64,000 nucleotides of DNA. It comes from Streptomyces sp. LX-29. GTDB taxonomy: Bacteria; Actinomycetota; Actinomycetes; Streptomycetales; Streptomycetaceae. The stretch is from NCBI RefSeq assembly GCF_029541745.1, contig NZ_CP089746.1, forward strand, positions 5,651,559 to 5,715,558, given 5' to 3'. The notes beneath the pieces were generated by a model. It did not search any database and was not told the origin of the DNA. It worked only from the letters and a program-made list of their open reading frames with translations. Positions 1 to 64,000 of the stretch are shown here, one piece after another. How positions within the stretch are numbered: position 1 is the first letter of the stretch; each line of letters begins with the position of its first letter. A program made the translations under genes and the position numbers.

Positions 1-3000
1 GTGACGTCGGTGAGCGCCAGCGGGCCCGCGTCCCCCGCCTCCACCCGGTGGCGGCCGGCGGGCAGTCGCAGGGTGGCGTCGTCGTCGGTGCCGGCCTGGC
101 ACAGCTCGACCCGGACCGGGCGGCGCTCGGTCAGGTCCCGCACCAGTCCGGACGCCCGGGTGGCGTGCAGGGTGCCGTCGACGGCGAGGAGCGGGCCGCT
201 ACCGCAGGGGAGCGAGAAGCGGGCGCGGGGCGCGGGCGGCTTGGCGCGCAGGTCGGCCAGGGCGGGGACATGGATCTCGCTGAGCCCGACCGGCAGTTGC
301 AGCTGCCGCCCGGCGAGCGGGTTGTGCAGGGTCAGCGGCGCGACCTTGCTGAAGGTGAGGGAGAGCCGGTCGGTCACGATGGGGTCGAAGCGCGCCCGCC
401 CCAGCTCGTCCACCCCGGCGGTGGCGGCGCCGTCCGGCGAGTTGACGATGACCTCGGTGGGGCGGGTGGAGACGCCGCCCGCCGCGGCGAGGACGATCTC
501 GTCGATCTCCCGCTTCTTGGGCCAGCTCAGGTGCACCACCGGCGCGTTCCCGGCGATCCACGCGGTGGTGAGGTCGCCGTCGACGAGGTTGCGGGCGCTG
601 AGCGCGGGCCCGGCGTGGCCGGTGGACTCGGCCGTGACGTCGATGCGGCCGCGGCCGCGGCCGGGGGCCACGCGGTCCAGCAGCCGGTCCAGCTCCGGGC
701 CGGGGACCGCGCGGGCCAGGCCCGAGACCGTGTGGTCGGCGGCGGCCGGGGTGCGGAACTGGCGGTGCAGGCCCAACTCCGCCGAGGCCGGCGACAGCCC
801 GCCGGGGTCGCTGCCCCGGTGCAGCGAGACGACGTCCGCCGCGGCCTCCGTGCGACCGGCCGCGGCCTCCGTGCGACCCGTCGCGGACTCCGCGCGGTCC
901 GCGTCGGTCGGCAGCGCCAGCAGCCGCGACACCTGGAGCCCCTCCACCGTCACCTCGGAGAAGCCCGCGCCGGACAGCCCGGGGCCGGCCCGCTGCGCGC
1001 CGGTGATGGTGAGCTTCAGCCACTTCGCCGGCCCCGGCGGGGCCTTGACCGGCTGCGGCAGACCGGTGGGCTGCAGCGGGCTGTCGGCCGCGCCGCGGTC
1101 GGTCTCCACCCGTACGGAGGTGGGCGCGGCCCGCAGTCCGTCGCCGGGCAGCGGGGTCACCTGGATCGCCTCGGGCACGGCGAGCGCCTGGGTGAAGTCG
1201 ACGCGCACCCACTGGCCGGTCGCGTCGCCCGCGCTGCCCTCGGCCCAGGCGGTCCGCGGGTCGCCGTCGAAGGCGTGCACCGGGTCGTACTGCGGCAGGT
1301 GGAACAGCCAGTTGCCGCTGCTGGAGGCGGTCACCGAGGCGGCGCCGCGCAGCACCGCCGTCGTCTGGTGGGCGGCGCCGGTGATCGGCAGGATCTGGTG
1401 CGGTCGCTCGCCCGGGTTCTGCACGCTGTCCGGGTGGTTCCGCTCCCGTGGACCGTAGGTGTACGAGGTGTTGGTGTTGACCAGCCCGAACCGGGTGTCC
1501 GCACGGCGCAGCCCGTCGGCGACCGCCTGGAGCGGGGGCGCGCCGAGCCCCGGATGCCGGTCGCCGGTGAGCACGGTGGCCCGGTCGCGCAGCGTCGGGT
1601 CGGTGCCGGAGAGCTGGAGCAGCGCCTCGGGCCCGCCGCTGACGACGGCCGTGTCCGCCACCGCCCGGACCGCCGCCGGGCCCGGCCGTGGCGCGCCGGT
1701 GGGCTCGTAGACCTCCACCGCCCGCTGGCGCGGGAAGAGGCCCTGGATCTGCACCGGGGTGTCCTCGGGGATCCGGCCGCCGGTCAGCACCGGGCCGAAG
1801 GCGGCCGCGCGCCGGTAGCCGGACTCCTCCAGGGTGCGGCGGACGGTCTGCGGCGGCACATAGCCGATCTGGTCCGGGTCGAGGTCGTTGCGGACGACGA
1901 CCGTGTACAGCCCCGCCCGCAGCAGGAAGTCGCGCAGCCCCGGCACCGCGCCGCCGCTGGTCAGCGCCTGCTCCACGGCGTCCATGGCGCGCCGCGAGCC
2001 GGGGGTGCCGAAGGGGACGTAGTCGCGCTGCGCCCAGCGTGACCCGGCCAGCACGTCCAGCGGCTGGTCGATGGGGGAGCCCCAGGTGTAGAGGCCGTGC
2101 GCGGTGGCGGGCACCACCAGGGCGCGGCTGTCGGGGGAGTGGTCCCGCAGCCAGTCCGCGGTCTGCTCCCAGTGCGTGGGCAGTCTGTCGAACGGGCCGG
2201 GCTGGAGCACCGTGCCGTTCAGGTACGGCCAGGCGAGGCCGGGCAGGACGACGGCGGCGGTCACCGCCGGAAGCAGTCGGCGGCCTCCGGGGACCGACCG
2301 CGGGCCGCGCTCGCCGGCCGCGACGCCCACCAGGTGGGTCAGTCCGAGGGCGAGCGCCAGCGCCAGCCCCGGCTGGAACTTGTAGACGTTGCGGAACGGC
2401 GCCAGCCAGCCGTTGAGCCACTCCCGCACGGTGTCGTGGAAGGGCGCGCCGAACTCCCCGCCGTATCCGGCCAGCGTGATCGCCGCCACGGTCAGCACGG
2501 TCAGCAGCAGCCAGCGCCGCTCCGGCAGATCGCGGCGGGCCAGCCCGGCCAGGCCGAGCGCGGCGGCCGTCGCCGAGGCCAGGACGGCCACGGTGGAGGT
2601 GGCGACGGTCCAGCCGCCGGGCAGCCACGCCTCACCGAAGTGCAGATACGCGATCCAGTTGCCCGCGCCGCGCAGCAGCTCGGTCGCGGACATGGTGGCG
2701 GTGGTGGCCTCCGAACGCTCCACGTACGGCATGAAGTTCTCGCCGTAGACGCCGAGCAGCAGCAGCGGCACCACCCACCAGGCCGTCGCCAGCAGCACCC
2801 CCGGGATCCACCAGCCCAGCAGGGCGCGCCGGTGTCCGCCCGCCGGGCGGCTGAGCAGGTAGAGGCCCACCGGCAGCAGCGCGGCGAGGGTGGCTGCGGC
2901 GTTCACCCCGCCCATGAAGGGGATCAGCAGCGCGGAGCGTGCGGCGGCGAGCCGCGGGGAGAAGAGGCGCGCGGCGCTTGCGTCGGCGGGGCGGATCAGC

Positions 3001-3488
3001 GGCAGCAGTACCCACGGCAGGGCCGCGCCGGGCAGCGCGGCCGCCGAGGTCGACCCGATGACCGCGGTGAAGGTCGGCCACAGCGCGTACGCCAGGGCGC
3101 CCAGCGGCCGGGTGGCCGGCGAGCCGATCCGCAGCCGCTCCGCCAGCCGCAGCGCGCCCCAGAACGCCGCCGCCACGATCAGCGACAGCCACAGCCGTTC
3201 GGCCAGCCACACCGGCAGATGCAGCAGATGGGCGAGGGCGTAGTAGGGCAGCATCGGGAACGCGTAGCCGATGTACTGGTCGGCGAGGCCGCCGAAGCCC
3301 GCGCGGTCGTGCCACAGGTCCCCGAGGTCCGCGAGGAACCCGAACGGGTCGACGGCCACGGCCAGCTTGGTGTCGAAGGCCATCTTGCCCGGCGCCTGGG
3401 CCACGAAGCCGACGAAGGCCGCCGCCCACACCCCCAGCAGCCAGGTCCGCTTGCGGTGGGCGGGGTGTGCGGGGCGCGTGGGGATCAT
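1..3488 (-). CDS. AftD-like alpha-(1->3)-arabinofuranosyltransferase family membrane protein (partial)
   Basis: The frame is open from an ATG at 3488 to the window edge, giving at least 1162 residues with the C-terminus missing. It starts MIPTRPAHPAHRKRTWLLGV and soon shows KMAFDTKL and DPFGFL, a signature I associate with the DUF3367/AftD arabinosyltransferase family. About ten hydrophobic helices fill the first 430 or so residues. The long extracytoplasmic part contains two discoidin-like (F5/8 type C) segments near residues 700-830 and 940-1030 (DGDPRTAW, DGDLTTAW). Family members transfer arabinofuranose from a lipid donor at the membrane. The ATG overlaps the upstream methyltransferase stop as ATGA, so the genes are translationally coupled. 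The substrate in Streptomyces is unknown. Confidence 0.85.
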   Translation of the reverse strand, partial: MIPTRPAHPAHRKRTWLLGVWAAAFVGFVAQAPGKMAFDTKLAVAVDPFGFLADLGDLWHDRAGFGGLADQYIGYAFPMLPYYALAHLLHLPVWLAERLWLSLIVAAAFWGALRLAERLRIGSPATRPLGALAYALWPTFTAVIGSTSAAALPGAALPWVLLPLIRPADASAARLFSPRLAAARSALLIPFMGGVNAAATLAALLPVGLYLLSRPAGGHRRALLGWWIPGVLLATAWWVVPLLLLGVYGENFMPYVERSEATTATMSATELLRGAGNWIAYLHFGEAWLPGGWTVATSTVAVLASATAAALGLAGLARRDLPERRWLLLTVLTVAAITLAGYGGEFGAPFHDTVREWLNGWLAPFRNVYKFQPGLALALALGLTHLVGVAAGERGPRSVPGGRRLLPAVTAAVVLPGLAWPYLNGTVLQPGPFDRLPTHWEQTADWLRDHSPDSRALVVPATAHGLYTWGSPIDQPLDVLAGSRWAQRDYVPFGTPGSRRAMDAVEQALTSGGAVPGLRDFLLRAGLYTVVVRNDLDPDQIGYVPPQTVRRTLEESGYRRAAAFGPVLTGGRIPEDTPVQIQGLFPRQRAVEVYEPTGAPRPGPAAVRAVADTAVVSGGPEALLQLSGTDPTLRDRATVLTGDRHPGLGAPPLQAVADGLRRADTRFGLVNTNTSYTYGPRERNHPDSVQNPGERPHQILPITGAAHQTTAVLRGAASVTASSSGNWLFHLPQYDPVHAFDGDPRTAWAEGSAGDATGQWVRVDFTQALAVPEAIQVTPLPGDGLRAAPTSVRVETDRGAADSPLQPTGLPQPVKAPPGPAKWLKLTITGAQRAGPGLSGAGFSEVTVEGLQVSRLLALPTDADRAESATGRTEAAAGRTEAAADVVSLHRGSDPGGLSPASAELGLHRQFRTPAAADHTVSGLARAVPGPELDRLLDRVAPGRGRGRIDVTAESTGHAGPALSARNLVDGDLTTAWIAGNAPVVHLSWPKKREIDEIVLAAAGGVSTRPTEVIVNSPDGAATAGVDELGRARFDPIVTDRLSLTFSKVAPLTLHNPLAGRQLQLPVGLSEIHVPALADLRAKPPAPRARFSLPCGSGPLLAVDGTLHATRASGLVRDLTERRPVRVELCQAGTDDDATLRLPAGRHRVEAGDAGPLALTDV

Positions 3489-4225
3489 GAGGACCGCCTC
3501 AGGATCAGAAGGAGGTTCCAGGTGGCCACCTCGCGCAGGCCCGGCACCCGCGTGACGGCCGCCGCCCAGAAGGGCCAGTAGCGGGAGCGGGCCGCGAGCA
3601 CGGTCACGTCGTCACGGCCCCGGACGTGCCGCAGGGTGGGGCCGACATGCACGCGGAAGAGGTTCTCGCCGACGGTGTGCTTGGGCGGGCGGCCGGTACG
3701 GCGGCGATAGCGGGCGCCGGCCCGCTCGGCGCCCAGGTAGTGCCACGGCGCCGTCTCGTGACCGCCCCACGGCGAGAGCCAGTTGGTGAACGAGAGGTAG
3801 ATCAGCCCGCCGGGGCGGGTGACCCGGACCAGTTCGCTGAGGAACGTGCGGGGATCGGCCACGTGCTCCAGCACGTTCGAGGCGAAGCAGACGTCCGCCA
3901 CGCCGTCGGCCAGCGGCAGCAGATAGCCGTCGGCGCGCACCGCCCAGCCGGGGGCGCTGTCGCGGACCGCCCCGTGGGCGGCGCGCAGCTCGCCCGGGTC
4001 GGGCTCGAAGAGGTAGCAGCGGGCGCCGCGCCGCCGGAACTCGCGGGTGAAGTGCCCGCCGCCCCCGCCGACGTCGACGACCAGCCGGCCGCGCAGCGGC
4101 CCGTAGCGCTCCAACTGCCCCGCCGCGTCCCGGGCGAGCAGCCCGTAGCAGTGCTCCGGGTCGCTCTGCTCGCGCCGGAACGCGTGGAAGAGGGCGAGCG
4201 AGCGGCGCAGTGAGGGGTCCCGCAC
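3485..4225 (-). CDS. Class I SAM-dependent methyltransferase
   Basis: This 246-residue protein has a Rossmann methyltransferase core. Motif I is VVDVGGGGGHF near residues 48-58, followed by an acidic strand end (FEPD), a LPLADGVADVCFASNVLEHV block, and RVTRPGGLIYLSF as the post-core strand. This pattern is typical of small-molecule or glycan O/C-methyltransferases of the Methyltransf_11/23 type. Its stop overlaps the start of the AftD-like gene (ATGA), and it begins 6 bp after the glycosyltransferase stop, so the three genes are probably one operon for an envelope or exported glycan. The substrate cannot be read from the sequence. Confidence 0.85.
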   Translation of the reverse strand: MRDPSLRRSLALFHAFRREQSDPEHCYGLLARDAAGQLERYGPLRGRLVVDVGGGGGHFTREFRRRGARCYLFEPDPGELRAAHGAVRDSAPGWAVRADGYLLPLADGVADVCFASNVLEHVADPRTFLSELVRVTRPGGLIYLSFTNWLSPWGGHETAPWHYLGAERAGARYRRRTGRPPKHTVGENLFRVHVGPTLRHVRGRDDVTVLAARSRYWPFWAAAVTRVPGLREVATWNLLLILRRSS

Positions 4226-4231
4226 GACCGC

Positions 4232-5620
4232 TCACCGGCCTGCTCTCGTGGTCGCCGTGGTCGCCCGTGCGTGGGCCTCGACGGCCGCGGCCCGGAAGCC
4301 GCGCACGGTGGCGCTCCAGCGGAACCGCTCGGCGCGCAGCCGGGCGGCGCGGCCGAGGCTCTCCCGGCGCTCCGCGCTGAGGGCCAGGGCGCACCAGGCG
4401 GCGGCGAAGGAGCTCTCGCCCCGGGCCAGCACCCCGGTGACGCCGGGTTCGACCGAGTCGCGCAGGCCGGGGATGTCGAAGCCGACGGCGGGGGTGGCGC
4501 GGGCGGCGGCCTCCATGACGGCCAGCCCCCAGCCCTCGACGGCGGAGGGGTGCAGCAGCAGCCACGCCCGGCACAGGAGCCGGTGCTTGAGCTCCTCGTC
4601 GACATGGCCGGCGAAGCGCACCCCGGGGCCGGCGAGGGCGGTCAGCCGCTCGCGCTCGGGGCCGTCGCCGAGGATGACCAGCCGCCCGCCGGTGACCGGC
4701 CGGACCCGCTCCCACAGCCGCAGCAGCAGGTCGATCCGCTTGTACTCCACCAGCCGGCCCAGCGCCACGAAGAGCGGCTCCTCGGCCTTGGGGAGCAGCG
4801 GGCCGGGCGCGGCCACGCCGTTGTGCACGATCCGTATCCGCTCGCGGGCCACGCCCAGGGAGCGCAGCGCGCCGGCGGTGGAGCCGGAGACGGCGACCAT
4901 GAGGCTGTCGCGATGGGCGCCGGCCAGCGCCCAGTGCTCCAGCCGCCGGCCGAGGCGGGCCGCGGGCGCGGGCAGCCGCATCGACCACAGGCTGGTGTGC
5001 ACGTGGTTGACCAGACAGAGGGTGGGGCCGTGGTGCCACAGCGGGGCGAGGTAGGGCAGGCCGTCGCAGACCTCGACCAGCAGGTCGCAGCCGCCGACCC
5101 GGCGGGCGAAGGCGTGCGGGGTGCGCAGATAGCCGCCGAGCTCCCCGAGGCCGGCGGCGCGGGTGCGGCCGCCGGCGGACACCACCCGGTAGCCGCGGCC
5201 GACCCCCGCCGGGCCGGCGCACACCAGCGTGACCTGGTGCCCGGCGGCCGCCAGCCCCTCGGCGACGCGCCCCACCAGCAGCTCGGAGCCGCCGGCCGCC
5301 GGATCGCCGAGGCCGCGGCGGGCGAGGAAGACGATGCGGTGGGGGCCGTGCGGACGGTGGTGCGCGGCGGGGACGGCGTCGTACGGGATGTGCGGGTCGT
5401 ACACGTCCTGTGAGCCGTACGGCTCGTGCGGGTGCTGCGAGGTGTGCGAGGCGTGCGCGTGGTGGGCGGCGTGCGGACCGAGCGCGTTCTGGGGCGTGTG
5501 CACGTCGTGCGGGTCGTGGGCGTCCCGTGGGGCACGCGGTGGGGGCGCGCCGTACGGGACCTTCGCGCTGGACGGGGTGGGGGAGGAGGCGGTGGGGGAC
5601 GGTCGTGCGTGCTGGGGCAT
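4232..5620 (-). CDS. Glycosyltransferase family 4 protein with His-rich N-terminal tail
   Basis: The 462-residue protein has a GT-B fold of the GT4 type. RIVFLARRGLGDPAAGGSE opens the N-terminal Rossmann domain, and the C-terminal donor-binding half carries FVALGRLVEYKRIDLLL, ILGDGPERERL and HPSAVEGWGLAVMEA, the EX7E-like region. The first 75 residues or so are an odd low-complexity stretch dominated by His, Asp, Pro and Ala with repeated DPHD/HAxH motifs, before the real enzyme begins. The ATG at 5620 is supported by GGAG five bases upstream, so the tail seems genuine. It is first of the envelope operon continuing to methyltransferase and AftD-like genes. Confidence 0.87.
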   Translation of the reverse strand: MPQHARPSPTASSPTPSSAKVPYGAPPPRAPRDAHDPHDVHTPQNALGPHAAHHAHASHTSQHPHEPYGSQDVYDPHIPYDAVPAAHHRPHGPHRIVFLARRGLGDPAAGGSELLVGRVAEGLAAAGHQVTLVCAGPAGVGRGYRVVSAGGRTRAAGLGELGGYLRTPHAFARRVGGCDLLVEVCDGLPYLAPLWHHGPTLCLVNHVHTSLWSMRLPAPAARLGRRLEHWALAGAHRDSLMVAVSGSTAGALRSLGVARERIRIVHNGVAAPGPLLPKAEEPLFVALGRLVEYKRIDLLLRLWERVRPVTGGRLVILGDGPERERLTALAGPGVRFAGHVDEELKHRLLCRAWLLLHPSAVEGWGLAVMEAAARATPAVGFDIPGLRDSVEPGVTGVLARGESSFAAAWCALALSAERRESLGRAARLRAERFRWSATVRGFRAAAVEAHARATTATTRAGR

Positions 5621-5780
5621 GGGTGCTCCAACTCGTCTCTGAGGGCGGAGACTTGTGAGGGGGGCGAGCCGACCGGGCGGTGCTCATGGGGGAGCCAGTG
5701 TTCGCCGACTTGTTCGCGCCGGGCTACTCACCGGATTGACAAATCCCGCCCATCGGAGGGCCGGAGGTTCGTCATCATGC

Positions 5781-6776
5781 TCAGGATCGACCGGCCGGCG
5801 GTCGCCCTCGCACCACCAGCCCCATCCCCGCCGCGGCCAGAACCACCCCGGTGGCCAGCGCGGACAGCGGCGCCGTCACGCCGACCAGCTCCAGTCGGTC
5901 GTTGTCGTCGCGGGCCAGCGCCACCTGGCCGCGCTGGGTCTTCTCGGTGAACTCCAACCCCTCGCCGCGCAGCAGGACCACCTTGTCGCGACTGCCGCCG
6001 GGCGCCCGCAGCGTCAGCCGGGGCGAGATCCTGGCGTTGATGATGCGGCCCGTGCGTCGGTCGGCCACCAGCTCGATGCCGCTGTTGGCGTACCACTCCT
6101 CGGCCTGGACCTGCCCCTGTCGGGCCCGCCCCACCAGCCGCCCCGGCACCTGGCGGGAGCCGACCTCGGTGGGGCGCACGGACCCGGTGAAGCGGTAGCC
6201 CTGGTGGCCCTGGACCCTCACCACACCGGCGAAACGGAGCGGCACGGTGGACCCGAGCGTGCTGTCCCACCAGCTGTAGGTCCGCTTCTGCACATCGAAG
6301 GGGAACTTCAGGTACGCCTCCCCCTGGAACGGTGTCGGTCGCTCGCCGCAGCAGTGCACCGGCGCGTTGGTGCGGCGGTCGGTCACCCAGCGTTCGACGG
6401 TCCACCGCAGCGACCTGCGCGGGTCCTTCAACGCGAGCGTCTGGGGGCTGTCGATGGTGGTGGACACGTCCCAGACGGCGCGGCCGCTGCGCTCGCTGTC
6501 GCGCACGTCGCCCAGCACATGGCGGGTGACGGTGAGCCGCTGGCCGTCCTTGACCGCCACCTCGGCGGTGTCGAAGTAGCTGCCGGGGCCGGTGAAGACC
6601 GTGGTCACATCGGTGTCGGTGGGTGTGCGCTGGGCCCGTGGCGCCACGTACCAGGCGAGCATCGGCGCGAGCACCAGCAGAAAGGTGCCGAGGCCGAGGA
6701 CGGCCAGGGAGAACGGCGACGCGGTGCGCGAGCCGGGGTGCGGGCGGGAGTGGGAGCGAGGGCGGGTGCGGCGCAT
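5781..6776 (-). CDS. DUF3068 domain protein, membrane-anchored
   Basis: The 331-residue protein has an N-terminal helix near residues 20-40 (FSLAVLGLGTFLLVLAPMLAWY), an extracytoplasmic beta-rich domain containing ATTEVEV-type strands and an NAPVHCCGERP segment, and a second hydrophobic helix near the C-terminus (LATGVVLAAAGMGLVV). This is the architecture of DUF3068 (PorA-family) proteins, whose function is not established in Streptomyces. I chose the ATG at 6776 because GGAG lies 8 nt upstream; an in-frame GTG at 6785 would add three residues. It lies upstream of the glycosyltransferase operon on the same strand, separated by 160 bp, and probably belongs to the same envelope function. Confidence 0.8.
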   Translation of the reverse strand: MRRTRPRSHSRPHPGSRTASPFSLAVLGLGTFLLVLAPMLAWYVAPRAQRTPTDTDVTTVFTGPGSYFDTAEVAVKDGQRLTVTRHVLGDVRDSERSGRAVWDVSTTIDSPQTLALKDPRRSLRWTVERWVTDRRTNAPVHCCGERPTPFQGEAYLKFPFDVQKRTYSWWDSTLGSTVPLRFAGVVRVQGHQGYRFTGSVRPTEVGSRQVPGRLVGRARQGQVQAEEWYANSGIELVADRRTGRIINARISPRLTLRAPGGSRDKVVLLRGEGLEFTEKTQRGQVALARDDNDRLELVGVTAPLSALATGVVLAAAGMGLVVRGRPPAGRS

Positions 6777-6868
6777 GGCGGGCACTCCGATCGGGGGGCC
6801 GAGGACTGCGGGGCCTCGGGGCGGCTGAGGGTGCCTTTAGGGCCGGGACCGTAGACGGAGACTTGACG

Positions 6869-6885
6869 AAGTGTCAATTACACTT
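6869..6885. promoter_or_regulatory. Near-perfect 17-bp palindrome in divergent intergenic region
   Basis: AAGTGTCAATTACACTT has six-base arms (AAGTGT/ACACTT) around CAATT, and the inner A/T bases also pair. It is just downstream of TTGACG (6863-6868), a possible -35 box, and lies between the DUF3068 gene and the small membrane/PucR pair. The local AT content is high for this genome. A repressor operator is the natural reading. Confidence 0.55.
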
Positions 6886-6948
6886 TCATTCTGAGGAGTT
6901 ACCGGAACCGGGCCGGTGCGCAGCCAGATGGAAGGGGCTCACCGCGCC

Positions 6949-7203
6949 ATGCCCAGACTCCTCGCCGCCGCCGCGACGGCCGTCGTCGCCGCGGCCCTCG
7001 CCGTCGCCGCCGCCTTCGGACTCGTCGCCGTGCTCGACGCCACGCCCGAGCAACCGAACGTCCCGCTGGTCACCTTCCCCACCGCCGCCCCCGACCCGGA
7101 CGCCGACGAGCGCGCCGGGGCGGGCGAGGGCGGTGACCGTACGCCGCCCGACGGCGGCTCGCGCGGGGAGCGCGGGGCGGACCCCGGAACCGGGGAGCGC
7201 TGA
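6949..7203 (+). CDS. Small single-pass membrane or secreted protein, unknown function
   Basis: The protein is 84 residues from the ATG at 6949 (GAAGGGG lies 11 nt upstream); GTG 6916 would add 11 residues. It begins MPRLLAAAATAVVAAALAVAAAFGL, a positively charged start followed by a long Ala-rich hydrophobic helix, and then a polar tail rich in Asp, Gly, Pro and Arg. No catalytic motif is visible. Its stop is one base before the PucR-type regulator start, so it is the first gene of a two-gene operon and may be a membrane partner of that regulator. Confidence 0.6.
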   Translation: MPRLLAAAATAVVAAALAVAAAFGLVAVLDATPEQPNVPLVTFPTAAPDPDADERAGAGEGGDRTPPDGGSRGERGADPGTGER

Positions 7204-7204
7204 G

Positions 7205-8482
7205 ATGCCGCCGCCGCGCTCCGCCTGGCGGGACGTGCCCGAGGAGCGGGTGCGCGGCTTCGCCGAACGGTCCCTCGCCGAGGTGCCCGTGCTCGCCGAG
7301 GACATCCTCCGCGAGATCCGCCGCGAGTACCCCAATCTGCCCTTCACCCCGGACGAGAACGGCGAGCCCATGGCGCTGGTCGCCATCCGGCGCGCCCTGG
7401 AGCACTTCGTCCGGCACATCGCCTCCGACGCCGGCCGCCCCCATGACCACCCCCGGGTCTTCCAGGAGTTCGGCCGCGGGCAGGTGCTGCGCGGCCGCAG
7501 TCTGGACTCGCTCCAGGCGATGTACCGGCTCGGGGTGCGCCTCGCCTGGCGCAGGCTGGCCGAGATCGGGCAGCAGCTCGACATCCCGGCGCCCGCGATG
7601 TACGAGCTGGCCGAGACCGGTTTCGAGTACCTGGACGGGCTGGTCGCCCAGTCGATGCGCGGCTACGCCGAGGCCGCCGCGCGGCAGGCCGGGGAACGCC
7701 TGCGGCTGCAACGCCGGCTGCTGGACCTGCTGTTGGCGGAGAACCCGCGCCGGAGCCCGGCCGCCGCCACCGAGGCGCTCGCCGAGCGCGCCGCCCGGAT
7801 CGGCTGGCCGCTGCCGGAGCGGGTCGCCGTCGCCGTGCTGCTGCGGCCCGCGCGGGAGGCGCTGGCGCCCGCCGTGGGCCGGCATGTGCTGCTCGACATG
7901 GAGTGCGAGCAGCCGCGCATGGTGGTGCCGGACCCGGAGGAGGCGGGCCGCCCCGAGCTGCTGCGCCGGGCCACCGTCGGCTGGTCGGGGGCGCTCGGAC
8001 CGCCGGTGCCGCTCACCGAGGCGGCCAAGTCGCTGCGTTGGGCCGAGGCGGCGGTTCGGCTGATGGAGCGTGGGCTGCTGCCCGCGGATGAGGTGCTGCA
8101 CTGCACCGAGCACACCGAGGCGCTGGTGCTGCTGCCGCCGGAGGAACTGATCGACGCGCTGGCCCGACGCCGGCTGGCGCCGTTGGAGCGCTGCGGCCCC
8201 ACCCACGGCCGCAGGCTCGCCGAGACGCTGCTGGCCTGGTTGGAGACGCGCGGCGGGGCGCCGGAGGTGGCCGCGCGGCTGGGCGTGCACCCACAGACCG
8301 TGCGCTACCGGCTGCGCCAGATTCGGGAGCTGTGGGGCGCCGAAGTAGACGATCCGGACAGCCGGTTCGAGCTGGAGCTGGTGCTGCGGGCGCGGCGGCT
8401 CCGGGGCGAACTGACCGGATCGGCGGAACGGGTGTCAGACGAGTGGTCCAGGCCATTGCCGGGGGAAGCCGGCTGTGCATAG
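7205..8482 (+). CDS. PucR/CdaR-type transcriptional regulator
   Basis: The 425-residue protein begins MPPPRSAWRDVPEERVRG, with GGGGAG 7 nt before the ATG at 7205. The body is alpha-helical, lacking a recognisable ligand domain, and the C-terminus carries the PucR-type helix-turn-helix: VAARLGVHPQTVRYRLRQIREL near residues 358-380. This HTH is the same type as in FasR elsewhere in this window. It directly follows the small membrane protein gene (1-nt gap) and is co-transcribed with it. The target genes cannot be inferred; the palindrome at 6869-6885 upstream of the operon is a candidate autoregulatory site. Confidence 0.82.
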   Translation: MPPPRSAWRDVPEERVRGFAERSLAEVPVLAEDILREIRREYPNLPFTPDENGEPMALVAIRRALEHFVRHIASDAGRPHDHPRVFQEFGRGQVLRGRSLDSLQAMYRLGVRLAWRRLAEIGQQLDIPAPAMYELAETGFEYLDGLVAQSMRGYAEAAARQAGERLRLQRRLLDLLLAENPRRSPAAATEALAERAARIGWPLPERVAVAVLLRPAREALAPAVGRHVLLDMECEQPRMVVPDPEEAGRPELLRRATVGWSGALGPPVPLTEAAKSLRWAEAAVRLMERGLLPADEVLHCTEHTEALVLLPPEELIDALARRRLAPLERCGPTHGRRLAETLLAWLETRGGAPEVAARLGVHPQTVRYRLRQIRELWGAEVDDPDSRFELELVLRARRLRGELTGSAERVSDEWSRPLPGEAGCA

Positions 8483-8493
8483 CCTGAGTCCCG

Positions 8494-8516
8494 TATTCCG
8501 GATAACGCCCGGAATA
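8494..8516. promoter_or_regulatory. Inverted repeat TATTCCGG-N7-CCGGAATA upstream of iclR-type gene
   Basis: Two perfect 8-bp arms are separated by ATAACGC. The element starts 11 bp after the PucR-type stop and ends 109 bp before the IclR-family ATG. There is no T-run after it, so an operator is more likely than a terminator. IclR proteins usually bind palindromes in their own promoter region. Confidence 0.55.
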
Positions 8517-8625
8517 TCGAACGGGCTGTCGGCGCTCTTGTCGGAGGTACGGACGCGTACCCGTGCCCTCTCAGCCCATTCTCGGCAGCACTCGACATTC
8601 GAAAGAAAAGGGGTAGGCGAGCGAC

Positions 8626-9561
8626 ATGGGACGCCTGGTGCCCGCGGTGGCCCGAGCTCTGGACATCCTGGAGCTCTTCCTCGACGGCGATGAGACGCTC
8701 TCCGCCCCCGAGATCACCCGCAAGCTCTCACTGCCCCGCACCACCGTCCACGAGCTGGTGACCACGCTCACCGCCCGCTCGTATCTGACGCGTGTGCCGG
8801 AGGCCCCCGGCCGCTACCGCCTCGGGGTGCGCACACACCAGCTCGGTGGGCGGTACGCCGAGCAGTTGGACCTGGCCGCGGAGGGGCGGCAGGTGGCCCG
8901 GGGCGTGGCGGAGAGCTGCGACGAGACGGTGCACATCGCCGTCCTCGAAGGCGCCGACATCATCTCGATCGCCAAGGTCGACAGCTCGCACGCCGTCCGC
9001 ATGGTCGCCACCGTCGGCCGGCCGCTGCCCGCGCACTGCACGGCGGCCGGCAAGGTGCTGCTGGCCGCCCTCCCCGACGCCGAGCTCTCCGCCCGGCTCC
9101 CGGAGGACCGGCCGCTGTCCGCGCTGACCCGGTTCAGCAACACCGACGTCGGGGTGTTGCGCCGCCAGCTGGACACGGTTCGGCTGCGCGGTGTCGCGGT
9201 CGACGAGCGCGAGGCGGACCCGGAGGTCAGCTGCGTGGCGGCGCCCGTCCGGGACTCGGCCGGGCAGGTGGTGGCGGCGCTGAGCATCTCGGTGCCGACC
9301 ATCCGCTGGAACCGTGAGCGTGAGACGCAGCTGGCGGCGCTCGCCGCCGAGGGCGCCGGGGAGCTGTCGGTCCGGCTGGGCCACCAGCGCCGCGAGGCGT
9401 CCGAGCGGGTCCCCGGCCGCCGAGGCCCGGTGGACGGGGCGTCACTCCGCGAGGGGTGGGGCTCCGCAACGGGGGTCGTGCGGCAGGGGCCGATGGGAGT
9501 GTCCCGCGGAGTGGAGCACGAGCCGGCGGGGTCGTCGAGCCGAGCGCCCGGAAGGCGGTGA
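8626..9561 (+). CDS. IclR family transcriptional regulator
   Basis: The protein is 311 residues. The N-terminal winged helix (VARALDILELFLDGDETLSAPEITRKLSLPRTTVHELVTTL, residues 6-46) is followed by the IclR effector domain with AHCTAAGKVLLAALPD near residues 136-151 and READPEVSCVAAPVRDSAGQVVAALS near 192-217. Typical family members end near residue 255. Here the frame runs on for about 55 Gly/Arg/Pro-rich residues and its stop falls at the start of a 33-35 bp tandem repeat, so the C-terminal tail looks like an extension by read-through into low-complexity DNA. No strong Shine-Dalgarno is visible; GGCGAG lies near the ATG. Confidence 0.85.
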   Translation: MGRLVPAVARALDILELFLDGDETLSAPEITRKLSLPRTTVHELVTTLTARSYLTRVPEAPGRYRLGVRTHQLGGRYAEQLDLAAEGRQVARGVAESCDETVHIAVLEGADIISIAKVDSSHAVRMVATVGRPLPAHCTAAGKVLLAALPDAELSARLPEDRPLSALTRFSNTDVGVLRRQLDTVRLRGVAVDEREADPEVSCVAAPVRDSAGQVVAALSISVPTIRWNRERETQLAALAAEGAGELSVRLGHQRREASERVPGRRGPVDGASLREGWGSATGVVRQGPMGVSRGVEHEPAGSSSRAPGRR

Positions 9562-9745
9562 GCGGCGGCTGCTCCGTCGGGGCCCGGAGGGACTGAGCGG
9601 GCCTTCCACCGAGGGCCGGAGGGGCTGAGCAGGCCGTTCCAACGAGGCGCGGAAGGGGTGAGTGGGCCCTTCCATCCGGGGCGCGGAAGGGGTGAGCGGG
9701 CCGTTCCATCCGGGCGCGGAAGGGATGAGCGGAGGCCGTTCCTCC
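9560..9745 (+). repeat. Tandem repeat, 32-35 bp unit, about 5.5 copies
   Basis: Units begin at 9560, 9595, 9627, 9660, 9694 and 9727 (partial). Each starts GAGCGG or a variant, has a GCC(G/C)TTCCA core, and ends CGGA(A/G)GGG-T. Arms GGCCxTTCC and GGAAGGG allow each unit to fold. There are no unique spacers, so this is not a CRISPR array. It fills the gap between the IclR-family gene and the SCO2400-like gene. Confidence 0.75.
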
Positions 9746-9807
9746 ACACGATCCTCACAGGTGGCCGGTTTCCTCCGCCCCAGGGGTCACATAATCTGCC
9801 GGGCGAA

Positions 9808-10629
9808 ATGGACTACTGCCCTCCGTGCCGACGGCACCTCAACGGCGCGCTCTCCTGCCCCGGGTGCGGCACCCCCGCCGCGGAACTCTCCGCGCCCTCC
9901 GACGAGTCCGGCCCGGCCACCGCGTCGCTGCCGGCCCTCGCCGAGGACCCGTGGTCGGCGCGTCGCGCCTCCCGCAAGAAGCCGCGCCCGGTACGCGAGG
10001 CCGGTCGCTCCCGACGGGCCCGGCGCGGCCCGCGGCGCCGGATCGCGGTGCTGGCGGCGGCGCTGGGCCCGGTGCTCGCGGCGGTGTTCGTCGCGGAGCT
10101 GGCCACCGAGGGCAGCCTCTTCCGTGATCCCGCCCCACGCCCCGCCCGCGAACAGCCGGTGGCCGACCGCAGCCCCCACGGCGGGGTGTCGGGTGAGTCG
10201 GGCGCCGACGCGGTGGATCCGGCCGCCGGACCGTCCTCGGGTGGCGTCGAGGAGAGTGGCCCGGCCGGTGCCGGCGCGACGGACCCGGCCGAGAAGGACG
10301 CCGAGCCCGGTGAGGACGCTCGTGACGGCGCGGCGGAGGCGGACGGCGAGAGCCGGGACGGTGTTGACGGCGCGGCGGACGAGGCGGCTCCGGGTGAGAC
10401 GGCGGGCGGCGCCGCGGAGGTGACCGCACCGACCGCGGGCGGCGCCTCCGGCACCCCCTCCGGCGGCGGCTCCGCCCCGGCGCCCACCACCTCGGGCGGC
10501 GGCTCCGGCCCGGCCAAGCCGTCCGACCGGCCCTCGCACCCGGTTCCGTCGCCGAGCCAGAAGCCGTCCCTCGAGCCGGTGCCGGAACCCGAGCCGACGT
10601 GCGACCAGTTCCTGTGGTGGTGCACCTAG
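9808..10629 (+). CDS. SCO2400-like zinc-ribbon membrane protein
   Basis: From the ATG at 9808 the protein is 273 residues. It begins MDYCPPCRRHLNGALSCPGCG, with two CxxC pairs forming a probable zinc ribbon, a start I recognise from the SCO2400 family of Streptomyces. A basic stretch (residues 50-75) precedes one transmembrane helix (RIAVLAAALGPVLAAVFVAEL). The rest is a long low-complexity Ala/Gly/Asp/Pro/Ser region ending in a short C-terminal motif, TCDQFLWWCT, that contains two Cys. The layout suggests a cytoplasmic zinc ribbon, a membrane anchor and an extended extracellular stalk. Its function is unknown. Confidence 0.75.
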   Translation: MDYCPPCRRHLNGALSCPGCGTPAAELSAPSDESGPATASLPALAEDPWSARRASRKKPRPVREAGRSRRARRGPRRRIAVLAAALGPVLAAVFVAELATEGSLFRDPAPRPAREQPVADRSPHGGVSGESGADAVDPAAGPSSGGVEESGPAGAGATDPAEKDAEPGEDARDGAAEADGESRDGVDGAADEAAPGETAGGAAEVTAPTAGGASGTPSGGGSAPAPTTSGGGSGPAKPSDRPSHPVPSPSQKPSLEPVPEPEPTCDQFLWWCT

Positions 10630-10664
10630 GACCCGCGGGTCCCCGCGTGCCGTAGCGGGCTCCC

Positions 10665-10735
10665 GGGCTCGGCCGGCCCGACGCGCTCGGCTGGTCCCGA
10701 CGCGCTCGGCCGGCCCGACGCGCTCGGCCGCGACC
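10665..10735. repeat. Short 18-19 bp tandem repeat, about 3.5 copies
   Basis: The unit is approximately GCGCTCGGCCGGCCCGAC. The array lies between the convergent SCO2400-like and MarR genes. A perfect 14-bp palindrome (GGACCCGCGGGTCC, 10629-10642) just before it overlaps the upstream stop codon and may help termination. Confidence 0.6.
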
Positions 10736-10744
10736 CGGTGCGGG

Positions 10745-11179
10745 TCACGCGTCGTCCGGCGACTCCAGCATCCGGCGCAGCAGGTCCCGGAGCGTCCGGC
10801 GCTCCGCCTCGCTGAGCGCCGCGAGCGGCTCGCGGGCGAATCCCAGCGAGCCGCGCAGCCGGTCGGCGGTCTCCCGGCCGGCGTCGGTGGCGGCGGCGAG
10901 CTTGACGCGGCGGTCGGCCGGGTCGGGGCGGCGCTCGACCAGGCCGCGTGAGGCGAGCCGGTCGACGATGCCGGTGATGTTGGACGGCTCGCACTTCAGC
11001 TGCTGCGCCAGCCCACGCATGGGCGACGGCTCCCGGGCCAGCAGGGCCAGCACCCGTGCCTGGGCGCCGGTCAGCGAGTGCTCGGCGGCGACGTCCTCGT
11101 ACTCGTCGTGATAGCGCGCCACGACGGCGGCGATGAGTTCGACGACCTCGAGGGTCAGTGGATCGGGAGGGGCACTCAT
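10745..11179 (-). CDS. MarR family transcriptional regulator
   Basis: The protein is 144 residues, the usual size for MarR. The winged helix spans roughly residues 40-105: LTGAQARVLALLAREPSPMRGLAQQLKCEPSNITGIVDRLASRGLVERRPDPADRRVKL, with the D-R-R wing. Helices at both ends form the dimer interface. It is divergent from the NADP-dependent oxidoreductase gene at 11299, and the shared 119-bp intergenic region has a perfect AT-rich palindrome. This arrangement is typical of a MarR repressor controlling a neighbouring redox enzyme in response to a small phenolic or electrophile ligand; the ligand itself is inference. Confidence 0.88.
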   Translation of the reverse strand: MSAPPDPLTLEVVELIAAVVARYHDEYEDVAAEHSLTGAQARVLALLAREPSPMRGLAQQLKCEPSNITGIVDRLASRGLVERRPDPADRRVKLAAATDAGRETADRLRGSLGFAREPLAALSEAERRTLRDLLRRMLESPDDA

Positions 11180-11209
11180 GGGCCTCAGTCTACCCAGTTG
11201 CTTGACATC

Positions 11210-11223
11210 CTTAAATATTTAAG
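11210..11223. promoter_or_regulatory. Perfect palindrome CTTAAATATTTAAG, candidate MarR operator
   Basis: The 14-bp palindrome is almost pure A/T in a very GC-rich region. It lies 3 bp after a consensus -35 TTGACA (11202-11207) on the plus strand, so a bound protein would block transcription of the oxidoreductase gene. The adjacent TCCT/AGGA bases extend a looser dyad. Confidence 0.65.
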
Positions 11224-11298
11224 AGAAGGATTGTTTCACTCCCTGAAGCATCTCGCCCTCGGGGAGACCCCACATCGCTGGAGCACGGAGGCACACCC

Positions 11299-12318
11299 AT
11301 GCCCGAGACCCCCGCCGTCGGCCGCGAATGGCACCTCGCCGCCCGCCCGAAGGGCTGGCCGAAGCCCGAGGACTTCGCGTTGCGCGAGGCCCCCGTCGCC
11401 GAGCCGGGACCGGGGCAGATCCTGGTCCGCAACCTCTTCATGTCCGTCGACCCGTACATGCGCGGCCGCATGGACGACCGGCCCTCGTACGTCCCGCCTT
11501 TCCAGCTGGACCGGCCGCTGGACGGCGGCGCGGTCGGTGAGGTCATCGCCTCCCGCGCGGACGGCATCGCCGTCGGCGACCACGTCCTGCACGGCCTGGG
11601 CTGGCGCGAGTACGCCGTGCTGGACGCCAAGCACGCCACGGTGGTGGACGCCGACGCCGCCCCGCTCTCCGCCTACCTCGGCGTCCTCGGCATGCCCGGG
11701 CTCACCGCGTACGCGGGGCTGCTGGAGGTCGCCTCCTTCAAGGAGGGCGACGCGGTCTTCGTCTCCGGCGCGGCCGGCGCGGTCGGCAGCCAGGTGGGGC
11801 AGATCGCCCGGCTCAAGGGCGCCTCCCGGGTGATCGGCAGCGCCGGCTCGGACGACAAGGTCCGGGCGCTCGTCGAGGAGTACGGCTTCGACGCCGCCTT
11901 CAACTACAAGAACGGCCCCGTCGCCGAGCAGCTCAAGGCGGCCGCCCCCGACGGCATCGACGTCTACTTCGACAACGTCGGCGGCGAGCACCTGGAGGCC
12001 GCCCTGGAGCGTCTCAAGCCGCATGGGCGGGTCACCGTCTGCGGCATGATCTCCATGTACAACGCCACCGAGCCGCCCGCCGCACCGCGCAACCTCGGCC
12101 TGGTCATCGGCAAGCGGCTGCGCCTCCAGGGCATGATCGTCACCGATCACGCCGCCCTCCAGCCGCAGTTCCACGCCGAGGTCGGCGGCTGGATCCGCGA
12201 GGGCAAGCTGCACTACAGCGAGACCGTGGTCAAGGGCGTCGACAACGCCGTGGACGCCTTTCTCGGCATGCTGCGCGGCGCCAACACCGGCAAGATGGTC
12301 GTCGCCCTCGGCGACTGA
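11299..12318 (+). CDS. NADP-dependent oxidoreductase, MDR superfamily (CurA/LTB4 dehydrogenase type)
   Basis: The 339-residue protein shows the zinc-free medium-chain reductase pattern: RNLFMSVDPYMRGRM near residues 45-59, GLGWREYAVL, GMPGLTAYAGLLEVA, the nucleotide-binding VSGAAGAVGSQVGQIARLKGA near 155-175, and YFDNVGGEHLEAAL. These proteins reduce the alpha,beta double bond of enones using NADPH, as in curcumin reductase and prostaglandin reductases. It is divergent from a MarR regulator and probably its target. The ATG start follows GGAGGCACACCC. Confidence 0.88.
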   Translation: MPETPAVGREWHLAARPKGWPKPEDFALREAPVAEPGPGQILVRNLFMSVDPYMRGRMDDRPSYVPPFQLDRPLDGGAVGEVIASRADGIAVGDHVLHGLGWREYAVLDAKHATVVDADAAPLSAYLGVLGMPGLTAYAGLLEVASFKEGDAVFVSGAAGAVGSQVGQIARLKGASRVIGSAGSDDKVRALVEEYGFDAAFNYKNGPVAEQLKAAAPDGIDVYFDNVGGEHLEAALERLKPHGRVTVCGMISMYNATEPPAAPRNLGLVIGKRLRLQGMIVTDHAALQPQFHAEVGGWIREGKLHYSETVVKGVDNAVDAFLGMLRGANTGKMVVALGD

Positions 12319-12448
12319 CCCCCGGGCCCGCCCGGCCCCGGCCCCGGCCCCAGCCGCCCGGCAGCCGCTGAGCGGCCGACGCCCAGCCCGAGTCCGACTC
12401 CGGAGGGGCGGACGGGCCGAGGCGGCGCCGGCGCCCCCCGGGGGGCGT

Positions 12449-12481
12449 GGGGATCACCGCGCCCCGTAGGCGGTGATCCCC
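12449..12481 (-). terminator. Hairpin terminator at the end of the CHAT gene
   Basis: GGGGATCACCGC and GCGGTGATCCCC form a 12-bp stem with a 9-nt loop; the stem includes the last codons and stop of the CHAT gene. A perfect palindrome of C6/G6 (12432-12447) lies beside it. It separates convergent genes, so it may end transcription in both directions. Confidence 0.55.
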
Positions 12482-15411
12482 GCCCAGCCCCCGACCCGCC
12501 GCGGAGCGTCGGCGTCGTCCAGCAGCTCCACCGCGGCACGGCGGGCGGCCTCCAGGGGCGCGGCCCCGGTGGCGCGCTGGGCGAACCATCGCAGGCAGTG
12601 GTGGGTGGCCAGGCGCGGCGCGACCGGCAGCGCCCCGGCCAGCACGAAGGCGGCGCCGGCCTCGTGCAGGGCGTGCACCAGGGGGTGGGCGGCGGCGGCC
12701 GGGCCGGGGCCGCACGCGGTGAGCACGACCTCCGCGAAGCGCATCCGGCCGAGCAGGAGGTCGCGGGCGCCGACCGACCCGTCGACCATGCGCACCCCGC
12801 CGTCGAACGGCGACTCGACGTCCTGCTCCGTGCCGTGCGCGGCGATGTGCAACAGCGCGGTCCCGTCGTGCGGCGCGGGGCCGGGCCGCAGCAGGGCCCG
12901 CAGGGCCGCGGTGTCCGCGGCACGGCCCAGGCGCGGCGGCCCGTCGAGCCGTGCCTCGCCCAGCAGCCCGGCGACGGCCGCCACCACCCGCGTCACCCGG
13001 CGCGCGCCGTCGCCGCCGTCGCCGCCGTCGCCGCCGTCGCCGCGGTGGGCGGGGTCGGCGGCGCCGAGCAGGGTGGCCCGTATCGGGCCGGCGGGGCGGT
13101 GGTCCAGCAGCGGGGCGCAGGAGAGGCCGGGCACGACGCCCAGCGCGGTGGAGCGCACCAGGCGGGTGTCGCGATGGCGGACCACCGTCCACGGGAGGGC
13201 GTGCAGCCGGCCGTGCGGGGAGAGCAGACAGGTGCCGCTCGCGGCGATCTCGTCGGCGAAGGCCGCGGGGACGAGATCGGCCAGCCCCACGCCGTAGTAC
13301 TCCCAGAACTCCAGCCGGGCGGTCTCCCCACCGGGCTCCCGCACCGCGCGGCGGTGCAGGTCCAGCGCCCGGCGGGTGGCGGCCGTCGGTACCCGCCGCC
13401 CCAGCCGCGGCTGCTCGTCGGGGGTGACCAGCACGGACAGGACGGCGTCGGGGCGTTCGAAGAGGCCGAGGGCCACGCAACGGCCGCGCCGGCTGCCCGG
13501 GGCGCCCGAGCCGTAGGCGGCCAGCCAGGCGGTGAGGGCGGCCAGGTCGAGGGGCGGGCTCTCGTGGATCGGCAGCCGGCGTGGCTCCGCCGCGCGGACG
13601 CGGGCGAGCAGCGCGGCGCGCTCCGCCCGCAGGCGCCCGGCGGCCGTGAGCCGCTCCCGGTGCTCGGCGAACGCCGCCTCCTCGTACAGCTCCGCCAGGC
13701 GCCGCCGGTCCGGGTCGGGCTCCCCCGCCCACTCGGCGGAGCCGGAGGGGGAACAGGCCGGGGAGAGTCGGGCGGCACAGGCGCGCGCCTTGAGCAGCTC
13801 CGTCACCTCGGCGGCCAGCCGGGGGTCGTCGGCCCGCTCGGCCGCCGCCAGCGCCTCCTCCAACACCGGCGCACGGAATTGCAGATGGAGCGTGTCGAAG
13901 CGGTGGCCGAGCGGCACCCGCAGCAGCCGGTCGAGGGCGAGGGCCGCCAGCCGGTACGCCGTCACGGCCCGCGGCGCGTCCCCCAGCGCGAGGTGGGCCC
14001 GGCCCTCCTCCAGGCGCACCATCGCCTCCGTGGCGTCGTCCGGATGCTCCGCCAGGAACTCCCGTCCCCGCTCGCACCAGGCCAGCGCCTCCTCGTGGCG
14101 CCCGTACTGCCGGGCCGTCTCCGCCCGCATGCGGCAGAACGTCGCCCCCCGCGTCCGTCGCAACCACGCCCGCGCCGCGGCCCGGCCGGCCGCCTGGGGC
14201 ACCGTCGGGGGAGCGGGGCGAGCCGCCCCCGCGCCGGCCCGGCGCAGGCCGTCGCCTGGTGACACGTCCCGTGTCTCGCGTCGCGCGGCGCCGCGCGCCT
14301 CGTCCGAGGGCGCGCCCCCTCGACCGCTGCCGTGCCGGCCGCTGTCGTGTCGACCGCTGTCATACCGGTCGCTGTCGTACGGGCCGTGGTCCCGGCTACC
14401 GTCGTACGGGCCGTTCCGGCCGCCGTCGTACGGCGGGTCGTTTCGGCCACCTTCGTGCGGGCCGTGGTCCCGGCAACCGTCGTACGGGCCGGTCCGGCCG
14501 TCGTCGTGGCGGGCGTCCGGGCTCGGGGTGGCGCCCAGCGGGGTCGTGGCGAAGAGCGGGGCGATCCGATCCAGCCAGCGACGGGCGCGGTCCGGCTGGC
14601 CCTGGTCCAGGCAGAGCCGGGCCAGGTGCAGGCCGCCGAGCTGCGGGACGCCGCGGGCGCGGCAGTGCGACATGAGCATGAGGGCGGCGCCCTCGGCCTC
14701 CGCCGGGCGGCCCAGGTCCCGTAGCGCGCCGACCTTGGTCTCCAGGACCTGCCGGTAGACGGCGGAGGCGGCGAGCAGCCGGGCCGCGGGCGTGGTGTCC
14801 GCCGGGCCGGGCGTCGGCTCGTCCTCGATCCGGCGCCTGACCGTGGCGTCGGGGGCGAGCAGGGGTCCGTCCGGGAGCAGTTCCCGGAGCTCGGCCTCCA
14901 ACGAGGCTTGGACGGTGAGGGCGGTGGCGGGGTCGTAGAGCCGGTGCAGCGCCGCCGCGCGGGTCGCGCGCAGGTCGCCGTGCAGATAGTCCGCGGCGGT
15001 CCCGGTGGGTGGAGGGCCGGGTAACCGCGCCGCCTCGTCCACGAGCGCCAGTGCCTGGCCCGCCCGCCCCCGGTCCAGCCAGTACGCGGCCTTGGCGGCC
15101 AGATGGAGCCGGCGCCGCGCCGGACCCACCCGGAGAAGGAATTCCTCGGCCGCCGTCCAGTGGCGGCGGATTTCGGAATGGCTCCAGGAGGTCTCCGCCC
15201 GAGGGGTCACCACTTCCCGTTCGTATGCCTCGAGAAGGGTGCCGGCGATATCGGCCGCGACGGCGGCGTCAGTGCTCGCACGGCCGAGGATATCGCGCCC
15301 GGCCGAGACGAGATCCTCGAACGCCTGCCTGCTGGGCAGGGCGTCCTGGACGGTATGCCCATAGACGGTGAACAGTTTGTGGAATTCCTTCACGTGGCCG
15401 TCGTCGATCAA
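12454..15411 (-). CDS. CHAT-domain (caspase-like) protein
   Basis: The 985-residue protein has an alpha-helical, TPR-like N-terminal two thirds and a C-terminal CHAT domain. The CHAT catalytic pair is present: LLHIAAHG (His859) and VVLTACG (Cys900), after LLSPHGRLHALPWTVV, a typical CHAT strand. A Gly/Asp/Arg/Tyr/His-rich repeat near residues 300-364 and a GDGGDGGDGGDG run near 792-803 look like flexible expansions. CHAT domains are cysteine proteases of the caspase/separase clan, often in signalling or immunity. The start is uncertain: TTG at 15411 is the longest, and GTG at 15393 gives MKEFHKLF. Neither has a clear ribosome site. Confidence 0.82.
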   Translation of the reverse strand: MIDDGHVKEFHKLFTVYGHTVQDALPSRQAFEDLVSAGRDILGRASTDAAVAADIAGTLLEAYEREVVTPRAETSWSHSEIRRHWTAAEEFLLRVGPARRRLHLAAKAAYWLDRGRAGQALALVDEAARLPGPPPTGTAADYLHGDLRATRAAALHRLYDPATALTVQASLEAELRELLPDGPLLAPDATVRRRIEDEPTPGPADTTPAARLLAASAVYRQVLETKVGALRDLGRPAEAEGAALMLMSHCRARGVPQLGGLHLARLCLDQGQPDRARRWLDRIAPLFATTPLGATPSPDARHDDGRTGPYDGCRDHGPHEGGRNDPPYDGGRNGPYDGSRDHGPYDSDRYDSGRHDSGRHGSGRGGAPSDEARGAARRETRDVSPGDGLRRAGAGAARPAPPTVPQAAGRAAARAWLRRTRGATFCRMRAETARQYGRHEEALAWCERGREFLAEHPDDATEAMVRLEEGRAHLALGDAPRAVTAYRLAALALDRLLRVPLGHRFDTLHLQFRAPVLEEALAAAERADDPRLAAEVTELLKARACAARLSPACSPSGSAEWAGEPDPDRRRLAELYEEAAFAEHRERLTAAGRLRAERAALLARVRAAEPRRLPIHESPPLDLAALTAWLAAYGSGAPGSRRGRCVALGLFERPDAVLSVLVTPDEQPRLGRRVPTAATRRALDLHRRAVREPGGETARLEFWEYYGVGLADLVPAAFADEIAASGTCLLSPHGRLHALPWTVVRHRDTRLVRSTALGVVPGLSCAPLLDHRPAGPIRATLLGAADPAHRGDGGDGGDGGDGARRVTRVVAAVAGLLGEARLDGPPRLGRAADTAALRALLRPGPAPHDGTALLHIAAHGTEQDVESPFDGGVRMVDGSVGARDLLLGRMRFAEVVLTACGPGPAAAAHPLVHALHEAGAAFVLAGALPVAPRLATHHCLRWFAQRATGAAPLEAARRAAVELLDDADAPRRVGGWAGITAYGAR
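13005..13044. repeat. 9-bp microsatellite in the CHAT gene
   Basis: The plus strand repeats GCCGCCGTC about 4.5 times, encoding Gly-Asp-Gly on the minus strand. It is in frame, so unit gain or loss would not break the gene. Confidence 0.7.
14320..14510. repeat. Imperfect 24-bp in-frame repeats in the CHAT gene
   Basis: Units around CCGTCGTACGGGCCG recur at roughly 24-bp spacing. They encode the GPYDGxRDHGP / NGPYDG-type motifs of the linker near residues 300-364. Confidence 0.65.
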
Positions 15412-15490
15412 GCCCGCCCCCCGAGTCGGCCATTCAGGCGATATGCGAAGCAGACTCTAGCGAGCGCCCGTCGATACGAGAACACGCCTG

Positions 15491-15520
15491 TCGAAGATTT
15501 CAAGAGCCATGAAATTCGAA
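15491..15520. promoter_or_regulatory. AT-rich dyad upstream of the CHAT gene
   Basis: TCGAA-g-ATTTCA, seven bases, TGAAAT-TCGA forms a two-part dyad with one bulge. It is 80 bp upstream of the CHAT start in the only AT-rich stretch of the 281-bp gap (15412-15692). No T-run follows, so an operator is more likely than a terminator. Confidence 0.45.
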
Positions 15521-15679
15521 CGCGAATATCGAGTGCGTCAGTTCGGTTTTGGGTGGGGAGTGTGCGTCGGGTGAGCCGGGCGGGGGCCCTGAGGCGACGC
15601 CCGAAGTCCCCGCTCAGGGCCTCCGTCGCACGCGCCGCCTGCGGCGTTCGCGCGCGCGGCCGCTCGTGATCAATACAGC

Positions 15680-15685
15680 TAGGCT
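15680..15685 (+). promoter_or_regulatory. -10 box TAGGCT, predicted leaderless start of the EI24 gene
   Basis: TAGGCT ends 7 nt before the ATG at 15693 and no Shine-Dalgarno is present. Transcription would start at the A of the ATG. Confidence 0.5.
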
Positions 15686-15692
15686 GCGGGCC

Positions 15693-16517
15693 ATGCGTGA
15701 TCTCGTGGCCGGTTTCGGCTATCTGATGAAGGGGCAGCGCTGGGTCGCCCGGCACGGACGGTGGTGGGGCATCGGCATGCTGCCCGCCCTCGTCACCCTC
15801 GTCGGCTATGCGGCGGCGCTCGTCTGCGTGGCGTTCTGGACCGACGACGTGGTCGCCTGGGCCACCCCCTTCGCCGACGACTGGGCGAACCCGTGGCTCG
15901 GGCTGTTCCGCGGCGCGCTCGCCGGGCTCTTCGTCGCCGCCTGCCTGCTGCTGGCGATCCTCACCTTCACCGCCGTCACCCTCCTGGTCGGCCAGCCCTT
16001 CTACGAGTCGCTCTCCGAGGAGGTGGACCGCTCCGTGGGCGGCTTCGCCCCGGAGTCGGGGCTGCCGCTCTGGCGAGAGCTGCTGATCTCCGCCCGCGAG
16101 AGCCTCGCCGTGCTGCTGCGAGCCGCGCTGTGGGGCGTGCTGCTCTTCGCGCTCGGCTTCGTCCCCGTCATCGGCCAGACCGTGATCCCCGCCATCGGCT
16201 TCTGCGTCTCCGGCTTCTTCCTCGCCGAGGAGCTGACCGCCGTCGCGCTCGCCCGCCGCCGGGTCCCGCTGAAGGAACGGCTCCAGCTGCTCCGCGGCCG
16301 CCGGATGCTCACCCTCGGCTTCGGAGTGCCGCTGACCCTGCTCTTCCTGATTCCGCTGGTCTCGGTGTTCCTGATGCCGGGCGCCGTGGCCGGGGCGACC
16401 CTGTTGGCGCGGGACCTGACAGGCGAGGACGAGGTGGCCCCGGACGGGGGAGCGTTCGCGGGACACGCGGCGGACGTCGCGCCGACCCCGCACGCCCCCA
16501 GCGGGTACGCAAGCTGA
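15693..16517 (+). CDS. EI24 domain-containing integral membrane protein
   Basis: The 274-residue protein begins MRDLVAGFGYLMKGQRWVARH, a typical EI24/CysZ-like start, and has four to five hydrophobic segments (residues 25-50, 70-105, 145-190, 215-245) with the GQPFYESLSEEV and FFLAEELTAVALARR motifs of the family. In E. coli the related CysZ is a sulfate permease; the role in Streptomyces is not established. The ATG at 15693 is preferred over longer in-frame starts because the hydrophobic family core begins there and a -10 box sits 7 nt upstream. It is divergent from the CHAT gene. Confidence 0.8.
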   Translation: MRDLVAGFGYLMKGQRWVARHGRWWGIGMLPALVTLVGYAAALVCVAFWTDDVVAWATPFADDWANPWLGLFRGALAGLFVAACLLLAILTFTAVTLLVGQPFYESLSEEVDRSVGGFAPESGLPLWRELLISARESLAVLLRAALWGVLLFALGFVPVIGQTVIPAIGFCVSGFFLAEELTAVALARRRVPLKERLQLLRGRRMLTLGFGVPLTLLFLIPLVSVFLMPGAVAGATLLARDLTGEDEVAPDGGAFAGHAADVAPTPHAPSGYAS

Positions 16518-16611
16518 GCGCGCCCACCGGGTTCGCCGGCTGAGCGCGCCCCCGCGGGTTCGCCGCACGTCAGGTCCGGTCCCGGCCGCCTCGGGACCGG
16601 ACCCCTGCCCG

Positions 16612-17390
16612 TCAGCCGGTCACGGGGGCCGATGCCCCGGAGCCCAGCGGGGACGCGCCACCCACCGGGAGCTCCACCAGCACCACCTCCGGGTCCGTCC
16701 CGGACCCCTCCGCCAGGGAGGCCCCGTCCGGGCCCCAGGCGCCGGCCAGCCCGCAGCCGATGAGCGGCCCGGTCGGGCCGACGGCGTTGGCGAGCACCAC
16801 CCACAGGCCGTTGTCCCGGGCCAGGCCCGGGTAGTGCGGCTGCCCCCGGCCGACGTCGGACTCCGGGTCGTGGACGGCCGATGCCAGATACACCTGGCAG
16901 CCGTCCGCCGCGGCGCGCTTCGCGATCTCGGGGAAGCGCGAGTCGTAGCAGACGGCCAGGGCGAAGTCGACGCCGCGATAGGCGAACCGGCCGTCCCGGC
17001 AGCCGGCGGTGAAGACGCCGCCCTCCTCGCCGTGCAGCTTCAGCTTGTCGTAGCGGGTGAGCGGCTCGCCGTCCGGCCCGATCACCAGGGAGGTGATGGT
17101 GAGCGGACCGTCCGTACCGCCCGTGCGCACCGCGCAGTTCACCACCGCGGCGACCTGGGCCGCCCGGCAGGCCCGTACGACGGGCTCGAGCCGCGGATCG
17201 CCCTCCGCGGTGACCGCCAACCGCTCCGGGGCCGCGGCGATCGCGGACAACGCGTACCCGGTCAGCTCCAACTCCGGAAAGACCACCAGTTCCGCGCCGC
17301 GCCCGGCGGCCTCCTCGATGACTCCGGCGATCCGCTCGGCGTTGGCCGCGACGTCGCACGGCACGGGTGTGGACTGCACAGTGGCGATGA

Positions 17391-17394
<4 letters not shown>
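16612..17394 (-). CDS. Carbon-nitrogen hydrolase (nitrilase superfamily)
   Basis: The 260-residue protein has the Glu-Lys-Cys triad of the superfamily: FPELELTGYA (Glu near 42), YDKLKLHGEEGGVF (Lys near 118) and AVCYDSRFPEIAKRAA (Cys near 152). It is the length of single-domain amidases. Members hydrolyse amides or nitriles through a cysteine thioester. The ATG at 17394 overlaps the stop of the upstream pyroglutamyl-peptidase-like gene as ATGA, so the two are coupled. No signal peptide is visible, so it acts in the cytoplasm while its partner is exported. The substrate is not known. Confidence 0.88.
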
Positions 17395-19435
<2,041 letters not shown>

Positions 19436-19569
19436 CGCCTTCGCCCGGGCGCCCGCCACTCGGGCGAGGGGCGCGCCGCTCCCTTCCGGTCCCTTCCGGT
19501 CCCGCGACGACCGGGCCACGATGGCTACCCGGACATCTGCGGTGGCGCGCGAGGACGGAGGGGACCGGC

Positions 19570-22500
19570 ATGCGGACTCCGACGGGAGGTGCGGCTGTGA
19601 CGGCGGGGACGGCGCGTGTGGAGGCGGCCGTCGTGGCGGCGCTCGGGAGGCTCGACCTCGACACCAAGACCCGGCTGCTCGCCGGGCAGGACATGTGGTC
19701 GCTGCCGGCCGTGCCCGAGATCGGTCTCCGGTCGCTGGTGATGTCGGACGGGCCGATCGGGGTGCGGGGCGTGCGGTGGAGCGCGGACGACCCGTCGGTG
19801 GCGCTGCCCAGCCCCACCGCGCTCGCCGCCACCTGGGATCCGGAGCTGGCGCGGCGTGCGGGGAACCTGCTGGCGCGGGAGGCGCGGCGCAAGGGGGTGG
19901 ACGTGCTGCTGGCGCCGACGGTGAATCTGCACCGTTCGCCGCTCGGCGGACGGCACTTCGAGGCGTACAGCGAGGATCCGCTGCTGACCGGCGAGATCGG
20001 CGCGGCCTATGTGACGGGCGTGCAGGAGTGCGGGGTGGGGGTCACGGTCAAGCACTTCGTCGCCAACGACGCCGAGACCGAGCGCTTCACCGTCGACAAC
20101 CGGGTGCCCGAGCGCGCGTTGCGCGAGCTCTACCTCGCCCCCTTCGAGGCCATCGTCCGCACCGCCCGCCCCTGGGGGGTGATGGCCGCCTACAACTCCG
20201 TCAACGGCACCACCATGACCGAGCACCGCGCGTTGCTGCACGAGGTGCTGCGCGGGGAGTGGGGCTTCGACGGTGTGATCGTCTCCGACTGGCTGGCCGC
20301 CCGCGACACCGTGCGGGCGCTGCTCGGCGGGCTCGACCTGGCCATGCCCGGCCCCCGGACCGTCTTCGGCCCGGCCCTCGCCGCCGCCGTCCGGGCCGGG
20401 GAGGTCCCGGAGACCGCGGTCGACGACGCCGTACGACGGGTCCTGCGACTCGCCGCGCGGGTGCGCGCCTTGGACCTGGACGGGGCCCACTCACCCACGG
20501 GATCGGTCCCCGCTGCTGAGCCACACGCCCCGACGCGGGGCGCCCCGGCGGTGGGGGCCGTCCAGGCCGTTGGGGCCGTCCACGCAGTTGAGACCGTCCG
20601 AGCCGTTCAGACCGTCCGAGCCGTTGAGGCCGGCCAAGCCGTCGCGGACGCCCCCGACCCGGGGGACGCCTCTGAGCCGGGGGACGCCGCCGATCGGGCG
20701 GACGCCTTCGGTCTGGGGGATGCCTCCGATCGGGCGGATGCCTCCGGTCCGGGGGGTGTCCCCGATTCGGGGGACGGCTCCGGCCGGGCGGATGCCTGCG
20801 ACCCGGGGGATGCCTCCGATCCGGGGGACGCCTTCGATCGGGCGGCGGCCTCCGATGCGAGGGGCGCCTTCGAGTCGGGGGACGGCTCCGGCCGGGCGGA
20901 TGCCTGCGACCCGGGGGATGCCTCCGATCCGGGGGACGCCTTCGATCGGGCGGGCGCCTCCGATGCGAGGGGCGCCTTCGGGTCGGGGGACGGCTCCGGC
21001 CGGGCGGATGCCTGCGACCCGGGGGATGCCTCCGATCCGGGGGACGCCTTCGATCGGGCGGCGGCCTCCGATGCGAGGGGCGCCTTCGAGTCGGGGGACG
21101 CCTCCGGTCGGGCGGATGCCCCAGCCCCGGGGGACGCCTTCAATCCGGCTGGCGTCCCCGACCCGGCGGGTGCCCCCGATCCGGCGGACGCCTCCGACCC
21201 GGCGGGCGCCCCCACCATCGACGGCCCCGCCCTGGCACGGCTGATCGCCCGGCGCGGGTGCGTGCTCCTCAAGAACGACGGCCGCGTGCTGCCCCTGGAT
21301 CTCGGGCGACCCCGGCGCATCGCCCTCATCGGCGCCGCCGCCCGGGAGGCCCGGGCGTTCGGCGGTGGCTCCGCCGAGGTCTTTCCGGAGCGCGTCGTCT
21401 CTCCTCTGGAGGGGCTGCGCGCCGCCCTGCCCGCGGCGCACTCCCTCACGTACGCCGTGGGCGCCGACCCCTCGGCCGAACTCGCCGTCGCCGGTGTCGG
21501 GTTCACGCTCCGCGCCGTGGCCCGGGGGCGCGACGGCCGGGTGCTCGGCGAGCGGCGGCTGCCCAGCGGTGAGGTGCGGTGGCTGGGCGGCGACCTGCCC
21601 GACGGCGTGACCCACGGGGAGCTGCGCACCGTCGAGGTCGTCGGCACCTTCACCCCGCGCGTCGACGGGGCGCACTCCTTCGGCACGCACGGGGTCGGCG
21701 GGTTCCGGCTCGCCGTCGACGGGCGGGTGCTCTTCGAGGGGGAGCAGCGGCCCGGCCCGGGCGACCCCTTCGAGGCGTTCTTCGGAATGCCCGCGACGCG
21801 CGGACGGATGGAGCTCGTCGCGGGCCGGCCCGTCGAGGTCAGCCTCGGCTGCACCGTCGCCCGGATCGAGGACGCCCCCGCCCCGGCCGTCGGCTTCGCG
21901 CTGACCCATCGCGAGCCCGAGCGGGAACCGGACGAGCTGATCGAGGAGGCCGTCGCGGCGGCCGCGGCCGCCGACACCGCCGTCGTCGTGGTCGCCACCA
22001 CCGCGCGGGTGGAGAGCGAGGGCTTCGACCGCACGGACCTGCGGCTGCCCGGCCGCCAGGACGAGCTGGTCGCGCGGGTGGCCGCGGTCAACCCCCGTAC
22101 CGTCGTGGTGGTCAACTCCGGTGCCCCGGTGGAGCTGCCGTGGCGCGAGGAGGTCGCCGCCGTGCTGCTGTGCTGGTTCCCCGGTCAGGAGGGTGGCGCG
22201 GCCCTCGCCGACGTCCTGTCGGGCGCGTGCGAACCGGGTGGTCGGCTGCCCACCACCTGGCCGGCCCGTCTCTCCGACGCCCCCGTCTCCCGCGTCGTCC
22301 CCGCCGCCGGCGTGCTCGACTACGCCGAAGGGGTCTTCATCGGCTACCGCGCCTGGGACCGGGCCGGCGCGACGCCCGCCTACCCCTTCGGACACGGCCT
22401 CGGCTACACCGACTGGGCGTACGAGTGCCTGGAGGCGACGCCCGACGGTGGCACGGTGCGAGCCACTGTCCGGGTCCGCAACGTCGGACCCCGCCCTGGC

Positions 22501-22770
22501 CGCGAGGTGGTGCAGATCTATCTGGCCCCCCTGGCGGACGGGGGCGGTCCCGAGCGCCCGGCCCGCTGGCTCGCGGGCTTCGCCGGCGTCTTCGCCGCTC
22601 CGGGCGAGGCGGTCGAGGTCACCGTCCCGCTGCGGCGCCGCGCCTTCGAGGTCTGGGACGACGCGACCCGCTCCTGGCGGTTCCTGGCCGGTGCCTACGC
22701 CGTCGAGGCCGCCCGCAGCGTCGCCGACCGCCGGCTGTCCACGCCGGTCACCGTGGAGGCCGGGCACTGA
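19570..22770 (+). CDS. Glycoside hydrolase family 3 beta-glycosidase with PA14 domain and a long repeat insertion
   Basis: The 1066-residue protein contains a GH3 N-domain (residues 1-300: MSDGPIGVRG, APTVNLHRSPLGGRHFEAYSEDP, VKHFVANDAETER, and nucleophile Asp240 in GVIVSDW), the GH3 C-domain (from about 555: GCVLLKNDGRVLPL), a PA14 insert (about 680-770), the VESEGFDR acid/base region, and an FnIII-like end. No signal peptide is seen. Between the GH3 halves, residues 314-552 are an Asp/Ala/Gly/Pro insertion with three 36-residue tandem copies. Such linkers are normally short. ATG 19570 has GGAGGGG upstream; GTG 19597 is also well placed (GGAGG 7 nt upstream). Confidence 0.88.
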   Translation: MRTPTGGAAVTAGTARVEAAVVAALGRLDLDTKTRLLAGQDMWSLPAVPEIGLRSLVMSDGPIGVRGVRWSADDPSVALPSPTALAATWDPELARRAGNLLAREARRKGVDVLLAPTVNLHRSPLGGRHFEAYSEDPLLTGEIGAAYVTGVQECGVGVTVKHFVANDAETERFTVDNRVPERALRELYLAPFEAIVRTARPWGVMAAYNSVNGTTMTEHRALLHEVLRGEWGFDGVIVSDWLAARDTVRALLGGLDLAMPGPRTVFGPALAAAVRAGEVPETAVDDAVRRVLRLAARVRALDLDGAHSPTGSVPAAEPHAPTRGAPAVGAVQAVGAVHAVETVRAVQTVRAVEAGQAVADAPDPGDASEPGDAADRADAFGLGDASDRADASGPGGVPDSGDGSGRADACDPGDASDPGDAFDRAAASDARGAFESGDGSGRADACDPGDASDPGDAFDRAGASDARGAFGSGDGSGRADACDPGDASDPGDAFDRAAASDARGAFESGDASGRADAPAPGDAFNPAGVPDPAGAPDPADASDPAGAPTIDGPALARLIARRGCVLLKNDGRVLPLDLGRPRRIALIGAAAREARAFGGGSAEVFPERVVSPLEGLRAALPAAHSLTYAVGADPSAELAVAGVGFTLRAVARGRDGRVLGERRLPSGEVRWLGGDLPDGVTHGELRTVEVVGTFTPRVDGAHSFGTHGVGGFRLAVDGRVLFEGEQRPGPGDPFEAFFGMPATRGRMELVAGRPVEVSLGCTVARIEDAPAPAVGFALTHREPEREPDELIEEAVAAAAAADTAVVVVATTARVESEGFDRTDLRLPGRQDELVARVAAVNPRTVVVVNSGAPVELPWREEVAAVLLCWFPGQEGGAALADVLSGACEPGGRLPTTWPARLSDAPVSRVVPAAGVLDYAEGVFIGYRAWDRAGATPAYPFGHGLGYTDWAYECLEATPDGGTVRATVRVRNVGPRPGREVVQIYLAPLADGGGPERPARWLAGFAGVFAAPGEAVEVTVPLRRRAFEVWDDATRSWRFLAGAYAVEAARSVADRRLSTPVTVEAGH
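20773..21150 (+). repeat. 108-bp tandem repeat within the GH3 gene, three full copies plus a partial one
   Basis: Copies start at 20773, 20881 and 20989 and are nearly identical; a diverged fourth starts at 21097. Each encodes 36 residues beginning DGSGRADACDPGD. The whole stretch 20510-21225 is built from smaller CCGGGGGAC / GATGCC blocks, so the long repeat arose from a shorter one. Confidence 0.9.
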
Positions 22771-22811
22771 GGTGTGCGGTCGCCGAAGTTCACCCGGTCG
22801 ATTGCGCCGAC

Positions 22812-22827
22812 CGGCCTAGCTAGGCCG
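22812..22827. other. Perfect 16-bp palindrome over the SGNH stop codon
   Basis: CGGCCTAGCTAGGCCG contains the TAG stop of the SGNH gene and lies between two convergent genes. It has no loop, so it is a poor intrinsic terminator; it may be a protein site or chance. Confidence 0.4.
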
Positions 22828-23767
22828 TCGGCTCCTTCCTGGTGATCTCGCGATAGGCGATGTCGGCCAGCACCTCCTGGCCCTCCTTGCTGGGGTGGAA
22901 CCAGTCCCACTTGCTCAACTCGTCGGTGGTGAAGCGGTAGTCGTGCACCGCCGCGTCGTAACGACACAGCGGGTCCCTGCCGCAGATGTCCTTCAGCGCG
23001 CTGTTGTACGCCCGCACCCGGTCCTCGACCCGGCTCCGCCGGGCGACCGCCTCCGGGTCGGTGTCGTCGGAGTCCTTGAGCATGGAGGGGCAGATGCCGA
23101 GCTTCCAGATCTGCTTGCCGAGGAAGTTGCCCCGGCCCTCCGACCACAGTCGTCGCAGGTCCGGCACGCTCGCCACGTACACCTGGGTCTTGGGCAGGGT
23201 GCGGCGCAACTCCCGCAGGGAGGAGCTGAAGTCGGCGCTGAACTCGGAGACGGGGGTCATGTCGTCGACGTCGTCCCGGCAGGCGTCGTTGGCGCCGATC
23301 AGCACCGTCACCAGCTCCGGCCGGCGCTCGGCGGCCGACCGCAGCTGTCCGGGCAGATCCGCCATCCGCGCCCCGGTCTTGGCGTAGTTCCAGCTGCGGG
23401 CCGGGGAGCCTTCGGTCGTCGGGGGCAGCAGCCGCCGCGCGAGGCTGTTGACCTCGGTCCCGGTGGACCAGGAGACCTCGGGGCAGTCGGAGAGCACCGA
23501 ACAGGCGTCGAAGCCACGGGTGATGGAGTCGCCGACCGACGCGATGGAGGTGGGGCGGGTGTCCCACTGCGGGGCGGGCGGGGCGGACGGACGCGCGCCG
23601 GAGCCGGCGCCCTGGCCGGAGCCGGATGCCTGGTCGTCCTGTCCGGCGGCGGTGCAGCCGGTCAGCAGGGCCGCCACGGACAACGCGGCGGCCACCGCTC
23701 CACGGGCGTTCGACATGGGCGCCGTGGTCGGAAATCGACACAGACGGTGCCCGGTCTGATCCCGCAT
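22820..23767 (-). CDS. SGNH/GDSL-family secreted lipoprotein hydrolase
   Basis: The 315-residue protein has an N-terminal hydrophobic helix ending in a lipobox, LLTGC, so it should be a lipid-anchored exported protein. The SGNH blocks are present in order: ASVGDSITRG (Ser nucleophile near residue 80), WNYAKTGARM, VLIGANDAC (block III) and DWFHPSKEG with catalytic His. Several Cys pairs suggest disulfides. This resembles Streptomyces GDSL esterases/lipases. The ATG at 23767 has GGAGGGGG about 9 nt upstream; ATG 23716 has no ribosome site. Confidence 0.87.
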   Translation of the reverse strand: MRDQTGHRLCRFPTTAPMSNARGAVAAALSVAALLTGCTAAGQDDQASGSGQGAGSGARPSAPPAPQWDTRPTSIASVGDSITRGFDACSVLSDCPEVSWSTGTEVNSLARRLLPPTTEGSPARSWNYAKTGARMADLPGQLRSAAERRPELVTVLIGANDACRDDVDDMTPVSEFSADFSSSLRELRRTLPKTQVYVASVPDLRRLWSEGRGNFLGKQIWKLGICPSMLKDSDDTDPEAVARRSRVEDRVRAYNSALKDICGRDPLCRYDAAVHDYRFTTDELSKWDWFHPSKEGQEVLADIAYREITRKEPTA

Positions 23768-24108
23768 GGCTGTTCCCCCTCCGACTGATGGGTGATATCT
23801 ATCCAGGACCGACGGTACGTCACTCCGCTATGGGTTCCGCGCGGTAGCTTTTCCTCGTGTCGAGTTGGGCGGCGTTCCCCCGGAGATCCTCCCGGGCGTG
23901 GCACGCACTCCGACACCAGAGCTTTACGCCGCGTCACATCCTGTCCCTTTTGAGGAGAATCCCACCCGGTGGTGTTTACTTCAAGTGACCTCGGAAGCTG
24001 GTGCGGGAGTGACCGGTGGGGCAGAATGTCTCCTGCTGTCCTGGGCGCGACCGGCACGGGCGCGAGGCCGCTGGGGAAGGCGAACCTCGAACCGCACTGG
24101 AGGTCCCG
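23768..24108. other. Divergent intergenic region, 341 bp
   Basis: It is less GC-rich than its flanks. On the minus strand GGATAGATAT (around 23797-23806) is a plausible -10 region for the SGNH gene. I see no other palindrome, repeat or ORF that stands out; the DUF3145 promoter presumably lies in the right half. Confidence 0.4.
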
Positions 24109-24603
24109 GTGACGACCCGTGGAGTTCTGTACGTACACTCCGCCCCGCGCGCGCTGTGCCCCCATGTCGAATGGGCCATCGCGGGCGTCCTCGGCGTGCG
24201 CGTCACCCTCGACTGGATCAAGCAACCGGCCGCGCCGGGCACCTGGCGGGCCGAGTTCTCCTGGCAGGGTGAGGTCGGCACCGCCTCCAAACTCGCCTCC
24301 GCGTTGCGCGGCTGGCACCTGCTGCGCTTCGAGGTGACCGCCGAGCCCTGCGCCACCGCCGAGGGCGAGCGCTACAGCTCCACCCCCGAACTGGGCATCT
24401 TCCACGCTGTCACGGGCATCCACGGCGACATCCTCATCCCCGAGGACCGGCTGCGCGCCGCCTTGGCCCGCTCCACCCGCGGCGAGACCGACCTGGCCGC
24501 CGAGGTCGCCAAGCTGCTCGGCAAGCCCTGGGACGACGAACTGGAGCCGTTCCGCTACGCCGGCGAGGGTGCCCCCGTCCGCTGGCTGCACCAGGTCGTC
24601 TGA
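24109..24603 (+). CDS. DUF3145 domain protein
   Basis: The 164-residue protein begins VTTRGVLYVHSAPRALCPHVEWAIAGVLG and contains LRFEVTAEPCATAEGERYSSTPELGIFHAVTGIHGDILIPEDRLRAAL, which I recognise as DUF3145, a conserved actinobacterial family of unknown function. The GTG start at 24109 is set by a strong GGAGG four to five bases upstream. It has no signal peptide or membrane segment. It is followed 95 bp later by a dehydrogenase with its own MerR-type promoter, so the two are probably separate units. Confidence 0.88.
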   Translation: MTTRGVLYVHSAPRALCPHVEWAIAGVLGVRVTLDWIKQPAAPGTWRAEFSWQGEVGTASKLASALRGWHLLRFEVTAEPCATAEGERYSSTPELGIFHAVTGIHGDILIPEDRLRAALARSTRGETDLAAEVAKLLGKPWDDELEPFRYAGEGAPVRWLHQVV

Positions 24604-24660
24604 TCGCTCCGGCGGGCCCTGCTGCCGTCGTCTGACGTACCGTCACCTGGCGTGCCGCGC

Positions 24661-24691
24661 TTGCCCTCGAGTGCGCTCCAACCCCTAACGT
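24661..24691 (+). promoter_or_regulatory. MerR-type promoter of the HIBADH-like dehydrogenase
   Basis: TTGCCC (24661-24666), a 19-bp spacer containing GAGTGCGCTCCA, then TAACGT (24686-24691). The over-long 19-bp spacer with a central dyad is the hallmark of MerR-activated promoters. The same element precedes the MerR gene at 32839-32869. The -10 ends 7 nt before the ATG at 24699, implying a leaderless mRNA. Confidence 0.72.
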
Positions 24692-24698
24692 GCGGCTC

Positions 24699-25619
24699 AT
24701 GACCGACACCATCCCTGTGACATCCGCGGCCCCCGTGACCTCCGTGAACTCCGTGGCCGTGCTCGGCACCGGCATCATGGGCGCCCCCATGGCCCGCAAC
24801 CTCGCCCGCGCCGGCCTCGACGTCCGGGTATGGAACCGCACCCGCGCCAAGGCCGAGCCGCTCGCCGAGGCCGGAGCGCGGGTGGCCGACACCCCCGCCG
24901 AGGCGGTCGACGGCGCCGACGCCGTCCTCACCATGCTCTACGACGGGGCCGCGGTGCTCGACACCATGGGCCGCGCGGCCCCCGCGCTGCGGCCGGGGGC
25001 ACTGTGGATCCAGTCCACCACCGCCGGCGTCGAAGCCCTTGTCGGCCTCTCCCGCCTCGCGGCCGAGCGAGGGCTCGTCTTCATCGACGCCCCCGTCCTC
25101 GGCACCCGGCAGCCGGCTGAGAGTGGACAGCTGATCGTCCTCGCGGCCGGCCCGGAACCGGTGCGCCCCGCGCTCGCCCCGCTCTTCGACGCCATCGGCA
25201 GCCGCACCGTCTGGGTCGGCGACGACGGCGCCCAGTCCACGGCCAGCAGCCTGAAGCTGGTCGTCAACAGCTGGGTCCTCGCCCTCAACAACGCCACCGG
25301 CGAGGCGCTCGCCCTCGCCAGGGGACTGGACGTCGACCCCCGGCACTTCCTGGACGCCGTCGCCGAAGGCCCGCTGGACAACGGCTATCTTCGCGTGAAG
25401 GCCCAGCAGATCCTCACCGGTGACCTCACCCCGTCCTTCGCCACGGCCACCGCCGAGAAGGACGCCCGCCTCATCGTGGCGGCGGGGGAACGCACCGGTG
25501 TACGCCTCGACCTGGCCGCCGCCGGCGCCGACCGCTTCCACCGCGCCGTCTCCCAAGGCCACGGCCTCGACGACATGGCCGCCTCCTACTACGCGAGCTT
25601 CGAGGAACGCGGCGAGTAA
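24699..25619 (+). CDS. NAD(P)-dependent oxidoreductase, 3-hydroxyisobutyrate dehydrogenase family
   Basis: From the ATG at 24699 the protein is 306 residues. It has the NAD-binding VAVLGTGIMGAPMARNLARAG near the N-terminus, the substrate-binding loop DAPVLGTRQPAESGQL, and the catalytic-lysine helix SSLKLVVNSWVLALNNATGEAL. HIBADH-family enzymes oxidise beta-hydroxy acids or reduce the semialdehydes; the specific substrate is not known. The promoter is a MerR-type element shared with the regulator at 32919, so it is likely part of that regulon. There is no ribosome site, consistent with leaderless translation. Confidence 0.87.
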   Translation: MTDTIPVTSAAPVTSVNSVAVLGTGIMGAPMARNLARAGLDVRVWNRTRAKAEPLAEAGARVADTPAEAVDGADAVLTMLYDGAAVLDTMGRAAPALRPGALWIQSTTAGVEALVGLSRLAAERGLVFIDAPVLGTRQPAESGQLIVLAAGPEPVRPALAPLFDAIGSRTVWVGDDGAQSTASSLKLVVNSWVLALNNATGEALALARGLDVDPRHFLDAVAEGPLDNGYLRVKAQQILTGDLTPSFATATAEKDARLIVAAGERTGVRLDLAAAGADRFHRAVSQGHGLDDMAASYYASFEERGE

Positions 25620-25706
25620 GCCCACCCACCCACCCGATCCCGGGACGCACACCTCACCCCGCCACGCCGGCGCCCCCCGCGTACACCATGACCCGGGCCG
25701 GCCCCT

Positions 25707-25866
25707 CATCCCGCGGCGACGGCGCGCGGCTGAGAGGGCGGGTGTCCGGGCGGGGCACCGCATCCCGCCGCGACGGCGCGCGGCTGAGAGGGCGGGGTGT
25801 CCGGGCGGGCACCCCATCCCGCCGCGACGGCGCGTAGCCGAATCGGTGCGGCCCGGCGGTGCCGAG
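25707..25866. repeat. 54-bp tandem repeat, three copies, plus a dispersed copy
   Basis: Copies begin with CATCCCGC at 25707, 25761 and 25815. A further partial copy lies near 25942-25994. The core is CGCGACGGCGCGCGGCTGAGA. The 530-bp gap 25620-26149 holds these repeats, the 12-bp repeat and the fabF terminator, and no convincing gene. Confidence 0.7.
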
Positions 25867-26034
25867 CCCGCCGTTGGCGGCGGGCCAGGGGTCGGGTACG
25901 GGAGGGTGCCCGGGTGCGGGAGGTGCACGGCCGGGGCACCCCCTCCCGCCGCGACGGCGCGCAGCCGAGACGGCGCGGCCCGGCGGTGCCGAACAACCGC
26001 AAGCGGTCGCGTGTTCGGGTGCCGGATGCCGCGT

Positions 26035-26080
26035 TCCGGGTCCGGGTTCCGGGTCCGGGTTCCGGGTCCGGGTTCCGGGC
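26035..26080. repeat. 12-bp tandem repeat GGTTCCGGGTCC, about four copies
   Basis: A simple repeat directly next to the fabF terminator. Confidence 0.75.
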
Positions 26081-26088
26081 ACGCGAAA

Positions 26089-26119
26089 GGGCCCGCCCCA
26101 GCCGAAGCGGGGCGGGCCC
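26089..26119 (-). terminator. Intrinsic terminator of the fab operon
   Basis: GGGCCCGCCCC and GGGGCGGGCCC form a perfect 11-bp stem with a 9-nt loop, 31 bp after the fabF stop, followed on the minus strand by TTTCGCGT. Confidence 0.8.
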
Positions 26120-26149
26120 AACGCGTAGTCCCGAGGTGCGGACCGCAGG

Positions 26150-27412
26150 TCAGACCGTGCGGAAGGCCAGCACCACGTTGTGCCCGCCGAAGCCGAACGA
26201 GTCGTTCAGCGCGACGATGGTGCCCTGCGGCAGCTCGCGCGGCTTGTCGCGCACGACGTCCGCGTCGGCCTCCGGGTCCAGCTCGCCGATGTTGATGGTC
26301 GGCGGGGCCATCCGGTGGTACAGGGCCAGCACGGAGGCCACGGTCTCCACGCCGCCCGCGCCGCCCAGCAGGTGACCGGTCATCGACTTGGTGGCGGAGA
26401 CCGCCATGTGGTCGACGTCGTCGCCGAAGACCTTGCGCAGCGCCTTGAGCTCGGCCACATCACCCTGCGGGGTCGAGGTCGCGTGCGCGTTGACGTGCGC
26501 GATCTCGGCCGGCTTGAGGTCGGTGCGGTCCAGCAGGTGCTGCAGCGCGTGCGCGATGCCGTTGCCGGACGGCTCGGGCTGGGTGATGTGGTGGGCGTCG
26601 GCGGAGATGCCCTGGCCGACGGCCTCCGCGTAGACCCGGGCGCCGCGCGCGGCGGCGTGCTCGGCCGACTCCAGCACGATGATGCCGGCGCCCTCACCGA
26701 GGACGAAGCCGTCGCGACCCACGTCGTACGGGCGCGAGGCGCCCTGCGGGTCGTCGTTGTTCTTGGACATCGCCATCATGTTGCCGAAGGCGGCGATGGG
26801 CAGCGGGTGGATGGCCGCCTCGGTGCCGCCCGCGATGACCACGTCGGCGCGGCCGGAGCGAATCATCTCGATGGCGTAGCCGATGGCCTCGGCGCCCGAC
26901 GCGCAGGCGCTGACCGGGGTGTGCACACCCGCGCGGGCGCCCACCTCCAGGCCCACGTTGGCCGCGGGGCCGTTGGGCATCAGCATCGGCACGGTGTGCG
27001 GGGAGACCTTGCGGAAGCCCTTCTCCTTCAGCACGTCGTACTGGTCGAGGAGGGTCCACACCCCGCCGATGCCGGAGGCGACGACCGCGCCCAGCCGGTC
27101 GGGGTCGACGGAGGAGTCCTCGCCGGCCTTGCCGGTGAAGCCGGCGTCCGCCCACGCCTCGCGCGCGGCGATCAGCGCGAACTGCGCCGACCGGTCCAGC
27201 TTGCGGGCCTGCGGGCGGGGGATGATCTCGGCCGGATCCACCGCGATCTGCGCGGCGATGCGGACGGGCAGCTCGGCCGCCCAGTCCTGTTCGAGGGGGG
27301 TGACGCCGGAACGTCCGGCGAGCAGGGCCTCCCAGGTCGATGCGCTGTCGCCACCCAGCGGTGTGGTTGCGCCGATACCGGTGACGACCACGGTGCGATT
27401 GGTCGCGTTCAC
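26150..27412 (-). CDS. fabF: Beta-ketoacyl-ACP synthase II
   Basis: The 420-residue protein has the KAS II signature: VVVTGIGATTPLGG at the start, the nucleophile in TPVSACASGAEAIGYA (Cys near 170), and two active-site His motifs, NAHATSTPQGD and SMTGHLLGGAGGVE. It elongates acyl-ACP chains by decarboxylating condensation with malonyl-ACP in the cytoplasm. It is the last gene of the fabD-fabH-acpP-fabF operon and is followed by a strong terminator. The start is GTG at 27412 with GGAG 9 nt upstream; 96 bp separate it from acpP. Confidence 0.95.
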   Translation of the reverse strand: MNATNRTVVVTGIGATTPLGGDSASTWEALLAGRSGVTPLEQDWAAELPVRIAAQIAVDPAEIIPRPQARKLDRSAQFALIAAREAWADAGFTGKAGEDSSVDPDRLGAVVASGIGGVWTLLDQYDVLKEKGFRKVSPHTVPMLMPNGPAANVGLEVGARAGVHTPVSACASGAEAIGYAIEMIRSGRADVVIAGGTEAAIHPLPIAAFGNMMAMSKNNDDPQGASRPYDVGRDGFVLGEGAGIIVLESAEHAAARGARVYAEAVGQGISADAHHITQPEPSGNGIAHALQHLLDRTDLKPAEIAHVNAHATSTPQGDVAELKALRKVFGDDVDHMAVSATKSMTGHLLGGAGGVETVASVLALYHRMAPPTINIGELDPEADADVVRDKPRELPQGTIVALNDSFGFGGHNVVLAFRTV

Positions 27413-27508
27413 AGGAATTTACTCCACGTGTAGAGGGGGCTTGACCTGCCACCGCATGGGTGGCGACAGGCGCTCAGCTAGGTCCTGGTGGGCTTGCGCC
27501 CACCGGGA

Positions 27509-27757
27509 TCAGGCCTGGTGCTTGAGGATGTAGTCGGTCGCGTCGCCGACCGTCTTGAGGTTCTTGACGTCGTCGTCCGGGATCTTGACGTCGAAGCGCT
27601 CTTCGGCGGCGACGACGACCTCGACCATGGACAGCGAGTCGACGTCCAGGTCGTCGGTGAAGGACTTGTCCGTCTGGACGTCCTCGACCGGGATGCCGGC
27701 GATCTCGTTGACGATCTCAGCGAGACCCGCGACGATCTCTTCCTGCGTGGCGGCCAT
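27509..27757 (-). CDS. acpP: Acyl carrier protein of fatty acid synthesis
   Basis: The 82-residue acidic protein has the phosphopantetheine attachment site DVDSLSMVEV with Ser41. Its length and sequence (AGLAEIVNEIAGIPVEDV, DKSFTDDL) fit a fatty-acid ACP rather than a polyketide ACP. It carries growing acyl chains between FabD, FabH and FabF. The ATG follows AAGGAG by 8 nt. Placement between fabH and fabF is standard for Streptomyces. Confidence 0.96.
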   Translation of the reverse strand: MAATQEEIVAGLAEIVNEIAGIPVEDVQTDKSFTDDLDVDSLSMVEVVVAAEERFDVKIPDDDVKNLKTVGDATDYILKHQA

Positions 27758-27832
27758 GTGCGGCGCTCCTTCTTCGGTGTGTTGCGGTAAGTGCGCAGCG
27801 TCCGCTAGCCGCGGAGCTGCGTGGGATCTTGC

Positions 27833-28843
<1,011 letters not shown>

Positions 28844-28854
28844 GCTCTGGGCTC

Positions 28855-29820
28855 CTATTCGGCCGGGATGTCGGCGGCGGGAGTGGCGGCGTGCTCGGCG
28901 ATCAGGTCGCGGGCGGCCGTGAGCTCGTCCGGGGTCTTCAGGGCAAGGTTCCGCACCTCGGGCAGCGCCCGCTTGGCGATGCCGGTCAGCGTGCCGGCCG
29001 GGGTCACCTCGATCAGCGCGGTGGCACCCAGCTGTTGGAAGCGTTCCATGCACAGGTCCCAGCGGACCGGGTTGGAGACCTGGGAGACCAGTCGCTCCAC
29101 GAGGTCGGCGCCGGAGGCCACCACCGCGCCGTCCCGGTTGGAGACGAAGGGCGTGTGCGGGTCGGCGACGTCCAGCTCCTTGACCGCCGTCTCCAGCGCG
29201 GAGACCGCGGGCGCCATGTGGTGGGTGTGGAACGCGCCGGCGACCTTCAGGGCCACCACCCGGCGGGTCCCCTCCGGCTTCTCCGCGGCCAGCGCGGCCA
29301 GCTGCTCGGCGGTGCCCGCGGCCACGATCTGACCGGCGCCGTTGACGTTCGCCGGGGTCAGCCCGAGCTTCTCCAGGTGCGGCAGGACGACCTCCGACTC
29401 GCCGCCGAGCAGCGCGGCCATGCCGGTCTCGGTGACGGCGGCCGCCTCGGCCATCGCCAGCCCGCGCTGGCGCGCCAGGCGCACCGCGTCGACGTCCGAC
29501 ATCGCGCCGGACAGCGCGGAGGCGGCGAGCTCGCCGACGCTGTGGCCGGCGACGACGCCGACGTGCGCGGTGACGTCCGCGGTGGTGGGGAACAGGGCCC
29601 GGGCCGAGAGCAGCGCGGCGGCGACCAGCAGCGGCTGGGCGACGGCGGTGTCGCGGATCTCGTCGGCGTCGGCCTCGGTGCCGTAGTGGATCAGATCCAG
29701 ATCGATGGCCGCGGACCATTCGCGGAGGCGGTCAGCCACACCGGGAAGGTCGAGCCAGGGGGTCAGAAAGCCGGGCGTCTGGGCGCCTTGGCCGGGAGCG
29801 ACGAGTACGAGCACTCTCAC
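28855..29820 (-). CDS. fabD: Malonyl-CoA:ACP transacylase
   Basis: From GTG 29820 the protein is 321 residues (MRVLVLVAPGQGAQTPGFL). The acyl-transferase active site GHSVGELAAS carries the Ser nucleophile near residue 97, and the partner His is in KVAGAFHTHHM. It moves malonyl groups from CoA to AcpP and also serves polyketide synthases in Streptomyces. The start is not certain: GTG 29814 is in frame two codons later, and the ribosome site is a weak AAGAGAGA. It is the first gene of the fab operon, directly downstream of fasR. Confidence 0.94.
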   Translation of the reverse strand: MRVLVLVAPGQGAQTPGFLTPWLDLPGVADRLREWSAAIDLDLIHYGTEADADEIRDTAVAQPLLVAAALLSARALFPTTADVTAHVGVVAGHSVGELAASALSGAMSDVDAVRLARQRGLAMAEAAAVTETGMAALLGGESEVVLPHLEKLGLTPANVNGAGQIVAAGTAEQLAALAAEKPEGTRRVVALKVAGAFHTHHMAPAVSALETAVKELDVADPHTPFVSNRDGAVVASGADLVERLVSQVSNPVRWDLCMERFQQLGATALIEVTPAGTLTGIAKRALPEVRNLALKTPDELTAARDLIAEHAATPAADIPAE

Positions 29821-29882
29821 ACTCTCTCTTGTGGGGGGTCTGGGCCGCCCGTGAGGACAGGGACGAAGAACAGTGAAGGGAA

Positions 29883-29899
29883 TTGTCGGTGTCCGACAA
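29883..29899. promoter_or_regulatory. Palindrome TTGTCGG-TGT-CCGACAA in the fabD promoter region, candidate FasR site
   Basis: Perfect 7-bp arms around three bases, between the fasR stop and the fabD start. FasR is known to bind this intergenic region in S. coelicolor; that this exact sequence is the operator is inference. Confidence 0.55.
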
Positions 29900-29914
29900 A
29901 GGACCGGCAATCAA

Positions 29915-31099
29915 TTACATCTGAGTGTCGCCGTCGGCGAGTCGTCCCAGGATGAGCGCGATGCGCAGAGTGAACGCCGACCTCACATCGGAGGGTGACC
30001 ATCCGGTGACGTCGGTCACACGTCGAAGCCGGTAGCGCACGGTGTTGGGGTGGACGAAAAGCATCCGGGCGGCGCCTTCCAGACTGCTTGCCTGCTCCAG
30101 GTAGACGCTCAGCGTTTCCAGCAGCGCCGAGCCCGCTTCCTCCAGTGGTCTGTAGATCTCCTCCACCAACTGATCCCGTGCGCCGGGGTCGCCCGCCATC
30201 GCGCGCTCCGGGAGCAGGTCGTCCGCCAACACCGGGCGCGGCGCGTCCGGCCAGGCGGCGCACGCCTTCAGGCCGGCCGCCGCGGCGCCCGCCGAGCGGG
30301 TGGCGGCGAGCAGATCGGAGACGACCGGGCCGGCCACCACCGGGCCCGCCGCGAAGGGGCCGATGAGCGCCTTGGCCGCCTGGATCGGATTGTCCGAGCC
30401 GCCCGCGATCACCACCAGCCGGGCGCCGAGCACCCCGGTGAGCACCTGGAGCTTGGCGTGCCTGGCGGCCCGCCGGATCGCCTCCACGGTCAGCTCGCTG
30501 TCGCCGTCGGGCGCGGTGCCCAGCACCACGCAGACGTGTTCCGGGGAGTTCCAGCCGAGCGCCGCCGCCCGGGACAGCGCGCCCTCGTCCGCCTCCCCGG
30601 ACAGCACCGCGTTGACCACCAGCGACTCCAGCCGCGCGTCCCAGGCGCCGCGCGCCTCCGCCGCCTGCGCGTACACCTGGGCGGTGGCGAACGCGATCTC
30701 CCGCGCGTACACCAGTAGCGCCTCGCGCAGCACCGACTCGTCGCCCGGGGCCGCGACCTCGTCGATCGCGGACTCCATGACCTCGATGGTGGTGCGGACC
30801 ATCTCCACCGTCTGCCGCAGCGTGATGGCCCGGGTCAGCTCGCGCGGCGCGGTGCCGAACACATCGGTGCTGATGGCCTGCGGGGCCTCCGGGTGCCGGA
30901 ACCACTCGGTAAAGGCCGCGATACCCGCCTGGGCGACCAACCCGATCCAGGAGCGGTTCTCCGGGGGCATGGCGCGGTACCACGGAAGCTGCTCGTCCAT
31001 GCGGGCGATGGCGCTGGCGGCCAGCTTTCCGGAGGACCTCTCCAGGCGGCGCAGGGTCGCGGAGTGCGGATGTGCGTGATTGGCTGCTGGTTCGGGCAC
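29915..31099 (-). CDS. fasR: Fatty acid synthesis regulator FasR (PucR-type)
   Basis: The 394-residue protein has a C-terminal PucR-type HTH, LEGAARMLFVHPNTVRYRLRRVTDVTG (near residues 345-370), and a helical and GGDEF-like middle. It lies immediately upstream of fabD, the same arrangement as the S. coelicolor activator FasR, which activates the fab operon. The start is GTG 31099; no strong ribosome site precedes it. It is divergent from the pirin gene. Identity rests on HTH type, length and synteny. Confidence 0.87.
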   Translation of the reverse strand: MPEPAANHAHPHSATLRRLERSSGKLAASAIARMDEQLPWYRAMPPENRSWIGLVAQAGIAAFTEWFRHPEAPQAISTDVFGTAPRELTRAITLRQTVEMVRTTIEVMESAIDEVAAPGDESVLREALLVYAREIAFATAQVYAQAAEARGAWDARLESLVVNAVLSGEADEGALSRAAALGWNSPEHVCVVLGTAPDGDSELTVEAIRRAARHAKLQVLTGVLGARLVVIAGGSDNPIQAAKALIGPFAAGPVVAGPVVSDLLAATRSAGAAAAGLKACAAWPDAPRPVLADDLLPERAMAGDPGARDQLVEEIYRPLEEAGSALLETLSVYLEQASSLEGAARMLFVHPNTVRYRLRRVTDVTGWSPSDVRSAFTLRIALILGRLADGDTQM

Positions 31100-31181
31100 G
31101 GGACAAGCCTGCCTTATCGCGTGGGGTGCTTGTGGGGTACCCCCAGGGCAAGGGCGCCCCGCGGCCGGACGCGGAGGCGGC

Positions 31182-31187
31182 TACCGT
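31182..31187 (+). promoter_or_regulatory. -10 box TACCGT of the pirin gene, predicted leaderless
   Basis: The box ends 7 nt before a GTG at 31195 that is directly followed by ATG 31198. Confidence 0.4.
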
Positions 31188-31197
31188 GGGGCGCGTG

Positions 31198-31863
31198 ATG
31201 TGGGTGCAGCGGGCAAGTGAGCGCTATCGGGGCGGGGACGGCGTGCGCGTCGACACCCGCCATGCCTTCTCCTTCTCCGGCTTCTACGACCCCGACAACG
31301 TGCGCTTCGGCATGCTGGCGGCCTGCAACGAGGAGCGGTTGGCGCCCGGCGCCGGCTTCGACGAGCACCCGCACCGCGATGTGGAGATCGTCACCTGGGT
31401 CGTCGAGGGAGAGCTCACCCACGAGGACTCCACCGGCCACCGCACCGTGGTGCGCCCCGGCGACGTCCAGCGGCTGAGCGCCGGCAGCGGCGTGCGGCAC
31501 ACCGAGCGCAACGCCGGCCCCGAGCCGCTGCGCTTCGTGCAGATGTGGCTGACCCCGGCGGAGTACGGCGGAGCCCCGGCGTACGAGGTGCTGCGCGGCA
31601 TCGCCGACGCCACCCCGTACCCGGTGCCGCGCGCCGAGGCGGTGCTGCACGTGCGCCGGGTGACCGAGGGGGAGCGCGTCGCCGTCCCCGCCGCTCCCTG
31701 GGTCTATGTGCACGTCGTCCATGGCTCCATCACCCTCGGCGGCGAGTGGCTGGGCCCCGGCGACGCCGCCCGGATCGACGACTGCGAGGGCCTGGAGGCC
31801 GAGTCCGGCCCCACGGCGGAACTGCTGATCTGGGAGATGCACGCGGAGCCCACCTTCGGCTGA
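31198..31863 (+). CDS. Pirin family protein
   Basis: The 221-residue bicupin contains the pirin metal-site motifs: DEHPHRDVEIVTWVVEGELTHEDS and DVQRLSAGSGVRHTERN, supplying His and Glu ligands for a mononuclear metal. Some pirins are quercetin dioxygenases and some modulate regulators or redox enzymes; in Streptomyces a pirin has been linked to acyl-CoA metabolism. It is divergent from fasR. GTG 31195 may be the true leaderless start, adding one residue. Confidence 0.88.
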   Translation: MWVQRASERYRGGDGVRVDTRHAFSFSGFYDPDNVRFGMLAACNEERLAPGAGFDEHPHRDVEIVTWVVEGELTHEDSTGHRTVVRPGDVQRLSAGSGVRHTERNAGPEPLRFVQMWLTPAEYGGAPAYEVLRGIADATPYPVPRAEAVLHVRRVTEGERVAVPAAPWVYVHVVHGSITLGGEWLGPGDAARIDDCEGLEAESGPTAELLIWEMHAEPTFG

Positions 31864-31960
31864 CGCCGCCCCGCAGCGCGAGCCGGGCGGGGCGGCGGGC
31901 CGGCGGGGCGGCGCCGCCGTGACGACCGTCAGGCCCGCGGGTGCGCCGTACGCGCCGGGG

Positions 31961-32785
31961 CTAGGCGGCGAGCTCGGCGAGCACCGCGTCGGTGAAGACC
32001 GGCCACGCCTCCACCGCCCACGGCCCGAAGGCCCGGTCCGTGAGGGCGACGCACGCGGCCCCCGCCTCCGGGTCGACCCACAGGAAGGTGCCGGACTGGC
32101 CGAAGTGGCCGAAGGTGCGGGGCGAGGAGCCGGCACCGGTCCAGTGCGGGGCCTTGGCGTCGCGGAGCTCGAAGCCCAGACCCCAGTCGTTGGGCTTCTG
32201 GTGGCCGTAGCCGGGCAGCACCCCGCTCAGCCCGGGGAAGACCACCGAGGTCGCCTCGGCGAGGGTGGCGGCCGCCAGCAGCCGCGGGGCCTGGAGCTCG
32301 GCGGCGAAGCGCGCCAGGTCGTCGACGGTGGAGACGCCGTCCTTGGCGGGGGAGCCGGCCAGCTCGGTGGCGGTCATCCCCAGCGGCTCCAGCACCGCCT
32401 CCCGCAGGTAGTCCGCGAACGGGATGTCGGTGGCCTTGGCGAGGTGGTCCCCGAGCACCTCGAAGCCCGCGTTGGAGTACAGCCGGCGGGTGCCGGGCGC
32501 GGACATCTCCCGGTGCTCGTCGAAGGCGAGCCCGGAGGTGTGGGCGAGGAGGTGGCGGACGGTGGAGCCCTCCGGACCCGCCGGCTCGTCCAGCTCGATC
32601 GCGCCCTCCTCCACGGCGACGAGCGCGGCGTACGCGGCCAGCGGCTTGGTGACCGAGGCGAGGGGGAAGCGGTGACCGGTGGGTCCGTGCGATCCGGCGA
32701 GGGTGCCGTCCGCGCGTACGACGGCCGCCGCCGCCGTGGGCACCGGCCAGGTCTCGATCGTCCGCAGGCTCTGCAGGCTGTCCAT
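31961..32785 (-). CDS. Serine hydrolase, beta-lactamase/DD-peptidase fold
   Basis: From the ATG at 32785 the protein is 274 residues. The three class C motifs are present: SVTK (FPLASVTKPLAAY, Ser nucleophile and Lys), YSN (LYSNAGFEVLG) and HFG (FGHFGQSGTFLWVD), the KTG equivalent. No signal peptide is visible, so a cytoplasmic esterase or peptidase role is more likely than beta-lactam resistance. A TAGGCT box 8 nt upstream and the absence of a ribosome site suggest a leaderless transcript. It is divergent from the MerR gene. Confidence 0.87.
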   Translation of the reverse strand: MDSLQSLRTIETWPVPTAAAAVVRADGTLAGSHGPTGHRFPLASVTKPLAAYAALVAVEEGAIELDEPAGPEGSTVRHLLAHTSGLAFDEHREMSAPGTRRLYSNAGFEVLGDHLAKATDIPFADYLREAVLEPLGMTATELAGSPAKDGVSTVDDLARFAAELQAPRLLAAATLAEATSVVFPGLSGVLPGYGHQKPNDWGLGFELRDAKAPHWTGAGSSPRTFGHFGQSGTFLWVDPEAGAACVALTDRAFGPWAVEAWPVFTDAVLAELAA

Positions 32786-32793
32786 GGCCACGA

Positions 32794-32799
32794 AGCCTA
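32794..32799 (-). promoter_or_regulatory. -10 box TAGGCT of the serine hydrolase gene, predicted leaderless
   Basis: The box ends 8 nt before the ATG at 32785 on the minus strand. Confidence 0.45.
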
Positions 32800-32838
32800 G
32801 CCCGAACGGGCTCGTACAAGAGTCCGTCAAGTTTCCGC

Positions 32839-32869
32839 TTGCTTGGAGTGCGCTCCAACTCCCTAGCGT
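32839..32869 (+). promoter_or_regulatory. MerR-type autoregulated promoter
   Basis: TTGCTT (32839-32844), a 19-bp spacer GGAGTGCGCTCCAACTCCC, and TAGCGT (32864-32869). The GGAGTGCGCTCC dyad is the probable MerR operator. It matches the element at 24661-24691. Confidence 0.75.
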
Positions 32870-32918
32870 TGAGGCGAGCGTGAGGGAAAGCCCGCGAACG
32901 CGAAGAGGAGACGACTTC

Positions 32919-33389
32919 ATGACCGTGGTGGAGAGCGTGCCGGTGATCCGTCCGGGGCATGGGTCGGTGTTGCACCCGAGGCCGGCCGGACAGGACCGCT
33001 ACACCATCAGTGAGGTCGCCGAGCACACCGGACTGTCGGCGCACACCCTGCGCTGGTACGAGCGGATCGGTCTGATGCCGCACGTCGACCGCACCCACAC
33101 CGGCCAGCGCCGCTTCACCAACCGCGACCTGGACTGGCTGGGCCTGGTGGGCAAGCTGCGGCTGACCGGCATGCCGGTCGCGGACATGGTCCGCTACGCC
33201 GAACTGGTCCGGGCCGGCGACGACACCTTCGCCGAGCGCGAGGCGCTGCTGACCGCGCACCGCGAGGTGGTGCGGCAGCGGATCGCGGAGCTCCACGGCA
33301 CGCTCGACGTTCTCGACTGCAAGATCGACCTGTACGCCGACGCCCGCCGGGCGTCGGAGGAAGCGTGGAACAGTTCACATGAGTGCTGA
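32919..33389 (+). CDS. MerR family transcriptional regulator
   Basis: The 156-residue protein has an N-terminal MerR HTH, RYTISEVAEHTGLSAHTLRWYERIGLMPHVDRT (about residues 27-60), then GQRRFTNRDLDWLGLVGKLRLTGMPVADM and a coiled-coil dimer helix. There is a single Cys in the C-terminal helix region (DCKIDLYADAR) and one in the tail (SSHEC), so it is not an obvious metal sensor. The ATG at 32919 follows AGAGGAG. Its last 11 bp overlap the aldo/keto reductase start, so the two form an operon. It probably also controls the dehydrogenase at 24699. Confidence 0.9.
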   Translation: MTVVESVPVIRPGHGSVLHPRPAGQDRYTISEVAEHTGLSAHTLRWYERIGLMPHVDRTHTGQRRFTNRDLDWLGLVGKLRLTGMPVADMVRYAELVRAGDDTFAEREALLTAHREVVRQRIAELHGTLDVLDCKIDLYADARRASEEAWNSSHEC

Positions 33390-34410
33390 CAAGGTCACCG
33401 ATGACAGGCTCGCCGCCGTCGCGCTGGGCACCGACGGCCCCCTGGTGGGCGTGCAGGGGCTGGGCTGCATGGGCATGGCGCACGCCTACGGGCCCACCGA
33501 CGAGGCCGAGGCGCGGGCGACGCTGGAGCGGGCCCTGGAGCTGGGCGTCACCCTCTTCGACACCGCCGACATGTACGGCTTCGGCCGGAACGAGGAGTTC
33601 CTGGCGCCCTTCGTGCGGGCCCACCGGGAGCGGCTGACGCTGGCCACCAAGTTCGGCATCGTGCGGCGCGAGGACGACCCCTCGTACCAGGAGATCCGCA
33701 ACGACCGCGACCACATCCGCCGCTCCATCGAGGGCAGCCTGCGCCGGCTCGGGGTGGACCACGTCGACCTCTACTACATGCACCGCCGCAACCTGGACGT
33801 GCCGATCGAGGAGACCGTCGGCGCGATGGCCGAGCTGGTCGCCGAGGGCAAGGTGCGGCACCTGGGGCTGAGCGAGGTCTCCGGCAGCGAGCTGCGCGCC
33901 GCCCACGCGGTGCACCCGATCGCCGCCGTGCAGTCGGAGTGGTCCCTGTTCAGCCGGGACGTGGAGCGCAACGTGGTGGCGGCCGCCGCCGAGCTGGGCG
34001 TCGCCTTCGTGCCCTACTCCCCGCTCGGTCGCGGGTTCCTGACCGGCTCCTTCGTCAGCGCCGAGAAGGAGCTGGACGCGAACGACTGGCGTCGTACCCA
34101 GCCGCGCTTCACCGGTGACAACGCCGTCGCCAACGCGGCCCTGCTCGCCCCGGTGCGGCAGATCGCCGAGGCGCGCGGCGTCACCCCGGCGCAGGTCGCG
34201 CTCGCCTGGGTGCACCAGCGGGCCGAGGTCCACGGGCTGGCCGTGATCCCCATCCCGGGCACCCGCAAGCGTGTCCGGCTGGCGGAGAACACCGCCGCCG
34301 CGGGCCTCCGGCTCGGTGCGGACGAGCTGGCGCTGCTGGAGCCCATCGCCGACAAGGTGGCCGGCAACCGCTACCCCGACATGGCCTTCTCCTCCGCCGG
34401 ACGCGAGTGA
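33379..34410 (+). CDS. Aldo/keto reductase
   Basis: The 343-residue protein has the AKR barrel and tetrad: Asp and Tyr in TLFDTADMYGFGRNEEFL, Lys in LTLATKFGIV, and His in VDLYYMHRRN. The NADP-binding loop is represented by IPIPGTRKRVRLAENTAAA. Length and motifs fit the AKR13/YakC-like group that reduces aldehydes and ketones with NADPH. The gene overlaps the MerR gene by 11 bp, so it should be induced by the same signal, possibly an electrophile. Confidence 0.92.
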   Translation: MSADKVTDDRLAAVALGTDGPLVGVQGLGCMGMAHAYGPTDEAEARATLERALELGVTLFDTADMYGFGRNEEFLAPFVRAHRERLTLATKFGIVRREDDPSYQEIRNDRDHIRRSIEGSLRRLGVDHVDLYYMHRRNLDVPIEETVGAMAELVAEGKVRHLGLSEVSGSELRAAHAVHPIAAVQSEWSLFSRDVERNVVAAAAELGVAFVPYSPLGRGFLTGSFVSAEKELDANDWRRTQPRFTGDNAVANAALLAPVRQIAEARGVTPAQVALAWVHQRAEVHGLAVIPIPGTRKRVRLAENTAAAGLRLGADELALLEPIADKVAGNRYPDMAFSSAGRE

Positions 34411-34544
34411 GCCGGAGGCCGGGCGGCCGGCGCCCGGAGGCCGAGGCGTGAGCCCGGAACCCGGTGGTGCTGGGACCGGACGCCGGGGCCCGGAGACCTG
34501 GTGGCCCGATGGCCCCGGGACCCGGCGCCCCCGGCGACGGTCGG

Positions 34545-35450
34545 CTACAGCTCCGCCAGCAGCTCGGCCTTCTTCGCGCTGAACTCGTCGTCGGTCAGCA
34601 GCCCGGCCGTGTGCAGGTCGCCCAGGTGGCGGATGCGGTCGGCGATGTCGGCCGGGTCGCGGCGGGCCGGGGCGGGGGCCGGCACGGCGGCCACCGGCTG
34701 CTTGCCGGGGCCGGATGGAAGGGCCGGGCCCGCGGCCCGCACCGCCTCCAGGACGGCGGCGGCGAACGGCAGCGACTCGTGGACCAGGCCGTAGCCCATG
34801 CCGAAGACGACGGCGGCCGGATCCTGGTCCGCGGCGCCGGGCCCCCCGTCCGCGCCGCCGCCCGGTGCGGCGTCGCGCGGCAGCAGCCGCAGATGGCCGT
34901 TGAAGATCTCCGGCGAGCGCCACTCGACCCCATGCAGCTCGTCGACCGTGAACCGCTGGTCCCCGGCCTTCCACTTGGCCGTGGAGGCGCCCGTCCAGAA
35001 CCATCGGAAGGTGACGGCCTTGCCGTCGAAGGACGCCTTGCCGTCGTACGCCTTGAAGGTCAGCGGGGCGGCGGGGGCGGCCACGAGATGGCTCTCGGCC
35101 GGGGTCGCGGCCGAGGGTCCCAGGGTGCCGCGCATCTCCTCGGCGTAGTACTCGGCGAGGGTCTCGCGCTCGGCGGGCAGCACCAGCCGGTAGGGGTCGC
35201 ACCCCTCCTTGAGCTGGCCGTCGGCGGCCTCCATCAGCGGATCGGCACCGGGTCTGGGCACGGCGCGCAGCACCACCGTGCCCCTTTTGCCGGGAGCGAG
35301 CTCCACGGCGGTCAGCGCCTCGTAGGGGACACGGCGTTCGCCCAGCGCCTGGAGCAACTTCGGCGTACGAATCCCCCGTTCGAAGCGGATGAGCACGGAG
35401 TCGGTATCGAACTCCCAGACGGTGTGGAAACCGGCCAGCACATCACCCAT
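34545..35450 (-). CDS. DUF4429 domain protein with C-terminal SHOCT motif
   Basis: From ATG 35450 (MGDVLAGFHTVWEFDTDSVLIRFERG) the protein is 301 residues with two DUF4429 units (about residues 10-85 and 115-190) and a C-terminal SHOCT helix pair, DIADRIRHLGDLHTAGLLTDDEFSAKKAELL. SHOCT motifs often mediate oligomerisation. The function is unknown. TACGAT lies 7 nt before this ATG, suggesting a leaderless mRNA; ATG 35459 is in frame three codons earlier but overlaps the box. Confidence 0.82.
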   Translation of the reverse strand: MGDVLAGFHTVWEFDTDSVLIRFERGIRTPKLLQALGERRVPYEALTAVELAPGKRGTVVLRAVPRPGADPLMEAADGQLKEGCDPYRLVLPAERETLAEYYAEEMRGTLGPSAATPAESHLVAAPAAPLTFKAYDGKASFDGKAVTFRWFWTGASTAKWKAGDQRFTVDELHGVEWRSPEIFNGHLRLLPRDAAPGGGADGGPGAADQDPAAVVFGMGYGLVHESLPFAAAVLEAVRAAGPALPSGPGKQPVAAVPAPAPARRDPADIADRIRHLGDLHTAGLLTDDEFSAKKAELLAEL

Positions 35451-35456
35451 GCGGCT

Positions 35457-35462
35457 CATCGT
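35457..35462 (-). promoter_or_regulatory. -10 box TACGAT of the DUF4429 gene
   Basis: The box ends 7 nt before ATG 35450 and there is no Shine-Dalgarno. Confidence 0.4.
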
Positions 35463-35557
35463 ATGCGGCAGTCGCCCGCACGTCCCCCTTTGGTGCGCTA
35501 CGCGCGTCAAACGTCCTTTTCGCGACCGCTTGGCGAACGGCTCGCCGCGGCTCGCGG

Positions 35558-36760
35558 TCAGGTCCGACCGACGGCACAGTCGTCCCCGTCCGCGCAGCTC
35601 ACCGAGGCGAGCCGGCCGATGCTGACCTTGGCGAAGTTGAGCAGCGAGTCGGTGCCGGGCACGAAGTAGCCGGAGTGCCCCTCGGCGCGCTCGGCGGAGA
35701 GCACCCGCGCGCCGAACCCGGGGGAGACCGGGTCGGCGCCGTGTCCGAGGCCGCCGACCTCCAGGTTGGGCACGTCCTCGATCCAGTCGTCGGCGTCCCG
35801 CATCGCCCAGACCCGCGCCGCGCTGCCCAGGTCCGAGGCGTGCTCGGCGCGCATGCCGGGGCTGCCGGCGACCGCGATGTCGGTGACGTTGGGGCTCAGG
35901 TCGCGCGCGGCCACCCCGCACACCACCGAGCCGTAGCTGTGGCAGACCAGCGTGGTGCGGGACCGCGCGGGCAGCGCGTTGGCCAGGGCGCGCAGCCGCA
36001 GCGCGCCCTCCGCAGCGAGTTTGCCGGTGGCGGCGTCCAGACCGGTGCCGACGGGGGCGGTGTAGTCGGCCCAGGCGATGACGGCGTTCTCACCGTCCGG
36101 TTCGAGGCTGCGCTCCGCGCGGTACAGCGCGCGTGCCATGCCGACCGGCGCCCGGTAGACGCGCTCGGTGCGCTCGAAGGTCAGCGCGTTGGTGTCCACG
36201 CCGGGGACCACGATCGCGACGTGCTCGGCCCGCGCGAGGTCGCCGAAGACCTCGGCGACCCGCCCGGGCCCGGCCGGGTCGAAGGCGAGGATCTGCCGGT
36301 CGCGGCGGAGCAGCGACTCGTAGCGGTGCATCCGACGGCCCGCCTCGGCGCGGCCCAGCGGGGTCAGCCGATCGTCGCGCATCCGCCGCCGTTCGACGTC
36401 GCGCGCGGTGGCCAGGGCGTACCGGTTCGCCTCGTAACGCAGGCCCACCGGCGCTCCGTTGAGGTTGCCGACCACCAGCGGGTAGCGACGGGCGAGGTGG
36501 TGGCGCTGCGCGGCCGTCAGCGAGTCGAAGAAGCGCCCGAGCGGGCGCGGCCGGGCGTGCGGGTCCGGGAGCGGCCGGCCGTCGATGGTCCCCTGCTGCC
36601 AGGCGGCCAGCGCCACGGCGCGGGGGTCGGAGCTCTGCTGGTGCCGGATCGCCGTCCAACCGGTGGTGGCGAGCAGCACGAACACCACGGCCAGGGCGAG
36701 CAGCGCGCGCCAAGCCGTGGTGCCGGGAGAGGGGGAGTCGAGCTCCGGAAGGGATGTCAC
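35558..36760 (-). CDS. Membrane-anchored alpha/beta hydrolase (DUF1023-like)
   Basis: From GTG 36760 the protein is 400 residues. One N-terminal transmembrane helix (ALLALAVVFVLLATTGW) anchors it outside. The catalytic domain starts near residue 175 (HVAIVVPGVDTN) and has the nucleophile elbow TTLVCHSYGSVVCG (Ser near 292), then DIAVAGSPGM, and a late His in RAEGHSGYFVPGT. This is the DUF1023/Abhydrolase_8 pattern common in Streptomyces exported esterases. TAGGGT 8 nt upstream suggests a leaderless start. Confidence 0.83.
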   Translation of the reverse strand: MTSLPELDSPSPGTTAWRALLALAVVFVLLATTGWTAIRHQQSSDPRAVALAAWQQGTIDGRPLPDPHARPRPLGRFFDSLTAAQRHHLARRYPLVVGNLNGAPVGLRYEANRYALATARDVERRRMRDDRLTPLGRAEAGRRMHRYESLLRRDRQILAFDPAGPGRVAEVFGDLARAEHVAIVVPGVDTNALTFERTERVYRAPVGMARALYRAERSLEPDGENAVIAWADYTAPVGTGLDAATGKLAAEGALRLRALANALPARSRTTLVCHSYGSVVCGVAARDLSPNVTDIAVAGSPGMRAEHASDLGSAARVWAMRDADDWIEDVPNLEVGGLGHGADPVSPGFGARVLSAERAEGHSGYFVPGTDSLLNFAKVSIGRLASVSCADGDDCAVGRT

Positions 36761-36768
36761 CGCGGGAC

Positions 36769-36774
36769 ACCCTA
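36769..36774 (-). promoter_or_regulatory. -10 box TAGGGT of the alpha/beta hydrolase gene
   Basis: The box ends 8 nt before GTG 36760. Confidence 0.4.
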
Positions 36775-36859
36775 GGAGACGCGCGGGGGCGACCGCCAAA
36801 TGCGTGATCTATTTCACGTTTGAGGGAGGGTTAAATGCCGGAGGACATCCGTATTGCGG

Positions 36860-37594
36860 TTATTTGTGCCAGTTTTCGGCGAGGGCCGGGCCGAGCTGAT
36901 CCAGATAGGCGACGGTCAGGTCCCGCAGCGACTCCAGGGTGGGGTCCGGCGCCGTGGCGTCCGACGTCGGAGCGGCGTCGGACTTCAGGGCGGCGTCCGG
37001 CGTCCGAGCGGCGTCCGGCGCCGGGGCGGAGTCCTGGCCGCCGACCCAGAGCTTGCCGGTCACCCGCATCACCCCGCTGAACGTCGCCACCAGCAGCCGC
37101 GGGCGGATGTCGACGTCGACGTCGAGCCCCTCGCGGCGGGCGATCTCGCGCGCCATCCGCTCCTCCAGCTCGTCGGTGTGGCGCAGATGGGCCGCCAGCA
37201 GCACCGGCGTCGACTCGATCATCCGGTACGCGCGCAGATAGAGCTCGATCGGGATGGTCTCCTCGATCACCGCGTCGATGGTGCTCCAGGCGTCGATGAT
37301 CGCGCCCCGCAGGGCCGCCATCGGCGCCTCGTGGGCCGGGCGCAGGCACAGGGCGGCGAAGAAGTGCGCCTCGGCGGCCGACTGGACCGCGAAGGCCACT
37401 TCCTCCTTGTTGGCGAAGTAGCGGAAGAAGGTGCGCTGGGAGACGTCGACCGCCTCCGCGATCTCGTCCACCGTGGTCCGCTCGTACCCCTGTCGGGTGA
37501 ACAGTTCGAGCGCCGCGCGCACCAGCGCCGCGCGGGTGCGTCGCTTCTTGCGCTCGCGCAGCCCGAGTGGAGGCGCTGCCTGCTCGATGGTCAC
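36860..37594 (-). CDS. TetR family transcriptional regulator
   Basis: The 244-residue protein has a standard TetR HTH, KKRRTRAALVRAALELFTRQGYERTTVDEIAEAVDVSQRTFFRYFANKEEVAF (residues 16-67), and a helical ligand domain. Near residues 190-220 is a tandem Asp/Ala/Ser/Pro-rich linker (PDAALKSDAAPTSDATAPD), an unusual insertion for a TetR ligand domain. It is divergent from a DHA2 exporter and is its probable repressor. Confidence 0.9.
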   Translation of the reverse strand: MTIEQAAPPLGLRERKKRRTRAALVRAALELFTRQGYERTTVDEIAEAVDVSQRTFFRYFANKEEVAFAVQSAAEAHFFAALCLRPAHEAPMAALRGAIIDAWSTIDAVIEETIPIELYLRAYRMIESTPVLLAAHLRHTDELEERMAREIARREGLDVDVDIRPRLLVATFSGVMRVTGKLWVGGQDSAPAPDAARTPDAALKSDAAPTSDATAPDPTLESLRDLTVAYLDQLGPALAENWHK

Positions 37595-37673
37595 CTCTGG
37601 GTCCTCCTGTCGAGACCGGACGTGATCACCCTACCGGCGGAGCGAATTGTCAGTCCCGGACTCTTGTCTCAGT

Positions 37674-37703
37674 TTGCCAGTTGTCAGCGACTGACACTAA
37701 TCT
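37674..37703 (+). promoter_or_regulatory. Exporter promoter with TetR-type operator
   Basis: TTGCCA (37674-37679), 18 bp, TAATCT (37698-37703), ending 6 nt before the ATG. The perfect dyad TGTCAG-CGA-CTGACA (37682-37696) occupies the spacer, where a bound TetR protein would exclude RNA polymerase. Confidence 0.65.
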
Positions 37704-37709
37704 GCCAAT

Positions 37710-39311
37710 ATGAAGTCCCAGCCCACCGTCGCCGACGCGACGCCGGAACTCCCGTCAGCGGATGCCCGGACCGGCCTGCGAGGCCGACCCTGGCTGACCC
37801 TTCTCACCGTCGCGATCGGCGTCACGATGGTCGCCCTCGACGGCACGATCGTGGCCATCGCGAACCCGGCTATTCAGGACGACTTCGACGCTTCACTCGC
37901 GGGCATCCAATGGATCACCAACGGCTATCTGCTCGCCCTCGCCGTCACCCTCATCACGGCGGGCAAGCTCGGTGACCGTTTCGGACACCGGCAGACCTTC
38001 CTCATAGGTGTCAGCGGCTTCGCGCTCACCTCCGCGGCCATCGGCCTGTCCGGCGGGGTCGGGCTGGTCGTGACCTTCCGCGTGCTCCAGGGCCTGTTCG
38101 GAGCGCTGCTGATGCCCGCCGCGCTCGGGCTGCTGCGGGCCACCTTCCCGGCCGAGCGGCTCAACATGGCGATCGGCATCTGGGGCATGGTCATCGGCGC
38201 CTCGACGGCGGGCGGGCCGATCGTCGGCGGGCTGCTGGTCGAGCACGTCAACTGGCAGTCGTGCTTCTTCATCAACGTGCCGGTGGGTTTCATCGCGCTG
38301 GCCCTGGGGATCGTGATCCTGCGTGACCACCGCGCGGAGAACGCGCCCAGGTCCTTCGACGTCCCCGGCATCGTGCTGCTCTCCGGCGCCATGTTCTCCC
38401 TGGTCTGGGCCATCATCAAGGCGCCGACCTGGGGCTGGGGCGACACCCGGACGCTGGGCTTCCTGACGCTCGCCGCCGTCGCCTTCCTGCTCTTCGTGTT
38501 CTGGGAGACCCGGACCCGTGAGCCGCTGATCCCGCTCGCCATGTTCCGCTCGGTCGCGCTGTCCGCCGGCACCGTGCTGATGATGCTGATGGCCTTCGGC
38601 TTCATGGGCGGGCTGTTCTTCGTCACCTTCTATCTGCAGAACGTGCACGGCATGAGCCCGGTCGACGCCGGACTGCACCTGCTGCCGCTGACCGCGACGA
38701 TGATCGTGAGTGCCCCGGTGGCCGGTGCGGTGATCACCAAGGTGGGGCCGCGGCTGCCGATGGTCATCGCCATGCTGATCACCGCGGTCGCGCTCTACGG
38801 CCTCTCCGAGCTGGACACGGGCACCAGCACCGAGATGATGTCGCTGTGGTTCGCGCTGCTGGGCGTGGGCCTGGGGCCGGTCATGGTCGGCGCCACCGAG
38901 GTCATCGTCGGCAACGCGCCCTTGGAGCTCTCCGGCGTCGCGGGCGGGCTCCAGCAGTCGGCCATGCAGGTCGGCGGCAGCCTCGGCACGGCCGTGCTGG
39001 GCGCGGTGATGGCCGCCACCGTGGACAGCGACCTGCCCGCCGCCTGGGAGCGGGAGAAGCTCCCGCCGCTGCCGCCGGAGCAGATGGCCAAGGCGTCCGA
39101 CGCGGTGGAGGTCGGCATGGCCCCGGTCGGCGAGGACACCCCGCCCGAGATGGTGGAGCCGATCACCCGGGCCGCGCACGAGACCTTCGTGTCGGGGATG
39201 CAGCACGGCTTCCTCGTGGCGGCAGGCGTCGCGCTCGCCGCGGCCGTGGTGGCGGCCTTCACCAAGCGCGGTGAGAACGCCGAGGTGGCCGCGGGCGGCG
39301 CCCATATCTGA
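37710..39311 (+). CDS. DHA2-family MFS drug exporter (14 TM)
   Basis: The 533-residue protein has about 14 hydrophobic helices. Motif C/D-like features of DHA2 drug/H+ antiporters are visible: VALDGTIVAIANPAIQDDF in TM1, GKLGDRFGHRQTF (motif A) after TM2, and GLFGALLMPAALGLLRATFP. Such pumps export cationic or amphiphilic drugs and are usually controlled by an adjacent TetR regulator, as here. A basic N-terminal tail of about 30 residues precedes TM1. Confidence 0.92.
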   Translation: MKSQPTVADATPELPSADARTGLRGRPWLTLLTVAIGVTMVALDGTIVAIANPAIQDDFDASLAGIQWITNGYLLALAVTLITAGKLGDRFGHRQTFLIGVSGFALTSAAIGLSGGVGLVVTFRVLQGLFGALLMPAALGLLRATFPAERLNMAIGIWGMVIGASTAGGPIVGGLLVEHVNWQSCFFINVPVGFIALALGIVILRDHRAENAPRSFDVPGIVLLSGAMFSLVWAIIKAPTWGWGDTRTLGFLTLAAVAFLLFVFWETRTREPLIPLAMFRSVALSAGTVLMMLMAFGFMGGLFFVTFYLQNVHGMSPVDAGLHLLPLTATMIVSAPVAGAVITKVGPRLPMVIAMLITAVALYGLSELDTGTSTEMMSLWFALLGVGLGPVMVGATEVIVGNAPLELSGVAGGLQQSAMQVGGSLGTAVLGAVMAATVDSDLPAAWEREKLPPLPPEQMAKASDAVEVGMAPVGEDTPPEMVEPITRAAHETFVSGMQHGFLVAAGVALAAAVVAAFTKRGENAEVAAGGAHI

Positions 39312-39441
39312 GCCGATGATCACCTGTCAGGGTGGTTTGGGACGCACGCCCTTGTGTGGAACGAGAGTCGGCCGTCAGGCTGGTTCTCGTTCACGCGTTC
39401 GCATTCATCGCGTCCGCATCGACAGGGGGGAAGTGATCCAT

Positions 39442-39939
39442 ATGCGTACGACCCTGCGTACGGTCCTGGGGAGGGCCTTCGGCGGTTCCTCGCCCGCCGG
39501 GCCGATGTCCACCGGGCCGGCGCCCGCCGCGCCCGTGTCCGCCGCGCCCGCGGCCGCCGGGCGTCCGACCACCGCGAGGACGGCGGCGCTGGCCGCGATC
39601 GTCCTCGCCGCGCTCGTCACCCTGCTGCTCCCGGCGCCCGCGAAGGCCGCCGGGCCGCCGCTCGGGGACTGCGCCGCCGGCCAGTTATGTCTGTGGGCCA
39701 AGCCCGGCTTCGTGGGCGCGCGCACCACCCATGAGCTGGCCGACACCGACATCGAGAGCTGCGTCCCGCTGAGCCCCGGGGCCACCGCCGCCTCGCTGGC
39801 CAACCGCACCCGGCACCCCGTCACGGTGTACGAGAGCGCCGAGTGCGGCGAGACGGGCGAGTTCGACACCTATCCGTCGGGCTCCTGGGCCCCCGAGCCG
39901 CCCTATCGGATCCGGGCCTTCAAGATCTGGGAGAGCTGA
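39442..39939 (+). CDS. Secreted peptidase inhibitor family I36 protein, gene with a TTA codon
   Basis: From ATG 39442 (GGGGGGAAG upstream) the protein is 165 residues. A long N-region rich in Ala/Pro precedes a hydrophobic signal helix (AALAAIVLAALVTLLLPAPAKA), followed by a small Cys-containing beta domain (DCAAGQLCLWAKPGFVGAR, ESCVPLSPGATAASLANRT, SAECGETGEF, RIRAFKIW) typical of I36 (SMI-like) metalloprotease inhibitors. Codon 82 (39685-39687) is TTA, the rare Leu codon read by the bldA tRNA, so expression may be developmental. Its last 20 bp overlap the convergent potassium channel gene. Confidence 0.82.
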   Translation: MRTTLRTVLGRAFGGSSPAGPMSTGPAPAAPVSAAPAAAGRPTTARTAALAAIVLAALVTLLLPAPAKAAGPPLGDCAAGQLCLWAKPGFVGARTTHELADTDIESCVPLSPGATAASLANRTRHPVTVYESAECGETGEFDTYPSGSWAPEPPYRIRAFKIWES

Positions 39940-40714
39940 CCGGGGGCTCGGCCACCGCCTGCGTCCGGGCGGCGGTGAGCTCGGCGAGCTCCTCGCGCAG
40001 CGCGTGCACCTCGGCCGTGAGCGCCTCTATCGCGGCCGTCTGACGTCGCTCGATGGCGTCGTCGCGCTCGAAGCGGGCGATGAACCACGCGGCGATGTTG
40101 GCGGTGACCACACCGAGCAGGGCGATGCCGGAGAGCATCAGCCCCACCGCCAGCAGCCGGCCCAGGCCGGTGGTCGGCGCGTGGTCGCCGTAGCCGACCG
40201 TGGTCATGGTGGTGAACGCCCACCACGTGGCGTCGCCCAGCGTGTGGATGTTCGAGTCGGGGGAGTCCCGCTCCACCTCCAGGACCGCCAGCGAGCCGAA
40301 GGTCAGCAGCCCCAACACCGCCCCGACCGCGTAGGTCGTCAGCCGCACCTGGGCCGCCATCCGGGCGCGCTGCCCCGCCAGCAGCAGGGTGGCGACCAGG
40401 CGCAGCAGCCGCAGCGGCTGGACCAGCGGCAGGACCACCGCCACCAGCGCCAGCGGCTGGCCGCGCACGAACGCGATGCGGTCCGCCGTCCAGTACAGCC
40501 GCAGCCCGTAGTCGAGGGCGAAGGCGCCCCACACCGTCCACTCGGCGATCCAGCACAGCCGGTGCAGCGTCGGGTCGACGTCGGGCCGCACTATCGGCAC
40601 GGCGTACGCGACCGCGAACGCGATCGCGAGCAGGAGCAGCGGCGTCTGGGTGCGCCGCTCCCAGCGGTCCAGTAGGGCCGACTTCCGCGCGGCGTCTTGT
40701 TTCTTCATGTCCAT
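39920..40714 (-). CDS. Two-pore-type potassium channel family protein
   Basis: From ATG 40714 (GAGGGG 6 nt upstream) the protein is 264 residues. It has a voltage-sensor-like N-terminal set of helices with an Arg-containing segment (LVQPLRLLRLVATLLLAG), the pore helix ATWWAFTTMTTVGYGD with the K+ selectivity filter, a last helix, and a C-terminal coiled coil (IERRQTAAIEALTAEVHALREELAEL). It acts in the cytoplasmic membrane. Its 3' end overlaps the I36 gene by 20 bp. Confidence 0.9.
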   Translation of the reverse strand: MDMKKQDAARKSALLDRWERRTQTPLLLLAIAFAVAYAVPIVRPDVDPTLHRLCWIAEWTVWGAFALDYGLRLYWTADRIAFVRGQPLALVAVVLPLVQPLRLLRLVATLLLAGQRARMAAQVRLTTYAVGAVLGLLTFGSLAVLEVERDSPDSNIHTLGDATWWAFTTMTTVGYGDHAPTTGLGRLLAVGLMLSGIALLGVVTANIAAWFIARFERDDAIERRQTAAIEALTAEVHALREELAELTAARTQAVAEPPVSSPRS

Positions 40715-40902
40715 GTCCCACCCCTCGGTACAGCCTTTTAACACAGCGGCGGTCCCGGGGAGTGGGTTGACCCCTTTGGAGTGCCTTGTGAGGTGTGTTC
40801 CGGGAGAAATCCCGTCCGTCGGTCCCCGTTCCGGACCGACTCCGGGCGACCTGACCTCAGGGCCCGGGGTCCGGGGCGCGGCCCGGTGAGAGCGATCTGG
40901 TC

Positions 40903-40945
40903 ACGGCAGCGGCCCCCACCGGGGTCCGGTGGGGGCCGCTGCCGT
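40903..40945 (-). terminator. Strong 18-bp-stem terminator of aceE
   Basis: ACGGCAGCGGCCCCCACC pairs perfectly with GGTGGGGGCCGCTGCCGT around a 7-nt loop, 28 bp after the aceE stop. Confidence 0.82.
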
Positions 40946-40972
40946 CAGCCGGGTGCCGCTAGCGCGCGGCGA

Positions 40973-43720
40973 TCAGGCGTCGCCGCCCGCGGCGCCCGGG
41001 TCGGCCGCCGCCACGTCCAGCAGCTGGTAGCGGTCGATGGCCTGCTTGAGGGCGGAGCGGTCGACCTTGCCCTCCTTGGCCAGCTCGGTGAGGACCGCCA
41101 GCACGATCGACTGGGCGTCGATGTGGAAGAAGCGGCGGGCGGCGCCCCGGGTGTCGGCGAAGCCGAAGCCGTCGGCGCCCAGCGACTGGTAGGCGCCCGG
41201 CACCCAGCGGGCGATCTGGTCCGGGACGGCGCGCATCCAGTCGGAGACCGCGACCTTCGGGCCCTCGGCGGCGGCGAGCTTCTGCGTCACATACGGGACG
41301 CGCTGCTCCTCCTCCGGGTGGAGCAGGTTGTGCTCCTCGGCCTCGACGGCGTCGCGGCGCAGCTCGTTCCAGGAGGTCGCGGACCAGACGTCGGCCTTGA
41401 CGTCCCACTCGTCGGCGAGGATGCGCTGCGCCTCCAGGGCCCACGGCACCGCCACGCCGGAGGCGAGGATCTGCGCCGGGATGGCGCCCTTGTCGCCCTG
41501 CTTGAAGCGGTACAGACCCTTGAGGACGCCCTCGGCGTCCACGTCGGCGGGCTCGGCCGGGTGCTGGATCGGCTCGTTGTAGACGGTGAGGTAGTAGAAG
41601 ACGTCCTCGCCGTGCGGGTGCTCGGCGGAGGAGCCGTACATCCGGCGCAGACCGTCCTGGACGATGTGCGCGATCTCGAAGCCGAAGGCCGGGTCGTAGG
41701 CGACGACGGCGGGGTTGGTCGAGGCGAGCAGCTGCGAGTGGCCGTCCGCGTGCTGGAGCCCCTCGCCGGTCAGGGTGGTGCGGCCGGCGGTCGCGCCCAG
41801 TACGAAGCCGCGCGCGAGCTGGTCGGCCATCTGCCAGAACTGGTCGCCCGTGCGCTGGAAGCCGAACATCGAGTAGAAGACGTAGACCGGGATCAGCGGC
41901 TCGCCGTGGGTGGCGTGCGCGGAGCCGGCGGCGATCAGCGAGGCGGTGCAGCCCGCCTCGGAGATGCCGTCGTGCAGCATCTGGCCGGTCGGCGACTCCT
42001 TGTACGCCAGCAGCAGATCGCGGTCGACGGCCTCGTAGGTCTGGCCCAGCGGGTTGTAGATCTTGGCCGACGGGAAGAGCGAGTCCATGCCGAAGGTGCG
42101 GTACTCGTCCGGCGCGATCGGCACGAAGCGCTTGCCGATCTCCTTGTCCCGCATCAGGTCCTTCAGCAGCCGCACGAACGCCATCGTGGTGGCGATCTGC
42201 TGGTTGCCGGAGCCCTTCTTCAGCGGGGCGTAGAGCTTGTCGCCCGGCAGCGCGAGCGGCTTGGAGCGCACCACGCGGGTCGGCACATAGCCGCCCAGGG
42301 AGTTGCGCCGGTCGTGCATGTACTGGATCTCTTCGGAGGTGCGGCCCGGGTGGTAGTAGGGCGGCAGGCCGGACTCCAGGTCCTTGTCCGCGATCGGCAG
42401 GTGCAGCCGGTCCCGGAAGCGCTTGAGGTCGTCGACCGTCAACTTCTTCATCTGGTGGGTCGCGTTGCGGCCCTCGAAGTTCGGGCCGAGCGTCCAGCCC
42501 TTGACGGTCTGCGCCAGGATCACGGTCGGCTGGCCCTTGTGCGCCTTGGCCGCCGCGTAGGCCGCGTAGATCTTCTTGTGGTCGTGACCGCCGCGGCCCA
42601 GGTGCTGGATCTGGTGGTCGGTCATGTTCTCGACCATCTTGCGCAGCCGGTGGTCGTCGCCGAAGAAGTGCTCGCGGATGTAGGCGCCGGACTCGGTGGC
42701 GTAGGTCTGGAACTGGCCGTCCGGGGTGGTGTTCAGCTTGTTGACCAGGATGCCGTCGCGGTCCTGGGCCAGCAGCGGGTCCCAGGAGCGGTCCCACACC
42801 AGCTTGATCACGTTCCACCCGGCGCCGCGGAACTGCGACTCCAGCTCCTGCATGATCTTGCCGTTGCCGCGCACCGGGCCGTCCAGGCGCTGCAGGTTGC
42901 AGTTGACCACGAAGGTCAGGTTGTCCAGGCCCTCGCGCGCGGCCAGCGACAGCTGGCCCAGCGACTCCGGCTCGTCCATCTCGCCGTCGCCGAGGAACGC
43001 CCACACGTGCGAGCGCGAGGTGTCGGCGATGCCGCGCGCCTCCATGTAGCGGTTCATCCGCGCCTGGTAGATCGCGCCGAGCGGGCCCAGGCCCATGGAG
43101 ACGGTCGGGAACTCCCAGAAGTCCGGCATCGAGCGCGGGTGCGGGTAGCTGGACAGGCCGTAGGGCGCCTTGGACTTCTCCTGGCGGAAGGCGTCCAGCT
43201 GCTGCTCGGTGAGGCGGTCCAGCAGGAACGCGCGGGCGTAGACGCCGGGGGAGGCGTGGCCCTGGAAGAAGATCTGGTCGCCGCCGTCGCCCTGGTCCTT
43301 GCCGCGGAAGAAGTGGTTGAAGCCCACGTCGTAGAGCGAGGCGGAGGAGGCGAAGGTGGCGATGTGGCCGCCGACCCCGATGCCCGGGCGCTGCGCGCGG
43401 GAGACCATGACGGCCGCGTTCCACCGCGTGGCGTTGAGGATCCTGCGCTCGATCTCCTCGTTGCCGGGGAAGAACGGCTCGTCCTTGGTCGCGATGGTGT
43501 TGACGTAGTCCGTGCTGCGCATCTCGGGGACCGCGACGCGCCGCTCGCGGGCGCGCTCGATCAGCCGCAGCATGAGATAGCGGGCCCGTTCCCGGCCTCG
43601 CTCATCGACGGCTGCGTCGAGCGAGTCGAGCCATTCCTGGGTCTCCTCCGGATCGAAGTCCGGGACCTGGCTGGGAAGGCCGCCAATGATGATCGGGTTG
43701 CGATCGGATCCGGAAGCCAC
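40973..43720 (-). CDS. aceE: Pyruvate dehydrogenase E1 component, homodimeric type
   Basis: From GTG 43720 (AAGGA 5 nt upstream) the protein is 915 residues, the size of the homodimeric AceE. The thiamin diphosphate motif is [13 protein letters not shown]...[14 protein letters not shown]; other AceE landmarks are [47 protein letters not shown] and [17 protein letters not shown]. It decarboxylates pyruvate and passes the acetyl group to E2, making acetyl-CoA. No E2 or E3 gene is adjacent, which is usual in actinobacteria. It is followed by a strong terminator. Confidence 0.96.
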
Positions 43721-44219
43721 GCTATTCCTTCGCTGTTCGGGTCGTGCCAGATCCTGCACGCGAATGATCCCGCACGCGCTCAGGTCCTGCCACTGCTGGT
43801 ATCGCTTGCTATCGCGCCGATCTCCATCGTGTACCTCGGGTGTGGGATACGTCATCTCTACCGGGTGGTAACCACCACTCTGTGAGACGGGTGCTGTACG
43901 CCCGGTCGGCTGCGACGGCCGAAGCGCAACCTTACGCCCACGGGAAGCGCGCCCCGCGTACGACCGTTCGGCCCTCGGCGGCATAATCTGGCGACACAAG
44001 TCCACAAATGTGACAGAACACGGCGGTGGGAAACGCCGACGGCGTGCTCGGCGCATTGCGAGATGCGGCGACACGTCAACGTTTGGGGGGGATCGGCGGC
44101 CGGGTACTTGCGCGATCCGCCTGGCACGTGTGGACTACGCCCAATGCCCCGCGTACGCGCGAGGCGTACAACGACTTCGGATATAAACGCAAGATGAGCA
44201 AGACGACAGGAGGCAATCC
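43721..44219. other. Divergent intergenic region aceE / DUF3052, 499 bp
   Basis: It holds the palindrome at 43864-43876 and presumably both promoters. GGATATAAACGC near 44179-44190 is unusually AT-rich and might contain the -10 of the DUF3052 gene. No ORF here looks coding. Confidence 0.4.
43864..43876. promoter_or_regulatory. Palindrome GGTGGT-A-ACCACC upstream of aceE
   Basis: Perfect 6-bp arms around one base, 144 bp upstream of the aceE start. GntR-family regulators of pyruvate metabolism use TGGT/ACCA half-sites, though with other spacings, so the cognate protein is unknown. Confidence 0.5.
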
Positions 44220-44657
44220 GTGAGCGCGACCGCGGACCACGCGGAGGAGCGGACCAACCCTGCCACCCGGCTGGGGTTCGAGCCCGGACAGGTGGTCCAG
44301 GAGATCGGCTACGACGACGACGTCGATCAGGAGCTCCGCGAGGCCATTGAAGACGTCACCGGCCAGGAGCTCGTCGACGAGGACTACGACGACGTGGCCG
44401 ACGCCGTCCTGCTGTGGTTCCGCGACGAAGACGGCGACCTGACGGACGCGCTGGTGGACGCCATCGGCCTGACCGACGAGGGCGGCGAGATCTGGCTGCT
44501 GACCCCGAAGACGGGACGCGACGGCTACGTGGAGCCCAGCGACATCAACGAAGCCGCTCAGACCGCCGGCCTCACCGCGGCCCGGAGCATCAACGTGGGC
44601 AAGGACTGGGCGGGCAGCCGGCTGGTCAGCCCCAAGGGCAAGGCGGGCAAGCGCTGA
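44220..44657 (+). CDS. DUF3052 domain protein
   Basis: The 145-residue acidic protein begins MSATADHAEERTNPATRLGFEPGQVVQEIGYDDDVD and shows LREAIEDVTGQELVDEDYDDVADAVLLWFRDEDGDLTDALVDA, which I recognise as DUF3052, conserved in actinobacteria and without established function. The GTG at 44220 follows AGGAGG by 6 nt. It lies divergent from aceE, and an IS30-family element has inserted after its 3' end. Confidence 0.88.
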   Translation: MSATADHAEERTNPATRLGFEPGQVVQEIGYDDDVDQELREAIEDVTGQELVDEDYDDVADAVLLWFRDEDGDLTDALVDAIGLTDEGGEIWLLTPKTGRDGYVEPSDINEAAQTAGLTAARSINVGKDWAGSRLVSPKGKAGKR

Positions 44658-44706
44658 GCCGCCCCCGGGACACCCTGCCAGAGCCCCCTCCGGATCGCTG
44701 GCGGTT

Positions 44707-44726
44707 TCTAGGGGTCGTTGCAACAC
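44707..44726. repeat. IS30-type element left terminal inverted repeat
   Basis: TCTAGGGGTCGTTGCAACAC matches the right end at 18 of 20 positions; the first TCTAG includes the flanking CTAG. Confidence 0.8.
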
Positions 44727-45987
44727 GTGGTCGTGTTGATCAGGCCGCGAGCAGTTTATGCAGGCGCTCGGCTGGGGTTTCCCAGCCGAGCGTTTTGCGT
44801 GGGCGGCCGTTGAGTTCGGCGGCGACGGCGTCGAGGTGCTCGCGGCTGTGGGTGGACAGGTCGGTGCCCTTGGGGAAGTACTGCCGCAGCAGGCCGTTCG
44901 TGTTCTCGTTCGAGCCGCGCTGCCAGGGACTGGCCGGGTCGCAGAAGTAGACCGGGATGTCGGTGGCGAGGGTGAACGCGCCGTGGGCGGCCATCTCCGA
45001 GCCCTGGTCCCAGGTCAGCGAGCGCACCAGGTGTGCAGGGAGGGTCTTCACGGTTGTCACGAGGGCGTCGCGGACGAGTTCCGCGCTGCGGCCCTCGGGC
45101 AGGTGCAGGAGCATCACGTAGCGGGTCGCGCGTTCGACCAGGGTGCCGATCGCGGAGCCGTTGTCCTTGCCGATGATCAGGTCGCCCTCCCAGTGGCCGG
45201 GCACCGCCCGGTCCTCTGCCTCGGCCGGACGCTCGCTGATCATGACCATCGGGGTGGAGAAACGAGGCTGCCGCTGCTGGGCCTGGCGGCGTGGCATGCG
45301 CCGGGCGCGTCCCGAACGCAGGGCTCGGGCCAGCTCGCGGCGTAGTTCGCCGCGGCCCTGGACGTAGAGGGCCTGGTAGATCGTTTCGTGGACCACGTGC
45401 ATCTCCGGCCGGTCAGGGAACGTCCGGCGCAGACTCTCGCAGATCTGCTCCGGACTCCACTTCAGGTCCAGAGCGTCCTGGATGAAGTCCCGCAGTGCGG
45501 TGTTCCGGCCGATCTTCCCCGGCTTGGGGCGGGGCCGGCGGGCATCGGCCCGGGCCTGGGCCGCGTGCGGCCGGTACTGGCCGCCCACCGGGTGCCGGTT
45601 GCGGCGGATCTCCCGGCTGACCGTGGACGGGCTGCGGCCCAGCTCGGCCGCGATCGTGCGGACGGTGGCCTTCTCCCGCAACCGGTCGGCGATGTGGATC
45701 CGGTCGGCCTCCGAGAGGTACCGGGATGGCGCGGAGGCCGCCCGCACCAGATGCGCGGGCGGCCTCGGCCGCTTCTTGCGGCCCTCGGGCCGACCGTTAC
45801 GCCATTCACGGCCGGTCCGAGGGTTGACGCCGACGCGTCGGCTCGCTTCTACGTTGCCAAATCCCAGCTGCACGAGCCGGAAGTATTCCTCCCGTTCCCG
45901 GTGCAGCTTCCGGGGCCCCTGTTCCTTGCGGCTCTCACGGATCTTGAAGTCCATCGCATCCCCTGAGCTGGGGTGTTGCGACGACCA
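44712..45987. mobile_element. IS30-family insertion sequence, about 1.28 kb
   Basis: An intact transposase gene fills the element and inverted repeats close both ends. CTAG flanks both sides (44708-44711 and 45988-45991) and is the likely target duplication; because CTAG is palindromic, the exact ends could shift by a base or two. The element sits between the DUF3052 and peroxiredoxin genes, ending about 35 bp before the peroxiredoxin -10 box. Confidence 0.85.
44740..45954 (-). CDS. IS30 family transposase
   Basis: The 404-residue protein has the IS30 layout: an N-terminal HTH and a second HTH (LSEADRIHIADRLREKATVRTIAAELGRSPSTVSREIRRN near residues 79-118), then a DDE domain. The three acidic residues are in AVPGHWEGDLIIG, SLTWDQGSEM and GSNENTNGLLRQYFPKGTDL. 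No frameshift or stop interrupts it, so the element may be active. The ATG at 45954 follows AGGGGA. Confidence 0.93.
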   Translation of the reverse strand: MDFKIRESRKEQGPRKLHREREEYFRLVQLGFGNVEASRRVGVNPRTGREWRNGRPEGRKKRPRPPAHLVRAASAPSRYLSEADRIHIADRLREKATVRTIAAELGRSPSTVSREIRRNRHPVGGQYRPHAAQARADARRPRPKPGKIGRNTALRDFIQDALDLKWSPEQICESLRRTFPDRPEMHVVHETIYQALYVQGRGELRRELARALRSGRARRMPRRQAQQRQPRFSTPMVMISERPAEAEDRAVPGHWEGDLIIGKDNGSAIGTLVERATRYVMLLHLPEGRSAELVRDALVTTVKTLPAHLVRSLTWDQGSEMAAHGAFTLATDIPVYFCDPASPWQRGSNENTNGLLRQYFPKGTDLSTHSREHLDAVAAELNGRPRKTLGWETPAERLHKLLAA

Positions 45988-45992
45988 CTAGA
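45973..45992. repeat. IS30-type element right terminal inverted repeat
   Basis: GTGTTGCGACGACCACTAGA is the inverted partner of the left end. Confidence 0.8.
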
Positions 45993-46022
45993 ACCCAAGG
46001 CTTCGGAGCGGGGCTCTGCGCG

Positions 46023-46028
46023 TAGGGT
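46023..46028 (+). promoter_or_regulatory. -10 box TAGGGT of the peroxiredoxin gene
   Basis: Located 41 nt upstream of the ATG; the -35 would fall near 45999-46004, only about 10 bp from the IS end, so the insertion spares the core promoter but replaces everything upstream of it. Confidence 0.45.
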
Positions 46029-46069
46029 GGACGCGATCTGTTGAGATTGCTGCGAAGGGATGTCTCCCC

Positions 46070-46528
46070 ATGGCCATAGAGGTCGGTACGAAGGCCCCCG
46101 AATTCGAGCTGAAGGACCAGCACGGCCAGACGGTCAGGCTCGCCGACTTCCGCGGCGAGAAGAACGTCGTGCTGCTCTTCTACCCGTTCGCCTTCACCGG
46201 CGTGTGCACCGGAGAGCTGTGCGCGATCCGCGACAACCTCCCGAAGTTCGCCAACGACGACGTCCAGCTGCTCGCCGTCTCCAATGACGCCCCGTTCAGC
46301 CTGCGCGTCTTCGCGGAGCAGGAGGGTCTGGAGTACCCGCTGCTGTCGGACTTCTGGCCGCATGGCGAGACCAGCCGGGCCTACGGCGTCTTCGACGAGG
46401 AGAAGGGCTGCGCGGTGCGCGGCACCTTCGTGATCGACAAGGAGGGCGTGGTGCGCTGGACGGTCGTCAACGGCCTGCCGGACGCCCGCGACCTGAACGA
46501 CTACCTCAAGGCCCTCGACAGCCTGTAG
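46070..46528 (+). CDS. Peroxiredoxin, AhpE-like with a PrxQ-type Cys pair
   Basis: The 152-residue protein has the thioredoxin-fold peroxiredoxin core with FYPFAFTGVCTGELCAIRDN: peroxidatic Cys46 and a second Cys51 five residues on. Length and sequence (VGTKAPEFELKDQHGQ, LLAVSNDAPFSLRVFAEQ) are closest to the mycobacterial one-Cys AhpE, but the CxxxxC spacing is that of PrxQ/Bcp enzymes. It reduces hydroperoxides in the cytoplasm. The gene lies next to the ter stress locus and just downstream of an IS30-family element. Confidence 0.88.
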   Translation: MAIEVGTKAPEFELKDQHGQTVRLADFRGEKNVVLLFYPFAFTGVCTGELCAIRDNLPKFANDDVQLLAVSNDAPFSLRVFAEQEGLEYPLLSDFWPHGETSRAYGVFDEEKGCAVRGTFVIDKEGVVRWTVVNGLPDARDLNDYLKALDSL

Positions 46529-46628
46529 GGGGCCGTCGCGGCGCGCCGTGTCCAGGCCCGCCGCGGAAGGGGAAGCCGGCGACCCCGGCACACGTCGGCG
46601 GCCCGACCCCGGGTCGGGAACCGCTGAC

Positions 46629-46649
46629 TAGGATCAGCACGTTTGATCC
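46629..46649 (+). promoter_or_regulatory. terD promoter -10 TAGGAT with overlapping dyad GGATCA-N7-TGATCC
   Basis: TAGGAT (46629-46634) shares bases with a perfect dyad, GGATCA (46631-46636) / TGATCC (46644-46649). The transcription start would be inside the dyad, giving a leader of about 70 nt. Confidence 0.5.
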
Positions 46650-46712
46650 GATGGAAAACGCATCGCACAAAGGGGCACACCGTGCTCCTGACGAATCTTT
46701 TTGGGAGGACTC

Positions 46713-47288
46713 GTGGGAGTCAGCCTCAGCAAGGGCGGCAACGTCTCGCTGACCAAGGAAGCCCCGAACCTGACCGCGGTCATCGTCGGTCTGGGCTGGG
46801 ACGTGCGCACCACCACGGGCACTGACTTCGACCTCGACGCCAGTGCTCTGCTCACCAACGAAGAGGGCAAGGTCGCCAACGACCAGAACTTCATCTTCTT
46901 CAACAACCTCAAGAGCCCCGACGGCTCCGTCGAGCACACCGGTGACAACCTCACCGGTGCGGGCGAGGGCGACGACGAGCAGATCAAGGTGAACTTGGTC
47001 GGTGTCCCGGCCGACGTCGCCAAGATCGTGTTCCCGGTCTCCATCTACGACGCCGAGACGCGTCAGCAGAGCTTCGGCCAGGTGCGCAACGCGTTCATCC
47101 GTGTGGTCAACCAGGCCGACGGCAACGAGCTGGCCCGCTACGACCTGAGCGAGGACGCCTCGACCGAGACCGCCATGGTCTTCGGCGAGCTGTACCGGCA
47201 CGGCGCGGAGTGGAAGTTCCGGGCCATCGGCCAGGGCTACGCCTCGGGTCTGCGCGGCATCGCGCAGGACTTCGGCGTCAACGTCTGA
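46713..47288 (+). CDS. terD: TerD family protein
   Basis: The 191-residue protein has the full TerD domain: [114 protein letters not shown]. The conserved Asp clusters (FDLDAS, GDDEQ) bind calcium. TerD proteins are cytoplasmic and act with TerC in resistance to tellurite, phage, and DNA or oxidative damage. The GTG start follows GGGAGG. It opens the rightward part of the ter locus. Confidence 0.94.
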
Positions 47289-47335
47289 GACGCGGGCGTC
47301 CTCGACGTCCTCGTCCGAGGGGCGGGCGTCCGCGC

Positions 47336-47384
47336 CGTCGACGTCCGACGAGTGGCTTCCACGACGTCGACGTCCGACGAGTGG
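47336..47384. repeat. Direct repeat CGTCGACGTCCGACGAGTGG, two copies
   Basis: Copies at 47336-47355 and 47365-47384 are identical, in the 266-bp gap between the two terD genes. The gap is rich in GACGTC motifs. Confidence 0.7.
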
Positions 47385-47554
47385 GCGTCCGCGACGTCGC
47401 ACCGGCGTACCCGAGGTCGCGGGCGGGTGTCCGCGACATCCCGCCCGGGCCCGAAGGCCCTTCAATCTCATCCGGCGCCGCACACCTGAGAAGTCGGGGG
47501 TGCGGCGCCGGAGTCGCTCTCAGCCACGCAGGACACCGGGGAGGAATCAGGATC

Positions 47555-48130
47555 ATGGGCGTCACGCTTGCCAAGGGAGGCAACGTCTCCCTCTCGAAGG
47601 CCGCGCCGAATCTCACTCAGGTGCTGGTCGGTCTGGGCTGGGACGCGCGCTCCACCACGGGGGCGCCGTTCGACCTCGACGCCAGCGCCCTGATGTGCCG
47701 GTCGGGTCGGGTGCTCGGCGACGACTACTTCGTCTTCTACAACAACCTCCGAAGCCCGGACGGCTCCGTCGAGCACACCGGCGACAACCTCACCGGTGAG
47801 GGCGACGGGGACGACGAGTCGCTCCTGGTGGACCTGTCCGCCGTTCCGGCCCAGGTCGACAAGATCGTCTTTCCGGTGTCGATCCATGACGCGGACCTTC
47901 GCGGACAGACCTTCGGGCAGGTCAGCAACGCTTTCATCCGTGTGGTCAACAAGGCCGACGGGATGGAGTTGGCCCGTTACGACCTGAGCGAGGACGCCTC
48001 CAGCGAAACCGCAATGATCTTCGGTGAGCTCTACCGCTACGGCGGCGAGTGGAAGTTCCGTGCGGTGGGCCAGGGGTACGCGTCTGGCCTGCGTGGCATC
48101 GCTCTAGACTTCGGGGTCAACGTTTCGTAA
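47555..48130 (+). CDS. TerD family protein (second copy)
   Basis: The 191-residue protein is a close paralogue of the preceding TerD (same length and motifs: [94 protein letters not shown]). The calcium-binding Asp clusters are retained. GGGGAGG precedes the ATG by about 10 nt. It is 50 bp upstream of terC and probably co-transcribed with it. Confidence 0.93.
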
Positions 48131-48180
48131 AGCCGCGTACAGGCGCGGGGGAGACCTTTCAGACGAAGGATTGGGTGCAC

Positions 48181-49332
48181 GTGCTCCTGAAGACCTTTGG
48201 CTGGTCGTTCGCCGTCACGGCGGGTGGCCTGGCCTTGGCCGGTGTTCTCTGGGGTTGGAAGGGGCTCGCGATCGTCGGGATCCTCTCGGTCCTGGAGATC
48301 TCGCTCTCATTCGACAATGCGGTGATCAACGCCGGCATCCTGCGGAAGATGAATGCCTTCTGGCAAAAGATCTTCCTCACCATCGGCATTCTGATCGCCG
48401 TGTTCGGCATGCGCCTCGTCTTCCCGATCGTGATCGTCGCGATCACCGCGAAGCTGGGGCCGATCGAGGCGATCGATCTGGCGATCAACGACAAGGAGCA
48501 GTACGAGCACCTTGTCACCGCCGCCCATCCGTCCATCGCGGCCTTCGGTGGAATGTTCCTGCTGATGATCTTCCTCGACTTCATCTTCGAGGAGCGGGAG
48601 ATCAAGTGGCTGGAGTGGCTGGAGCGCCCGCTGGCCAGGCTCGGCAAGCTGGACACGCTGTCGGTCGTCGTCGCCCTGGGCGTGCTGATGGTGACGGCCA
48701 CCACCTTCGCCACCGACGTGGCGCACGGCGGCGGTGACAAGGCCGCCACCGTCCTCCTCTCCGGCGTCGCCGGTCTGCTGACCTACCTCATCGTCGGCGG
48801 CATCTCCGGCTACTTCGAGGAGAAGCTGGAGGAAGAGGAGGAGGCGCTGGAGGAGGCCGAGGCCGAAGCCCAGGCCGAGGCGGCCGCCAAGAGCCCCGCG
48901 AAGAACGGCGGCCCGACCGTCGTCGGGCTGGCCGGCAAGGCGGCCTTCTTCATGTTCCTCTACCTGGAGGTCATCGACGCCTCCTTCTCCTTCGACGGCG
49001 TCATCGGCGCCTTCGCCATCACCAACGACATCTTCGAGATGGCGCTGGGTCTGGGCATCGGCGCCATGTACATCCGGTCGCTGACCGTCTTCCTGGTCCG
49101 CAAGGGCACCCTGGACGACTACGTCTACCTGGAGCACGGCGCGCACTACGCCATCGGCGCCCTGGCCGTGATCCTGCTGGTCACGATCAAGTACGAGATC
49201 AACGAGGTCATCACCGGTGGCATCGGTGTGGCCCTGATCGGCCTCTCGTACTGGTCCTCGGTGGTGCGCAACCGCCGCGAGAAGGGCACGGGCGGCGCTA
49301 CGGATCGGACGGAAGTCAGCCCCGGAGTGTGA
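48181..49332 (+). CDS. TerC/DUF475 integral membrane protein
   Basis: From GTG 48181 the protein is 383 residues with about eight transmembrane helices. The TerC hallmarks are the twin acidic membrane motifs EISLSFDNAVINAG and VIDASFSFDGVIGAFAIT, which place Asp residues in helices. A Glu/Ala-rich coiled coil (EEKLEEEEEALEEAEAEAQAEAAA) forms the middle cytoplasmic loop. TerC proteins interact with TerD-type proteins in metal and stress response. GTG 48175 is also possible; AAGGA (48166-48170) is 4 nt from it and 10 nt from 48181. Confidence 0.9.
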   Translation: MLLKTFGWSFAVTAGGLALAGVLWGWKGLAIVGILSVLEISLSFDNAVINAGILRKMNAFWQKIFLTIGILIAVFGMRLVFPIVIVAITAKLGPIEAIDLAINDKEQYEHLVTAAHPSIAAFGGMFLLMIFLDFIFEEREIKWLEWLERPLARLGKLDTLSVVVALGVLMVTATTFATDVAHGGGDKAATVLLSGVAGLLTYLIVGGISGYFEEKLEEEEEALEEAEAEAQAEAAAKSPAKNGGPTVVGLAGKAAFFMFLYLEVIDASFSFDGVIGAFAITNDIFEMALGLGIGAMYIRSLTVFLVRKGTLDDYVYLEHGAHYAIGALAVILLVTIKYEINEVITGGIGVALIGLSYWSSVVRNRREKGTGGATDRTEVSPGV

Positions 49333-49523
49333 CAGGGGCACGTTTGCGGAACGCTCTGAGCGGGGCGGCCGTGGGGTTCCACCTCACGGCCGCCCCGCGG
49401 CGGTTGTAGCCATGGACGTGCGGCCGTGCCAGGGGGTGCGCGGCCATGGGGGGCCGCCCCGGGTTCGAGGCCAAGACGAGGCCGGCGGGCGCCGCGGCGC
49501 CCGCCGGGGGGTGGGGGTTCAGG

Positions 49524-50255
49524 GTGGGTTTCTGGAGCAACTGGGGACGGGGCGAGGGGCAGCAGTTCGACATCGGAGGCGCCTCCGGGGCGGTCGAGCT
49601 GACCAAACGGAACAGCACGGTCTCCCTCACCAAACAGGGCGCCGCCACCGGCAACATGCGGGTCAACCTGTCCTGGCGGATGCGGACCTCGGACTTCGAC
49701 GACCGCCGGCCCAGCCTGCTGCGCCACCCGCTGCGGATGTTCAAACCGGAGATGGTGCAGGCCCAGGGCCCGGCGATGGTCAACGTCGACCTCGACCTCG
49801 CCTGCATGTACGAGCTGAAGGACGGCTCCAAGGGCGTGGTGCAGCCGCTCGGCAGCTTCTTCGGCAGCCTGAACGCCGCGCCGTACGTCCAGCTCAGCGG
49901 GGACGACCGGTTCGGCTCGCCGTCCGGCGAGACCATCTACATCAACATGGACCACATGGACGACATCAGGCGGCTGCTGGTGTTCGTCTACATCTACGAC
50001 GGCACGCCTGCCTTCGACCGCACCCACGGGGTCGTCACGCTCTACCCGAGCAACGGCCCCCGTATCGAGATCACCCTCGACGAGCGCGCCCCCCAGGCCC
50101 GCTCCTGCGCGGTCGTGCTCATCGAGAACGCCAAGAACGAGATCATCGTCCGTCGCGAGGTCAGGTACGTCTACGGCTTCCAGGCCGAGCTGGACCGGCT
50201 CTACGGCTGGGGGCTCCAGTGGGGCCGGGGGTACAAGAACCAGCAGAAGGTCTGA
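49524..50255 (+). CDS. TerA-like tellurium-resistance family protein
   Basis: From GTG 49524 (VGFWSNWGRGEGQQFDIGG) the protein is 243 residues. It has AVELTKRNSTVSLTKQ, NLSWRM, VNVDLDLACMYELKDGSKGVVQPLG, YVQLSGDDRFGSPSGETIYIN and RLLVFVYIYDGTPAFDRTHGVV, a TerD-related beta-sandwich resembling TerA. The Asp-rich loop (LSGDDR) could bind calcium. An upstream ATG (49446) would add 26 residues but has no ribosome site and gives a Gly/Ala/Pro-rich tail. It follows terC on the same strand. Confidence 0.8.
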   Translation: MGFWSNWGRGEGQQFDIGGASGAVELTKRNSTVSLTKQGAATGNMRVNLSWRMRTSDFDDRRPSLLRHPLRMFKPEMVQAQGPAMVNVDLDLACMYELKDGSKGVVQPLGSFFGSLNAAPYVQLSGDDRFGSPSGETIYINMDHMDDIRRLLVFVYIYDGTPAFDRTHGVVTLYPSNGPRIEITLDERAPQARSCAVVLIENAKNEIIVRREVRYVYGFQAELDRLYGWGLQWGRGYKNQQKV

Positions 50256-50320
50256 CGCGCGGACGGCTCGGGCCGGAGCCGCCGGCCCGGAACGCCGGCC
50301 CGGAGCCGGCGGAGGGGCTG

Positions 50321-50454
50321 CGGTGGCGGCCCGGGGTCCGGCGGAGAGGTCCTGCGCGGCGGCCCGGGGTCCGGCGGAGAGGTCTTCCGTGGCGGCCTGG
50401 AGCCGCCGGAGGGGCTGTCGCGGCGGGCCCGGTGTCCGGCGGAGGGTCGGCCGG
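50321..50454. repeat. Tandem repeat, 31-36 bp unit, four copies
   Basis: Units start near 50321, 50355, 50388 and 50419 with the core GGCGGCCCGGGGTCCGGCGGAGAGG. It fills the gap between the convergent TerA-like and TerD-tail genes. Confidence 0.65.
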
Positions 50455-50508
50455 TTTCCGGGGTCGTCGGCGGTCCGCAGCCCGGGGCGGCCCGCCCGCC
50501 CCGGACGG

Positions 50509-51636
50509 CTACCGCTGCTGGAACTGCGGCCCCTGCGGCGGCAGCCGGAAGGACGGGTCGGGCACCGGCGGAGCCGTGGGCTGGGCCTGCTGGGGGTAGC
50601 CGTAGGCGGGGGGCTGCGGATAGCCGTAGCCGGGCTGCTGGCCGGGCTGCTGTCCGGGCGGGGCGGCGGGCGGCGGAGGGGCCTGCTGGGGGTAGCCGTA
50701 GGTGGGCTGCGCCGGGGGCGGGCCGGCCGGAGGCGCGGGGGGCGCCGGCGGGTAGCCGTAGCCGGAGGAGGCCGTGGCGGGCTGCGGGGCGGCCGGTCCC
50801 CAGGCGTCCTCGCCGTAGCCGGGCGCCGGGGTCGGCGTCGGCGCGGGGGCCGGGAAGGGCTGAGTGGTGGCCCCGGTCGGCGGTACGGGCACGGGCGGCG
50901 GCGCGGGGGATCCGTGCGGCACCTGGCCCTGCTGGGGCCCGGGCGTGGCCACCGTGGCGGCCGAGGCCGCATCGGGCGCCGCGGAACCGGTCCCCGCGGT
51001 CGCGCCGCTTGTCGGGGCGTCGGGGGCGGGCGTCGCGGCGCTCGGACCCGATCTCACATCGGTGCTCGCGCCGGCGCCCGCGCTCGTGTCCTCGTCGTCG
51101 ACCGAGATGCCGAACTCGGTGGCGAGTCCGACCAGCCCGGACTCATAGCCCTGGCCCAGGGCCCGGAACTTCCACGTGTCCCCGCGGCGGTACAGCTCGC
51201 CGCAGATCATGGCGGTCTCCTGGCCGGTCTCCGCGGTGACCTCGAAGACCGCCAGAGGCTCGGCGCCCGCCGGGGCCGCCGCGTCGTGGAGCCGCAGGCA
51301 GAGGTCGGTGACGCGGCCGAAGGGGCCGCCGTCGGCGGAGGCGGCCAGCACCACCCGGTCCACGCCCGGCTCCAGGGCCGACAGATCCGCCTCGACGGTG
51401 TCCGTGAGGCCCTCGGGGAGCCGCTTCTTCGGCAGGTGCCGGACCAGCCCGGAGGGGTGCCGGGGCTGGTTGTAGAAGACGAAGTCGTCGTCGGAGCGCA
51501 CGCGGCCGTCGGCGGCCAGCAACAGCGCGGAGGCGTCCACGTCGGGCACCTCCGGGCCGGGAGTCCAGCGCAGGACGACCCGTACGGCCGTGGCCTCCAG
51601 TGGGATGTTCGATCCCTTCGACATCGCGTGCGTCAT
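50509..51636 (-). CDS. TerD-domain protein with a long Pro/Gly/Tyr-rich tail
   Basis: The 375-residue protein has an N-terminal TerD domain (residues 1-175: [86 protein letters not shown]) and then about 200 disordered residues with repeated GYGYP, YPQQ and APPP motifs. The tail suggests self-assembly or phase-separating behaviour. It is divergent from the four-gene ter biosynthetic operon across a 417-bp region with a palindrome and G-rich repeats. Confidence 0.9.
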
Positions 51637-51680
51637 GGCCGCAATCCTGCCTTCCTCAAGGGGGCGGGGACAACGCAGGG

Positions 51681-51800
51681 GGTGGGAGGGGGCAAGTCAG
51701 GGTGGGTGGGAGGGAGTAAGACAGCCGGGTGGGAGGGAGTAAGACAGCCGGGTGGGAGGGGGCAAGTCAGTGAGGGTGGGAGGGGGCAAGGCAGCGGGGA
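51681..51800 (+). repeat. G-rich 23-25 bp tandem repeat with a G-quadruplex motif
   Basis: About five units of GGTGGGAGGGxGxAAGxCAG. GGGTGGGTGGGAGGG (51700-51714) is a perfect G3N1 quadruplex motif, and other units carry G-runs that could form more. The array begins 45 bp upstream of the TerD-tail gene. The gap 51637-52053 also holds the palindrome and promoter listed next. Confidence 0.8.
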
Positions 51801-51928
51801 GGGAGGAGACGACACAGGGTGGCGGGAGGGGCGAGGCAGCGGGGCGCGGCGGGCGGGGCGGGGCCGGCACCGGGGCGCTGACGCGGGCCGTGGGGCGGTG
51901 CGGCGGGGTCGAGCGGGACACTCCAGCG

Positions 51929-51940
51929 ACTCATATGAGT
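51929..51940. promoter_or_regulatory. Palindrome ACTCATATGAGT between divergent ter units
   Basis: A perfect 12-bp palindrome in an AT-rich patch, 30 bp upstream of the predicted -35 of the ter biosynthetic operon. It is a candidate operator for divergent control. Confidence 0.55.
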
Positions 51941-51969
51941 TACTTGATTTTCACGTACTTGGGGAACTC

Positions 51970-51996
51970 TTGACCCGCCACTGGACGTACGATAAT
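51970..51996 (+). promoter_or_regulatory. Predicted promoter of the ter biosynthetic operon
   Basis: TTGACC (51970-51975), 15 bp, GATAAT (51991-51996), with the ATG at 52054. The spacer is short, so strength may depend on an activator. Confidence 0.45.
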
Positions 51997-52053
51997 CGGC
52001 CATGCTCAGGGCCGGGACCGACGGTGGAGGGCACCGGCAGGACGGGGATATAA

Positions 52054-53241
52054 ATGCAACATTTCAGGCATCTGCCGGAAGGATTGCGGAGCAAGCTGTT
52101 CCATCGGCAGCCTGGAGAATTCAGCGCGCACTCCCCGGCGCGCACCCTCGCCGTGGCCCTCGGTGCCACCCTCTACAGCCCCGCCACCCGCCCCCGGCTG
52201 GCCGAGGACATCGTCAAACAAGCAGGTCACGGCGTTGTATCCATGGTCCTGTGCCTGGAGGACTCGATCGACGACCGCGAGGTGGCGGCGGCCGAGGAGA
52301 ACCTCGTACGGCAGTTCTCGGAGCTCGCCGCGCGCGATGTCGCGGATTCTCTGCCCCTTTTGTTCATCCGGGTGCGGACCCCGGAGCAGATAGCCGACCT
52401 CGTACGGCGCCTCGGACCGGCCGTGCGGCTGCTGTCCGGATTCGTACTGCCGAAGTTCACCGAGGAGCGCGGCGCCCCCTTCCTGGACGCTCTGATATCC
52501 GCGGAGACACCCGAAACGGTCGACGCGTTGGACGGGCGCCGGCTCTTCGCCATGCCGGTCCTCGAGTCACCCGAATTGCTGCACCTCGAGACCCGCACCG
52601 ACACCCTCGGCGGTATCGCCCGCACCGTCGACAAGTACCGCGAACGAGTGCTGGCGCTGCGCCTGGGCGTGACCGACTTCTGCTCCGCCTACGGGCTGCG
52701 CCGGGCGCCCGACATGACCGCGTACGACGTCCAGCTCGTCGCCTCGGTGATCGCGGACGTGGTGAACATGCTGGGCCGCGCGGACGGCACCGGCTTCACC
52801 GTGACCGGCCCGGTGTGGGAGTACTTCAAACCCCACGAGCGCATGTTCAAGCCCCAGCTGCGGCGCAGCCCCTTCTTGGGCCGGGCCGAAGAGGTGCGCG
52901 CGGCCCTCATCGAGCACGACATGGACGGCCTGCTGCGCGAGATCGAACTCGACCGCGCCAACGGCCTCCAGGGCAAGACCTGCATCCACCCCTCCCACGT
53001 GGCGCCCGTGCACGCGCTGTCCGTGGTCAGCCACGAGGAGTTCAGCGACGCCAGCGACATCCTCGAACCCGACCGCGACGGGGGCGGTGTGCTGCGCTCC
53101 GCGTACACCAACAAGATGAACGAGGTGAAGCCGCACCGCGCCTGGGCGGAGCGGATCATGCTCCGCGCCGAGGTGTTCGGCGTGGCACGGGAGGACGTGA
53201 GCTTCGTGGAACTGCTCAGCGCGGGGCTGCGGGACGTATGA
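52054..53241 (+). CDS. HpcH/HpaI aldolase - citrate lyase (CitE-like) family protein of the ter operon
   Basis: The 395-residue protein has CitE-like TIM-barrel motifs: YSPATRPRLAEDI, MVLCLEDSIDDREV (metal and substrate acidic residues), LRLGVTDFCSAYGLRR, and LQGKTCIHPSHVAPVHAL. CitE-like lyases cleave or form C-C bonds with CoA or acyl substrates; in Ter modules this enzyme is thought to help make a nucleoside-like metabolite. The ATG follows GGGGA. Its stop overlaps the next start as ATGA, beginning a tightly coupled four-gene operon. Confidence 0.88.
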   Translation: MQHFRHLPEGLRSKLFHRQPGEFSAHSPARTLAVALGATLYSPATRPRLAEDIVKQAGHGVVSMVLCLEDSIDDREVAAAEENLVRQFSELAARDVADSLPLLFIRVRTPEQIADLVRRLGPAVRLLSGFVLPKFTEERGAPFLDALISAETPETVDALDGRRLFAMPVLESPELLHLETRTDTLGGIARTVDKYRERVLALRLGVTDFCSAYGLRRAPDMTAYDVQLVASVIADVVNMLGRADGTGFTVTGPVWEYFKPHERMFKPQLRRSPFLGRAEEVRAALIEHDMDGLLREIELDRANGLQGKTCIHPSHVAPVHALSVVSHEEFSDASDILEPDRDGGGVLRSAYTNKMNEVKPHRAWAERIMLRAEVFGVAREDVSFVELLSAGLRDV

Positions 53242-54824
53242 GCGCGGGGGACGACGAGAAGGGAACGGCGGAGGTGACCGGGATGGCGGGACCGACCGGA
53301 GCGGCGGCTGGACCGACCGGAGCGACCGGCGGGACCGGCGGGACCGGCCACGGCGGGAACGGCGACGGCAACGGCCTCGGCGACGGCACGGTGTGGTCCG
53401 GCCAGTGGGTGGCCGACCGGCTGGGCGTCGGCCTGGACGGCGGCCCCGAGCTGCGGGACCTGCTCGGCCTCGCCCTGCGGCGCAACCCGCGACGGGCCCA
53501 TCTGCTGGTCTCCAACGTGCTGGGCAAGCATGTGCCGCGGCACCCGCGGACCGTGTACGGCACCGGGCTGGCCCTGGGCCGCCGGGTCCGCGAGCTGCTC
53601 GGCGACGAGGCCGCCGCCCGCGCCGTGGTGCTGGGCTACGCCGAGACCGCCACCGGCCTCGGCCACAGCGTCGCGGACGGCCTGGCCCTCGCCCCCTACC
53701 TGCACTCCACCCGCCGCCCCGTCGCCGGTGTCCGACCGGTTGGCGGCTTCGAGGAGGAGCACAGCCACGCCACCTCCCATCTGCTGCTACCCGAGGACCC
53801 GGAGCTGCTGGCCGGCACCGGCCCCCTGGTCCTGGTCGACGACGAGTTCTCGACCGGCAGGACCGTGCTCAACACGATCGCCGCGCTGCACGCCCGCTAC
53901 CCCCGCGACCGGTATGTGGTGGTGGCCCTCGTGGACATGAGGTCGGCCGCGGACCGCGACCGGCTGGACGCGTTCGCGGCCGACCTCGGTGCCCGCGTCG
54001 ACCTGGTCGCCCTGGCGTCCGGCACGGTGTCGCTGCCGGAGGGTGTGCTCGAGCGGGGGCAGGAGCTGGTGGCGGCGCACGAGGTGCCCGGCGACCCCGC
54101 CGGGTCGGAGACCTCCGGCGCGGTGGAGCCCGGGGACGGCGCGGGACGACTCACGCGGGTCGACCCCGGCTGGCCGGTGGGGCTGCCCGACGGCGGTCGG
54201 CACGGCTTCACGCCCGCGCACCGCGAGAAGCTGGAGGCCGAGCTGCCGCGGATGGCGGCGCGGATCGCCGAGGCGCTGCCGGCGGCGTCGGCAGCCGCGG
54301 ACTCGTCCCGGGCCGCGGACTCGTCTCCGATCGCGGAGCCATCTCCGGTCGCGGACTCATCTCCGGCCGCGGAGTCGTCTCCGGCCGTGGCCCGCCGGGT
54401 CCTGGTCCTCGGCTTCGAGGAGCTGATGTACGCGCCGCTGCGGCTGGCGGAGGCGCTGGCGGACGCGCTGCCGGACGGCGTCGACGTCCGGTACTCCACG
54501 ACGACGCGGTCGCCGGTGCTGGCCGTCGACGACCCCGGCTACGCCATCCGTACCCGGCTGACCTTCCCCGCCCATGACGCGCCGGCCGACGGCCCGGGGG
54601 AGCGCTACGCGTACAACGTGGCGCCGGGCGCCGACCCCGCACGCCGCTTCGACGCGATCGTCGCCGTCGTGGACTCGACCGCCGACACCCCGGAGCTGCA
54701 CGCCGCCGGCGGGCTCCTCGACCGGCTGGCGCCCCACACCGACCAGGTACTGCTCGCCGTGGTCCCCTCCTACACCCCCCACATCCCTGAAGTCCCGACC
54801 GTCCCCGAACGACAGGCCCAGTGA
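53238..54824 (+). CDS. Phosphoribosyltransferase with C-terminal TRSP domain
   Basis: The 528-residue protein has a Gly/Thr-rich N-terminal tail of about 50 residues with collagen-like GPT/GxT triplets, then a PRTase fold (AHLLVSNVLGKHVPRHP, EEEHSHATSHLL, and the PRPP loop LVLVDDEFSTGRTVLNT near residues 195-211), an Ala/Pro/Ser linker (SSPIAEPSPVADSSPAAE), and the TRSP domain with STTTRSPVLAVDDPGYAIRT. PRTases of this type join a base to PRPP. It overlaps both neighbours (ATGA upstream, TGATG downstream). Confidence 0.88.
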   Translation: MSAGDDEKGTAEVTGMAGPTGAAAGPTGATGGTGGTGHGGNGDGNGLGDGTVWSGQWVADRLGVGLDGGPELRDLLGLALRRNPRRAHLLVSNVLGKHVPRHPRTVYGTGLALGRRVRELLGDEAAARAVVLGYAETATGLGHSVADGLALAPYLHSTRRPVAGVRPVGGFEEEHSHATSHLLLPEDPELLAGTGPLVLVDDEFSTGRTVLNTIAALHARYPRDRYVVVALVDMRSAADRDRLDAFAADLGARVDLVALASGTVSLPEGVLERGQELVAAHEVPGDPAGSETSGAVEPGDGAGRLTRVDPGWPVGLPDGGRHGFTPAHREKLEAELPRMAARIAEALPAASAAADSSRAADSSPIAEPSPVADSSPAAESSPAVARRVLVLGFEELMYAPLRLAEALADALPDGVDVRYSTTTRSPVLAVDDPGYAIRTRLTFPAHDAPADGPGERYAYNVAPGADPARRFDAIVAVVDSTADTPELHAAGGLLDRLAPHTDQVLLAVVPSYTPHIPEVPTVPERQAQ

Positions 54825-56011
54825 TGTCAGAACCGCGCCGTGGACCCCTCCGCGGACCCGACTTCTCCTCCTACGCCCCCGACGACGTCGGCTGGCTGCT
54901 CCAGGACTTCTCCGACGTCACCCTGGAGGCGCCCACCGAGGAGCGGGAGGAGGCGATCCAGAGCGGCGGGGCGCACTACGCCGAGTCGCTGCCCGTGGAG
55001 TACCAGCCGAGCGAGGCGTACCAGGCGCTCTTCCGCTCCGCGCTGGACGAGTCGGCCACCCGGATCGCCCGCGCGGTCGGCACGGTCACCGAGACGGTGC
55101 TCGCCGAGCGCTCCCCGCGTCCGGTGCTGGTCTCGCTGGCCCGCGCGGGCACCCCGGTCGGTGTGCTGATGCGCCGCTGGGCGCTGCACGCGCACGGCCT
55201 GGACCTGCCGCACTACGCGATCTCGATCGTGCGCGGCCGGGGCATCGACACGGAGGCGCTGCGCTGGCTGGCGGACCACCACGACCCGGCCGATGTGGTG
55301 TTCGTCGACGGCTGGACCGGCAAGGGCGCGATCACCCGCGAACTGGCGGCGGCGGTCGCGGAGCTCGCCGCCGAGGGCCTGGCCGGCTTCGACCCGCGCA
55401 TGGTCGTGCTGGCCGACCCCGGCCGGTGCGTGGAGACGTACGGCACCCGCGATGACTTCCTCATCCCCTCCGCCTGCCTGAACTCCACCGTCTCGGGCCT
55501 GGTCTCGCGCACCGTGCTGCGCGCCGACCTGGTCGGCCCCGGCGACTTCCACGGCGCGAAGTTCTACCGCGAGCTGGCCGAGGCGGATGTCTCGGGGCTG
55601 TTCATCGACACGGTCGCGGCGCGCTTCGACGACGTGGCCGCCGATGTCGCGCTGGAGGTCAAGGAGCTCGCCGCCGCCGACCGCACCCCCACCTGGGAGG
55701 GCTGGGCCGCGGTGGAGCGGATCAGCGAGGAGTACGGCATCCACGACGTGAACCTGGTCAAGCCGGGTGTCGGCGAGACGACGCGGGTGCTGCTGCGCCG
55801 GGTGCCCTGGAAGATCCTGGCCGCCCCGGGCGCGGGCGCCGACCTGGACCATGTGCGGCTGCTCGCCGAGCAGCGCGGTGTGCCGGTGGAGGAGGTGGAG
55901 GGCCTGCCGTACTCGTGTGTCGGCCTGATCCACCCCCGCTATACGAGGGGAGCCACCGGGGCGGACGGCAAGGCCGTCGCCGCGGCCGGGCGAGAGGCGG
56001 CGGGGGAATGA
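54824..56011 (+). CDS. StiP family protein (PRTase-like with PELOTA-type RNA-binding region)
   Basis: The 395-residue protein matches the stress-induced StiP family: SSYAPDDVGWLLQDF, REEAIQSGGAHYAESLPVEYQPSEAY, SLARAGTPVGVLMRRW, YAISIVRGRGID, FVDGWTGKGAITREL and SACLNSTVSGLVSRTVL. Databases label it a cysteine protease, but the fold is phosphoribosyltransferase-like with a C-terminal PELOTA-type segment (LVKPGVGETTRVLLRRVPWKIL). It belongs to the Ter biosynthetic module. ATG 54824 overlaps the previous stop as TGATG; GTG 54821 is a one-codon alternative. Confidence 0.87.
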   Translation: MSEPRRGPLRGPDFSSYAPDDVGWLLQDFSDVTLEAPTEEREEAIQSGGAHYAESLPVEYQPSEAYQALFRSALDESATRIARAVGTVTETVLAERSPRPVLVSLARAGTPVGVLMRRWALHAHGLDLPHYAISIVRGRGIDTEALRWLADHHDPADVVFVDGWTGKGAITRELAAAVAELAAEGLAGFDPRMVVLADPGRCVETYGTRDDFLIPSACLNSTVSGLVSRTVLRADLVGPGDFHGAKFYRELAEADVSGLFIDTVAARFDDVAADVALEVKELAAADRTPTWEGWAAVERISEEYGIHDVNLVKPGVGETTRVLLRRVPWKILAAPGAGADLDHVRLLAEQRGVPVEEVEGLPYSCVGLIHPRYTRGATGADGKAVAAAGREAAGE

Positions 56012-56871
56012 CCGTGCTCATCGCCAGCGACCTGGACCGGACCCTCATCTACTCGTCGGCCGCGCTCGGCCTGGAGATGCCGGACGCCGAGGCGCCCCGG
56101 CTGCTCTGCGTGGAGCTGTACCAGCACAAGCCGCTGTCGTACATGACGGAGACCGCCGCCGGCCTGCTCGCGGAGCTGGCCCGCACCTCCGTCTTCGTGC
56201 CGACCACCACCCGCACCCGCGAGCAGTACGCCCGCATCCACCTGCCCGGCCCGGCCCCCGCGTACGCGGTCTGCGCCAACGGCGGCCACCTGCTGGTCGA
56301 CGGCGAGCCCGACGTCGACTGGCACCGGGCCGTACGGGGCCGGCTGGCCGCCGACTGCGCCTCGCTGGAGGAGGTCCGCGGCCACCTCACCGCCACCGCC
56401 GACCCGGCGTGGCTGCTGAAGGAGCGGGTGGCCGAGGACCTCTTCGCGTACCTGGTCGTGGAGCGGGATCTGCTGCCCGAGGGTTACGTCAAGGAGCTCG
56501 CCGACTGGGCCGAGCCGCGCGGCTGGAACGTCTCCCTCCAGGGCCGCAAGATCTACGCCGTCCCCAAGCCGCTCACCAAGAGCGCGGCCATCGCCGAGGT
56601 CGCCCGTCGCGCCGAAACCGGCGAGGTCCTCGCCGCCGGCGACTCCCTCCTCGACGCCGACCTCCTCCTCGCCGCCGACCAGGGCTGGCGCCCCGGCCAC
56701 GGCGAACTCGCCGACACCGGCTGGGCCGCCGAGCAGGTCACGGCCCTGACCACCCGCGGTGTCCAGGCCGGCGAGGACATCGTCCGCGCCCTCGCCGAAC
56801 GCGCCTCGGAGACCCGGGCGCGGGCGCGCAGCGAGGCGGTGATCCGGGCGGTGTCGCGGGGGAGGGCCTGA
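56008..56871 (+). CDS. HAD-superfamily phosphatase of the ter operon
   Basis: The 287-residue protein has HAD motif I LIASDLDRTLIYS (nucleophile and acid Asp near residues 8-10), motif II TTTRTREQY, the catalytic Lys region (LTKSAAIAEV) and motif IV AAGDSLLDADLLLAAD. The cap and length fit a Cof/sucrose-phosphate-phosphatase-like enzyme on a phosphorylated small molecule. The ATG overlaps the StiP stop as ATGA. It is the last gene of the operon; a terminator follows 30 bp after its stop. Confidence 0.9.
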   Translation: MTVLIASDLDRTLIYSSAALGLEMPDAEAPRLLCVELYQHKPLSYMTETAAGLLAELARTSVFVPTTTRTREQYARIHLPGPAPAYAVCANGGHLLVDGEPDVDWHRAVRGRLAADCASLEEVRGHLTATADPAWLLKERVAEDLFAYLVVERDLLPEGYVKELADWAEPRGWNVSLQGRKIYAVPKPLTKSAAIAEVARRAETGEVLAAGDSLLDADLLLAADQGWRPGHGELADTGWAAEQVTALTTRGVQAGEDIVRALAERASETRARARSEAVIRAVSRGRA

Positions 56872-56901
56872 CGCCCGCCGCGAACGGTCCGCCACGCCAC
56901 C

Positions 56902-56938
56902 AGCCCCCTCGACCGGCCTATGGTCGTTCGAGGGGGCT
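56902..56938 (+). terminator. Terminator of the ter biosynthetic operon
   Basis: AGCCCCCTCGA and TCGAGGGGGCT form a perfect 11-bp stem, with inner GACC/GGTC extending it, 30 bp after the HAD stop. Confidence 0.78.
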
Positions 56939-56944
56939 TCCGCG

Positions 56945-57133
56945 TCACCGGCCTACCGGCCCGGGGGGAGCGGCGGGTGCGCCGTCGGCCTCGGCGTCAC
57001 ACCTCGTCGAGCAGCCGCTTCGCCTGCGCTCTGCCAGCAGCAGCCACCGCCCCTCGCCAGCCGCGTCCTTGACCACCGACAGGCTCCCCTCGTGGTGCCG
57101 GCCTCCATGTCGACAGGTCAGGTAGTGGTCCAT
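56945..57133 (-). pseudogene. Small hypothetical ORF, possibly frameshifted
   Basis: The ATG at 57133 has a strong site, GAGGGGGA, 7 nt upstream. It encodes MDHYLTCRHGGRHHEGSLSV and continues to GRWLLLAER, then becomes unlike a normal protein (RRRSGCSTRC). In the next frame the same bases read AKRLLDEV followed by TGA (around 57001-57025), a much more natural end, so one base may have been lost. The open frame runs on to 56945. A short real protein with a recent frameshift is my reading; no family is recognised. Confidence 0.35.
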
Positions 57134-57421
57134 CAGCCCATCCCCCTCTTGTTGGCCGCGGGCCGCACGGTCTACGCCTGCCCGCGCTGTGCCCCGCACT
57201 TCCCGAGGCGACTCGACGTGAAGGAAGCGCGGGCTACGGCACGCGCCGGCAAGCCGGTCGGCCGCCCCTGGACCGGGTGGTTTCGGGGGGCCGCGGAGCT
57301 GATCCTCTCGAGCTGGCGGCCCGTTCACCCCGTCGAGACGGGGTTCGAGAACCGCCACGGGGTAGCCACTTCGGGTCGAACCACAGACAGGAGGGCACCG
57401 AATGATCCTCTCGAACTGTGA
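57107..57421 (+). CDS. Hypothetical small protein with CPRC motif
   Basis: The frame reads MSTGQVVVHQPIPLLLAAGR then TVYACPRCAPHFPRRLDVKEARATARAG, with a CxxC that could bind zinc. Third codon positions are GC-rich for the first 50 residues; the C-terminal half looks less protein-like. It is divergent from the small ORF at 57133 with a 27-bp overlap of 5' ends. The start is uncertain (GTG 57125 is an alternative). No family recognised. Confidence 0.3.
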   Translation: MSTGQVVVHQPIPLLLAAGRTVYACPRCAPHFPRRLDVKEARATARAGKPVGRPWTGWFRGAAELILSSWRPVHPVETGFENRHGVATSGRTTDRRAPNDPLEL

Positions 57422-57485
57422 CCACGACTGGGTCCAGTGGAGCGGCAAGAGCCGCTGCCGCAAGTGCGGAGAGACGTCAGGTTGA
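57402..57485 (+). CDS. 27-residue Cys-rich small ORF upstream of the kinase gene
   Basis: ATG 57402 has a strong AGGAGG site 7 nt upstream. The peptide begins MILSNCDHDWVQWSGKSRCR and ends KCGETSG, with Cys6, His8, Cys19 and Cys22, a possible zinc-binding set. The stop is 65 nt before the kinase start, and a 9-bp hairpin (57501-57523) sits in between. It could be a real micro-protein or a leader peptide that controls the downstream gene. Too short to assign to a family. Confidence 0.6.
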   Translation: MILSNCDHDWVQWSGKSRCRKCGETSG

Positions 57486-57500
57486 TCCGTCGCACGTCAC

Positions 57501-57523
57501 GGGAGCCGGTTTCGCCGGCTCCC
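57501..57523 (+). terminator. Hairpin between the small ORF and the kinase gene
   Basis: GGGAGCCGG and CCGGCTCCC form a 9-bp stem with a 5-nt loop, then TTCCCC. It is attenuator-like in position, 16 bp after the small ORF stop and 27 bp before the kinase ATG. Confidence 0.5.
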
Positions 57524-57550
57524 TTCCCCGAATCCCGGAGCGAGGACGTC

Positions 57551-58333
57551 ATGACATCCCGTATCACGTGGCATCACTTACCGGCTGTGGTCCAGGAGGC
57601 GATCGAATGGCACACCGGGCCGGTCGTCCAGGCACGCTCCATGTCGCACGGTCTCAACTGCACCGTGGCGGCTTCCCTCACCAGCCCGGCCGGGAAGACC
57701 TTCATCAAGGGCGTTCGCCTCGATGACCAGGCGGGCGGGGCGCAGCATCAGTGGGAGGTCGACCTCAACCCGTACGTGGCGGCGGTCTGCCCTCGTCTGC
57801 TGTGGCGTGTGGCGGTGGGCGGCTGGGACGTGCTGGGTTTCGAGTTCGTGGAGGGCCGGCACGCGGACCTGTCGCCCGGCTCGCCCGACCTCCCGAGGGT
57901 CGCGGAACTCCTGCGCCGTGCGGGCGAGCTGGAGCGGCCACCGCACCTCGCACTCCCCCGTTTCGCCGACCGCTGGGCCGACCACCTCGACCAGGCGGAC
58001 CTCGACCTCCTCCTCGGGGACGCCCTCCTGCACACCGACACGAACCCGCACAACATCCTCGTCAGCTCGGGCCGCGCCTACCTCATCGACTGGGCCACTC
58101 CGGCCCGAGGCCCCGCCTGGGTGGACGTGGCCCACACCGCCGTACGGCTCATGGAGGACGACTGCCCGCCCGCGCAGGCCCGCGCCTGGGCGGCCGCCTT
58201 CCCCTGCTGGAGGACCGTGGACCGCGACGCGCTGCGTGCCTTCGTGAGGGCGAGCTGCCGCTCCCTCGCCGCAGCCGTCGGCGAGTCCGGTGCCAGGGAG
58301 AGCAACGCCCGATTCGCGGCACTTCTCCACTAG
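57551..58333 (+). CDS. Aminoglycoside phosphotransferase-like kinase, gene with a TTA codon
   Basis: The 260-residue protein has the APH/ChoK kinase fold: a Lys in KTFIKGVRLDDQ near residue 58, the HTDTNPHNILV catalytic loop near residues 160-170 (Brenner motif with Asp and Asn) and YLIDWATPARGPAWVDVAH as the metal-binding motif. The substrate is unknown; many streptomycete members are not antibiotic kinases. Codon 10 (57578-57580) is TTA, so translation should depend on the bldA tRNA. A MazG-like gene follows 173 bp later. Confidence 0.82.
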   Translation: MTSRITWHHLPAVVQEAIEWHTGPVVQARSMSHGLNCTVAASLTSPAGKTFIKGVRLDDQAGGAQHQWEVDLNPYVAAVCPRLLWRVAVGGWDVLGFEFVEGRHADLSPGSPDLPRVAELLRRAGELERPPHLALPRFADRWADHLDQADLDLLLGDALLHTDTNPHNILVSSGRAYLIDWATPARGPAWVDVAHTAVRLMEDDCPPAQARAWAAAFPCWRTVDRDALRAFVRASCRSLAAAVGESGARESNARFAALLH

Positions 58334-58506
58334 CCAGCCGTCACGCCGCCCCGTCCGTGGGGCGCTGACGGAGCTTCGCCGTACGGCCGGCCTGCCGGCA
58401 GAGCACACCGTGCTTGAACCCATCGCGTGGGCCGAGCCGGCCGCAGCCGTGTCGGCGGTGCTTGACCCCACACAAACGACTGAGCAAACGACTGAGGAGG
58501 AAACCG

Positions 58507-58827
58507 ATGAAGGACACCACCTGGAGCCGGGTGGAGCGGCTGCGCGCCTGGCTGGATGAGCACTCCGACCCGGCGACGGCCGGGGACGCGAAGCTGTGGC
58601 GCGTACTCAAGATCGGCGAGGAGTTCGGTGAGGTCGTGGAAGCCATGCACGGTGCTGTGGGCGCCAACCCCCGCAAGGGCCCGAGCCACACCTGGGACGA
58701 CGTCCACAAGGAACTGTGCGACGTCATCGTCACGGGCATGGTCGCCCTCGCCACCTGCACCCCGGACGCCGAGAAGCTGCTCGACGACCACCTCAGACAC
58801 CTCGTCGCCCGGACAATGCCTTCGTGA
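58507..58827 (+). CDS. MazG-like nucleotide pyrophosphohydrolase family protein
   Basis: The 106-residue protein has a MazG-like helix pair with the metal site KIGEEFGEVVEAMHG (ExxE) and HKELCDVIVTGMVALAT (ExxxD). All-alpha NTP pyrophosphohydrolases of this size remove non-canonical NTPs; the substrate is unknown. GAGGAGG precedes the ATG. Just upstream is a 12-bp direct repeat, CAAACGACTGAG twice (58473-58496). It appears to follow the kinase gene in one unit. Confidence 0.83.
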   Translation: MKDTTWSRVERLRAWLDEHSDPATAGDAKLWRVLKIGEEFGEVVEAMHGAVGANPRKGPSHTWDDVHKELCDVIVTGMVALATCTPDAEKLLDDHLRHLVARTMPS

Positions 58828-58863
58828 GCCGTACCCCTCGACCGCTCCCCTCCAGCAGCGAAA

Positions 58864-58893
58864 GAGCCCCGCACCGATCTTGGTACGGGGCTC
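58864..58893 (-). terminator. Hairpin next to the duplicated tRNA-Val 3' half
   Basis: GAGCCCCG and CGGGGCTC with an inner ACC/GGT pair; the minus strand continues into TTTCGC. Its distance from the tRNA-half copy (20 bp) suggests it was the original tRNA-Val terminator. It also lies 36 bp after the MazG-like gene. Confidence 0.65.
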
Positions 58894-58910
58894 CGTCGCC
58901 GGTCAGGCAT

Positions 58911-58954
58911 GGTGGGCACAGACGGATTTGAACCGCCGACATCTGCTTGGTAAG
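58911..58954 (-). repeat. Duplicated 3' half of tRNA-Val (putative att site)
   Basis: Bases 58911-58948 are identical to 60020-60057, and the match continues to 58954 with one mismatch. It covers the tRNA from the anticodon loop to the discriminator base and stops there. This is the usual att core left by tyrosine-recombinase elements that integrate into a tRNA gene. Confidence 0.8.
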
Positions 58955-59605
58955 CCTGGTGGTGATCTCCGCGGTGTGTCTGCTGGTCGCCAGGCAGAGG
59001 GCCGACTCAGCGTGTCTTGGGGTGCCGGCACCGATGGACGCCCTGGGTGACCGCGGCTGACCGTCCGTTCTGGCACGCATCTGGCACGCTGCGCCAGGGG
59101 GTGGAGTTCGCTGCTGCCCACTGTCCAGGACGAGCCATGGCAGGGCCGCAACCGGTGTCTGGCTGCTTGGCACACACGCAGGCCCTCCAACTGTGTTGGT
59201 GGGTGGCCTGGCTGCGTGCAGGGACGTGCCTACGGGAAGGGCTCACCACACGCTCTCGTCTGAATGACGGTGAACGGGCCTGAACGAGACGGCCGCGCTC
59301 CTCACCGTCGACACCGGAGACGGCCCTCGCCGGGCAGCCAAGCCACCGTCGCCCGTGGAGCTAAGCTGCCCCGTGTCGCACCGTACGCATGCCTGAGGCG
59401 GGCCCCTGTGCGTCCTCGAGCGGGAAGGTTTCGTCTTCCCCGAAGTCCGCGGCCTGGAAGGGGTTTGTCGTTGGAGGCGGCGATGCGGCCGAACAGCGGG
59501 GTTGCCCTTCCAGAGCGGAAAACAGCGACGTCAGATCGATGAGAGGTCTCCCTTTCGTTGCAGGTCCCTGAAGGGGCCTGGCGTGCCGTGATCGGGCACA
59601 GTGGT
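58955..59605. other. Putative remnant of an integrated element, no clear gene
   Basis: This stretch lies between the duplicated tRNA half and the small KOW-like gene. ORFs here are short, mixed in frame and unlike known proteins. Direct CTGGCACG repeats occur near 59078-59096. Composition is a little less GC-rich than the flanks. No integrase can be recognised. Confidence 0.5.
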
Positions 59606-59827
59606 CTACAGCTTGGTCATCTTGGCGTACGGGCTCAAGATCCGCATTGGCGCCGAGCCGAAATCCACGAGCGCCGCGATTCCCTCCTCGATGCCGATCA
59701 CCCGGCCGAGGCCGTACATGTCATGTGTGACCTGGTCGCCCAGAGCGAAGTCCTTGGGAACCGGTGTGACCGGGGCCTTGAAGGGGCTGGTGGGCAAATG
59801 ACGCTTCGGTGCAGCAGGCTTAGTCAT
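59606..59827 (-). CDS. Small CarD/KOW-like protein, unknown function
   Basis: The 73-residue protein has KDFALGDQVTHDMYGLGRVI then GIEEGIAALVDFGSAPMRI, a beta-barrel pattern like the CarD/TRCF or UvrD C-terminal domain (GDxVxHxxYGxGxVxxxxG). Such domains bind RNA polymerase. It begins with a basic Lys/Pro tail. The ATG lies 7 nt after CATACT, so the mRNA may be leaderless; GAGGACA could also serve as a ribosome site. It lies inside the interval bounded by the tRNA-Val repeats. Confidence 0.68.
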   Translation of the reverse strand: MTKPAAPKRHLPTSPFKAPVTPVPKDFALGDQVTHDMYGLGRVIGIEEGIAALVDFGSAPMRILSPYAKMTKL

Positions 59828-59961
59828 TGTCCTCAGTATGCGCCTACGTGTGTCCCGTTCGCTGTGGCCGCCGGTACAGACCCGGTACGGACAGCCCGAA
59901 GGCCGTTCTGGGACGTAAGTGGCACGGGGCCTCGGCGCAGTTCCCCGAGCCGAAAAAGATC

Positions 59962-60003
59962 AAGGCCCAGGTAACTGGTTTCACACCGGTTGACCTGGGC
60001 CTT
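59962..60003 (-). terminator. Intrinsic terminator downstream of tRNA-Val
   Basis: AAGGCCCAGGT pairs with ACCTGGGCCTT, and AACTGGT pairs with ACCGGTT inside, around TTCAC. On the minus strand it is followed by GATCTTTTTCGG. It starts 19 bp after the tRNA 3' end. Confidence 0.82.
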
Positions 60004-60021
60004 TGCCGTGTTCGGCGAGGG

Positions 60022-60093
60022 TGGGCACAGACGGATTTGAACCGCCGACATCTGCTTTGTAAGAGCAGCGCTCTACCGCTGAGCTATGCGCCC
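60022..60093 (-). tRNA. tRNA-Val (anticodon UAC)
   Basis: Seventy-two bases fold as a cloverleaf. The acceptor stem pairs GGGCGCA with TGTGCCC, the anticodon arm is CTGCT-CTTACAA-AGCAG with anticodon UAC, and the T arm holds GGTTCAAATCC. The discriminator is A and CCA is not encoded. The 3' half is duplicated at 58911-58954, so this gene was an integration target that was rebuilt. Confidence 0.95.
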
Positions 60094-60276
60094 TGGGACG
60101 AAGAGACAGAGTACATTGCCGCCACCCCGACTTCGCAATCCGGCCAGCGTGCGCTGATGGGCCTCCGGGGCGGGGGCCGCCCCGGAGGTCGGGCCGCTGG
60201 TTTGTTCGGGGCGGTGGGAGAATGGCAGCCGGGTCTGGGGCGATCTTGGCGATCTAGCGGGAGAGGTCGGTAGAGG

Positions 60277-61719
60277 GTGGTGACGGGGACACTCGTGCGG
60301 GCCGTGCGGGCGGTGGTGTGGGCGGGGCGGTCCGTGCGCCGCCCTGGGGGTCGGAGTGCGGTGCGGGAGGTCGCCGGCGTGGTGCTGCTGCCGTTGCCGC
60401 TGCTGGCCGTGGCCGTCGCGGCGCTGCCAGGGGCCTTTCCCGGGGGCGGGGCCCGACGGTGGTTCGGGGGGCGCGGGGAGGGGCAGCGGGCCGAGGCGCA
60501 GGCGGCCAAGGACGCCGCCGCGGCCGCGTTCTACGAGCTGGACACCGCGCAGCGGGAGCTCCGGATCTCCATCGAGACCATCAGCGCCGTCGACGACTCA
60601 CCCGGCGCGCGCAAGGTGATCGAGGACTTCGCCGCCTTCGGGCGGCGCGTCGACGAGGTCAGTCACGCCTACATCACCGCGGTCGACGCCCACGACCTCG
60701 ACCGGGACGACCTGGACGGCGGCACCGCCGCCCGAGCGCGGACGGAGCTGGCGCGAGCGAAAGAGGAGCTGGACCGGGTCCGGGCCGAGCTGGAGCGGTT
60801 CGGGGAGGGGCTCGGGCCGCTGCTGCGCCAGGCCGAGAGCCGGCTGGCCCAGCTCGCGCCCGCGGTGGAGCGGGCCCGCCAGGCGCTGCTCGCCGCCACC
60901 CAGGCCCTGGACACCGTACGGGCCTCCGGCCTGCGCGCCGACGACCTCGCCGCCCGGCTGGCGGCCCTCGCGCCCGAGCTGACCAAGCTCAACCAGGGCG
61001 CCGGCCAGCACGGCGTACAGGAGACCATCCGGCGCGCGGACGACGTGCTGCGCCGCGCGGAGGCGGTGCGCGGCGAGGCCGAGCGGCTGCCCGAGCGGGC
61101 GGCGGAGACGGACCGGCGGCTGGTCTCCCTCCGTACCCGCTCGGAGGCCATCAGCACCCGAGCCGCCGGCGTCGAGCCCGTGCTCAGCGAGCTGCGCCGG
61201 CGCTACAGCGCCGCCTGCTGGCAGGACCTCCAGCCCGTTCCCGAGCAGGCCGTCCGCGATATCGCGCTCGCCCAGCAGAAGCTCAAGGAGGCCCAGGCCG
61301 CCCGCGACGCCCAGCAGTGGGCCGACGCCACCGCCCGGCTCGCCACCGTACGGGCCCTCCTCAACACCACCGACGAGGCCGTCTCCGCCGCCGGGGACCG
61401 GCTGCGCCGCCTCGACCGGGTCTCCTACGACCCGCAGCAGGAGATCGACCGCACCCGCTTCACCATCCGCGACGCCCAGCGGCTCGCCATGGACGGCCGT
61501 TCCACCCCCGATCCGCGGCACGCCCGGCCCCTCGACGCCGCCGTCGAGCGGCTCGACCGCGCTATCGCCGGCCTGGAGGGCCGCCATCCCGACTGGTGGC
61601 ACTTCCTCACCGAGCTGGAGGACGTACGACTGGCCGTCGGCCGGGTGGTCCAGGACATCCGCACCGAGCGCGGGGGATCGAACGCCGGACAGAACGCCGG
61701 ACGGAATAGCCGGCGGTGA
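60277..61719 (+). CDS. Membrane-anchored coiled-coil protein, unknown function
   Basis: The 480-residue protein has one N-terminal hydrophobic helix (VAGVVLLPLPLLAVAVAAL, about residues 33-52) followed by about 400 residues of Ala/Arg/Glu/Leu-rich coiled coil (AKEELDRVRAELERFGEGLGPLLRQAESRLAQL and similar). No catalytic motif is visible. The organisation resembles TPM-neighbouring or septum-associated coiled-coil proteins of actinobacteria, but I cannot name a family. GTG 60277 or 60280 are equally possible starts; AGAGGTCGG lies upstream. Confidence 0.75.
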   Translation: MVTGTLVRAVRAVVWAGRSVRRPGGRSAVREVAGVVLLPLPLLAVAVAALPGAFPGGGARRWFGGRGEGQRAEAQAAKDAAAAAFYELDTAQRELRISIETISAVDDSPGARKVIEDFAAFGRRVDEVSHAYITAVDAHDLDRDDLDGGTAARARTELARAKEELDRVRAELERFGEGLGPLLRQAESRLAQLAPAVERARQALLAATQALDTVRASGLRADDLAARLAALAPELTKLNQGAGQHGVQETIRRADDVLRRAEAVRGEAERLPERAAETDRRLVSLRTRSEAISTRAAGVEPVLSELRRRYSAACWQDLQPVPEQAVRDIALAQQKLKEAQAARDAQQWADATARLATVRALLNTTDEAVSAAGDRLRRLDRVSYDPQQEIDRTRFTIRDAQRLAMDGRSTPDPRHARPLDAAVERLDRAIAGLEGRHPDWWHFLTELEDVRLAVGRVVQDIRTERGGSNAGQNAGRNSRR

Positions 61720-61807
61720 TCCGCCTCGCGGGCCGGGGAATCTCCGGTGGCCTCGCCGTGTCGCTGTGATCCGCGGGGCTCCTTGGGGCCCCGCGCCCGC
61801 GTACCTG

Positions 61808-61834
61808 TTGACCTGCGGCTCCCCTCGTTATGCT
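61808..61834 (+). promoter_or_regulatory. Promoter of the FmdB gene, leaderless
   Basis: TTGACC (61808-61813), 15 bp, TATGCT (61829-61834), ending 7 nt before the ATG at 61842, with no ribosome site. Confidence 0.55.
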
Positions 61835-61841
61835 GCCTCTC

Positions 61842-62057
61842 ATGCCTCGCTACGAGTACCGCTGCCGCGCCTGTGGGACGACCTTTGAGCTGAACCGGCC
61901 GATGGCCGAGTCCTCCGCCCCCGCGGCCTGCCCCGAGGGCCACGACGACACCGTCAAGCTGCTCTCCGCCGTCGCCGTCGGCGGCACCGCCGCGCCGCGC
62001 CCCGCCTCCGGAGGCGGGGGTGGCGGTGGATGCTGCGGAGGCGGATGCTGCGGCTGA
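61842..62057 (+). CDS. FmdB family zinc-ribbon protein
   Basis: The 71-residue protein starts MPRYEYRCRACGTTFELNRPM, the FmdB zinc ribbon (CxxC, with the second pair reduced to ACPEGH), and ends in a Gly/Cys tail GGCCGGGCCG. FmdB-type proteins are putative regulators of unknown target. The Cys-rich C-terminus resembles a metal-binding tail. Confidence 0.85.
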   Translation: MPRYEYRCRACGTTFELNRPMAESSAPAACPEGHDDTVKLLSAVAVGGTAAPRPASGGGGGGGCCGGGCCG

Positions 62058-62264
62058 CCGCCCCTCCGGACAGCCCGTCCGGACGGCCCCTCCGGCCCGC
62101 CCTCCGGTAGGCCCCGGTCTTCCGAAATCCCGCCGCCCCGCGGTTTCGTCCGCTCCGGTTGAGGCACGCGCAGCCTAGGCGGATCCTTGAAAAAGGTCCG
62201 TTTCAGTCACCTCCGCAACGCGCGACGCAACCGCTCGCGACGCAATCGCATAAGGAGGCCGGAC

Positions 62265-62951
62265 ATGGCTACCGCAGGCCACACCCTTCCCGGCGGCACC
62301 CACCCCGGCGGCACCGCGCGCAACTGGCCCGAACGGGTCGGGGTGCGCACCAAGCTTCAGGAGCATCTGCCCGTCGACCACAGGCTCAGCAAGGTCTACC
62401 GGCTCGGCTCCGCGCTCACCGGGCTGGTGCTGATCGCCTTCGGCGTCTTCGGGCTGCTCGACAAGGTCGGGTTCTTCGACACCCGCGGTGACACCGTCGC
62501 CGGGCTGAACACCAACGGCGCGCTGAGCGTGCTCTCCATCGTGATCGGTCTGCTGCTGTTCGTCGGGATGATCATCGGCGGCAACTTCGCGTCGACCCTG
62601 AACATCGTCGTCGGCTTCGCCTTCATCCTGAGCGGGTTCGTCAACCTGGCCCTGCTCGCCACCGACTACAACTTCCTCGCGTTCCGCATCCAGAACGTGA
62701 TCTTCAGCTTCGTCGTCGGGCTGATGCTGATGTGGTTCGGCATGTACGGGCGGGTGAGCGGCAGTCTCCCGCACGACAACCCGTACTGGCGCAGCCGTCA
62801 CCCCAGGCAGGCCGAGCGTGAGGACCGCGTGGACGCGCTCGCCCGCGCGACCGTCATGCGCGAGGAACTCAACGAGACCACCCGGCACGACACCTACGAG
62901 CAGAAGCTGGCCCGGTGGGAGGTGGCCCCGCGGCGGCCGGCCCGGCGGTAG
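62265..62951 (+). CDS. DUF4383 membrane protein
   Basis: From ATG 62265 (AAGGAGG 6 nt upstream) the protein is 228 residues with four transmembrane helices between residues 50 and 160 (LTGLVLIAFGVFGLL, GALSVLSIVIGLLLFVGMIIGG, TLNIVVGFAFILSGFVNLALLA, IQNVIFSFVVGLMLMWFGMYG). This is the DUF4383 pattern of actinobacteria. The C-terminus is a cytoplasmic charged tail. The function is unknown. Confidence 0.83.
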   Translation: MATAGHTLPGGTHPGGTARNWPERVGVRTKLQEHLPVDHRLSKVYRLGSALTGLVLIAFGVFGLLDKVGFFDTRGDTVAGLNTNGALSVLSIVIGLLLFVGMIIGGNFASTLNIVVGFAFILSGFVNLALLATDYNFLAFRIQNVIFSFVVGLMLMWFGMYGRVSGSLPHDNPYWRSRHPRQAEREDRVDALARATVMREELNETTRHDTYEQKLARWEVAPRRPARR

Positions 62952-63004
62952 CCCGTCCGGGCGGCGGCCCGCCCAGCCGCCGTGGCAGGCCGTGGGGCCG
63001 GCCA

Positions 63005-63068
63005 CGGCGCACGCGGAGCCCGGCGCACGCGGAGTCCGGCGCACGCGGAGTCCGGCGCACGCGGACGC
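63005..63068. repeat. 16-bp tandem repeat, four copies
   Basis: CGGCGCACGCGGAGTC repeats at 63005, 63021, 63037 and 63053 and ends exactly at the stop codon of the O-methyltransferase gene. Confidence 0.85.
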
Positions 63069-63727
63069 TAGCGCCTGCGCGCCAGCGTCACCCCGTCCGC
63101 CACCGTCAGCAATACCGTGTCGGTCCGCGCGTCCGCCGCCACATGGTCGTTGAACGCGCGGATCGCCGCGGGGTCGCCCGTCGCCTCTGGGTCGACGACC
63201 CGGCCGCTGAAGAGGGTGTTGTCCGCGACGATCAGCCCGCCGGGGCGCATCCGCGGGACCAACTCCTCCCAGTAGCCGATGTAGTTGACCTTGTCCGCGT
63301 CCAGGTAGACCAGGTCGATGTGCGGCTCCTCGGGCAGCGCGCGCAGGGTGTCCAGGGCGGGCGCGATGCGCAGGTCGACGCGGTCCGCGACGCCGGCCTT
63401 CGCCCACGCCTCGCGGCCGTACGCCGTCCACTCCTCGGAGATGTCACAGGTGATCAGCGTGCCGTCGGCCGGCAACGCCTGGGCCATGCACAGGGCGGAG
63501 AAGCCGGTGAAGGTGCCGACCTCGACGATGTGCCGGGCGCCGGTCAGCCGGACCAGGAAGGCCAGCAGCGGGCCCTGCTCCTCGGCGGACAGCTTGACGG
63601 CGACCTCGGGGAGCCGGGCGCGAGTGGCGTCGACGAGCTCACGCTGGACGGGGTCCAACGGTGGGTTGTGAGCCAGCACGTACCGGTACAGCTCGTCCGT
63701 GATCGGCACCCACTTGGACTCGGTCAT
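63068..63727 (-). CDS. SAM-dependent O-methyltransferase (CCoAOMT-like)
   Basis: From ATG 63727 (AGGGGA 6 nt upstream) the protein is 219 residues. It has the class I core VEVGTFTGFSALCMAQALP (motif I near residues 69-87), CDISEEWTAYGREAWAKAG, HIDLVYLDADKVNYIGYWEELVPRMRPGG with the metal-binding Asp, and VADNTLFSGRVVDPE. This group methylates catechol-like hydroxyls using a divalent metal. The natural substrate is unknown. Confidence 0.88.
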   Translation of the reverse strand: MTESKWVPITDELYRYVLAHNPPLDPVQRELVDATRARLPEVAVKLSAEEQGPLLAFLVRLTGARHIVEVGTFTGFSALCMAQALPADGTLITCDISEEWTAYGREAWAKAGVADRVDLRIAPALDTLRALPEEPHIDLVYLDADKVNYIGYWEELVPRMRPGGLIVADNTLFSGRVVDPEATGDPAAIRAFNDHVAADARTDTVLLTVADGVTLARRR

Positions 63728-63757
63728 CACACATCCCCTGAGCTCGGTGGTGAGCGG

Positions 63758-64000
63758 TCAGCTCCCCAGGTAACGCAGTACCGCCAGCACTCGCCGAGAG
63801 TAGCCCGAACTCCCATGCAGTTCGAGCTTCTCGAAGATCGCGGCAATGTGCTTCTCCACCGCGCTCCGCGACACGTGCAGCCGCTCGGCGATCGCGGTGT
63901 TGGTGTGTCCCTGCGCCATGGCGTCCAGGACGTCCCGTTCGCGCGGGGTGAGCCGGCCCAGCGGGTCGGTGTGCGTGCTGCGCACCAGGAGCTGCCGCAC
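63758..64000 (-). CDS. LuxR-family regulator, C-terminal part (partial)
   Basis: The frame enters from the right edge and ends at 63758. The visible 80 residues are a LuxR/NarL HTH: LTPRERDVLDAMAQGHTNTAIAERLHVSRSAVEKHIAAIFEKLEL, so it is most likely the C-terminus of a two-component response regulator. The receiver domain would lie beyond the window. Confidence 0.88.
   Translation of the reverse strand: MRQLLVRSTHTDPLGRLTPRERDVLDAMAQGHTNTAIAERLHVSRSAVEKHIAAIFEKLELHGSSGYSRRVLAVLRYLGS

Follow-up and report, generated by a model that had tools for sequence, protein, structure and literature searches.

Ends of a probable decayed pSAM2-like element in the 3' half of a Streptomyces tRNA-Val(UAC) gene

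The gene for tRNA-Val(UAC) in the window, by which we mean the whole stretch of 64,000 nucleotides analysed here from an 8.23-Mb, single-contig Streptomyces chromosome, carries in its 3' half what we take, with a probability of about 0.94, to be a decayed pSAM2-like element of the AICE type. A previous reading of the DNA, made without database searches, had described the locus as the footprint of an integrated element, either decayed or unusually small, and the first of these options agrees well with our results, as the two ends of a known family of elements and the last integrase codons have been kept. According to the scenario that we propose, a pSAM2-like AICE with a tyrosine integrase of the family found in the Streptomyces locus L011 would have entered the tRNA 3' half site-specifically, the 3' end of the tRNA would have been rebuilt at integration by a copy and a terminator carried by the element, and the old 3' half, together with the old terminator, would have come to lie at the opposite end of the element. 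Decay would have removed every element gene except for the last three codons and the stop of int, and a 0.6-kb cassette comprising a KOW gene and a second short ORF (ORF2), known from unrelated places in other Streptomyces, would have ended up inside; the order in which the element decayed and the cassette arrived is one that we infer. The remainder would be an interval of 1109 bp in which the two att cores and the arm-like repeats persist, in structure of the cis-mobilizable (CIME-like) kind. Its features are listed in Table 1.

Table 1. Features of the tRNA-Val(UAC) locus, in window coordinates
Feature	Position	Strand	Basis
Terminator hairpin, trailing the tRNA before integration	58863-58894	-	-33.7 kcal/mol, z -6.2
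tRNA 3'-half copy, attR core	58911-58954	-	43/44 identical; BLAST
Left element end: GTAAGCCTGG junction, spacer, arm-type-like repeats	58955-59093	+	matches other left ends
KOW + ORF2 cassette, approximate extent	59290-59893	-	similarity edges vs unrelated Streptomyces loci
ORF2, second conserved short ORF (PLIDLTSLFSALEG..)	59361-59546	-	kept frame, conservation profile
KOW/Tudor gene (UvrD1 C-terminal-domain-like), stand-alone, 73 aa; cargo	59606-59827	-	
Last integrase codons, overlapping right arm-like repeat TCTGGGACGTAAGTGGCACG	59907-59926	+	L011 integrase end
Element-borne terminator AAGGCCCAGGT..ACCTGGGCCTT, now ending the tRNA transcript	59962-60003	-	fold
tRNA-Val(UAC), intact; 3' half 60020-60063, attL core	60020-60093	-	ARAGORN, Rfam RF00005, repeat

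The repeat, its terminators and the site before integration

The direct repeat comprises 44 nt, of which 38 are identical, followed by one mismatch and five further identical positions, and its E-value of 1.7e-16 (BLAST, within the locus) means that it is not due to chance. Direct comparison confirmed the pattern of identities given by the sequence-only reading, with a small correction: the repeat, said to run from the anticodon loop to the discriminator, includes the anticodon and extends 2 nt beyond the discriminator. A search allowing up to two mismatches revealed no further copies of the core elsewhere in the window genome.

The copy and the intact tRNA had been said to be placed each next to its own terminator, and both terminators indeed fold as minus-strand hairpins. 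The hairpin behind the intact tRNA (-38 kcal/mol for the folded stretch, z -5.8) has been found also at the integrase-proximal end in L011, L027, L039, L041, L064 and L098. The sequence adjacent to the copy (gagccccg..cggggctc..gtcaggc) immediately follows an intact tRNA-Val in L016 (a different Streptomyces) and in L066 (S. coffeae), with 84-85% identity to the copy-side flank over about 110 bp, and partial matches to the copy-side terminator are present in L028, L032, L042 and L053. It follows from the order in L016 and L066 that the copy is the former end of the tRNA, and that the intact tRNA acquired its present 3' half and terminator later, in agreement with the earlier proposal that the element had brought them. 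The arrangement in L016 and L066 is that of the site before integration; the empty tRNA-Val site, proposed earlier as a check, thus exists in these other species. The older, copy-side terminator could itself stem from an earlier element; in L066 an unrelated integrase is located about 0.4 kb from it.

A bare direct repeat would look identical if a chromosomal piece with the tRNA 3' half had simply been duplicated in tandem, with no integrase involved. We find such an origin hardly credible, as the DNA between the repeats consists of the left and right ends of the element family and the integrase stop codons, and not of chromosomal flank, and as the pre-integration arrangement in other genomes contradicts it.

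Element ends and their complete relatives

The left end resembles those at tRNA-Val in L011, L089, L092 and L102, with which it has in common the GTAAGCCTGG junction that follows the core and, some 100 bp deeper into the element, the motifs TGACCG..TGACCG and CTGGCACG..CTGGCACG (in the window, two copies of TGACCG and two of CTGGCACG at 59048-59088). The identity amounts to 70-71% between 58910-59093 and the left ends of L089 and L092, and over shorter stretches to 98% in L011 and 90-91% in L102. The right end (59907-60019) can be aligned to the stretch from the integrase stop to the tRNA in L011, L039, L041, L064, L089 and others, and the match begins at the stop codon of the integrase. The first twelve nucleotides (59907-59918) read TCT GGG ACG TAA, or S-G-T-stop, which are the last three codons and the stop of the integrase; in L011 its C-terminus is ..GLDGPSGT followed by the stop (DNA CATCTGGCACGTAAGTGGCACG; the window counterpart is GTTCTGGGACGTAAGTGGCACG). 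The arm-like repeats at both ends are putative arm sites of the integrase. Beyond these last codons, tblastn searches with two integrases of the family detected no integrase remains above chance in the interval. The previous statement that there is no recognisable integrase between the copies therefore holds in that none is intact, with the final three codons and the stop remaining, and because of this reduction the assignment to the family is based on the sequences of the ends.

The complete relative in L011 exhibits two identical cores 17.1 kb apart at the same tRNA and encodes a tyrosine integrase (PF00589, E 1.4e-22), RepSA (PF20199, E 3.9e-147), an FtsK/SpoIIIE-type (TraB-like) translocator and a GntR-UTRA regulator, a gene set that includes the AICE modules listed in PMC3218068. 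The search for larger elements with the same att sequence, which had been recommended on the basis of the repeat, yielded elements of 13-17 kb in other species. With the pSAM2-type AICEs, represented by AICE03 elements that have 46-nt repeats and reside in a tRNA-Val gene (PMC9513070, where accretion at a tRNA-Arg site is also described), the window locus shares the tRNA 3'-end target (repeats of 44 vs 46 nt), a tyrosine integrase gene ending at the att side and an element-borne terminator, but it differs from them in that only the ends are left and the interval is devoid of integrase, replication and transfer genes. Insertion of AICEs into tRNA-Val is already known, and the present locus is ordinary in kind. 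As regards the features that define AICEs, we found site-specific integration with direct repeats at the tRNA 3' end, and in the interval no intact tyrosine or serine integrase, no replication gene and no FtsK/TraB-type transfer gene. The listed ORFs of the interval are the KOW gene and short ones of up to about 140 codons, so that a replication gene (RepSA, RepAM or Prim-Pol) would not fit.

Cis-mobilizable elements (CIMEs) have lost their integration and transfer genes and kept attL and attR (PMC5704250). The interval in the window fits this description by structure, with attL and attR and no recombinase or transfer genes, but it lacks a helper element in tandem, and the structure in L010, a sister genome of the same species, no longer corresponds to a CIME, attR having been lost. 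The retention of both cores in the window, with arm-like repeats on either side, and the frequent occurrence of elements of the same family at tRNA-Val of other species would also be compatible with a tiny working element, i.e. a 1.1-kb interval with its KOW cassette that is still moved in trans by related integrases. However, L010 lacks one core and one arm, and the nearest integrase in the window genome shows no more than 49% identity and is located at tRNA-Gly, with a core that differs accordingly; we therefore consider a working element improbable and prefer the decayed one.

This integrase (4,028,815-4,029,921; the identity refers to the L011 integrase) belongs to an element of about 21 kb at tRNA-Gly(CCC), extending over about 4,008,800-4,030,109 of the window genome and characterized by the same end architecture: its left copy is near 4,008,800, the left arm motif recurs at 4,008,957 and the tRNA is located at 4,030,036. 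The left end of this element is matched by that of the tRNA-Val interval as well, and tblastn searches of this element found no homologues of the RepSA or TraB of L011. In another region of the genome, three copies of the tRNA-Ser(GGA) 3' end are situated within 18 kb (3,579,189; 3,595,796; 3,597,070), with weak integrase matches beside them near 3,579,353-3,580,285; they are a probable accretion of elements.

The KOW/ORF2 cassette

The C-terminal Tudor/KOW domain of UvrD1 binds RNA polymerase. The cargo protein, 73 aa long, shows a match to that domain (PDB 9dqs, E 3.1e-6; a match to Pfam CarD_TRCF_RID is below the curated cut-off), but it is free-standing, with an N-terminus of its own, and the helicase gene is elsewhere in the genome. 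Within the genomes, a second, weaker KOW match falls in an ORF of about 830 codons, which we read as the UvrD1 helicase itself. The frame of ORF2 and its nearby stop are kept in most of the 15 species inspected, and an ATG start is found neither in the window nor in most species (PLIDLTSLFSALEGQ..FGEDETFPLEDAQ..).

The small KOW-like gene noticed between the two copies is thus real, but it is not a gene of the element: it is part of a cassette of about 0.6 kb that occurs in most Streptomyces, about once per genome and with no fixed location, and that is about 75-86% identical between many species, whereas in almost all pairs its flanks are unrelated. At 8 of about 50 loci (the window, L010, L108, L121, L124, L135, L145 and L151) the cassette follows a same-strand tRNA at a distance of 146-320 bp, the tRNAs being Val(UAC), Pro(CGG), Arg(CCG), Arg(UCU), Ser(GGA) and Arg(ACG). 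Since the site is common to the window and L010, and likewise to L135 and L145, these amount to six independent placements; by a rough estimate, with some 80 tRNA genes per genome, well under one would be expected by chance. In L120 the cassette is located behind a tRNA-Ser 3'-half copy, in L106, L116 and L118 a left-arm motif of the tRNA-Val element family lies just upstream of it, and in S. litmocidini (L076) it is flanked, again, by tRNA-Val on one side and an old tRNA-Val copy, now degenerate, on the other. Cassette and degenerate copy are accompanied by a transposase-like stretch in this genome, all three within the 5.4 kb that follow tRNA-Val (L076, 3465-8976).

Such a distribution behind six different tRNAs could be expected of a cassette that is itself mobile and targets tRNA 3' ends, the element ends in the window being incidental. 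Nevertheless, no second flanking att copy accompanies the other tRNA-adjacent cassettes: none was detected within the fetched flanks, nor, by a genome-wide search, near the cassette at tRNA-Pro, and at the tRNA-Ser of G097 a second core is located 11.5 kb off, with the cassette outside the pair. Besides, the att core and arms of the window are those of an integrase family that is complete elsewhere without any KOW gene, and we judge it very unlikely that the cassette is itself such a mobile unit, with incidental element ends around it.

Essentially no integrase, rep or tra genes were found within 9 kb of the other KOW loci. The cassette had no match among phages and matched two records of a plasmid collection, one of which is a chromosome-sized replicon. 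A clean empty cassette site with target duplication was not found, the cassettes being located at synteny breakpoints. KOW as a standard gene of tRNA-Val elements was considered and rejected, as it is absent in L011, L012, L015, L019, L033 and others. Tentatively, and with more doubt than conviction, KOW/ORF2 might be viewed as a nomadic two-gene unit that prefers sites directly behind tRNAs, perhaps riding element ends. The cassette is the only mildly surprising part of the locus, and it is worth studying in its own right, since genes are rarely conserved while their position is not.

Stages of decay at the tRNA-Val hotspot

Among the 75 Streptomyces loci in which tRNA-Val adjoined the anchor gene (the genomes searched being mostly one per species), about 20 carry an integrase or its remnant within 1.5 kb of tRNA-Val, which makes this site a hotspot. 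A second copy of the tRNA-Val 3' half is present in 8 of the 75, at a distance of 1.7-8.8 kb within the fetched flank, and a second integrase family (int33) has been found at the same tRNA-Val in L012, L019, L033 and others. The intervals between 3'-half copies in L077 (6365-8063) and L089 (6434-8763), of 1.7 and 2.3 kb, look like tandem accretions, because the copy is flanked by the right end of another element. Integrase remnants intermediate in length, of about 205 aa in L089 and about 20-46 aa in L055, L093 and L102, are present at the same tRNA and represent other stages of decay.

The genome L010 shares the interval of the window but lacks about 214 bp (58911-59124), which correspond to the copy and the left arms. 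The decay is therefore most likely older than the split of the two strains, and L010 most likely lost its att site after it. No full element that could be the direct ancestor was found at tRNA-Val in the same species, for which only L010, with the same decayed interval, was available. An old, fixed arrangement, with both copies and the interval conserved in all related genomes, had been named as the finding that would speak against a footprint; we found the short interval in no genome other than L010, and there without the copy. A recent gene-conversion patch between the window and L010 (98.5-100% identity over 59401-60000 vs about 97% around it) was also considered and is suggestive at most. 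About 300 bp of the window at 57001-57306 are absent from L010.

Taken together, the tRNA-Val hotspot presents stages that lead from a complete element, through a partial integrase, to ends only, and then to the loss of one att site, and it illustrates that a tRNA is able to retain a terminator donated by an element that has vanished.
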